Program-made: the position numbers and the translations under genes
Assembly (NCBI GenBank): GCA_023511615.1
Contig: JAIMBL010000020.1
Coordinates: forward strand, 1 to 37,053
Direction: 5' to 3'
Length of the DNA stretch: 37,053 nt
Origin: Leptolyngbyaceae cyanobacterium HOT.MB2.61
GTDB taxonomy: Bacteria > Cyanobacteriota > Cyanobacteriia > Leptolyngbyales > Leptolyngbyaceae
Shown: positions 1 to 37,053 of the stretch, in pieces
Numbering within the stretch: the stretch's first letter is position 1
How the letters are laid out: every line of letters begins with the position of its first letter
The notes under the pieces: model-generated
Database searches by the model: none
The model's input: only the letters and a program-made list of their open reading frames with translations
What the model was told of the DNA's origin: nothing

Positions 1-123
1 AGTTTGACGGCAAGCAGGGCAGAGATAACGTTGATGACCATTCGGCATCTTGCCATGCTTATGCGCTTTGCTATGACCGCACAGAGGGCATTCTATCGCT
101 TTGCTTCCAGTCGAGGTTCCTCT
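1..123 (-). mobile_element. IS1-like transposase N-terminal fragment (zinc ribbon), cut by window edge
   Basis: The minus strand is open from a stop at 124-126 to the window edge. It encodes ECPLCGHSKAHKHGK, then a short linker and RYLCPACRQT. This CxxC-x(n)-CxxC zinc ribbon with a KxGK..G.QRYLC core is the usual N-terminus of IS1/InsA-type transposases. No ATG, GTG or TTG lies between the upstream stop and the first cysteine pair; the codon before the Glu is ATA. The start may therefore be mutated, or this is a decayed copy. The catalytic part would lie outside the window. The zinc ribbon is seen directly; the IS1 assignment is family knowledge. Confidence 0.55.
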
Positions 124-201
124 CTACTCTACCAGTCCCACATTAATTTGACGCACAACCGTGTTATTCAATTGCAAACTCTTTATTGCTGTACGGGATA
201 A

Positions 202-597
202 GTAAAAACTCATCTATGAGAATATTATTGCAAATTGTTAAGTAAATTTTTTGTCACTTTGTTTCTGCTGCATAAATAAAACTAGCAAGAAGGAGAAAGG
301 TAAGCATAAACGCCTATCACACTCTCAAACCACTGCTGGATAGGAGTTTGAGTCAATCGCTTAAATCTCCAATTCACTCCACTCATGTGTTTACCTGACC
401 CCTACAAGGCCAGATTTTGTAAAGATGATTTTCTGTAGATAAACTTTTTAGAAAAACTCTTAGATTTTCAACGAACCTTCTATAGACTTAATCGAGCAGT
501 CACTAAAAAAACAGTCATCAAAAAAGTCATCGAAAATGATGAACTGCTTTTTGCAAGCACTCTGTACTATCTTCACTATTCATTCAGGAGGTTAGAC
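202..597. other. gene-free spacer with A-rich degenerate tandem repeat
   Basis: No credible coding region lies between the transposase fragment and the small membrane protein gene. The stretch is AT-rich. At about 497-536 it holds three degenerate units of the form CAGTCAYYAAAAAA in tandem. It probably contains the promoter of the downstream gene, but I see no convincing -35/-10 pair. Confidence 0.4.
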
Positions 598-975
598 GTG
601 ACGTTTACTCAAAGCCAGGTTATCAACCAGCCTGACTACGGTTTGAAGATGTTGAAAAGTTTTGTCCTGTGGACGGGAATTTTGACAGTTTGCTTGCTAA
701 TTATTGGATTTCCTGTTGGGATTTTGATTGTTACGGTTGGTTCGATATTGGCGCTGGTTCTGCATGCCGTCATGCCTGGATTTGGAATTTTGCTAGTAGT
801 GGGTAGTTTTATTGGAGTTCAACTGGCCGGTGTCATGACCGTTGCGGCGATGCTGGCATTGAAGGGAGTTCATCCCCATGAAGTAAGTTGGTTGCGTTGG
901 ATGAGCGGTAATGCAAATCCACGGAATAAGGCAACCTATGCCGCTTGCCCATTAACTTGCGACATTAAGCCATAA
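598..975 (+). CDS. small hydrophobic membrane protein, function unknown
   Basis: The protein has 125 residues. The GTG start is fixed by a strong Shine-Dalgarno sequence (CAGGAGG, about 5 bases upstream). Residues about 18-90 are almost continuously hydrophobic and can form two or three membrane helices rich in Gly, Val, Ile and Leu. A more polar C-terminal tail carries HPHEVSWLRWMSG at about residues 96-108 and three late Cys/Pro-rich positions. I do not recognise the family. It stands alone: it has its own ribosome binding site and is followed 25 bases later by a clear terminator, so it is probably a single-gene transcript. A holin-like or stress-related membrane peptide is possible, but nothing in the sequence proves it. 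Confidence 0.6.
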   Translation: MTFTQSQVINQPDYGLKMLKSFVLWTGILTVCLLIIGFPVGILIVTVGSILALVLHAVMPGFGILLVVGSFIGVQLAGVMTVAAMLALKGVHPHEVSWLRWMSGNANPRNKATYAACPLTCDIKP

Positions 976-1000
976 GTTGAAAATGCCTGCGTAAACACAA

Positions 1001-1030
1001 GGAGCCTGGCTTTCTGCCAGGCTTTTTTAT
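1001..1030 (+). terminator. Rho-independent terminator after the small membrane protein gene
   Basis: A perfect 7-bp stem GCCTGGC/GCCAGGC (1004-1010 with 1016-1022) has a 5-base loop and is followed at once by TTTTTT. The A/T pair flanking the stem extends it to 8 bp. It is the clearest intrinsic terminator in the window. Confidence 0.9.
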
Positions 1031-1633
1031 TAGCCCAATGGTGCAGTTCAGTCGAACACCTGCTTGACTGACAAATCTTTTCCCTCTCCTCCCCCACCCC
1101 CTCTCCCACTAGTAGTCTGCCAAGCAGATTTTGCAGGGTTTCAACCCTTGCAAAACCGCGCAAATTGGTTTTTCTGAGTTTAGACAACCAGGCAAAGTTC
1201 CTTTGGTGAACTACTAGGGGCGAAGGGGGGCTAGAACGAGTTGCTTGTTAAGTTCAAAGCCCCTCTCTCAGAACAGGAGAGGGGTTTGGGGTGAGGGCAA
1301 TTGAGTTTTGCCAGTCAATCGGGTTTTCTTCAAACAGAAAGAACCTTTTAACGTGGTCTTTCAACATCTCTCAACAGAGTTTCTTAAGGTGATGACCGCT
1401 CTATAGCGGTCCTATCTGGATTGGGAAAGAACTCTCCTATTAGGGAAATGCACTCTACAGATCTGTAATCCAGGTTCCGGTGAAAATGATGCCAGCCTCA
1501 AAAAGTCGAGCTTGGCCTGTCCTTTTTTCCAGTAACGCTCAATCGATTGATCTAAAACAATCTGAGACAATCAGTGAGGCAGAACTCCTGTTTCAGAATC
1601 TGAACATCACGGGAAAAAGGGTTTGAGGTGGGT
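1031..1633. other. gene-free spacer holding several hairpins
   Basis: About 600 bases without a credible gene. It contains a hairpin at 1129-1155 (TTTTGCAGGGTT paired with AACCCTTGCAAAA, one bulge). A second lies at 1260-1284 (CCCCTCTC/GAGAGGGG, 9-base loop) and continues into GTTTGGGGTGAGGG, a very common bacterial spacer repeat. A third palindrome at 1394-1411 resembles the end of the nested element at 29.4 kb. Short open frames here are repeat-derived and have no family signature. Confidence 0.5.
1394..1425 (+). repeat. solo end of the TATAGC...CCTATCTGG palindromic element
   Basis: GACCGCT/AGCGGTC form a 7-bp stem with loop CTAT. The right arm continues as TATAGCGGTCCTATCTGG (1403-1420). 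Its reverse complement matches the right end of the nested element at 29504-29521 with one mismatch over 17 bases. It looks like one end or a decayed copy of the same small mobile repeat. Confidence 0.5.
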
Positions 1634-2848
1634 ATGGCGATCGCGTTGGGTTTGGCGCTTCTTTCTCTGACTATCTGGCTGGTTTTGCTGCTGGGCTGGG
1701 GAGGTTTTTGGTTATGTGACCAGCGCTTAGAATCGGCAACCGAGGGTTCTGAAGATTCTATTGCTCCGAGTGGCATTTCGCAGTTGTGGTTGCCTTCGGT
1801 TTGTGCGGTAGTTCCCGCCCGCAATGAAGCGGAGGTGTTGCCTCAGAGTTTGCGATCGCTCCTGACCCAAAACTACCCCAGCAATTTTCAAATTGTCCTG
1901 GTGGATGACCACAGCACCGATAGAACGGCTCAGGTTGCCAAGGAAACGGCTGAGGCGTTGAGCAAGACTCATTTACTGCACATCATTTCCGCTGAATCAC
2001 TACCGGCTGGCTGGTCGGGCAAGCTGTGGGCGATGGATCAGGGGGTTCAAAAAGCCCAGACCTTCTCCCCTGACTATATTCTGTTAACGGACGCGGATAT
2101 TGCCCACGACCCCACCAACCTGAATCGGCTGGTTTCTAAGGCGGTAGATCAGGATTTAGACCTGGTATCTGTCATGGTGCGGTTGCGGTGTGAAAGCTTT
2201 TGGGAAAAGTTTCTGATTCCAGCGTTTGTCTTTTTCTTTATGAAGCTTTACCCCTTTCGCTGGGTCAACAACCCCACCAGGAAGATAGCAGGTGCAGCAG
2301 GGGGCTGCATTTTAATTCGGCAATCAGCGCTGGATCGAATCGGTGGGCTGCAAACCATTCGACAGGCCCTGATTGATGATTGTACGCTGGCCCAAAAGGT
2401 AAAGGGAACTGGGAGAAGAGGAAGAGCAGATGGAGGGTCTGGTCGGATCTGGTTGGGACTCAGCGACCTGACGCAGAGTCTGCGCCCCTACCCTGATCTA
2501 AAAACAATCTGGAATATGGTGGCCCGGACAGCCTATACCCAACTGAACTACAATCCCTGGCTACTAATTGGCACACTGGTGGGGATGGGGGTGGTTTACC
2601 TGGTGCCACCCATTGGGTTGGTTGCGGGAATCCTGACAGGGCAATGGGCAATCGCTCTTCTCTCCCTGGCTACCTACCTGCTGATGACACTGGCCTACTT
2701 TCCCAGCGTCCGGTTTTATCGCTGCTCACCTGGGTTTGCCCTCTGTCTCCCTGCGATTGCCTTTCTCTATACCCTGATGACCCTTGATTCTGCTATCCGT
2801 CACTGGCGAGGAAAAGGGGGAGCCTGGAAGGGAAGAGTGTATCCGTAA
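1634..2848 (+). CDS. hpnB: hopanoid-associated glycosyltransferase HpnB (GT2 family)
   Basis: A GT-A fold family 2 glycosyltransferase of the hopene-associated HpnB type, about 404 residues. An N-terminal membrane helix (residues 2-26) precedes the catalytic domain: VVPARNEAE near 59-67, the nucleotide-binding DDHSTD at 91-96, the metal-binding DAD at 153-155, and the acceptor-side IDDCTLAQKVKG. Two or three C-terminal helices anchor it in the membrane. I chose ATG 1634 because GAGG lies five bases upstream; GTG 1628 is possible. Its exact sugar and acceptor are not known from sequence. The next gene, convergent and 51 bases away, is an HpnG-like phosphorylase, and shc lies 11 kb downstream, which supports a hopanoid role. 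A short purine-rich stretch (about 2404-2443) adds a Gly/Arg-rich loop before RIWLGL that I do not expect in the family. Confidence 0.85.
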   Translation: MAIALGLALLSLTIWLVLLLGWGGFWLCDQRLESATEGSEDSIAPSGISQLWLPSVCAVVPARNEAEVLPQSLRSLLTQNYPSNFQIVLVDDHSTDRTAQVAKETAEALSKTHLLHIISAESLPAGWSGKLWAMDQGVQKAQTFSPDYILLTDADIAHDPTNLNRLVSKAVDQDLDLVSVMVRLRCESFWEKFLIPAFVFFFMKLYPFRWVNNPTRKIAGAAGGCILIRQSALDRIGGLQTIRQALIDDCTLAQKVKGTGRRGRADGGSGRIWLGLSDLTQSLRPYPDLKTIWNMVARTAYTQLNYNPWLLIGTLVGMGVVYLVPPIGLVAGILTGQWAIALLSLATYLLMTLAYFPSVRFYRCSPGFALCLPAIAFLYTLMTLDSAIRHWRGKGGAWKGRVYP

Positions 2849-2899
2849 ATATGACACTTTTCGTTTTCACCGATGCCATCGCTTCTGGTTTTTGGTTGG

Positions 2900-3592
2900 T
2901 CACACCGTAAACAGGACACTGGTCACAGTCTGTAGAACCTTCAGCCCTTTGAGAGAACCTCGAATCAGTCGAGTCGCTGCGAGAGGCTGACGGATCATCC
3001 TGAGTGCCAGGGGTAGTACCTGAAGGGTTCCATCGGCAGCGAAGGCCGCTGAGAGGTCTGGAAGGTCGCAATGGCAGTCGTCGCTGATGACCCGTACAGT
3101 TGCGATCGCAACTCCCACCTGCTGAAAGAATTTCAGTGCTGCGTAGCCTTCCATATCCACCACATCTGCACAGGCAGCGAGCGATCGCTTCTCCGCGGCT
3201 GACCAGACTACCCGATCGCTCGTCAACGCTTTGACTAAAGGTACCTGCTCTCCCAGTTTCTGGTGTAGGAGAGCGGTGAGGGGGCGATCGCAAAGAAGCG
3301 GGGGTAAGGAATGGTAAAAACATTCCCAATAAAGTACAACATCGCCAATGGAATGTCGGGGAAACAGGCTACCACATAACCCCATCATCAAAACATTAGC
3401 CGTGTGAGTGAAATATCCATCCCGGTACAGTCTTTCCAGATGTCGGGTGATCGGCATCGGCCCAGCAGGAACAGACAGCACCTTGGGCGGATTGGCCACC
3501 TTCTTTAATCCCTGGCAGACTGCCCGATACTCCACCCCCTGCGGAACAAGAATGGTAGATACCGGAAAAACTGCATCCACCTCACACCTCAC
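2900..3592 (-). CDS. hpnG: HpnG-like nucleoside phosphorylase (hopanoid side-chain)
   Basis: A member of the PNP/MTA-SAH nucleosidase superfamily, about 230 residues. It shows a phosphate/ribose-site MGLCGS motif near residue 70, VVDMEGYAALKFF (the DME ribose-binding motif) and VRVISDD, whose Asp corresponds to the catalytic Asp of MTA/SAH nucleosidases. Pairing with hpnB suggests the hopanoid branch, where HpnG removes adenine from adenosylhopane. The radical-SAM partner HpnH is not in this window. The GTG start at 3592 sits in low-complexity spacer DNA rich in GTGAGG, so the GTG at 3580 may be the real start. A general MTA/SAH nucleosidase is the main alternative. Confidence 0.7.
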   Translation of the reverse strand: MRCEVDAVFPVSTILVPQGVEYRAVCQGLKKVANPPKVLSVPAGPMPITRHLERLYRDGYFTHTANVLMMGLCGSLFPRHSIGDVVLYWECFYHSLPPLLCDRPLTALLHQKLGEQVPLVKALTSDRVVWSAAEKRSLAACADVVDMEGYAALKFFQQVGVAIATVRVISDDCHCDLPDLSAAFAADGTLQVLPLALRMIRQPLAATRLIRGSLKGLKVLQTVTSVLFTV

Positions 3593-3772
3593 GCATCACC
3601 CCTCTCTAACAGCCAACAACTAACAACTAAAAAATTGCTTCACTTTGGCATTCCTGAGCTAACGTGTATGCGAGATATGAACTACCTGTAAAAGAGGTTG
3701 CCAGACAGGAGTTTGACAGCGTTCTGGTCAGTCTCGTGGTTTTTGCTGGCTTAGTTGGTGTTAGAGGAAGGA

Positions 3773-5542
3773 ATGACCAATTCACTCGCATTATACAGAC
3801 CCTCTGTTCTTGAACTGGCGCGGGGAGGAAATTTTCGGGCGATCGCCTTCTGGATTAACAGCCTGCTGGGTCCATACGGCATCTATATTCACGCCACCCC
3901 CAGCCGCTCTGGGCAATTGAATATCCTAGTTGATTTCAAACATCCCCGACGACGAGAGTTTTACATGGCACTGCGGAAGCATTTAGTGCGGTTCATTTGC
4001 TATCGCCTCTGGACACTGAACTCAGAAAAAATCCGGGATGTCCGGATCGTTGCCCGCATCGCTGGAGAATCCAACATTCTCTGGAAGCAATCGGTGCGGA
4101 TTGTGACCCCAGCCAACCGGGAAAAGCTGCGCCAGTCGGGCCATTCCCAAAGCTCCAGCCCCCTGCGCACCCTCACCCGTCGGGGAGCCGCCTGGATTCG
4201 ATTCCAAATTCTGCGATCGGCGATGGTTAGCCGTGTGACGGTGGCGAGTCTGTTTCTGTGCTACTGGTTGATGTACTGGGAACTGGCGGGCAAACATGCG
4301 GCGGAGCAGTCCTTAGCGGCGATGACCTCCAGTGCGATCGCCGTTGAGCAAACCGACCAACCCTCTACTAAAGGACAGTTGCGGGCAGGCTCCCCCCCCA
4401 ACGTTTCCCCTGAAAGCAGTCTGGCAGCATTGGGTCGAAGCATTCAGCAGGAAATGGTACAAAAAACGGTCGCCGAGCAGTTTGCCGGAAAAGTGGTGTA
4501 TCAGGTGAAACCGGCTGATGGAGAAAAGGTGGTTGCCCTGACTTTCGATGATGGCCCCTGGGAAAACACCACAGAGCAGGTGCTGGATATTCTTAAGCAA
4601 AATGACATCAAAGCGACCTTCTTCTGGGTGGGGCAGGCGCTCCAGAAAAACCCAGAAATTGCCCGCAAGGTAGTGGCTGACGGTCACTCCATTGGCAACC
4701 ATACCTGGCGGCACATTATGGAGAACGTGAATGAGGTCACCGCCGCCGAGGAATTTAACAACACAGCGCGGCTGATTTATGAAACTACGGGCTTGCGTAC
4801 CAATCTGTTCCGGCCACCGGGGGGCAATCTGGAAGGTTCGATGGCACCCTATGCCAAGAATCAGAAGAGCGTCATCACCATGTGGTCCGTCGAGTCAGAT
4901 GATTACTATGTTTCTGCCCCAATCATCGTGGACAATGTGCTGAGCCGGGTGCAGCCAGGAGACATCGTGCTGATGCATGACGGCGGGGGCGATCGCACCC
5001 AGACCGTGCAGGCCCTTCCCCAAATCATCACAGCCCTGAAGCAACAGGGATACCGATTTGTCACCGTTCCAGAATTGCTCACTCTGCAAGCCAGAGACGA
5101 AACCCTCGTTCAGCCACCAGTCAGCAATATCACCGATCCGTCTCTCCTCGATCCCAGCCTGAATGAAACAGGCTCTGATGGTTCCCAGGAAAACCCAGCG
5201 AGCACTCCCACCACGGACCCCACTCAGGTACCCGGTGCAGATACCTTCAATCAGTATCAACAAAATCCATCCACTCCGCCCACAGCAGTTCCCTCTCCAG
5301 ACAGCCTGACACCTCATAGTCTCACTCCGGGTGTTAACGAGAGTGGCACCTCTGATTTTCAGCAGAGTCCAACAGAAACACCAGCCACTAACCCTGCACC
5401 GGGAGATATGACGGGAACTCCCCAGAAAAATCCGTTCGCTGAACCCACCCTGAACGAGGCTCCCAATCCCGATGAAGGGCTAAACGGCGATTCCGAAGAT
5501 ACTCTAGCGAAGGCTTCGATTTCTAATCCCTGGGAACTTTAG
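3773..5542 (+). CDS. membrane-anchored polysaccharide deacetylase (NodB, CE4) with long Pro/Thr/Ser tail
   Basis: An envelope carbohydrate esterase of family CE4 that would remove N-acetyl groups from peptidoglycan or another GlcNAc polymer. The N-terminal ~140 residues are basic and unassigned. A hydrophobic segment at about 150-172 is the membrane anchor. The NodB domain spans about 250-440: TFDDGP (257-262, catalytic base and metal Asp), HTWRH (310-314, metal His pair), RPPGG (347-351) and LMHDGGG (His402). The last ~140 residues are Pro/Thr/Ser/Asn-rich, low complexity and probably disordered. ATG 3773 is preceded by GAGGAAGGA; a TTG six codons upstream is less likely. The substrate cannot be told from sequence. 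Confidence 0.85.
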   Translation: MTNSLALYRPSVLELARGGNFRAIAFWINSLLGPYGIYIHATPSRSGQLNILVDFKHPRRREFYMALRKHLVRFICYRLWTLNSEKIRDVRIVARIAGESNILWKQSVRIVTPANREKLRQSGHSQSSSPLRTLTRRGAAWIRFQILRSAMVSRVTVASLFLCYWLMYWELAGKHAAEQSLAAMTSSAIAVEQTDQPSTKGQLRAGSPPNVSPESSLAALGRSIQQEMVQKTVAEQFAGKVVYQVKPADGEKVVALTFDDGPWENTTEQVLDILKQNDIKATFFWVGQALQKNPEIARKVVADGHSIGNHTWRHIMENVNEVTAAEEFNNTARLIYETTGLRTNLFRPPGGNLEGSMAPYAKNQKSVITMWSVESDDYYVSAPIIVDNVLSRVQPGDIVLMHDGGGDRTQTVQALPQIITALKQQGYRFVTVPELLTLQARDETLVQPPVSNITDPSLLDPSLNETGSDGSQENPASTPTTDPTQVPGADTFNQYQQNPSTPPTAVPSPDSLTPHSLTPGVNESGTSDFQQSPTETPATNPAPGDMTGTPQKNPFAEPTLNEAPNPDEGLNGDSEDTLAKASISNPWEL

Positions 5543-5635
5543 CAAAGTTAGAAAGTCTACCAGTCTGGGCACACTGCATTCACCCTCTACCAAAAGGTGG
5601 GTAGTGTTCGTTTTTGTGTATGTTTCTATCTGAAG

Positions 5636-5754
5636 TCAGTAGGCAGACATAATTAATTTGGAAGCAAGGGGAGTGGAGGCGTTGCCCCCAGGCAGGGGGT
5701 TTCACCCCCTCCACGCCCAAAACCATCTTTAATTTAATTGCACCCAGTTACTTA
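5636..5754 (+). repeat. palindromic MITE-like repeat, family 2, copy 1
   Basis: The element starts TCAGTAGGCAGACATAATTA and ends AATTGCACCCAGTTACTTA. The ends are imperfect inverted repeats of about 23 bases. The GC-rich core contains the hairpin AGGGGGTTTCACCCCCT. A second nearly identical copy lies at 30856-30972, and a left-end fragment at 36959-36976. No coding capacity. It lies between the NodB gene and the PPC gene. Confidence 0.8.
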
Positions 5755-5807
5755 TTGAATTCCAATAGTACCCCTCAAGCAGTTTGTTCTCGCGGAGATT
5801 AGAAACA

Positions 5808-6956
5808 ATGGTTCCACGTCAACGGTTTAGCCAGGTCGCTGGGGCACTTGCCGCAACAGTGATGGTATTAGGTGCAATTGCCAGCTTTTCCACTGCTCAA
5901 ACAGCCCTCAAAGATGGGGACAATATCAGCGGGTATGTTCAAAACACCTCGCCTACCTTTACCTTCAGGAATCCAACCGTTAAGGGGAATCCTGCCCAAA
6001 ATGCTCGCGGCATTCAGTACATTTTTGCGGCTCAGCGGGGTGACTATATTGAAATAGCAGTTGATCCAGAAGACGGCAGTACCCTCCGACCGATTCTGGT
6101 ACTATTTCACCCCAACGGCAGACAGGTAGGCTTTAGCAATACATCCAATATCCTCCGGTACACCGCTCCCACAACGGGAACCTACCGACTTCTGGTATTG
6201 GGAGGGAGTAACACGCGAGGACGGTATACTCTGGCAATCAATGGCTTGAGTACACCCAAAACTGCCACCCAAACCTCTCAGGCCGACCAGGTGATGACCG
6301 ATATTTTGCGCCTCAGGATCATTGGTTGCGGTGTTCCCAACGTCGCCCGCATCAGGATTGGCAATGAGGAACGCTGCACCCGCGACATTGAGGCAGGTGT
6401 TTACACCTACGATGACACCACCAAACGCATCATCCTGGTTGATTCCCGGCGCGAACTACTGGCTCAACGGTTACAGGTCAATGTACTGGAGCGCTGCCCT
6501 TCCCCCGCAACTTCAGTCGCACAGATTACCATGACCGATCCTCAAGACGGGAAAGATTACACCTACTGCGCCACTCCCACACGCTTCATCAAAGCCGGAA
6601 CCTACCGCTACAACGTCACTACAGACGATTTGTCTCCTACCACAGGCACTCTCGTAACAACCCAACCCACTCCCCAACCTTCCCCTTCCCCCATCGCCGC
6701 CAACGACAGCAGACGGCAACTGTTGCAAACTGATTACGGTCTCACTGTGCTGGATGGCTGCCCTGCGGCCAGAACCAATCTGGTTGTGGTTGCCTTTCCA
6801 GAGAACAATCAGAACTATATCTACTGCGCCAACCCAAACCGTCTGGTTCGTGCTGGCGAGTATACTTACAATGCCACAACGGGCAATCTGGACCCAGCCC
6901 AGAAGCCTGCTCCGGCCTGTACGGTGTCAATTGGGGGGGTGTGCTTAGTCAAGTGA
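5808..6956 (+). CDS. secreted PPC-domain protein with tandem cysteine-containing modules
   Basis: About 382 residues. A signal peptide (basic start, hydrophobic stretch to about residue 24, cleavage near STAQT) is followed by a pre-peptidase C-terminal (PPC) beta-sandwich at about 45-147 (YIFAAQRGDYIEI ... GTYRLLVLGG). After it come three related ~70-residue modules. The first (IIGCG ... ERCTRDIEAGVYTYD) is divergent. The next two open with DSRR-L and share VL-x2-CP and YxYCA-x-P-x-R-x3-AG-Y-YN. Each module has two Cys, suggesting disulphides. A final CTVSIGGVC adds another pair. The ATG at 5808 gives the signal peptide a clean start; an upstream TTG (5784) is in frame but unlikely. Probably a periplasmic or outer-surface binding protein; the ligand is unknown. 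It is transcribed toward hemE. Confidence 0.7.
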   Translation: MVPRQRFSQVAGALAATVMVLGAIASFSTAQTALKDGDNISGYVQNTSPTFTFRNPTVKGNPAQNARGIQYIFAAQRGDYIEIAVDPEDGSTLRPILVLFHPNGRQVGFSNTSNILRYTAPTTGTYRLLVLGGSNTRGRYTLAINGLSTPKTATQTSQADQVMTDILRLRIIGCGVPNVARIRIGNEERCTRDIEAGVYTYDDTTKRIILVDSRRELLAQRLQVNVLERCPSPATSVAQITMTDPQDGKDYTYCATPTRFIKAGTYRYNVTTDDLSPTTGTLVTTQPTPQPSPSPIAANDSRRQLLQTDYGLTVLDGCPAARTNLVVVAFPENNQNYIYCANPNRLVRAGEYTYNATTGNLDPAQKPAPACTVSIGGVCLVK

Positions 6957-7038
6957 GCGGAAAAGTTAAATGCTTATGAAACGGTCATCCTGGGATGGTA
7001 AGCTAGCAAATGCACTGAAAATTCTAGGATGACGTTAG

Positions 7039-8103
7039 ATGACCGGGTTAACCCAGGTTCCCTATCTGCTACGGGCTGCGCGTGGTGAAGCATTGGATCG
7101 CCCTCCTGTCTGGATGATGCGTCAAGCTGGGCGCTATATGAAGGTCTATCGAGAGTTGCGGGACAGGTATCCCTCCTTTCGGGAGCGTTCTGAGAATGTC
7201 GATCTGGCCGTTGAGATTTCGTTGCAGCCGTTTCGGGCCTTCGAACCAGACGGGGTGATCTTGTTTTCTGATATTCTGACGCCTTTACCTGGAATTGGGA
7301 TTCCGTTTGATATTGTCGAAAGTCGGGGGCCTGTAATTGACCCGCCCATTCGCAACCTGGAGCAGATTAACCAGCTTCATCCATTGGAACCAGAAACTTC
7401 ACTGCCATTTATTCGGGAGATTTTACAAACCCTGCGACGGGAGGTGGGTAACCGTGCCACTGTGCTGGGTTTTGTGGGAGCCCCATGGACGCTGGCTGCC
7501 TACGCAATTGAGGGTAAAAGCTCCAAGGACTACACCCTCATTAAGGGGATGGCATTCAGTCAGCCAGAAATGCTGCACCAATTTTTGGCGAAGCTGGCGG
7601 ATGCGATCGCCATCTATGTTCGTTACCAGATTGATTCAGGCGCTCAGGTTGTACAGATGTTTGATTCCTGGGCGGGACAACTCAGCCCCCAGGATTACGA
7701 CACCTTTGCCCTTCCCTATCAGCAGCGCGTGGTGAAACAGGTGAAGGCGACCCACCCCGATACACCCCTGATTCTCTACATCAATGGCAGCGCTGGAATT
7801 TTGGAACGGATGGGCCAGTCTGGAGTGGATATTGTTAGTGTTGACTGGACGGTAGACATGGCAGAGGCGCGCCGTCGCCTGGGTGCAACTATTGGAGTAC
7901 AGGGAAATGTGGATCCCTGTGCGCTGTTTGGTTCTAAGGAGTTTATTCGCGATCGCATCCTCGACACCATTCGCAAGGCGGGCGGTCACAGGCACATCCT
8001 TAACCTGGGGCATGGTATCCTACCCAACACTCCCGAAGAAAATGCTGCCTATTTCTTTGAAGTTGGCAAGCAAGCCGATCAGTTACTGGCTGTTCATGCT
8101 TAA
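7039..8103 (+). CDS. hemE: uroporphyrinogen decarboxylase HemE
   Basis: Converts uroporphyrinogen III to coproporphyrinogen III by removing four carboxyl groups, in the cytoplasmic haem and chlorophyll pathway. At 354 residues it is full length for the family. Signatures include [14 protein letters not shown] near residues 21-34 (Arg residues that bind substrate propionates), [10 protein letters not shown] with the catalytic Asp, [12 protein letters not shown] at about 147-158, and the C-terminal NLGHGI motif. The ATG is preceded by another ATG ten bases upstream that is out of frame. Only six bases separate its stop from the next gene, so the two are probably cotranscribed. Confidence 0.97.
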
Positions 8104-8109
8104 CTCCTG

Positions 8110-9078
8110 ATGACATCCAAGCGGATTTTCGTGACTGGCGCGAGTGGCTGTATCGGTCACTATGTGGTCGAAGCCTTGATTCAAGAAACTAACCACGAGT
8201 TGTACCTGCTGCTTAGAAATCCGGAGAAGCTCAAGGTTGACTACAGGGCACGCCCCGGCATCACAGTTCTGCAAGCGGATCTGCGAGAAATTGAGCGATT
8301 TAGCTCATTACTAAAGACAATGGATAGCGCAGTGCTGATTGCCACTGCGTGGGGAGGGCCGCAGGAGGTCTATGACATTAATGTGGTCAAGATGCTTCAG
8401 TTGATGAACTTGCTCGATCCAGAGAAATGTGAGCAAGTCATCTACTTTTCAACAGCCAGCATCCTTGATCGCCAGAATCAACTCCTGCGGGAAGCGGGTG
8501 AGATTGGAACGGATTACATTCGCTCCAAATATCTGTGTTACCAGCAACTTTCTAAACTGGCGATCGCCCCTCGCATTACCACACTGTTTCCAACCCTGCT
8601 ATTGGGAGGAGACACCAACAAACCCTACTCCCACATTTCTTCCGGCATTCCCCAGGTAGAAGGGTGGCTGTGGCTACTCCGCTTCCTGCGAGCTGATGCC
8701 AGTTTCCATTTTATCCACGGTAAAGACATTGCCCAAATTGTACGCCACTTAATTGATCATCCCCCCGCTGAAGATGACCCCCACGAGCTGGTTCTGGGTA
8801 ATCAAATGGTGACGGTGAATCAGGCGATCGAAGAATCCTGTGCCTACCTGAATAAGCGCATTTATTTTCGGATTCCTCTAACCCTCAAGTTAGCTAACCT
8901 GATCATCCGCCTGTTTCGCATTCGGATGGCAGCCTGGGATCGTTTCTCCATGAACTACCGCCACTTCACCCATCAGCGTGTCATCAGCCCAGAAGACTTT
9001 GGTTTGCCCACCTACTGCGCCACCTTCACCGATGTCCTCAAAATTAGCGGAGTAGGGCGTAGACGGAAAGGAAGGTAA
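8110..9078 (+). CDS. NAD(P)-dependent epimerase/dehydratase (extended SDR)
   Basis: About 322 residues with a Rossmann fold: VTGASGCIGHYV (GxxGxxG, residues 7-18), an acidic-loop region, and the YxxxK catalytic pair (YIRSK, about 137-141). It belongs to the NAD-dependent sugar epimerase/dehydratase class; the substrate is not recognisable. It follows hemE by six bases, which suggests one transcript, but a chemical link to tetrapyrrole synthesis is not shown. Chlorophyll- or isoprenoid-linked reductases of this fold exist in cyanobacteria, so a pigment-related role is possible but unproved. The C-terminus is basic (GRRRKGR). Confidence 0.8.
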   Translation: MTSKRIFVTGASGCIGHYVVEALIQETNHELYLLLRNPEKLKVDYRARPGITVLQADLREIERFSSLLKTMDSAVLIATAWGGPQEVYDINVVKMLQLMNLLDPEKCEQVIYFSTASILDRQNQLLREAGEIGTDYIRSKYLCYQQLSKLAIAPRITTLFPTLLLGGDTNKPYSHISSGIPQVEGWLWLLRFLRADASFHFIHGKDIAQIVRHLIDHPPAEDDPHELVLGNQMVTVNQAIEESCAYLNKRIYFRIPLTLKLANLIIRLFRIRMAAWDRFSMNYRHFTHQRVISPEDFGLPTYCATFTDVLKISGVGRRRKGR

Positions 9079-9087
9079 GCTTAAGGA

Positions 9088-9183
9088 GACAGACGACAGG
9101 CGACAGGTGGACTGGAGGAGTTTTGATTTGAGTTTTGAGTTCCAATATCTGATCCCTGGCCCCTAGCCCCTAGCTCCTTCTGA
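9088..9183 (+). repeat. intergenic repeat, family 3, copy 1
   Basis: CGACAGGTGGACTGGAGGA, then TTTTGAGTTCCAATATCTGA and CCCTGGCCCC. The same order of blocks recurs at 18361-18452 (same strand) and at 32394-32495 (opposite strand). It fills the gap between two convergent genes and has no coding signature. Confidence 0.7.
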
Positions 9184-10233
9184 CTAGTCTCCCCTCTCTA
9201 GCAAGCGTCGCTGAATCTGTTTCAGGGACTGGTAAATCTCTGGCAGGCGGGCGTAGATTGCGGATGCCTTGAGGTAAACCCGGTGGGGAACGGCGGGACT
9301 GCCGGAAACGATCGCTCCTGGTTCAACATTGCAGTGGATACCGGCCTGGGCGGCTGCCTGCGCTCCATCCCCAATCACGGCTTGATTGGCAACTCCTGCC
9401 TGCCCTCCTAAGAAGACCCGATTGCCAATCTTAACGCCGCCTGCCATGCCAACCTGAGCGGCAAAGGCGCAGTTCTGCCCAATCTGGCAACCATGCCCAA
9501 TGTGGACCAGGTTATCAAGCTTGGTATTGCGGGCAATGCGAGTTTCCCCAACGGCGGGACGGTCAATGGTTGAGTTACAGCCTACTTCAACTCCATCTTC
9601 CAGGATGACCCGACCGGACTGTTCCATCTTGTACCAGCCTTCGGGTGTAGGCACAAAGCCGAAGCCTTCGGAGCCAATGACTGCGCCGCTATGGATGACA
9701 CAATCAGCCCCAAGCTGGGCCCGTTCGTGGATCACGCAGTTGGCGTGGAGGGTGGTGCGATCGCCCACCTGCGCTTCTGGGTAAATCACCACATTGGGAT
9801 GGATACAGACGCGATCGCCAATTGTGACCCCTGCCTGGATGACCACATGGGCCCCGATCGCCACTTCCTGCCCAAGGGTGGCTGAAGGATCAATCACCGC
9901 CGTTGGATGAATTGCAGGAGTTGGTTTGAAGGGTTGATAGAACAGAGCGATCGCCTGAGCAAATACTAGTCTGGGGTCCTTCGCTTCGATCCAGGCAATT
10001 CCCCGTTCCGTTGCCTGAGCCTGAAGGCCTGGATTCTTCGGCAAAATCAATGCACTGGCTTCTGTCGTCTGAACCTGGGAGGCAAATTTTCCACCATCGA
10101 TATAGCTGAGACTGCCCGGATTGGCAGCATCAATCGACGCAACGCCTGTAATTTCCAGATCCTCCCCTGCCTGAGATAGCAAAGATTGAGAATTGATGGA
10201 GCTTAGTTTTTCAACCAGTTCGCTAAATTTCAT
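9184..10233 (-). CDS. lpxD: UDP-3-O-acylglucosamine N-acyltransferase LpxD
   Basis: Adds the second acyl chain to UDP-GlcN in lipid A synthesis, on the cytoplasmic side. The 349 residues comprise an N-terminal uridine-binding domain (about 1-100), a long left-handed beta-helix of hexapeptide repeats (from HPTAVIDPSA near 107 to about 315), and a C-terminal helix that packs the trimer. The HIGHG motif (about 240) contains the catalytic His. GSEGFGFVP is the usual loop after the first coils. The ATG start is clear. It stands alone between two convergent or spaced genes. Many cyanobacteria keep lpxD but have unusual lipid A, so the acyl donor cannot be stated. Confidence 0.95.
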   Translation of the reverse strand: MKFSELVEKLSSINSQSLLSQAGEDLEITGVASIDAANPGSLSYIDGGKFASQVQTTEASALILPKNPGLQAQATERGIAWIEAKDPRLVFAQAIALFYQPFKPTPAIHPTAVIDPSATLGQEVAIGAHVVIQAGVTIGDRVCIHPNVVIYPEAQVGDRTTLHANCVIHERAQLGADCVIHSGAVIGSEGFGFVPTPEGWYKMEQSGRVILEDGVEVGCNSTIDRPAVGETRIARNTKLDNLVHIGHGCQIGQNCAFAAQVGMAGGVKIGNRVFLGGQAGVANQAVIGDGAQAAAQAGIHCNVEPGAIVSGSPAVPHRVYLKASAIYARLPEIYQSLKQIQRRLLERGD

Positions 10234-10537
10234 TTTCAGTGGTTAGACGATCGGCAAAAGAGGTATAGCTTTACGCAGGTGCGTTAGGACATTGGAATTA
10301 AAGAGGGAGTGGAGGTTTCGCCCCTAGCCAGAGGTTCCACCCCTGCACCCCGTCCCAAACCCAGAACTGCCGCTATATTTCAAACGGCTGCCTGACTTGA
10401 AAAGGGCGGATAGCTATCGACCAGCTATTCGACCATCTTCATTCACAGCACTGTAGGTAGTTCATGGTGGCTAGTTTAACCTGTTTGAATTGATTCTCTC
10501 CCCATGAACCTTCACAACGCGCCTCGATGACTGGACA
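10234..10537. other. gene-free spacer with decayed core of repeat family 2
   Basis: About 304 bases between lpxD and rtcB. At 10291-10373 GGGAGTGGAGG ... GCCCCTAGCCAGAGGTT ... CACCCC ... CCCAAACCC follows the block order of the GC-rich core of the family-2 repeats (5636-5754, 30856-30972) but without the intact ends. I see no gene or RNA here. The lpxD promoter should lie near the right of 10233. Confidence 0.45.
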
Positions 10538-11719
10538 CTATCCCTTGACGCAAACTACCTGCTTCAGAGTTGCCACCACTTCAACCAGATCTGCCTGATT
10601 TGCCATCACCTGTTCAATCGGTTTGTATGCTCCTGGAATTTCATCCAGTACGCCCCGGTCTTTCCGACACTCGACCCCCTGCGTCTGCTGGATCAGGTCA
10701 TCCAGGGTGAAGTGTTCCTTCGCCTTATTGCGAGACATCAAGCGCCCCGCACCGTGAGAGCAAGAGCAATAGCTATCCACATTTCCCTTACCCTTGACAA
10801 TGAATGACTTAGCTCCCATGCTGCCAGGAATAATTCCGTAGTCGGTTTCGCGGGCACGAACGGCCCCCTTCCGGGTTACATACACATCCTCACCGAAATG
10901 GTGTTCCCGCTCTGCATAGTTGTGGTGGCAGTTCACTTCCAGCAAAGGCTTCATTGGCTTGCCACCGGCCAGATGCTTTTCCACTACTCGCTTGAAGCGA
11001 TCCATCATCACCACCCGGTTGAAAAGGGCATATGCCTGTGCCCACTGGAGATCTCGCCAGTATGCCTCAAACTCTGGAGTGCCCTGAACGAAATGGGCCA
11101 GATCGGGATCGGGAAGTTTGACTCCGGCCATCTTCGCTAACCCTTTTGCGGTTTCAATGTGACATTGCGCCAGGGCATTACCGATATGTCGGGAACCGGA
11201 GTGCAGCATCAACCAGACGTTCTCTTCCTCGTCCAGACACACTTCAATAAAGTGGTTGCCACCACCAAGGGAACCCATCTGCCGGATAGCCTTCGATTCA
11301 AGGGCCTGTACACGAGGATGCAATTCCTTGAACTGTCGCCAACCCTGCCAATTGGAAACTGTTTTATCAATTTCTTTGTTCTCGTTGAACCCAACTGGAA
11401 TAGCAGCTTCAAGGTCCCGTCGAATGGGCTTCAACTTGCCCTCAAGCTGAGCTGCTGTATAGGGAGTTTTGACAGCACACATGCCGCAACCAATATCTAC
11501 CCCAACCGCAGCAGGAATGATGGCGTCTCTGGTGGCGATGACACTGCCTACCAGAGCCCCTTTGCCCAGGTGAACATCGGGCATCAGGGAAACATGCTTA
11601 AACACGAAGGGAAGGGAAGCCACATTACACGCCATGCGAGCTTCATCCGGTCCCAATTCGTGGCCTGCCCAGGATAAGACTGGTGCAGGAGTTGATAAGT
11701 CTAACTGTTTGTAAGGCAT
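10538..11719 (-). CDS. rtcB: RtcB family RNA ligase (3'-phosphate/5'-OH)
   Basis: GTP- and Mn-dependent ligase that joins 3'-phosphate (or 2',3'-cyclic phosphate) to 5'-OH RNA ends, used in RNA repair. The 393 residues match the bacterial RtcB length. Metal ligands are visible: VGVDIGCGM (Asp75, Cys78), GGGNHFIE (His around 156), LHSGSRH (about 172-178). The guanylylated His lies in CSHGAGRLMSR (His322). No RtcA cyclase or RtcR regulator is adjacent, so its control is not evident. The ATG start is clear. Confidence 0.95.
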   Translation of the reverse strand: MPYKQLDLSTPAPVLSWAGHELGPDEARMACNVASLPFVFKHVSLMPDVHLGKGALVGSVIATRDAIIPAAVGVDIGCGMCAVKTPYTAAQLEGKLKPIRRDLEAAIPVGFNENKEIDKTVSNWQGWRQFKELHPRVQALESKAIRQMGSLGGGNHFIEVCLDEEENVWLMLHSGSRHIGNALAQCHIETAKGLAKMAGVKLPDPDLAHFVQGTPEFEAYWRDLQWAQAYALFNRVVMMDRFKRVVEKHLAGGKPMKPLLEVNCHHNYAEREHHFGEDVYVTRKGAVRARETDYGIIPGSMGAKSFIVKGKGNVDSYCSCSHGAGRLMSRNKAKEHFTLDDLIQQTQGVECRKDRGVLDEIPGAYKPIEQVMANQADLVEVVATLKQVVCVKG

Positions 11720-11929
11720 CGTTTTAAGAGAATTTGTAAGAGAATTGGTTCGTTGTTGGTTATTCGTTGTTAGAGGAAGTGAGGGGGAAATAGGGGTCAG
11801 GAACTAGGGGGGTTGTCAATATTTTTTGTGGTAATCCTGGAAAGGGGGTCGAGGGAATCAGGGTTTCAAGGAGTCGGAGCCCCGTTTCTAAAACATCCTC
11901 GTTTTGAGTTGTTTCCCACTACCTGATCT

Positions 11930-13378
11930 TTAGCCTTCCATTCCCTGGCCCCTGCCTCCTGACTCCCGACTTCTGCCTGTTGCCTGCAGGAAAGCGACAC
12001 ATTCCACATGGGCGGTCTGGGGGAAAAAGTCGGCGGGCTGGACTTGCTGAAGGATGTATTGATTGGATTGGGTCAACAGTTTGAGGTCGCGGGCGAGGGT
12101 GGCAGGGTTGCAACTGACGTAGACGATGCGATCGGGTTGTATGGTTTGAAGTGCGGTGATGACAGCTGGGTCACAACCTCTGCGGGGTGGGTCGAGCAAT
12201 ACAATATCAGGCTGAAGGCTCAACTGGGGCAGGGTTACTTCAACCGCGCCGATTTGAAAGTCAACGTTTTCAATCTGATTGAGGGTGGCATTGTGCCAGG
12301 CCTGCTCGATCGCCTCCGCCTGTCCCTCCAGCCCGATCGCCCGTTTCACCTGTTTCGCCAGTGGTAAGGTCAGCGCGCCAATGCCACAGTAGGCATCAAC
12401 CAGAACCTCATTTCCTTGTAGCTGTAGCCCATCTAGAATCAATTGTAATAGGGCTTCTACTTGTTCCGTGTTGACTTGAAAGAAGGTGTCGGGTCTGATT
12501 TGAAATTTCAAGTCGGCCAGTTCTTCTGTCAGAAAAGGTTGACCGGCAATGCAGTGGGTGTCTGCTCCAAAAATCGCGTTGGTGCGATCGGGGTTGATGT
12601 TCAACAATACCCCTACCAATCCAGGGTAGCGATGGAGCCAGGTTTCAGCCTGATTTTCCAGACCAGCCAGATTTCCATCTCTGGAAACCAGCGTCAGCAG
12701 GATTTCCCCTGTACGACGACCGATGCGCAGGCTTAAATGGCGCAGTTTGCTACGATGGTTTTTCTCGTCATAGATACCCCATCCCCGCTCCTGAATGTCC
12801 TGTTTCACTTCTGCCAGCAGGGGGTTGAGTCGTGGGTCTTGAATCGGGCATTGATTCAAATTCACAATCTGGTGGCTACCTTTCTGGTAGTAACCAGCCT
12901 GCACCTGGCCTGTTGGCGATCGCCGCAGCGGATAGGTTGCCTTATTGCGGTAACCCAGGGATTCCCCCGCTCCTAAAATGGGTTGAACTGGAGGATGGGC
13001 AAATCCACCAATTCGCTCCAGGGCTTGAACCACAATGTTTTGCTTGGCTACAAGTTGATGGGCATAGTCCACATGCTGCCACTGACAGCCACCACACTTA
13101 TCTGCCACAATGCAACGGGGCCGAATGCGATGGGGAGAAGGTTCCAGCAGTTCCTGGAGTTTGCCATAGGCATACTGGGGCTTGACCCGTAGCAACCGCA
13201 CCAGGGCGCGATCGCCCGTCACCGTATCCGGCACAAACACCACCCGCTCTCCAACACGCCCTACCCCATCGCCGCTGTCGCTCAGGTCAACAATTTCCGC
13301 TTCCACCAGTTGACCTTGCTGCCAGAGGGAGTCAGATTTTGGATGTTGAATTTCAGAATTGAGATTGGAACCAGTCAC
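11930..13378 (-). CDS. rlmD: 23S rRNA (uracil-5-)-methyltransferase, RlmD/RumA family
   Basis: SAM-dependent methylation of a uridine C5 in 23S rRNA. A TRAM domain (about 21-78) is followed by the 4Fe-4S site: Cys89, Cys95, Cys98 (CGGC) and Cys177. The Rossmann methyltransferase has DAYCGIGALTLPL, DPPRRGCDP and YVSCNPATLARDL, whose Cys is the catalytic nucleophile. Its GTG start overlaps the TAG stop of the pentapeptide gene by one base, so it is probably translated by coupling. The first ~18 residues (SNLNSEIQHPKSD) and last ~15 (SRESGGRGQG) are read from DNA resembling the nearby intergenic repeats, giving unusual ends. Bacterial TrmA/RlmC-type members are the alternative. Confidence 0.93.
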   Translation of the reverse strand: MTGSNLNSEIQHPKSDSLWQQGQLVEAEIVDLSDSGDGVGRVGERVVFVPDTVTGDRALVRLLRVKPQYAYGKLQELLEPSPHRIRPRCIVADKCGGCQWQHVDYAHQLVAKQNIVVQALERIGGFAHPPVQPILGAGESLGYRNKATYPLRRSPTGQVQAGYYQKGSHQIVNLNQCPIQDPRLNPLLAEVKQDIQERGWGIYDEKNHRSKLRHLSLRIGRRTGEILLTLVSRDGNLAGLENQAETWLHRYPGLVGVLLNINPDRTNAIFGADTHCIAGQPFLTEELADLKFQIRPDTFFQVNTEQVEALLQLILDGLQLQGNEVLVDAYCGIGALTLPLAKQVKRAIGLEGQAEAIEQAWHNATLNQIENVDFQIGAVEVTLPQLSLQPDIVLLDPPRRGCDPAVITALQTIQPDRIVYVSCNPATLARDLKLLTQSNQYILQQVQPADFFPQTAHVECVAFLQATGRSRESGGRGQGMEG

Positions 13379-13914
13379 TACGAATGCACACTCCCATCGG
13401 ACAGGATTGCCCCCTTTAGATTTGCCCCTGACAGGTCTACATGATCAATGTTGGCCTGAGTCAAATTCGCTCTTGTCAGGATTGCCCCACTAAGCCGGGC
13501 AGCTTTCAAATTAGCCCCATGCAAATTGGCTTCGTGCAGGTTCGCCTGTTGCAAGTTTGCCTCAATCAGCCCAGCCCAACTCAGATCGGCATGCACCAGT
13601 TCAGCCAGATGCAGGTCAGCTTTTTCTAAATTGGCAATGTAAAGAACAGCCCGGCTGAGATTGGCTCGACTCAAATTGGCCCACCCCAGGTTAGCGACAT
13701 GCAGGTTTGCCCCACTTAAATCGGCATAGCTGAGATTGGCGTAGCTGAGATTGGCACCATCCAGGTTAACCAGATGAAAGTCAACTCCCGCCAGGTTGGC
13801 AGTACTGAGATCAACCTCGCTGAGGTTAATCGGAAAGTGGGGATTGTGACGTCGCCAATCGTTCCAGCGGTCAACCCCCTGTTTCAGGAGCGCCAGATGC
13901 TCTGCGATCGCCAT
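13378..13914 (-). CDS. pentapeptide-repeat protein
   Basis: 178 residues from ATG 13914, chosen because MAIAEHLALLKQGVDRWNDWR is the usual opening of this cyanobacterial type and GAGG lies nine bases upstream; the frame is open for 40 more codons. From about residue 35 it is a run of A(D/N)LxX pentapeptides (NLSYANLSYADLSGANL and so on), which fold as a right-handed quadrilateral beta-helix. There are no membrane segments. Function unknown; some relatives mimic DNA and protect gyrase, but no such link is visible. It is the first gene of a two-gene unit with rlmD. Confidence 0.85.
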   Translation of the reverse strand: MAIAEHLALLKQGVDRWNDWRRHNPHFPINLSEVDLSTANLAGVDFHLVNLDGANLSYANLSYADLSGANLHVANLGWANLSRANLSRAVLYIANLEKADLHLAELVHADLSWAGLIEANLQQANLHEANLHGANLKAARLSGAILTRANLTQANIDHVDLSGANLKGAILSDGSVHS

Positions 13915-14080
13915 AGCTAAGAACCTCATCCCGAGTTTCAAGTCTAACACCTGGAGACACAGCAAGGGTGAGGGGCGGGAAAAAGGAATCAGAAGTCCAC
14001 CAGCCTCATCCTGGTTGCCAATCCTCTTTCTCACAAGGGAGAATAAGTCTTATTGTGGTGTGTTGAGTGAGAATAGAAAT

Positions 14081-16222
14081 ATGCAACCGCAGGGTAAGGA
14101 TGCGGCATCCGATCTGGAAGCCGTGGAAAAACCATTGGATGGCGCTTTAGCAAAGCTGGATGAAGCGATCGCCAAAAGTCAGCGCTATCTCCTTTCCATT
14201 CAGAATCCAGAGGGTTACTGGTGGGCAGAGCTAGAATCAAATGTCACCATTACCGCCGAGGTAGTTCTGCTGCATAAAATTTGGGGAACCGACCGCACTC
14301 GCCCGCTGCATAAGGTTGAAAAGTACCTGCGGGTTCAGCAGCGAGACCACGGTGGCTGGGAACTTTTTTACGGAGATGGCGGGGAACTGAGTACCACCGT
14401 TGAAGCTTACATGGCACTGAGGTTGCTCGGCGTTCCAGCTTCTGACCCGGCTTTGCAAAAAGCGCGTCAATTCATTCTGAAGCAAGGTGGCATCAGCAAA
14501 ACGCGCATTTTTACCAAGATGCACCTGGCTTTAATTGGCTGTTATGACTGGCGGGGGCTACCCTCCATTCCCCCCTGGATCATGCTGTTCCCAGAAAACT
14601 TCCCCTTCACCATTTACGAAATGTCCAGTTGGGCGCGGGGCAGCACTGTACCGCTCCTGATTGTGTTTGACCAGAAGCCCGTTTACAACGTCGATCCAGC
14701 CATTAACCTGGATGAACTGTACACCGAAGGGCGCGAGAATGTGCGCTTTGAGGTACCCCGGCACGGTGATTGGACTGATATTTTTGTGACTCTGGATGAC
14801 CTGTTTAAATTGGCCGAAAACCTGAAATTGACCCCCTTCCGGGAAGAAGGGCTGAAAGCGGCAGAGAAATGGGTACTGGAGCGCCAGGAAGATACGGGAG
14901 ACTGGGGTGGGATTATCCCTGCGATGCTCAATTCCCTGCTGGCATTGCGATCGCTCGGTTACAACGTTGCCGATCCAATTGTGGAACGGGGACTGAAAGC
15001 GGTTGACAACTTCTGCCTGCAAACCGAAGACCAGTACTGGACCCAGCCCTGCATTTCACCCGTCTGGGATACCGCCCTCGTAATGCGATCGCTGGTGGAC
15101 TCTGGCTTAAACCCCGATCATCCCGCTCTTCAACGTGGCGGCAACTGGCTACTGGAGAAGCAAATCCTCGACTATGGCGATTGGGCTGTCAAAAATCGCA
15201 AAGGCAAGCCAGGAGCCTGGGCCTTTGAGTTCGACAACCGCTTCTACCCTGATGTCGATGACACCGCAGTCGTCGTGATGGCCCTCCATGCTGTTCGATT
15301 GGAAAATGAGGCATTAAAGCAGCAAGCGATCGCCCGTGCTGTTGACTGGATTGCCACCATGCAATGCAAACCCGGTGGCTGGGCCGCCTTTGATCTGGAC
15401 AATGATCAGGACTGGCTTAATCTCATTCCCTACGGCGATTTGAAAGCGATGATTGACCCCAACACTGCTGATGTGACGGCCAGAGTGCTGGAAATGGCAG
15501 GTAAGTTGGGAGGAATCAGGGGCCAGGCGTCAGGAGCCAGGGGCTGGGAACCAGGGTCTAACGGCCAGGAGTCAGGCTTTCACTCAGCACTCAGCACTCA
15601 GCACCCATCCACCCATCCACCTATCCACCCCCCTACCCCCTATCCCTCTCTAACAACTAACAACCCAAAATTAACAACTGCCCTTACTCCTGATGCAATC
15701 TCCCGCGCCCTCGCTTACCTCTGCCGTGAGCAGGAGCCGGAAGGTTGCTGGTTTGGCCGCTGGGGAGTGAATTACATCTACGGCACGAGTGGAGTTTTGT
15801 CAGCCCTTTCGTTAATTGCGCCCCAGTCTCACCGGAGGGAAATTGAACAGGGTGCGGCCTGGTTGGTTCGCTGTCAGAATCAGGATGGCGGTTGGGGAGA
15901 AACCTGCTTTAGCTACAATGATCCCAGATTGAAAGGGCAAGGCGACAGCACCGCATCCCAGACGGCCTGGGCGTTAATTGGACTGCTGGCAGCCGGGGAA
16001 GCAACGGGCACCTATGCAATGGAAGCGATCGAACGGGGTATTTGCTATCTCATCCAAACTCAGCGTTCAGATGGCACCTGGTATGAAGATTACTTCACAG
16101 GTACTGGATTTCCCTGCCACTTTTATCTACGCTACCATCTGTACTATCAACACTTCCCCCTGACGGCTCTGGGGCGTTACCGGAATGTGGCACAACGGAT
16201 GGCGGAATCTGGTTCTAATTAG
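14081..16222 (+). CDS. shc: squalene-hopene cyclase with a repeat-derived insertion
   Basis: Class II terpene cyclase that folds squalene into hopene (hopanoid synthesis) at the membrane surface. 713 residues from ATG 14081. It has the catalytic DVDD motif (391-394, within FDNRFYPDVDDTAV), MSSWARGSTVP, and several QW motifs (for example QQRDHGGWELF, RQEDTGDWGG, QNQDGGWGE, QRSDGTWYE). Both alpha-barrel domains are present and the C-terminus is complete. Family members are about 630-660 residues. The excess is a low-complexity stretch at about residues 477-535 (15508-15687), described separately. The gene is divergent from the pentapeptide gene and 34 bases before a small membrane protein gene. 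hpnB and the hpnG-like gene are 11 kb upstream. Confidence 0.95.
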   Translation: MQPQGKDAASDLEAVEKPLDGALAKLDEAIAKSQRYLLSIQNPEGYWWAELESNVTITAEVVLLHKIWGTDRTRPLHKVEKYLRVQQRDHGGWELFYGDGGELSTTVEAYMALRLLGVPASDPALQKARQFILKQGGISKTRIFTKMHLALIGCYDWRGLPSIPPWIMLFPENFPFTIYEMSSWARGSTVPLLIVFDQKPVYNVDPAINLDELYTEGRENVRFEVPRHGDWTDIFVTLDDLFKLAENLKLTPFREEGLKAAEKWVLERQEDTGDWGGIIPAMLNSLLALRSLGYNVADPIVERGLKAVDNFCLQTEDQYWTQPCISPVWDTALVMRSLVDSGLNPDHPALQRGGNWLLEKQILDYGDWAVKNRKGKPGAWAFEFDNRFYPDVDDTAVVVMALHAVRLENEALKQQAIARAVDWIATMQCKPGGWAAFDLDNDQDWLNLIPYGDLKAMIDPNTADVTARVLEMAGKLGGIRGQASGARGWEPGSNGQESGFHSALSTQHPSTHPPIHPPTPYPSLTTNNPKLTTALTPDAISRALAYLCREQEPEGCWFGRWGVNYIYGTSGVLSALSLIAPQSHRREIEQGAAWLVRCQNQDGGWGETCFSYNDPRLKGQGDSTASQTAWALIGLLAAGEATGTYAMEAIERGICYLIQTQRSDGTWYEDYFTGTGFPCHFYLRYHLYYQHFPLTALGRYRNVAQRMAESGSN
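15508..15687 (+). repeat. in-frame, intergenic-type repeat DNA inside shc
   Basis: About 180 bases made of blocks otherwise seen only in spacers here: GGAGCCAGGGGCTGGGAACC, a triplet of CACTCAG(CA) units, CCATCCACC tandem units, then CCCTCTCTAACAACTAACAA. The last block matches the spacer at about 3600-3630, and the first resembles 25.7 kb. It stays in frame without a stop and adds about 60 residues (Gly/Arg/Ser, then Pro/His/Thr) between two cyclase blocks. Confidence 0.75.
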
Positions 16223-16256
16223 TCAGCAAAACCCTCCTCAACTGGTAGAGGGGACA

Positions 16257-16502
16257 ATGCTGCTGCTGGCACTGGCATTCTGTGGTGCCTGGTTTTTGAC
16301 GCAAAACTTGTTCTATCTCATTCTCTGCCTCAGCTATATCACGGGGGCGATCGCGTCTATTCTGGTGCGTGAATCGGTTGCTCCCTCTGCTCATACCCAC
16401 CAGATTCGCCTCACAGCCCTGTTTTCTCTGGGGCTGCTGATAGCAGTTGTTAGTTTTTATGCCGCGAAAACTGGCTATTTGGGCCATTATTTTTCCCTGT
16501 GA
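16257..16502 (+). CDS. small membrane protein, function unknown
   Basis: 81 residues with three hydrophobic segments (about 2-18, 19-35 and 53-71). ATG 16257 is preceded by AGAGGGG at good spacing; the frame is open 24 codons further into the end of shc, but that part has no start signal. It follows shc by 34 bases on the same strand and could be cotranscribed with it. I do not recognise the family and see no catalytic motif. A link to hopanoid membranes is only positional. Confidence 0.6.
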   Translation: MLLLALAFCGAWFLTQNLFYLILCLSYITGAIASILVRESVAPSAHTHQIRLTALFSLGLLIAVVSFYAAKTGYLGHYFSL

Positions 16503-16651
16503 TTGGCCACTAGCTTCCCTGCAAACTATGAATAAAAGGCATCCGGAGTCTGATCTACCAGTCGTGTAGTTGTCTGAGAGATCTCCGCTGGGATGGTAAG
16601 CGATGGCAAACACCCGGCGCGATCGGTGTGTTTCCTGGTTCTTTCGTAACT

Positions 16652-16953
16652 ATGCTGCAACGTTTTAGAACAATTTTCCGACCCTGGTCGGCTTCATTTT
16701 TCCTGGCTTTACTGGCTGGCTGCTCTCAGACAAACCTAATCCCCGTGCCGCAATGGTAGAGGTCGATGTTCACGGGCAGCGGCGATCGCTCGATTCCCTG
16801 AATAACTTCCGACCCTGGGTGCTGGACTATTCCATCCGGGAAGTACACCTGTCTCCCGATAGCCAGCACATGGCCATTCTCATCACCGCAACCAGGCCAA
16901 CCTTTGAAGGAACCCTGGGCACAACCCTGGTGCAGGGATTGAAGTTGAGGTGA
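16652..16953 (+). pseudogene. frameshifted lipoprotein with a beta-propeller-like segment
   Basis: ATG 16652 begins a lipoprotein signal peptide with lipobox LLAGC (Cys at about residue 24), but this frame stops at 16757-16759. The second frame, open from before 16753 to 16953, carries a coherent protein: PRAAMVEVDVHGQRR, then WVLDYSI and the WD40/TolB-like SPDSQHMAILIT. One lost base between about 16722 and 16730 would join them into a single ~100-residue lipoprotein. The order (signal, lipobox, then conserved soluble part) argues for one gene that has been broken, or for a sequencing error. Function unknown. Confidence 0.5.
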
Positions 16954-17024
16954 GGGGTGAGGAGTGAATCGCTGGTTTCGTAAACTTCCATAGTCCCTGC
17001 CCCCAGTTCCTAACCCCTACTCCC

Positions 17025-18026
17025 TCACTCCTGCCTGTCCGGGCTGCCGACGACGCGATTGCGTCCGGAGGATTTTGCTTGTAACAGATTCTGATCCGCC
17101 CGCTGAAGCAGGCTGGCCCCCCTGGAGTCATCGGTGGGTTTGAGGGATGCCGTTCCCGCGCTGATAGTCAAATGGAGGTCTAAATTCTCATCAATAGTGA
17201 ATGGCTGCTCGCTAATGAGGCGACAGAGGCGGCTGGCAACCAATGAGGCTTCTTGCTGGTCGGTGTTGCTGAGAATAATGACAAATTCTTCGCCACCGTA
17301 GCGAAACAGGGTATCGCGGAACCGTAGATTATGGCGCAGGCGACTGGAGATAAGCTGCAAGGTGCGATCGCCCACGGGATGACCGTAGGTATCGTTGATG
17401 TTTTTGAAATAATCCACGTCCAGCATAACCAGGCTGAGGGGTTCTGAGCGGCTGCGGGCATTTTGAATCTGGCGCGGCAGTTCCCAATCTAGTGCACGGC
17501 GGTTGTTAAGTTCAGTCAGGGGATCGGAGAGGGCGATCGCCGATAGGATGTCATTGGTGCGCATCAATCCACGGTGGGTTTTGACCATTCGTAACCCTGA
17601 CATAATCTGGGAACGCAGAAGCCGATCCTGCTGTTTCAGAGCTTCCTTTGCCAGTACCTCTCCTCTTGGGTTGTTGCGGGGAAGCCACAGGTAAGCATCG
17701 GCCCCACTTTCTAAAGCTTCGGCCCTGGACTCCATCTCCCAATTGCGCTCAAGCCAGGGATCTCCTAACATTTGCGCTGGGCTTTCCAGCACAATACAGT
17801 AAATCCAGGCGAGTCTGGTTTGTTCTTTAACCTGATGACAGAGTTCAAGGCTGCCGGGTTGGTTTCCCTGAAGAATAATGAGGTCAGGTTGTTGTGCCTG
17901 AATTAGCGGCACCGCCTCACTGGGGCTGGACGCAACCTCTACAATACAGGTGACTAAATTCTGAACTCGATTCAAAAGAGTTGATAAAAAATCATCACCT
18001 CCTACTAGCAGAATCGAAGCTTCCAT
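17025..18026 (-). CDS. diguanylate cyclase with degenerate receiver domain
   Basis: 334 residues from ATG 18026 (a TTG 30 codons upstream is less likely). Residues 1-130 have the receiver-domain pattern (ASILLVGGDD, PDLIILQ, then YCIVLE), but Gln53 stands where the phospho-acceptor Asp is expected. After a helical linker (about 130-165) comes a GGDEF domain: DPLTELNNRRAL, LDVDYFKNINDTYGHPVGD, and the active-site GGEEF (244-248). An I-site RxxD (235-238) five residues before it suggests product inhibition. It should make cyclic di-GMP from two GTP. No EAL domain is fused. Signal input is not evident, since the receiver cannot be phosphorylated in the usual way. No partner kinase is adjacent. 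Confidence 0.92.
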   Translation of the reverse strand: MEASILLVGGDDFLSTLLNRVQNLVTCIVEVASSPSEAVPLIQAQQPDLIILQGNQPGSLELCHQVKEQTRLAWIYCIVLESPAQMLGDPWLERNWEMESRAEALESGADAYLWLPRNNPRGEVLAKEALKQQDRLLRSQIMSGLRMVKTHRGLMRTNDILSAIALSDPLTELNNRRALDWELPRQIQNARSRSEPLSLVMLDVDYFKNINDTYGHPVGDRTLQLISSRLRHNLRFRDTLFRYGGEEFVIILSNTDQQEASLVASRLCRLISEQPFTIDENLDLHLTISAGTASLKPTDDSRGASLLQRADQNLLQAKSSGRNRVVGSPDRQE

Positions 18027-18201
18027 TGGCAGATCAATAGCCTTGTCTGAGAATCCAAATTTGTGGGCAATGGCTTTCCGAAAACGATACCCAGATATAG
18101 AGAGACCTGGAAGCAATGGGTAACCTTTGCTCTCTCTAAAATGCCCACTTTCATCCAGTTAGGAATATTGACTGATAACATTTCTGGAGGAGGGTAGGCA
18201 T

Positions 18202-18323
18202 GGCTCTCCTGAGAGTTTGGTGATAAGCGTCGCTTATTACCAAAACAAAATCAATAGTCCAGGGATTTTGTTTTAGATAAGAAAGTAGCTTACGCTACTT
18301 TTTCACCGCCAAGCCAGGAGAAC
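18202..18323 (-). repeat. palindromic repeat, family 1, copy A
   Basis: Read on the minus strand: TTCTCCTGGCTTG, a hairpin (AAGTAGCGTAAGCTACTTT), TAAAACAAAATCCCTGGACT, then ATTGATTTTGTTTTGG, a second hairpin (ATAAGCGACGCTTAT with CCAAA flanks) and CTCTCAGGAGAGCC. Short inverted ends (TCTCCTG/CAGGAGA) bound it. Copies B (22305-22430) and C (29364-29573) have the same order of blocks. No coding capacity. Confidence 0.8.
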
Positions 18324-18360
18324 TGTAGGTATGAGGGTAGTGGGTGTAAGGGTTTTGAGG

Positions 18361-18452
18361 TAAGGGACGGGCGACAGGCGACGGGGTGGACTGGAGGAAT
18401 TTTGAGTTTTGAATTCCAATATCTGAATCCCTGGCCCCTTCTGACTTCCGGC
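18361..18452 (+). repeat. intergenic repeat, family 3, copy 2
   Basis: GCGACAGGCGACGGGGTGGA, CTGGAGGAATTTTGAGTTTT, GAATTCCAATATCTGAATCC and CTGGCCCCTT follow copy 1 (9088-9183) block by block. Together with family-1 copy A it fills the gene-free stretch 18027-18479. Confidence 0.7.
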
Positions 18453-18479
18453 TTTTTCCTTTTTTCCTTCTCAACCCCC

Positions 18480-18923
18480 TCATCCCTGCTGCTGGTTGAC
18501 AAAGTCTAACAGAATCCGCTGATGGGGTGATCCCAGAGGGCGAATTTGCTGAGTTCGGCAGGAATAACGTTCGCCGCTCAAAATTTCTTCCAGGGTAACC
18601 AGAGCCATATCAGCCCCCTCAGTTAACACTAAGGCATCTAACCCCACAGTCATAGCCCCCTGGTAAACGTGTCGAATGACTTTGGTATCTTCATAGCAGC
18701 CAAAGGGAGCCAGTGCAGGTGGAGTATAACCAATCTCTTCTAAAAGCTCCCGCCGAATGGCCGCATCACTCGATTCATCGGGTTCGAGGTGTCCACCAAA
18801 CAGTGCCCAGTGGCCGGGATAGAGAATATTGGGCAGGTCATCTCGCAGTTGCATGAGAAATTTACCGTCCTGATGGAGAATGGCGATCGCAACTTCAGGG
18901 CGCTGGGGTCTCTCTGTATCCAT
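18480..18923 (-). CDS. Nudix hydrolase
   Basis: 147 residues. The Nudix box is intact at 44-66: GHLEPDE, seven residues, then RELLEEIGY (Gx5Ex7REUxEExGU), which binds the metal that hydrolyses nucleoside diphosphates linked to X. The LPNILYPGHWALFGG approach is typical of sugar- or (d)NTP-directed members, but the substrate cannot be named. Its ATG overlaps the TAA stop of the preceding lipoprotein gene by one base (TAATG), so the two are translationally coupled. Confidence 0.9.
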   Translation of the reverse strand: MDTERPQRPEVAIAILHQDGKFLMQLRDDLPNILYPGHWALFGGHLEPDESSDAAIRRELLEEIGYTPPALAPFGCYEDTKVIRHVYQGAMTVGLDALVLTEGADMALVTLEEILSGERYSCRTQQIRPLGSPHQRILLDFVNQQQG

Positions 18924-19345
18924 TAACTTTTAATAGCAGGAGTGTGCTGGATCTGTTCCTGCTGCTCAATATACGCTGTTCCCTGCTCTTTTGACTGGAT
19001 ACCTTGATATTTCAAATATTGCAGTTTTCCTCGGATAACAACCTCATCTCCCTGGGCAGGCACTTGGCCTTTCGTCAAAACCCAGATGGTGCCGGTAGTA
19101 TCTTTCAGTTCGTACACCATTCCCTCTAAAAGCGGCACCCGGCTGCCAACTTTACCTTTCAGGTGAACAATGGTCCCTGGTTTTGGCGATCGCTGAATTG
19201 ACTGGATATTATCCATTTGCACCAGCGTTTGCACAAATTCCGAGGTACGCCCTTCCAACACAGATTGGGCTGACTGACCGCAGGCAGCCAACCCTGCCAC
19301 TACAAGGGCTGAAAATAAGACACTCAACGCCTTGAGAAAATGCAT
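18923..19345 (-). CDS. OB-fold-like lipoprotein, function unknown
   Basis: 140 residues with a classic lipoprotein signal: [22 protein letters not shown], with the lipobox Cys at 22. The mature part (about 55-120) alternates strands such as [33 protein letters not shown] and [12 protein letters not shown]. This is the layout of a bacterial OB-fold of the kind found in periplasmic or outer-surface proteins; the assignment is by pattern only. It is the first gene of a pair with the Nudix gene and divergent from folD, about 66 bases from the folD start used here. Confidence 0.7.
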
Positions 19346-19411
19346 AGTTCACGCCAAATCTGCGAAACTGATGAACAGTCTAAAGCTGTAATAGCACAAC
19401 TTCCTCGACTC

Positions 19412-20281
19412 ATGACTTCAACCGCTCGATTACTTGATGGAAAAGCCCTTGCCCAAAAGATACAGGCTCAGTTAGCCGAACAGGTGCAGGCTCTCCAGGT
19501 TCAACGGGGACGTCCGCCTGGGTTAGCGGTGTTAATGGTAGGCGACAATCCCGCCAGTGCAACTTACGTACGGAATAAGGAACGAGCCTGCGCCAGTGTT
19601 GGAATTGCGTCCTTTGGCAAGCACTTTCCAGCAGATACCCCCCAGGCAGAACTGGAAGCTGTAATTCAATCGCTTAACCAGGACGATCGCGTGGATGGCA
19701 TTCTGGTACAACTTCCCCTCCCCGACCATCTGAATGCGGTTACTCTGCTCAATCAAATCTTGCCCGAAAAAGATGCGGATGGGCTGCACCCCACCAACCT
19801 GGGGCGGTTAGTGCGGGGAGAACCTGGCCTGCGGAGTTGTACCCCCGCCGGGGTGATGCGGTTATTGCAAGAATATGAGATTGATCCTAAAGGCAAACAG
19901 GCGGTCGTTATTGGGCGTAGCATCCTGGTTGGTAAACCCCAGGCGTTGTTGCTGTTAGAGGCCAACGCCACCGTGACCATCGCCCACTCCAAAACTCCAG
20001 ATTTAGGCGAGATCGCCCGTACTGCCGACATCCTGATTGTTGCAGTGGGTCGCCCGCTGCTTATCACTGCCGGGCAGGTAAAACCGGGTGCCGTCGTCGT
20101 GGATGTGGGCATGAACCGGATCCTTGACGACACTGGAAAAGGACGGTTGGTGGGAGACGTTGATTTCAAAAGTGTCCAGTCCGTCGCCTCATTTCTGACT
20201 CCGGTTCCGGGCGGTGTTGGACCGATGACAGTCACAATGCTGTTGCAGAACACCGTTCAGAGTTATCTGGAACGGAGGTAA
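19412..20281 (+). CDS. folD: bifunctional methylenetetrahydrofolate dehydrogenase/cyclohydrolase FolD
   Basis: Interconverts 5,10-methylene-THF, 5,10-methenyl-THF and 10-formyl-THF with NADP, supplying one-carbon units for purines and formylmethionine. 289 residues from ATG 19412, which matches the family; the frame is open 24 codons further but that would overlap the divergent lipoprotein gene. Motifs: [16 protein letters not shown] (substrate side, with the catalytic Lys), [23 protein letters not shown] (NADP site) and the C-terminal [15 protein letters not shown]. It is monocistronic as far as visible. Confidence 0.97.
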
Positions 20282-20572
20282 AACCTTACAGGGGTTTCAG
20301 ACAACATACCGTATCAATCCGGATGGGCTTTGGGTGTGAGACAGTGGTGAATGAGGTTTCCGTAATTCTATTGATATACTGGATAGAGTGATCTTCAGCT
20401 TCCGTATTGACCAATGTTACGGATTATGCAACCGCTGTCTACAAAAGCAAACTAAGGAAGAACTCAACCTGGGCATTGTGCCTAAACGTCATACTTGAGA
20501 AGTTCAATTGAGACTTCCTAGCAAGGGTGCTGTATTTGCTGTTTCCAATTCAACCTTTTCCTGAGGCAAGAA

Positions 20573-21037
20573 ATGCGTGATATCGGCGATCGCAACCCCT
20601 CTCCTATGGCTTCCGATAACGCTCCTAACCGCAAGCGTTTGGGTGGTTACCTGGTAGAGGCTGGTCTATTGACCCCTGCTCAGGTGGATGTTGCCCTCAA
20701 TGACCAGAAGTTAACAGGCATGCGCTTTGGAGAAATTCTGGCCGCCCGTGGTTGGGTCAAGCAGCAAACTATTGAGTATTTAATGAAAAAGATTGTCCTG
20801 CCTGAGCAAGAAGCAGCAAGGCGAGAACAGGCTAATGCTTTACGGCGAGAGGGCGCGATCGCTCGCCCAGCCCCCGCAAACTCTACCACCAATCCTTCCC
20901 TCCATCTGAATTCAGGGATTGGCAATCCAAATTCCTCAGAACCCCCTCGCCCAAACCCAAACCGACGTGAAGTTCCCATTTCCAAACCCCTCCCCTCAGT
21001 TGGCTCCTCCGATGGTGATGTCAGTTGGGTTGGCTAA
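20573..21037 (+). CDS. small protein with GspE N-terminal-like domain
   Basis: 154 residues. Residues about 21-75 (LGGYLVEAGLLTPAQVDVAL ... RFGEILAARGWVKQQTIEY) have the helical repeat pattern of the N-terminal domain of type II secretion/type IV pilus ATPases GspE, PilB and MshE. In MshE this domain binds cyclic di-GMP. No ATPase domain follows: the rest (from about 85) is Pro/Asn/Ser-rich and looks disordered. Such stand-alone GspE-N proteins occur in cyanobacteria; their job is not known to me. The start ATG has AGGCAAG upstream. A diguanylate cyclase gene lies 2.5 kb away, which is only suggestive. Confidence 0.7.
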   Translation: MRDIGDRNPSPMASDNAPNRKRLGGYLVEAGLLTPAQVDVALNDQKLTGMRFGEILAARGWVKQQTIEYLMKKIVLPEQEAARREQANALRREGAIARPAPANSTTNPSLHLNSGIGNPNSSEPPRPNPNRREVPISKPLPSVGSSDGDVSWVG

Positions 21038-21177
21038 TGCCCCTGGCGGCTCCTCACCCCTCACCTGAAATTGCGAATTTGGCGGATCGATTGACGAAAT
21101 CAGCGATTGCAACGATTTCACAATCCAAAATCTAGAATCCAAAATGGTATAGCAACCAACGACTAACAACTGTCCTC

Positions 21178-22104
21178 TCACCCTCCAAACAGCCAGAACC
21201 AGAAGGGTAACAAAACCAGTAACCCTACAGAGCCAGTTGCCAGTGCCGTCACTGAAAGTTCCTGATCTAGCTCATAGGCTTCAGCAATCACAAGTGTGGC
21301 AAAAGCAGGAGGCATCGCCATTTGCAGCAAAATTACCCGATGGGTCATTCCCGTGATTCCGCTCCACCACAGAATCGTGCCTAACACGAGCGGAACCAGC
21401 AGCATCTTGATTCCCACACCCATCAAGGCAGGTTTAATGTGGCGAAATGAGGAGAGCTGGCTTAACCGCATCCCCACCAGCACCAGCGACAGAGAAACCA
21501 CAAACCAGGCAAGCCCACGCAGACTGTTCTCAACCAGTTCAGGTATTGGCAAATCGCGGCAGGTCAACCCTACGACAAAGCTCCAGAGAGCAGGATTTTT
21601 AAGCATGGCCTGAAGCGGTTTCCAGGGATTTTGGGTGTTGCCTTGAGCAAAACGAGAAGCCAGAGCAACCCCCAGGCCATACGCCCCTGGAGTTGAGCCC
21701 AGCAGATCATAGAACAATGCCCAGGCAAAATATTGCGGCCCAACCAGAGCGAGGGAAACGGGAAACCCGATATACCCCGTGTTGCCTACCATGGATGCCA
21801 GCAAAAAACTGCCCTGAGTCCGGTGGCTCCAGGAATGGTGCCTCTTTTTCCAGCGGCTAACCCACCAGGCCAGCCCTATCCCAGACAGCATGGCTACCCA
21901 GGCAACGGCTGGCGCAATCCAGAGGGAGAGAGACAATTGCGTATGGCGGAGAAATGCCACAATCCCGATGGGGATACCGACCCAGAAAAGAAACTTGCCA
22001 ACATAGGCTGGAATGGAAGGCGGCAGCAAGCGACCCAAAAACCATCCAAAGCCGGTCCAGCTAACAAGTGGAAGGTAAACAGCCGAGAGATTTGAAATTG
22101 CCAT
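21178..22104 (-). CDS. AEC-family permease (auxin efflux carrier type)
   Basis: About 308 residues with some ten hydrophobic segments in two similar halves, typical of the AEC/BART transporters. Features include an N-terminal YLPLVSWTGFGWFLGRLLP, VGNTGYIGFPVSLALVGP (the conserved NTGY(I/L)G motif) and a C-terminal MAMPPAFATLVIAEAY, the usual MPxA..(T/N) motif of the second half. The frame is open to 22179, but the extra 25 residues look repeat-derived (GCCAGAAG ... ACTTCTGAG), so I prefer ATG 22104. The substrate is unknown; malate and other organic anions are known for relatives. Confidence 0.85.
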   Translation of the reverse strand: MAISNLSAVYLPLVSWTGFGWFLGRLLPPSIPAYVGKFLFWVGIPIGIVAFLRHTQLSLSLWIAPAVAWVAMLSGIGLAWWVSRWKKRHHSWSHRTQGSFLLASMVGNTGYIGFPVSLALVGPQYFAWALFYDLLGSTPGAYGLGVALASRFAQGNTQNPWKPLQAMLKNPALWSFVVGLTCRDLPIPELVENSLRGLAWFVVSLSLVLVGMRLSQLSSFRHIKPALMGVGIKMLLVPLVLGTILWWSGITGMTHRVILLQMAMPPAFATLVIAEAYELDQELSVTALATGSVGLLVLLPFWFWLFGG

Positions 22105-22304
22105 GATTGCCAGGATAAAGCTGATCTGGAAATAGAACTCAGAAGTCAGAGGTATTTCCTCTTCTGGCTTCTGGCCCATTCATCTTATGGGTGCGCTATG
22201 CTTAGCTCGTAATATCTACTTTGTGGCATCTCCAAGCTATTTCAACTACGGGGTTTTCGGTTAAACTGTCTAAGTCTACAATTCGTAGGAACTCTCCTGG
22301 AAGT

Positions 22305-22430
22305 AGTTCTCCTGGCTTGCTGGTGCAAGAGTAGCGTAAGCTGCTCTTGCATCGATTAAAATAAAGTCCCTGGACTATTGATTTTGTTTTGGTGATAATC
22401 ACCGCTTATCACCAAACTCTCAGGAGAGCC
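22305..22430 (+). repeat. palindromic repeat, family 1, copy B
   Basis: AGTTCTCCTGGCTTGC, a hairpin (AAGAGTAGCGTAAGCTGCTCTT with one mismatch), AAAGTCCCTGGACTATTGAT, then GGTGATAATCACCGCTTATC with ACC as the second hairpin, and CTCTCAGGAGAGCC. It is uninterrupted and shows the target of the insertion seen in copy C. It lies in the divergent gap between the AEC and VanY genes, with a partial extra end (CTCTCCTGG) at about 22293. Confidence 0.8.
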
Positions 22431-22587
22431 CTGGAAATTTGGCGATCGCACCGCTATTCCTAAAGTGGAGCGATCTCGAAGCCTTTACAGGTTGGCAGAA
22501 AAAGTCAGGTTACTTTCGCCGACCAACCAGGAAAACTCTCATTGTGTAAAGTATTTGTTCTATTTATTCAGTGCAGGAGTTAGACGA

Positions 22588-23412
22588 TTGGATAACACGG
22601 GCACTTCGGAAAAAACTCCCAGAGTTTTATCTATTCCAGGAGATGATATTCCGATTGCATTGCGGGTAACCCCCCAGGAGAAACCTAAGTCCCAGGTCAA
22701 TGTTGTGGTTTTGGCAGGCAGTTTATCTGCCCTTGGGCTGGCGGCTCTAATTTCGGGTGTTTTGTTTTCCCTGCGTACCCAGCAAACAGAGAATGCAACC
22801 GTTGCAACGGCCAGCCCTGCTCCGATACAATCTAAACCCTCCCCCACCGCTTCCCCAACCTCCGAAGTTCTGCTGGGGCATTTTGCCTATTCAGAAGCTC
22901 CCCGCTCTGAACTAGCTCCTATCACCGATAATGGCCGTATTAAGTTACGCAAGGCGGCGGCTAAGGCTTACCGGGAAATGGCAGCGGCGGCTCTTCAAGA
23001 GGGAATTGTTCTTGTTCCGATTTCTGGATTTCGCTCAATTGATGATCAGCAAAAGCTCTATTTCGATGTGAAAGCTGAGCGGGGGCAGGTTGCAGAAGAA
23101 CGGGCGAAGGTGAGTGCGCCCCCAGGGTATAGTGAACACCATACAGGCTATGCTGTTGACATTGGAGATGGAAATACTCCGGCCACCCATTTAAGCGTTA
23201 GTTTTGAGAAAACAGCTGCTTTTCAGTGGCTTAAGGCTAATGCCGCTTATTATAGTTTTGAATTGTCTTTTCCAAAGGGAAACAAACAAGGTGTGAGCTA
23301 TGAACCCTGGCATTGGCGTTACGTAGGGGATATTCAAAGCCTGAAGACCTTTTACAAGGCACGGGGTGATCAAAAGCAGGTTGGGGATCAGCCTGTGGAA
23401 AATGAGCCTTAA
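22588..23412 (+). CDS. D-alanyl-D-alanine carboxypeptidase, VanY type (peptidase M15)
   Basis: Zn-dependent trimming of the terminal D-Ala from peptidoglycan stem peptides in the periplasm. 274 residues. An N-terminal anchor helix (about residues 38-62) is followed by a Pro/Ser linker and the M15 domain: SGFRSIDDQQKLY, SEHHTGYAVDIGDG (182-195; His184 and Asp191 as zinc ligands) and EPWHWRYVG (His242 as third ligand, Glu239 as base). I chose TTG 22588 because CAGGAG lies eight bases upstream and the following residues resemble family starts. An upstream GTG at 22465 gives a 41-residue extension without a good ribosome site. Vancomycin resistance is not implied. Confidence 0.9.
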   Translation: MDNTGTSEKTPRVLSIPGDDIPIALRVTPQEKPKSQVNVVVLAGSLSALGLAALISGVLFSLRTQQTENATVATASPAPIQSKPSPTASPTSEVLLGHFAYSEAPRSELAPITDNGRIKLRKAAAKAYREMAAAALQEGIVLVPISGFRSIDDQQKLYFDVKAERGQVAEERAKVSAPPGYSEHHTGYAVDIGDGNTPATHLSVSFEKTAAFQWLKANAAYYSFELSFPKGNKQGVSYEPWHWRYVGDIQSLKTFYKARGDQKQVGDQPVENEP

Positions 23413-23476
23413 TACCACTCCCTTGTAGGAGAATGGAGTAGCGTCTCACTCCTTACTCTTCATCCTAATCCTCCTG

Positions 23477-24175
23477 ATGTCCAGAGTTTCTCTTAACTTG
23501 ATTGCAGTCACAGTCTTTGTCTTTACGCTTACCAGTCTGCTGGGACCACTGGTAAATCTCTCTCCTGCGGTTCCTGCGATCGCCACCTTCAGCATTCTGA
23601 GTCTGGCCACACTGGATACGTTGGGCTGGCAGGGGCGTGGCATAACGTTGTTGTTAGACTGGCTGGCAAGTTTTTCTAAAGAACACCGCGATCGCATCGC
23701 ACACCACGAAGCGGGACATTTTCTCGTCGCTCATCAGCTCGGAATTCCAGTAACGGGCTATGCCTTGAACGCCTGGGAAGCCTTCCGGCAAGGGTACCCC
23801 GGTAGTGGCAGTGTCCAGTTCGACACTCAGGAACTGGAGCAAGAGTTGCGACAGACGGCCCTCTCTGCCCAGTTACTGAATCGTTACTGCACGATCTGGA
23901 TGGCAGGCATTGCCGCTGAAACTTTGATTTATCGAGAGGTGGAAGGCGGCAGCGGCGATCGCCAAAAGCTAAGAGGCATCCTCACCCAACTGGGGTTTCC
24001 AGCCGCTGAGTGCCTGCAAAAGGAGCGTTGGGCAATTTTACAAGCCAAAACGTTGATTCAGAACCATGAGAGGGAGTATAAAGCACTCGTCTCTGCCATG
24101 AAGCAAAAGGCAACGGTAGAAGAGTGTCGGCAGGCAATGGCTACAAATCCACCAGAAATAGGGGCAGAGACTTGA
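23477..24175 (+). CDS. membrane-bound M41 (FtsH-like) protease without ATPase domain
   Basis: 232 residues. Two N-terminal membrane helices (about 5-27 and 31-48) precede a soluble domain with HHEAGH: zinc-site His77, Glu78, His81. Further along, EGGSGDRQKL matches the position of the Asp ligand in the FtsH peptidase domain, and IWMAGIAAETLIY matches the helix before it. There is no Walker A/B or AAA+ domain before the protease part. It would cut proteins without ATP-driven unfolding, or work with a separate partner. ATG 23477 follows the VanY gene by 64 bases. Family placement is by motif order; the substrate is unknown. Confidence 0.75.
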   Translation: MSRVSLNLIAVTVFVFTLTSLLGPLVNLSPAVPAIATFSILSLATLDTLGWQGRGITLLLDWLASFSKEHRDRIAHHEAGHFLVAHQLGIPVTGYALNAWEAFRQGYPGSGSVQFDTQELEQELRQTALSAQLLNRYCTIWMAGIAAETLIYREVEGGSGDRQKLRGILTQLGFPAAECLQKERWAILQAKTLIQNHEREYKALVSAMKQKATVEECRQAMATNPPEIGAET

Positions 24176-24389
24176 AGGATAGAGAATTTCAGAGATCACT
24201 ATAAACTTTACAAATCGATACATTCGAAAAACTCTATCATTGTCTTAGAAAAATAACCGCAGTTCCTCATATATCCTCATATATAAAAGTTGCGGCCATT
24301 CTTGCGGGTAAAAATGGCGAAAAAACAATTGTCGAGTCATTCACGATTTGTCACAAAGTAGTGAAAGACGCATCTAAACTAGAAACCGC

Positions 24390-25175
24390 ATGTTTGGTGG
24401 CTTCACTACAACTCCTCCTGGCACTGATTTGGGTGAGCGAATGCTCAATGCAGTCGCCAGCCAATCAATCCGTCACTTATTCACCCAGAGTGAGTCAGTA
24501 GAGGTGGTTGTTCGTTGCCATCCTGCCAGTAAACTGCTGCAAGGAAGCATCGACAGCTTCAAGATGAGCGGACGAAATTTGGTTATTCGCAGGGATTTTC
24601 ATGTTGAAGAAATGTCTTTTGAGACGGATGCTGTCTCAATTGATTTCAGTTCAGTTCTACAGGGCAAAATTCGCCTGAAGCAATCCACACAAGCGGTGGC
24701 CCAAGTGGTTTTGTCAGAAGTGGGGATCAACCAGGCGTTTCAAGCGGAACTGGTTAAAAAGCGTTTGCAAAATATTGATACTCTCGAACTCACCAACCTG
24801 TCTGGTGGGGAACCTGTCTCCTTTTCGGATGTGAACGTTCAACTACTGCCAGAGAACCGTATCAAAATTTTTGCCAAAACTGAATTGCCTAACGGGATTG
24901 TCCCTATCAGCTTGGTGGCAACCCTGGCAACGGAGCGCCGTCGCCGCATCTTATTTCAAGATCCCGAGTTTGTATCAGATGTGGTGCCCGAATCCCTCCA
25001 CGGGATTTCCCAGATTCTCACAATGGCTTTTGCCAATATCCTTAACACCATGGTTGATCTGGATCGCTTCGACCTGGATGGGGTCACGATGCGAATTAAC
25101 CGTCTAGAAACTCAGGGCAAACGACTTATTTTTAGCGGCTATGCTCAGGTTGATCACTTTCCAGGAAGTGGCTAA
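24390..25175 (+). CDS. DUF2993 (LmeA-like) lipid-binding domain protein
   Basis: 261 residues. The sequence pattern fits DUF2993/LmeA, a phospholipid-binding tubular-lipid-protein-like fold common in cyanobacteria and actinobacteria: a short start with GERMLNAVASQSIRHLF, then repeated amphipathic strands (VEVVVRCHPASKLLQGSIDS, GRNLVIRRDFHVEEM) and a C-terminal domain ending LIFSGYAQVDHFP. I see no signal peptide or membrane helix. In mycobacteria the relative LmeA helps lipoglycan maturation; the role here is unknown. The 215-base spacer before it holds a direct repeat CCTCATATA (about 24265-24284). Confidence 0.7.
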   Translation: MFGGFTTTPPGTDLGERMLNAVASQSIRHLFTQSESVEVVVRCHPASKLLQGSIDSFKMSGRNLVIRRDFHVEEMSFETDAVSIDFSSVLQGKIRLKQSTQAVAQVVLSEVGINQAFQAELVKKRLQNIDTLELTNLSGGEPVSFSDVNVQLLPENRIKIFAKTELPNGIVPISLVATLATERRRRILFQDPEFVSDVVPESLHGISQILTMAFANILNTMVDLDRFDLDGVTMRINRLETQGKRLIFSGYAQVDHFPGSG

Positions 25176-25187
25176 TGGTCTGCTCTA

Positions 25188-25643
25188 TCAATAGGCCATT
25201 TCCGCTAGCCAGGAAATCACTACTCCAAGGATCGACCCGACGATGACTTGAAAAGGGGTGTGCCCCAGAAGCTCCTTGAGACGGTCTTCGTTGAAATGAT
25301 GGTCTTCATTGAAAAATTCGTCGATGATTTGATTCAGGATGCGGGCCTGCTTACCTGCTGCCTGACGAACTCCAGCAGCATCATACATGACGATGATGGC
25401 AAAGACGAGGGCGATCGCAAAATCAGGGCTTGCCCACCCCACGGTTTGCCCTACCCCAGTTGCCAGCGCTGCTACCAGGGCGGAGTGGGCACTCGGCATA
25501 CCACCTGTCTCTACCAGCACCCGCACATTCACTTTTCCATTTTTGCTAAAGTCCAGCACAAGCTTTAACACCTGCGCCGTCACGCACGCCACAAGCGCAA
25601 CCAGCAGCACCTGGTTGTTGAGGATAGTTCCAAAGTCCTGCAT
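25188..25643 (-). CDS. DUF212 divergent PAP2-like membrane protein
   Basis: 151 residues of the DUF212 family, annotated as acid phosphatase/vanadium haloperoxidase related. The signature ETGGMPSAHSALVAALATGVG (about 46-66) is present, along with LVFAIIVMYDAAGVRQAAGKQ, the HTPFQV loop and a C-terminal helix. Three to four membrane helices are expected. The classical PAP2 active-site set is only partly kept, so enzymatic activity is uncertain. Widely conserved in cyanobacteria and plastids. It lies downstream of crtE on the same strand, with a 250-base repeat-rich spacer between. Confidence 0.88.
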   Translation of the reverse strand: MQDFGTILNNQVLLVALVACVTAQVLKLVLDFSKNGKVNVRVLVETGGMPSAHSALVAALATGVGQTVGWASPDFAIALVFAIIVMYDAAGVRQAAGKQARILNQIIDEFFNEDHHFNEDRLKELLGHTPFQVIVGSILGVVISWLAEMAY

Positions 25644-25895
25644 GTTGATCGTTTTAGTGGAGGGTTAGGAGTAGGGAGAGGAGAAAGAAGAAGAAAGAAC
25701 AGAGAAACCAGGAGTCAGGAGAGGTTAGGGGCTGGGCAGCAGGAAGCAGGTGGCAGGAGGGTAAAAAGGGAAAGGGAGAAATCAGGAGCAGAAGTCATCG
25801 CTAATAGCCAACAGTTAGAAGTCACTCAAAACTCAGAATTAAAACCTGATCCATCTAACTGGTAACTCACAACTCACAACCAACAACCAACAACT
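25644..25895. repeat. low-complexity spacer of short degenerate repeats
   Basis: Purine-rich GGAGTAGGGAGAGGAG and AAGAAGAAAGAAC runs are followed by CCAGGAGTCAGGAG, GGGGCTGGGCAGCAGG and a terminal CAACCAACAACCAACAAC. These are the same blocks found in frame in shc. No gene. Confidence 0.6.
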
Positions 25896-26822
25896 TCAAT
25901 GGGTTCTGGCGGTTATGAAATCGGCGATCGCCATTAACGGTCGGGCAGAGTCCCCAAAGTCAGCCAATTCTGCCTTAGCGTCTTGAATCAGGGCATGGGC
26001 CTGACGTCTTGACTCTTCCAACCCCCAGATACTGGGATAGGTTGCCTTCTGGGCTCGCAAATCTTTTCCGGCAGTTTTGCCCAGTTCCTCCTGGGTTGAT
26101 GTGATATCGAGAATATCGTCCACGATTTGAAAGGCCAAACCAATATTTTTAGAATAGTGAGACAACCGCCGCACATCTGATTCAGCCGCACCCGCCAAAA
26201 TTGCCCCAGAAATGACCGAAGCTTCTAGAAGGGCTGCCGTTTTGTGGTTGTGAATGAAAGTCAGCGTCTCCAGGGAAATGTCCGATTTACCCTCTGACTC
26301 CAGGTCAACAACCTGTCCACCGACCAAGCCAGCCGCACCAACAGCCCGCCCCAGAATAGCAACAATTCTTAGCAGGCGATCAGCAGGAACATTCTGGGTT
26401 TCTACAGCGACATGCTCAAATGCATAGGCCAGTAGCCCGTCTCCTGCCAAAATTGCAATGTCTTCTCCAAAAACTTTGTGATTGGTTAGTTTGCCCCGCC
26501 GATAGTCGTCATTATCCATCGCGGGCAAGTCATCGTGGATCAGCGACATTGTGTGGATCATCTCCAGGGCACAGGCCGTAGGCATGGCCATCTCAACAGT
26601 GCCGCCAGCCAACTCACAGGTTGCCAGACAAAGAATTGGGCGCAGACGCTTCCCTCCTGCCATCAGTGAGTAACGCATCGCCTCATAAATGGTTTCAGGA
26701 TAAATAACCTGGAGGGAACGGTCTAGAGCGGCTTCTACTAAAGCCTGACGCTCGGACAAATAAGCCAGTAAATCAAAACGGGATTCCCCTTGGGACGCTT
26801 TTAACTCGTCCGTCAATACCAT
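25896..26822 (-). CDS. crtE: geranylgeranyl diphosphate synthase
   Basis: Type I trans-prenyltransferase that builds GGPP (C20) for carotenoids, the chlorophyll phytyl tail and quinones. 308 residues. First Asp-rich motif DDLPAMD at 97-103 with KRLRP upstream; second motif FQIVDDILD at about 232-239. [17 protein letters not shown] is typical of GGPP synthases. ATG 26822 is preceded by GGGAGGGATAGAGGA and is preferred over a GTG 11 codons upstream. Chain length (C15 or C20) is inferred from overall similarity to cyanobacterial CrtE. Confidence 0.93.
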
Positions 26823-27045
26823 TCCTCTATCCCTCCCAGTCATGACTAGTGACACTCAACCAGACTAAAACACCTTAAAATAGGACGCTTGCGCCAGAAA
26901 ATCGATCCTGATGAAAATCGATTTCTGTTCAGATTGCCAGTGAGCAGGTTGCTGCTCCTCATCATTCTACGGAGCTTCATGCACCCGTGGGACATTCATT
27001 AAGAATCATGGAAGAGGAAGAATCATGGAAGAGGAAAAGTTGCCG

Positions 27046-27579
27046 TCAGGTGAGGGGGGTCACTGTAGAAGAGGAGAGGGCTGCTGCTAGATCTGCTGGG
27101 GTCATTTGTTCATAGGGTTCAAAGGGTTGATGAATCCAGGGATTGTCGGGAAGGTAATCAACGTAATAGTCGGGGGTAATGACGGAGCAGTCTTTGTACC
27201 AGAGAACGGCGGTGCGGATTTCTTCTATATAAAAGCCATATTTGCGGTCGAGCCAGACGAGGGTTTTCTTTAAGGTGACGCCTGAGTCAACCAGATCATC
27301 CACCAGCAGCACGCGATCGCCCAAATTAGCAGTAGTCATGGTAAGGTCGCGAGCAAAGGTAATCGATCCGCGCACCTGATTGTTGAATCCACCGTAAGAG
27401 GAAGTTGCCAGAATGGCGAGTGGGAGATTGTAAATCCGCGCCAGAATATCGCCAACCCTTAACCCACCCTTCGCTAAACAAACGATTTGATTGAAGTTCC
27501 AACCGGACTGGTAGATTTTGACAGCAAGCTGTTCAATTTTTTGGTGGTACTCTGACCAGGAAACGCAAAGATCTGTCAT
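27046..27579 (-). CDS. phosphoribosyltransferase (xanthine-guanine PRTase-like)
   Basis: 177 residues from ATG 27579. The PRPP-binding loop VLLVDDLVDSGVTL (about 90-103) is intact, and LAKGGLRVGDILA and SSYGGFNNQVRGS match the pyrophosphate and flexible-loop regions of the hypoxanthine/xanthine-guanine PRTases. It would attach a purine base to PRPP in salvage. The base cannot be fixed by eye. A GTG two codons upstream is an alternative start. The gene is divergent from the GPH symporter gene. Confidence 0.85.
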   Translation of the reverse strand: MTDLCVSWSEYHQKIEQLAVKIYQSGWNFNQIVCLAKGGLRVGDILARIYNLPLAILATSSYGGFNNQVRGSITFARDLTMTTANLGDRVLLVDDLVDSGVTLKKTLVWLDRKYGFYIEEIRTAVLWYKDCSVITPDYYVDYLPDNPWIHQPFEPYEQMTPADLAAALSSSTVTPLT

Positions 27580-27923
27580 GGACACAAGGTAAGGATAAAG
27601 AATAGGACGTGAAGGATGGAGAGAGGGTTGATTGATGTGGACTGTGAAATTAGCTACGGCAGACTCTAGCTGCTGGATACTAAGCAGGTAGCCCTAGTTA
27701 AACGAGATGCGTTAGTGCCAACGTAAGGCATCAATCTCCTAAGCAGCATGGGTTACGCTATCACCAACCCATCTTACGAGCAGCTAGTTCCATCTACTAC
27801 AACAGTTAACCTTTAGACTGTAATCCGTCTAATAGGTAACAATCTGTTATGGCAGGTGCGCTTTCCGTAGTTAAAGATTGAACAGAATGATACAACTGTT
27901 GGCTAACATTCCTCGCTCCTGCC
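27580..27923. other. divergent spacer with common cyanobacterial palindrome
   Basis: About 340 bases between divergent genes; both promoters should lie here. At 27742-27779 CATGGGTTACGCTATCACCA followed by ACCCATCTTACG is the TGGGTTACGCTATC...ACCCA repeat that is widespread in filamentous cyanobacteria (7-bp stem 27748-27754 with 27766-27772). It is bracketed by CTAGCTGCT (about 27668) and AGCAGCTAG (about 27779), suggesting a larger hairpin unit. I see no RNA gene. Confidence 0.5.
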
Positions 27924-29390
27924 ATGAACAATCCAGCTTTCCCAGACAGAACTCTGCCAAACCCTCAAAAACTCAACTTGAGTACAAAACTGGCCTATGG
28001 AGCAGGAGATCTGGGACCTGCCATCACTGCAAACATCCTGGCAGTCTTTCTTCTCATTTTTTTTACAAACGTGGCTGGTCTCCCTCCCGGAACCGCAGGC
28101 AGCATCTTGCTGATTAGCAAAATCTGGGATGCGATTAATGATCCCATTATTGGGTGGTTGAGCGATCGCACCAGCAGCCGTTGGGGACGACGGCACCCCT
28201 GGATGCTTTTCGGTGCCATCCCTTTTGGGCTTTTCTTTTTCCTGCAATGGGTCGTCCCCCGCTTTAGCGATAACCCCAATACCAACCAGTGGGGATTGTT
28301 CTGGTATTACGTCGCCATTGCCTTCCTATTTAACAATTTCTACACAGCGGTCAATTTACCCTATACCACCCTTACCGCTGAACTGACTCAGGACTACGAT
28401 GAGCGCACCAGCCTCAACAGTTTCCGCTTTGCCTTCTCCATTGGCGGCAGCATCTTTTCCCTTTTGCTGGCACTGGGAATCTTCAATCTGATTCAGAATA
28501 ATCCCACCAGGCAATACCTGGTACTGGGCGGTGTTTGCGCTGTGATATCCGTGCTGCCCATTTACTGGTGCGTATGGGGCACGCACAAACGGGTTCAGGA
28601 AGCTGAACGACAACGCCAGGAAACCGTGGACTCATCGGATCCCATTCCCTACTTTCAACAACTCAAAATCGCTTTCAGCAATCGCCCGTTTCTTTATGTG
28701 ATTGGAATTTATCTCTGTTCCTGGCTGGCGGTGCAAAACACCGTCGCAGTCATTCCCTACTTTGTCAAAAACTGGATGGGTCTGACCGACCAGGACTTCA
28801 CCAAGGTTGTGATGGCCGTTCAGGTGACTGGGCTGATTATGCTATTCGTCTGGAGCGCAGTTAGCCGCCGAGTTGGGAAAAAAGCGGTTTACTTTATGGG
28901 GATGACCCTCTGGATTATTGCGGAGGTTGGGCTGTTTTTCCTGCAACCGGGGCAGGTTGGACTGATGTATTTTCTGGCTGTGCTGGCAGGTTTTGGGGTA
29001 GCCACCGCCTACCTGATCCCCTGGTCCATGATTCCCGATGTGATTGAACTGGATGAATTGCACACCGGCCAACGGCGGGAAGGCATCTTTTACGGATTTA
29101 TGGTGCTGCTGCAAAAAGTGGCCCTGGCGATCGGGCTGTTTCTGGTGGGAGTTGCGCTGCAATACTCCGGTTTTATCTCCACGACTGGAGAACAGCCAGC
29201 TCCCACTCAGCCTGAATCAGCCCTATGGGCAATCCGGTTATTGATCGGACCCATTCCCACAGTGATTCTCCTGATTGGCTTGTTTCTGGCCTACCTCTAC
29301 CCCATCACCCGTGAAGTTCATACCGAAATTCTGCTACAACTTCAGGAGCGCAAACGTGCCGATTCTTCTGGCTTGCCGGTGAAAGAGTAG
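27924..29390 (+). CDS. GPH-family sugar:cation symporter (MFS, MelB-like)
   Basis: 488 residues with 12 predicted membrane helices. The first helix region LAYGAGDLGPAITANILAVF is the GPH signature. The conserved loop after helix 2 reads DAINDPIIGWLSDRT, followed by RWGRRHPWMLFGAIPFG. YTTLTAELTQDYDERTSLNSFR is the helix 4-5 loop. It should import a sugar or glycoside with Na+ or H+; the substrate is not recognisable and no glycosidase is adjacent. The last codons and the stop (GTGAAAGAGTAG) lie inside palindromic repeat copy C, so the C-terminus LPVKE is repeat-encoded. Confidence 0.9.
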   Translation: MNNPAFPDRTLPNPQKLNLSTKLAYGAGDLGPAITANILAVFLLIFFTNVAGLPPGTAGSILLISKIWDAINDPIIGWLSDRTSSRWGRRHPWMLFGAIPFGLFFFLQWVVPRFSDNPNTNQWGLFWYYVAIAFLFNNFYTAVNLPYTTLTAELTQDYDERTSLNSFRFAFSIGGSIFSLLLALGIFNLIQNNPTRQYLVLGGVCAVISVLPIYWCVWGTHKRVQEAERQRQETVDSSDPIPYFQQLKIAFSNRPFLYVIGIYLCSWLAVQNTVAVIPYFVKNWMGLTDQDFTKVVMAVQVTGLIMLFVWSAVSRRVGKKAVYFMGMTLWIIAEVGLFFLQPGQVGLMYFLAVLAGFGVATAYLIPWSMIPDVIELDELHTGQRREGIFYGFMVLLQKVALAIGLFLVGVALQYSGFISTTGEQPAPTQPESALWAIRLLIGPIPTVILLIGLFLAYLYPITREVHTEILLQLQERKRADSSGLPVKE

Positions 29391-29573
29391 CTTAGGCGAC
29401 TCTTTCACCTAAAACAAAGTCCCTGGAATATAGCAGTCCTAAATAATCTGTGAAAAGAAAGGGCTCTTTAAAAAGGGATTCCGCCGGAATCCCTTTTCAA
29501 AATCCAGATAGGATCGCTATATGATTTTGTTTTGGTGATAAGCGATGTTTATCACCAAACTCTTAGGAGAACC
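29364..29573 (+). repeat. palindromic repeat, family 1, copy C, interrupted
   Basis: TTCTTCTGGCTTGCC, hairpin GGTGAAAGAGTAGC/GACTCTTTCACC (29379-29410), then AAAGTCCCTGGA, the nested 89-bp element, and finally TGATTTTGTTTTGGTGATAA, second hairpin and CTCTTAGGAGAACC. Compared with copies A and B the order is identical except for the insertion. Its left part supplies the stop codon of the GPH symporter. Confidence 0.8.
29429..29521 (+). repeat. nested small element with TA duplication
   Basis: The 89-bp insert (29431-29519) begins TAGCAGTCCTA and ends TAGGATCGCTA, imperfect terminal inverted repeats, and is flanked by TA on both sides. Removing it with one TA gives GGAATATGATTTTG, close to GGACTATTGATTTTG of copies A and B. 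Inside is a 13-bp perfect stem AAAAGGGATTCCG/CGGAATCCCTTTT. TA target duplication is typical of IS630/Tc1-type MITEs. Confidence 0.75.
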
Positions 29574-29676
29574 AACGTGCCAATGTGGAAAGAAGGAAAG
29601 AAAATGGGGAATGGAACCAGGAGAGCCTGGCTAAGTTCATCAACCATTCGGTTGGGTAACGTTGTAGAAACCCTCC

Positions 29677-30858
29677 ATGCGAACCATTGCTGACATTAAT
29701 GACAAAATTAATCGTCACTGTGTAGTTGTCTGGACGATTGAGGAATTGAAGGCGCGGGTGGTGGAAGCTGGCGTAACCCAGGCAGCAACGGAGGTAGATG
29801 TGGTGACCACTGGAACGTTTGAGCCGATGGAATCCTCCGGAGCAATTCTTAACCTGGGGCATACCGATCCTCCCATTAAAATTCGCCAGTGCTGGTTGGA
29901 TGGGGTTCCGGCCTATTCGGGCTTTGGGGCGGTTGACCTTTACCTGGGAGCAACCCAGGTGGCAGAAAGTAGCGATGGCGAGGAGATGCGTGAACGGGGC
30001 GGCGGTTATGTGATTCAGGACCTCATTGCTGGTAAGCCAGTCCACTTAAGGGCTGTGGGGCAGGTAACGGATTGCTATCCCCGTGCTTCCTTTGAAACGA
30101 CAATCACCCGCGACACGATTAATCAGTTCTACCTCTTTAACCCGCGCAATCTCTATCAAAACTTCATTGTGGGCGTCAATGGTGGCGATCGCCCCCTCTT
30201 TACCTATCTGGGGCCTCTACAGCCCCGGCTGGGCAATGCGGTGTATTCCAATCCAGGCGCGATCGCCCCCCTGTTTAATGATCCTGACCTGAATCTGATT
30301 GGAATTGGCACCCGCATTTTTCTGGGAGGAGGTATTGGTTATGTGGCCTGGGAAGGCACCCAGCATTTTCCCCTGCAAAAGCGGCTGCCCAACCGGACAC
30401 CCATCGGTCCTGCTGCCACCCTGGCGTTGATTGGGGATGCCAAGCAGATGGATGCCCGCTGGGTACGGGGGTGTTATTTCAAAAGCTATGGCCCCTCCTT
30501 GATGTTGGGGGTAGGCATTCCCCTGCCAGTCCTTAACGAGGAAGTTGTTGCCAGGTGCGCCGTTCAGGATCAGGATTTAGTGGCACCGATTGTGGATTTT
30601 TCCATTCCGCGCCGCGTTCGCCCAATTTTTGGTCTGGTCAGCTATGCCCAGCTCAAATCAGGACGAATTGGGATCGACGGCAAGAGTGTGCGGGTTGCGC
30701 CCCTTGCCAGCATCTACCTCTCCCGTCAGGTCGCGATCGAGCTGAAGCAATGGATTGAGGCAGGTAAGTTCCTTCTGAGTGAACCCGTTGCCCCCATCCC
30801 CGCCAATCAAACCTTTTTATCCCAGGATGCCTGGGGATCGCAGATTGCGATCGACTAA
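29677..30858 (+). CDS. homocysteine biosynthesis protein, DUF39/HcyBio (aspartate semialdehyde sulfurtransferase)
   Basis: 393 residues of the DUF39 (HcyBio) family. In methanogens this protein turns aspartate semialdehyde plus sulfide-derived sulfur into homocysteine. Markers are VVTTGTFEPMESSGAILNLG (43-62), the KIRQCWLDGVPAYSG segment with Cys72, VGQVTDCYPR with Cys133 (the likely catalytic Cys), and LGGGIGYVAWEGTQH. The methanogen partner, a NIL/4Fe-4S ferredoxin protein, is not adjacent: the next gene is convergent and unrelated. The stop TAA (30856-30858) is the first triplet of a palindromic repeat. Family assignment is firm by pattern; the pathway in this organism is inferred. Confidence 0.85.
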   Translation: MRTIADINDKINRHCVVVWTIEELKARVVEAGVTQAATEVDVVTTGTFEPMESSGAILNLGHTDPPIKIRQCWLDGVPAYSGFGAVDLYLGATQVAESSDGEEMRERGGGYVIQDLIAGKPVHLRAVGQVTDCYPRASFETTITRDTINQFYLFNPRNLYQNFIVGVNGGDRPLFTYLGPLQPRLGNAVYSNPGAIAPLFNDPDLNLIGIGTRIFLGGGIGYVAWEGTQHFPLQKRLPNRTPIGPAATLALIGDAKQMDARWVRGCYFKSYGPSLMLGVGIPLPVLNEEVVARCAVQDQDLVAPIVDFSIPRRVRPIFGLVSYAQLKSGRIGIDGKSVRVAPLASIYLSRQVAIELKQWIEAGKFLLSEPVAPIPANQTFLSQDAWGSQIAID

Positions 30859-30972
30859 GTAGGTAGACATAGTTAATTAGAAGAAAGGGGAGTAGGGGCG
30901 TTGCCCCCAAGCAGGGGGGTTCACCCCCTCCACCCCAAAACCATTTTTAATTTAATTGCACCCAGCTACTTA
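30856..30972 (+). repeat. palindromic MITE-like repeat, family 2, copy 2
   Basis: Starts TAAGTAGGTAGACATAGTTA and ends AATTGCACCCAGCTACTTA, which are imperfect inverted repeats. The core hairpin AGGGGGGTTCACCCCCT lies between two convergent genes and could act as a two-way terminator. Copy 1 is at 5636-5754. The leading TAA is the stop of the DUF39 gene. Confidence 0.8.
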
Positions 30973-30976
30973 GAAA

Positions 30977-32119
30977 TTAACTCTCACTCGACTGGTCGTT
31001 CCGTTTCACAGGCTTGGGAAGCGGCTTGCGACGGCTTGAGACAGAACCACCACTGCCACTCTTATGCCCACCAGGACGTTGATCGCGTCCTTTCTTAAAG
31101 GGACGTCGCTCTTTCTTGACTGAAGCTGTTTTTTTCTTCGGTGGAACCAGACCAACAGCTGTTCCACTCGTAATGACAAGGGATGTTCCAACCCGTTTGA
31201 CGTGGAAATCCCAGAAATAACCCAGTGTTTTGGGGCTATCCAGAGTACCTTCTAGCTGAAGTTTAAAGGCTTTTGCCTTGCTGGAGCTTTTGCGAGCAGC
31301 CTGCTGAATTTTTACGGCAACCTGATTTTCTTCTGCCGAAAAGAATACAACTTCACCCCGAATTGAGAAGTAGTCATCCTCATAACCAGGGGAGAGAGAT
31401 TCTCCAGCAGACTCAGTTTGAGCTGGTTCTCCAGATTCATCAGCCGTGCCTTCCCCCTCCTGCTCTTTGTTCTTGCTCAGCTTCTCAGGTTCCCAAACAC
31501 CAACGATCTGGGCATGCAGTTTGTCCTGGCTTTCGCGGGTGCGGGGATAAACCACCCATAGATGATCTTCTGCCAGATCCAGATGGTTTCGTACCAGACT
31601 CATCACTCGGCCCAAAAGAACTGCTTCAATCTCGGTGCCATCGACCATCTTCAAGGTGCCACGGGTAAATTGCTCTTCAGAAGGAGAGTACTGACCTCGC
31701 AATAAGCCGATCGCCCGGTACTGCTTGGGTTCGCTGGGCGGTGGAATGGGCTGTTGCCGCATACTGGCCTGTTCAGCCAGGAGTTTTTCACTCGTTGGTG
31801 AAGGAGTCTGATCTGCTGTAATGAACGATTCAGCTTTTGAAGCAGCGGCAGGAGGAACCGTCGGTGGCTTTTGCGGTATGGCAGGGGGCTGGGCAGGAGG
31901 CTGAGGACGGTTCACCGGACGCATCAACGGGCGCTTTGGAACCAATGGACTAGAGGCTGTTTCGCGCTCGGAAGGATGGTTGGAATCCATATCGGACGAG
32001 TTATTCAATGGCACTCCTTTCGTTGAATCAGATTCAGCAGAAAGCTGCTCATCCGACGGGATTGGCTTAGGCAAAGGAAAACGGGAGGGCTGGAAAAACC
32101 GATCAGGCAAGGGGCTCAT
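30977..32119 (-). CDS. conserved cyanobacterial protein with disordered ends, function unknown
   Basis: 380 residues from ATG 32119. The N-terminal ~130 residues are Pro/Ser-rich and low complexity. A central block (about 132-212) looks folded: YRAIGLLRGQYSPSEEQFTR, MVDGTEIEAVLLGRVMSLVR and LWVVYPRTRESQDKLHAQIVG. After an acidic Glu/Ser linker comes a second conserved block (about 248-325: FSIRGEVVFFSAEENQVAVK, then LGYFWDFHVKRVGTSLVIT). The last ~55 residues are very basic (Lys/Arg/Gly), which would suit nucleic-acid binding. I recall proteins of this shape only in cyanobacteria and cannot name a function. No partner is adjacent. Confidence 0.65.
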   Translation of the reverse strand: MSPLPDRFFQPSRFPLPKPIPSDEQLSAESDSTKGVPLNNSSDMDSNHPSERETASSPLVPKRPLMRPVNRPQPPAQPPAIPQKPPTVPPAAASKAESFITADQTPSPTSEKLLAEQASMRQQPIPPPSEPKQYRAIGLLRGQYSPSEEQFTRGTLKMVDGTEIEAVLLGRVMSLVRNHLDLAEDHLWVVYPRTRESQDKLHAQIVGVWEPEKLSKNKEQEGEGTADESGEPAQTESAGESLSPGYEDDYFSIRGEVVFFSAEENQVAVKIQQAARKSSSKAKAFKLQLEGTLDSPKTLGYFWDFHVKRVGTSLVITSGTAVGLVPPKKKTASVKKERRPFKKGRDQRPGGHKSGSGGSVSSRRKPLPKPVKRNDQSSES

Positions 32120-32516
32120 AGGCTTTAGCTCAGGCTAAATGCACGACTGCATCAGTCTGCTTATTGTACTGAATGCAAGTGGGCGAGGGATGAATCAGAA
32201 AAGTTTGCGGAACTTTTACAAACAGGGGATAGGAACCCTGTTTCTACCAAATCGCCAGAATGGGAATTGACGTCATCAGTCTGAGAACAGACGACTCTGC
32301 CGAACTCATTCTTAACATTGGCGATCGCAAAGCAGCAAGTTTATTAAACCCATCATACCCAAAAGCGCCTGGCTGAAATGGGTGGAAAGGGGAGACAGGG
32401 GACAGGCGACAGACGACAGGGGCTAAGGATCAGAGATTGGAACCCAAAACTCAAAACTCGAAATTCCCGCAGTCCACTCTGTTGCCCGTCGCCCGTTGCC
32501 TGTTACCTCTATCTAC
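32120..32516. other. gene-free spacer with repeat family 3, copy 3 (minus)
   Basis: About 400 bases. A hairpin AACAGGG/CCCTGTT is at 32219-32241. From 32394 to 32495 the minus strand repeats family 3: GAGTGGACTGCGGGAATTTC, GAGTTTTGAGTTTTGGGTTC, CAATCTCTGATCCTTAGCCC. The promoter of the minus-strand gene ending at 32119 should lie near 32120-32200. No gene seen. Confidence 0.5.
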
Positions 32517-34013
32517 TTACCTCAACACTGCTTCGCCGCGGCGATAAATTTCGCGGGCATAGTCAGTCCAGGCACCCTGTCCCCAGTAACGGAAGCAACT
32601 GGTTTGAAGCAAGAGATTATACAACAGCGCTTGCTGATAGTCTTCGCGCTGGGTGACGGAGGGGTCTTGCTGCACGAGGGGATCGAACTTCTGGTGGAAG
32701 GCGGCACTGAGCTGGTTCATGGGACCCAGGACGTTTTCATAGCCTCTGACCCAGCTTAGGTCATTCGTCCAGGAGGCACCGTCCATGTGGAACTGGTGGT
32801 CGGTTTCCTTAAGCTCGGCGATCGCCCCCTCCACTGCTTCTGGTGAAGCCTGGCTAGGATCAATCTTCTGCCAGATCTTGTGCTGCTGCACTGCCTGGAT
32901 TTCAGGGTAGTCATCGGGACTGACACCTGTGGCTTCAATCAGTTCAATGTACTCAGTACCATTCAAACCCACAACTCCAGTCGTACTGCGACCGTTCTCC
33001 TTAATCTCATACCAGACGGGTTGAAAGTCCCGTGGAAATTCATTCATCATCACACCGCCGTTCTCTCCATCGGCAATCTGGGTGACACAGGAGGGAAAGG
33101 TCTTGCCACCTACCATTTGACTCCCGCGACCTTTGGCTTCGTGGTAAGGCTGCATCTGGGCAACCAGCTTGGTGTCAGAGCCCTGAGTCTTGATCAATAC
33201 CGTAATGTGAATCACTTCGCCTCTGGAGTTACGAGCCACCAAACGATTGGGAACATACCTCTGGTCGTGCCATAAACCGGAGCCATCCAGCCGCTCTACC
33301 GAATGCTCCTGCACCAACAGCCAGCGGTAGCCACATTCCTTCAGGGCCTTGATGTATTCATACAGCGTATCGGGGTGATTGGGCAGGTGCATTTCTGGGG
33401 GAGAGAAACCTTTGACCCGGCTCAACGCCTCATAGCCAAAAATGGCGGCAAAGTGATGCTGCCACGCCTGAATATGCAACTTGATATCAGGAATCGGAGT
33501 GGAGGGCACAACGGCATGGCTCCACATGGTTCCCAGCCACTCCACATAGGGCTGGTAATGGGGATCACAGGCGAGGCGCTTGAGATTGTTAAGAATGTCT
33601 TCTCGCCCCATCTGACGCAGTCCCCACAGCAAATTACCGGAATAATCCAGCATAATCCGCGGGTTACAACCATTGCCCACTAGCTCGGGAATGAAGTCAC
33701 CCATGCGCGAGTAGCACCAGGCAAAAACTCCCGCGTTGTGATTGTCACCCTCACCAGCGTGCTCAAACATGTATTGAAGGTTGCAGATTAGTTCATGATT
33801 TGCCCCTGCCGGAATCGTGGGCTGATGCATATGCAAAGCACAAGCAAACCCAGCTGAGATATTTTCCAGACAAAGATTAGTTCTGGGCCAAAAGACAGGT
33901 TCATGGTGGTTAGCGATCGAACGAATCTCGGCTTCCCAACCACAGATGTTTGGCAATCCTCCCCTGATTTCTTCTAGCGCAGGCAGATTCAGAGATGGGG
34001 CTGTTGCAATCAT
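32517..34013 (-). CDS. glycoside hydrolase family 57 protein (alpha-glucan acting)
   Basis: 498 residues from ATG 34013, preceded by AAGGAAAG; the frame is open 23 codons further without a start signal. The N-terminal region has ALHMHQPTIPAG, with the HMHQP motif of GH57 strand 1. PEMHLPNHPDTLYEYIKALK is the next catalytic-barrel segment, carrying the usual Glu of the (P)E(M/I) motif. RWLLVQEHSVE and GGVMMNEFPRDFQP follow. GH57 enzymes cut or branch alpha-1,4/1,6-glucans such as glycogen. The exact activity is not evident, and the family pair of Glu/Asp catalytic residues should be checked by alignment. No glycogen gene is adjacent. Confidence 0.85.
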   Translation of the reverse strand: MIATAPSLNLPALEEIRGGLPNICGWEAEIRSIANHHEPVFWPRTNLCLENISAGFACALHMHQPTIPAGANHELICNLQYMFEHAGEGDNHNAGVFAWCYSRMGDFIPELVGNGCNPRIMLDYSGNLLWGLRQMGREDILNNLKRLACDPHYQPYVEWLGTMWSHAVVPSTPIPDIKLHIQAWQHHFAAIFGYEALSRVKGFSPPEMHLPNHPDTLYEYIKALKECGYRWLLVQEHSVERLDGSGLWHDQRYVPNRLVARNSRGEVIHITVLIKTQGSDTKLVAQMQPYHEAKGRGSQMVGGKTFPSCVTQIADGENGGVMMNEFPRDFQPVWYEIKENGRSTTGVVGLNGTEYIELIEATGVSPDDYPEIQAVQQHKIWQKIDPSQASPEAVEGAIAELKETDHQFHMDGASWTNDLSWVRGYENVLGPMNQLSAAFHQKFDPLVQQDPSVTQREDYQQALLYNLLLQTSCFRYWGQGAWTDYAREIYRRGEAVLR

Positions 34014-34190
34014 GAGTCTTTCCTTAATGCTGACTATTTGACAGTCACTCCTCGCCATACCCTCGGCGAACCACCCCAGCATGATAGATCAGAACTTTTT
34101 GGCAGAACCTTTAAAGACTGTGGAGGGGAACTGGGGGCTAGAGGCTATGGGAATGTTGATAGAGACAACCGGGGACAGGCGACAAGTGCC

Positions 34191-34721
34191 ATTCTACAAC
34201 TGATGCTGTTCTACTCAGTCTTTGCGGCTCTTACTGTTCTAGCGATCGATCTGGTTGAGGAAATTGGGCTGCAACCAACCCAATTTGGCTTTCTGCTGGC
34301 AGCAGCAGGGGTGGGGATGGTGTTTGGAGCAGGGTTATTGGGGCATTGGGGCGATCGCTTCCACCACAAACCCCTGCCGCTGACTGGCTTTTTAGTCATT
34401 GCTACCAGTCTGGCTGCATTCAACCTTACGACCGATCTATGGCTGGGCCTGGGCTTGAGCACTCTGCTAGGAGTTGGAGCCTCCCTCGTCGGCGTTCCTA
34501 TGCAAACCCTGATTCAGCACCAGACTCCTGAGGCAATGCACGGTAAAGTCTTTGGGTTTAATGTTGTCAATATTGCCCTGAGTCTACCGCTGGCGATCGC
34601 CGGTCCTCTCACCGACGCCTTAGGACTCAGAGTTGTACTGCTCAGTATTAGCCTAGTCGTCAGTTTTGTTGGTATTTGGGCCTGGCAAAACACTCGACGA
34701 ATTTTGCAAGATGCAATTTGA
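34191..34721 (+). pseudogene. MFS transporter, C-terminal half only
   Basis: From about 34191 the frame reads ILQLMLFYSVFAALTVLAID, then FGFLLAAAGVGMVFGAGLLG, SLVGVPMQTLIQHQTPEAMHGKVFG and NIALSLPLAIAGPL. These are the last five or six helices of a 12-helix MFS exporter; the TPE-MxGKVFG motif is the usual loop between helices 10 and 11. The N-terminal six helices are missing. The frame is open upstream to 34038, but those 50 residues (FGRTFKDCGGELGARGYGN) have no transporter character, and part of that DNA (GGGGACAGGCGACAAG) resembles the spacer repeats. A stand-alone half transporter is unlikely, so I call it a truncated remnant. Confidence 0.75.
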
Positions 34722-35037
34722 GACATAGGCTGAGATTCCCCAGCCCCTAATCTCCAGTCCCTAATTCCCAACTCCTGGCTTCCGCCCCTGCCTCCTGACC
34801 TTATGGCTTTTTTGTCTAAATGTTAAGCCTGGCTTTAAGAATGTAACATGTCATGAAATACTGATGTTTAAGCAAAGGCTTAATTGGCTGGAAGATGCAG
34901 TGGAGCTAGAGTTGTAGCCGCCCGATCCTGCGTTAATATTGGCTCGACAGGGATCGCAACTTAGCTCTAGACTGAAGTCTTAAGCGATTGCATCATTCGA
35001 TACAAATTCATCACTACTAGGGTTAGGTGAGGTCCCT
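34722..35037 (+). other. leader/spacer upstream of acetolactate synthase
   Basis: 316 bases. The first ~80 are spacer repeat (CCCCTAATCTCCAGTCCCTA, CTCCTGGCTTCCGCCCCTGC). The rest is unlike the repeats and should hold the ilvB promoter and leader. The Shine-Dalgarno-like GTGAGG (35025-35030) lies just before the GTG start. I see no attenuator peptide rich in Val/Ile/Leu, nor a convincing T-box. Confidence 0.4.
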
Positions 35038-36873
35038 GTGCAACTACAAGATGTGGCTGTGAAGCGTGTCACGGGCGCTTACGCATTGATTGATAGCCTC
35101 AAGCGTCACGGAGTCAAACATATTTTTGGTTATCCGGGCGGTGCCATTCTGCCAATTTATGACGAGCTTTATAAGGCAGAAGCGGAGGGTGGCATTCAGC
35201 ACATTCTGGTGCGGCATGAGCAGGGGGCGGCCCATGCGGCTGATGGTTATGCTCGCGCGACGGGTCAGGTCGGCGTTTGCTTTGCAACGTCGGGACCCGG
35301 TGCAACTAACCTGGTCACGGGTATCGCCACCGCTCACATGGACTCTATTCCCATGGTCGTGGTTACCGGGCAGGTACCCAGCCACGCAATTGGCAGTGAT
35401 GCATTTCAGGAAACAGATATTTTTGGCATTTCACTGCCAATTGTGAAGCACTCCTACGTAGTTCGCGACCCCAGAGATATGGCACGCATCGTAGCGGAGG
35501 CATTTTACATTGCCAGCACTGGGCGTCCTGGACCCGTATTGATTGATGTACCCAAAGATGTGGGGCAGGCAGTTTTTGACTACGAGCCAGTCGAACCGGG
35601 TAATGTGAAGTTGCCTGGCTATCGTCCTACGGTAAAGGGGAACCCCCGTCAGATCGCCCAAGCCTTGAAACTCATTCGGCAGGCGAAGCAACCCCTGCTA
35701 TATGTGGGAGGTGGAGCGATCGCCTCCAATGCCCACGCCGAAGTCAAAGAACTGGCAGAACGCTTTAATTTGCCAGTCACAACCACCCTCATGGGTCTGG
35801 GTGCCTTTGATGAGCACCATCCCCTATCGGTTGGTATGTTAGGGATGCACGGAACTGCCTACGCCAACTTTGCGGTTACCGAGTGTGACCTGTTGATTGC
35901 TGTGGGTGCCCGCTTTGATGACCGGGTGACGGGTAAGCTGGACGAGTTTGCCACCCGCGCTAAGGTGATTCACATTGACATTGACCCGGCAGAGGTGGGC
36001 AAAAACCGGGCTCCTGATGTGCCGATTGTAGGTGATGTTCGCCACGTATTGATAGATTTGCTGCGCCGCAGTCAGGAAGAAGGGGATGTGCGTGACCCGG
36101 AACGGAACCGACCGTGGTTGAACCGGATTGCCCGCTGGCAGGAGGACTATCCCCTGGAGGTACCGCGCTATCCGGATAACCTTTCGCCCCAGGAAGTGAT
36201 TGTCGAATTGAGCATCCAGGCCCCCAATGCCATCTACACCACCGACGTGGGACAGCACCAGATGTGGGCAGCCCAGTTTTTGAAAAACGGCCCCCGTCGC
36301 TGGATTTCCAGTGCTGGGCTGGGCACAATGGGGTACGGCATGCCTGCGGCAATGGGAGCTAAAGTGGCAATGCCCGATGAGGAAGTCATCTGCATCAGTG
36401 GCGATGCCAGCTTCCAGATGAATCTACAGGAGTTAGGCACCCTGGCTGAGTATGGCATTGCTGCCAAGACGGTGATTATCAACAATGGCTGGCAGGGAAT
36501 GGTGCGCCAGTGGCAGGAAGCCTTCTACGAAGAACGCTACTCGGCTTCTAACATGCAGAAGGGGATGCCCGATTTTGTGAAACTGGCAGAAGCATTTGGC
36601 GTCAAGGGGATGATTGTTCGATCGCGGGACGAACTGAAGGGAGCGATCGCCGAAATGCTGAAGCACGATGGCCCTGTTTTGATGGATGTGCGGGTGAAGC
36701 GGGATGAAAACTGCTACCCGATGGTACCTCCCGGCAAAAGCAATGCTCAGATGGTCGGCTTGCCTGAACGCAAAATCCTGGAACGGGCTGCTGAACTGAT
36801 CACCTGTAGCAGTTGTGGAGCTAAGAACGTTTCTTCTAACAAGTTTTGCCCAGAGTGCGGCACGAAGTTGTAA
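35038..36873 (+). CDS. ilvB: acetolactate synthase large subunit with C-terminal zinc ribbon
   Basis: Thiamine-diphosphate enzyme that condenses pyruvate with pyruvate or 2-oxobutyrate, the first step of branched-chain amino-acid synthesis. 611 residues. ThDP-activating Glu61 lies in [18 protein letters not shown]; the FAD-binding domain is in the middle. The ThDP/Mg motif [13 protein letters not shown] (455-467) uses GDA, and the NN that completes it follows at about 484. GTG 35038 has GTGAGG five bases upstream. The last ~25 residues add a C4 zinc ribbon: Cys590, Cys593, Cys604, Cys607 (CxxC-x10-CxxC). Valine and FAD regulation would come through the small subunit IlvH, which is not seen here. 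Confidence 0.95.
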
Positions 36874-36958
36874 CTTAAAGCGGTCGCTAGCTTGCTTGGG
36901 ACACCGGGTTTAAAGGGGTGGAACCGCTGCACCCCGGCCTGAGCCCGTTGTTATAGCT

Positions 36959-36976
36959 AGCAGGTAGACATAATTA
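36959..36976 (+). repeat. left-end fragment of palindromic repeat family 2 (copy 3)
   Basis: AGCAGGTAGACATAATTA matches the left end of copies 1 and 2 (AGTAGGCAGACATAATTA and AGTAGGTAGACATAGTTA) and stops abruptly at 36976. The rest of the element should lie beyond the window or be lost. Confidence 0.65.
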
Positions 36977-37053
36977 GGGCTTGCTGAAAAAGTATTTCAC
37001 GAGCTTTGAGAAGGTTGATGGTTACATCTTGAAACTCGCTGGAACTTAAGCAG
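36977..37053 (+). mobile_element. probable IS end beginning GGGCTTGCTGAAAAAG
   Basis: Right after the truncated repeat the sequence changes to GGGCTTGCTGAAAAAG. From memory this resembles the terminal inverted repeats of insertion sequences with GGGCTTGxTGAA-type ends in cyanobacteria. No transposase is visible in the remaining ~77 bases. The window ends here, so the element cannot be identified. Confidence 0.45.

Follow-up and report, generated by a model that had tools for sequence, protein, structure and literature searches.

In-frame spacer-type heptad repeats in a variable loop of cyanobacterial squalene-hopene cyclase

The squalene-hopene cyclase gene (shc) of Leptolyngbyaceae cyanobacterium HOT.MB2.61 contains, in frame, a block of short repeats of the kind found in intergenic spacers, which raises the question of whether noncoding repeat DNA has been captured by a conserved enzyme and how an enzyme might accommodate it. 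We addressed this in a stretch of 37,053 nucleotides (the window; contig JAIMBL010000020.1, here C112) from a draft genome of 5.29 Mb in 383 contigs (G000), and in the genomes of related cyanobacteria.

The shc insert and its repeats

For shc an ATG was selected as the start, the same open reading frame (ORF) reaching upstream as far as a TTG at 14015. In the profile search the product scored 915.6 bits against TIGR01507, compared with a curated cutoff of 431.1; its DVDD motif at residues 391-394 is invariant, and the TIGR01507 and Pfam matches show the cyclase domain downstream of the insert to be intact. Score, motif and predicted full-length fold thus indicate a squalene-hopene cyclase (SHC). 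The ORF runs without a break across 15508-15687. In the alignment with SHC of A. acidocaldarius (1gsz), query residues 31-477 correspond to chain residues 16-460 and query residues 539-706 to chain residues 467-630; since the alignment blocks stop at 477/460 and resume at 539/467, about 60 query residues stand opposite only 6, and the insert falls at chain residues 460-467. The first-pass annotation, which had described about 60 extra residues interrupting shc with the frame kept and the catalytic DVDD and downstream part intact, is borne out on each of these points. The features concerned are as follows.

14081..16222, plus strand: shc, squalene-hopene cyclase, 713 aa including the insert (TIGR01507, 915.6 bits; Pfam SQHop_cyclase_N and SQHop_cyclase_C)
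15508..15687, plus strand: repeat-derived insert, residues ~477-537, between model helices 463-483 and 537-550 (gap relative to 1gsz; lag-7 z = 7.7; pLDDT 33-40 over 481-528)
15511..15581, plus strand: purine-rich heptads of the GGAGYCA / GGGGCCAGG type, forming the first half of a composite repeat that recurs in the G000 citramalate synthase gene (15511-15600 matches the insert there at 72%)
15582..15602, plus strand: three ACTCAGC units in tandem
15603..15629, plus strand: tandem units of the CCATCCA type, with similar arrays elsewhere in the genome
15644..15665, plus strand: CCCTCTCTAACAACTAACAACC block, a high-copy spacer repeat (window and genome repeat matches)
3600..3630, plus strand: spacer copy of the CCCTCTCTAACAACTAACAACC block (window repeat scans)
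25876..25895, unstranded: weaker spacer copy, ACAACCAACAACCAACAACT (16-mer scan)

The extra residues, about 55-60 in number, are built of 7-bp tandem repeats that follow one another in the order GGAGYCA-like, ACTCAGC, CCATCCA and CTAACAACTAACAAC, and period 7 is accordingly strong (lag-7 autocorrelation z = 7.7). Within the window, the 20-mer CCCTCTCTAACAACTAACAA of the insert has one other match, in the spacer at 3600 with 2 mismatches, and none in shuffled sequence. When 16-mers were scanned with at most 2 mismatches, the insert gave hits at 10 further sites of the window (7 in spacers), compared with 2-3 for control segments of shc. Across the G000 genome, another 46 scored partial matches to the insert region were recorded. 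Of the copies that the first-pass annotation had placed elsewhere in the window, the one near 3600 was thus recovered and a weaker one was found at 25876, while a copy at 21.2 kb was not found at the thresholds used. With its 7-bp periodicity and dispersed, chiefly intergenic copies, the insert belongs to the cyanobacterial heptad tandem repeats, and, being in frame, free of stops, situated in a conserved gene and different in close relatives, it counts as a protein-coding repeat insertion. An intein was considered and rejected on the basis of the size of the insert (~60 residues), the lack of a match to any intein family in the profile searches and the low pLDDT.

An AlphaFold2 model of the SHC with its insert reached a pTM of 0.88, and superposed on 1SQC with a TM score of 0.94 (normalised to the 1SQC chain), with pLDDT values of only 33-40 over insert residues 481-528. 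The model predicts that the cyclase fold is intact and that the insert forms a disordered loop, low pLDDT being evidence of disorder rather than proof. As to selection, dN/dS between G000 and the same-genus genome G001 was 0.033 upstream of the loop and 0.054 downstream; in three other pairs the upstream values were 0.03-0.07 and the downstream values 0.05-0.18, with the Phormidesmis priestleyi pair giving the maximum. The codons flanking the insert are under strong purifying selection.

The cyclase loop among relatives

G001, whose SHC is 90% identical over residues 1-477, carries a dissimilar linker of 24 residues at this position, compared with 64 in G000. The comparison with related SHCs that the first-pass annotation had proposed therefore shows the same insert to be absent from a genome of the same genus, and the conserved insert in all close relatives that would have pointed to an old functional loop was not seen. 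Most cyanobacteria have linkers of 9-20 residues, with 9 in Nostoc, Fischerella, Thermosynechococcus and many others. Relative to the Nostoc reference, 44 of 92 aligned rows have at least 3 extra residues in the loop and 22 have at least 10, with a maximum of 55, whereas the next-largest indel site reaches only 16: the loop is the indel hotspot of SHC. On an SHC tree built without the linker, the linker changed between long and short at least 8 times, a count that is approximate given the quick method used. From its position in the tree, G000 is placed among the Leptolyngbya-like cyanobacteria. Separately, shc does not read as a single uninterrupted frame in L092, from an Acaryochloridaceae MAG, or in G025 (L125, with a break near query residue 441); these are possibly pseudogenes or assembly errors.

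Most of the long inserts in Leptolyngbya-like cyanobacteria are 7-bp periodic, with repeat types that differ among genera. The linker has 56 residues encoded by GGCAGAG- and CCCTACA-type heptads in Lyngbya HA4199-MV5, 46 residues in Stenomitos rutilans (GGTCAGC, AAAACTC and CCCCACT types), 26 in Tildeniella (GGATAAA / TTTATCC), 51 in MAG.87 (with CCAAAATCCCCAAT units) and 41 in G006 (GGAGCCA, AAAACTC and CCCTCAT types). Period-7 repeats are absent from two long linkers (L064 and L066), which might have another origin, so long loops are not all repeat-derived. Linker DNA resembles the repeats of its own genome: that of G004 has 47 scored matches in G004 and 50 in G006, few in other genomes and none in G005 or G021, and the GGATAAA linker type is present in G032, G028 and G004 but absent from G000. 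For the window's own insert no clean empty site was found among the relatives, because the linker of the nearest genome, at 24 residues, is dissimilar and because dS approaches saturation.

An empty site is available in Phormidesmis priestleyi. In strain BC1401 the 61-residue linker corresponds to a single copy of a ~150-bp element with inverted repeats and the ends TAGACCTCCTGC...GCAGGAGGTCTA, which has 45 scored matching places in its own genome including shc, that is, at least 44 others; 17 of the 20 copies inspected outside shc have no covering ORF of at least 150 aa. The sister strain ULC007 has a linker of 10 residues and lacks the element. Its ends are TA-like, and no clear target-site duplication was seen beside the empty site of ULC007. 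With terminal inverted repeats and many dispersed copies, the BC1401 insert has the sequence hallmarks of a miniature inverted-repeat transposable element (MITE), and its identification as a mobile element is well supported.

That long loops recur in several lineages and extend across the whole Stenomitos-like clade could alternatively mean that selection maintains a functional loop: in these filamentous cyanobacteria it might, for instance, bind a membrane or a partner, and the repeats would have supplied raw material only. We consider this unlikely, since sister species differ in both the sequence and the length of the loop (64 versus 24, 61 versus 10 and 45 versus 15 residues), the repeat type changes while the remaining protein is conserved, and the Nostocales, which are rich in such repeats (PMC4692102), have exactly 9 residues here. 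It is also conceivable, though quite improbable, that the insert works at the nucleic-acid level, forming a hairpin in mRNA or DNA that tunes expression, and that the peptide is a by-product. A purine-then-pyrimidine layout is indeed common, and some linkers fold better than their shuffles (L034, z = -5.1; L033, -4.4; L065, -3.1). Every long linker was folded, however, and with the window's insert at -0.06 and L031 at +1.55 folding is not a shared property, so that a conserved RNA hairpin was rejected as the common feature. Judged by its heptad arrays and this same folding score against shuffles, the window's insert is not a palindromic element of the RPE or REP type (see below). In principle shc could also be phase-variable, switched reversibly in and out of frame by heptad number, given that 7 is not a multiple of 3 and one unit gained or lost shifts the frame. 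This is highly improbable for arrays that are short and imperfect, with runs of about three like units, and the long-linker genes recovered are all in frame across the loop, retrieval by protein match favoring intact genes.

Repeats in spacers and in other proteins

To what extent do such repeats keep to spacers? A strict period-7 detector found 11 arrays in 429 kb of G000, too few for counting, and counts of single 7-mers did not separate coding from spacer DNA; we therefore counted clusters of high-copy 12-mers (at least 6 copies, HIP1 excluded) in the same 429 kb. Of 97 clusters, 91 are intergenic, 3 lie at gene ends and 3 inside called genes, classes that are approximate because the genes were called in this analysis from codon-usage-scored ORFs. 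Cluster density is 59 bp per kb of noncoding DNA and 0.44 bp per kb of coding DNA. The shc insert is one of the three gene-internal clusters; another (C46) is probably upstream of the true start of a permease. In spacer repeats an open frame is rare (21 of 546 frames over 167-bp stretches), and coding copies would therefore be a filtered subset. The earlier view that the blocks otherwise occur only in spacers thus holds for the great majority of clusters, but a few other G000 genes carry such DNA in frame.

The window holds further repeats of its own. A dispersed spacer element with the palindrome TTTGGTGATAAGC...GCTTATCACCAAA, present at 18202-18323, 22306-22430 and 29522-29573, has the look of a miniature element in its own right; its 12-mers occur 11-15 times in the 429 kb. 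A dispersed element of ~95 bp, GGGGGCGTTGCCCCCA...CACCCCCTCCACCC...TTTAATTTAATTGCACCCAG, has two spacer copies (5658-5754 and 30877-30972) that are 82-95% alike, and its 12-mers are high-copy. On the minus strand, the C terminus of the ORF at 11930-13378 (...ATGRSRESGGRGQGMEG) enters GGAGTCA-type repeats, common to the shc insert, at 11930-11975, as though a spacer repeat had run over its stop codon.

Among the other proteins, the citramalate synthase of G000 (TIGR00977) has an insert of 51 residues immediately before its GIHTHND motif, in a loop that ranges from 2 to 69 residues among relatives. The TIGR03960 radical-SAM protein of G000 (L163, 1035-4073 of contig C266) has three separate repeat-derived inserts, and that of a same-genus relative has different inserts at all three places; the three loops vary among relatives, the longer ones containing repeat-type peptides. 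Further in-frame cases in G000 include LarC, PriA and EgtB, together with a short patch in UvrA, where a large insert was rejected, the site among relatives being a repeat-derived patch of 7-9 residues. The citramalate synthase insert matches the SHC insert at 72% over 90 bp, and its matches to other places in G000 reach 82% over ~100 bp. Inserts of different genes within one genome share 8-mers at a mean of 0.057, compared with 0.025 for different sites in different genomes (genome-label permutation, P = 0.0005). Linker lengths of SHC and citramalate synthase were correlated (Spearman 0.59) over 19 genomes, which are not independent of one another.

These distributions also bear on an assembly error placing a spacer repeat inside shc, which G000, as a draft of 383 contigs, might be thought to invite, repeats being the usual cause of mis-joins. 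The first-pass annotation had named such an error as grounds for discarding its reading. It is hardly credible, because the insert lies mid-contig and in frame, with purifying selection on both flanks, and many other assemblies show similar inserts in the SHC loop, including that of G006 in 3 contigs; inserts in CimA and the TIGR03960 protein are found in the single-contig G001 as well. The idea that a spacer repeat is translated in frame here and tolerated at the protein surface as a loop is thus supported by the repeat content, the contrast with G001, the flanking purifying selection and the predicted fold. The larger point, which goes beyond that idea, is that capture recurs at one SHC loop with different repeats per lineage, and that other genes are affected too.

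A proposed origin and its known counterparts

We consider it likely that spacer repeats are recurrently captured in a permissive loop of SHC and then turn over rapidly in frame. DNA of heptad repeats and miniature elements would copy and expand through spacers and also land inside shc, where the survivors would be those insertions that are stop-free, in frame and within the one permissive loop between two barrel helices (A. acidocaldarius 460-467). Translation would turn them into a disordered linker at the protein surface, with the fold and the active site left undisturbed. The arrays would then change quickly under frame constraint, as units are gained and lost and as other repeats of the same genome take their place, so that the site would hold a different repeat type in each lineage; other conserved proteins would undergo the same process in loops of theirs. 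We infer the disorder in the cell, the retained SHC activity, the near-neutrality of the insert and the mode of copying, for which, in the case of heptad arrays, slippage, recombination and RNA-mediated copying are all candidates. Heptad arrays could instead have been generated by slippage on the spot, with no copied DNA arriving.

More tentatively, and with somewhat less than even confidence, we suggest that coding loops of unrelated housekeeping proteins share an ongoing copying process with the spacer repeats, amounting to a continuous noncoding-to-coding supply of disordered linkers to perhaps tens of proteins per genome. The proteins of one genome would then share repeat-derived peptides, GARSQEP-like in G000 and EGRGQKAEG-like in G004 and G006, which would be rewritten as the dominant repeat of the genome changes. 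The SHC loop amounts to an experiment that nature has repeated many times on the conversion of noncoding DNA into protein, with one loop, many lineages, different repeats and one empty site. It makes testable both the tolerance of a cyclase barrel for disordered foreign sequence and a spacer-repeat copying process that reaches genes. It is also a warning for annotation, as a length difference in a cyanobacterial enzyme is in some cases a captured repeat rather than a domain.

Several known systems share parts of this pattern. Rickettsia palindromic elements (RPEs) lie inside protein-coding genes (Ogata et al. 2000, reviewed in PMC2229807) and are likewise dispersed, mostly intergenic repeats found in frame in conserved enzymes and apparently tolerated; they are palindromic and 105-146 bp long, whereas here we find mostly 7-bp tandem arrays, in cyanobacterial hosts, at one loop, in many lineages and with different repeats. 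REPs of the GTAG and CGTC kinds occur within ORFs of several bacteria, with different REPs at about the same recB site in two Xanthomonas species (PMC3733652). They share with the SHC loop the presence of repeats inside ORFs and of different repeats at about one site, but they are another class of repeat, and recurrence at the SHC loop involves a minimum of 8 changes on the tree as well as several repeat types and a mobile element. The BC1401 insert resembles MITEs in its ~150-bp length, terminal inverted repeats, many near-identical dispersed copies and empty site in a sister strain, and differs in lying in frame within shc. In cyanobacteria, GGGGA(T/C)T heptad repeats are known from Nostoc spacers (PMC4692102), and in the P6b stem of the trnL intron one heptad motif has repeatedly been replaced by another (PMC4476775). 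Genome-wide 7-bp arrays and replacement of repeat type at one site in related strains are thus common to both, but those repeats are noncoding or part of a structured RNA, whereas here they are translated in conserved enzymes. A literature search, incomplete in its coverage, turned up no account of heptad arrays being translated in conserved enzymes of cyanobacteria, nor of one loop capturing repeats again and again across many genera, which is weak evidence of absence. In-frame capture of dispersed repeats is already known from RPEs and REPs, and what appears to be new is the translation of cyanobacterial heptads at one loop in many genera.
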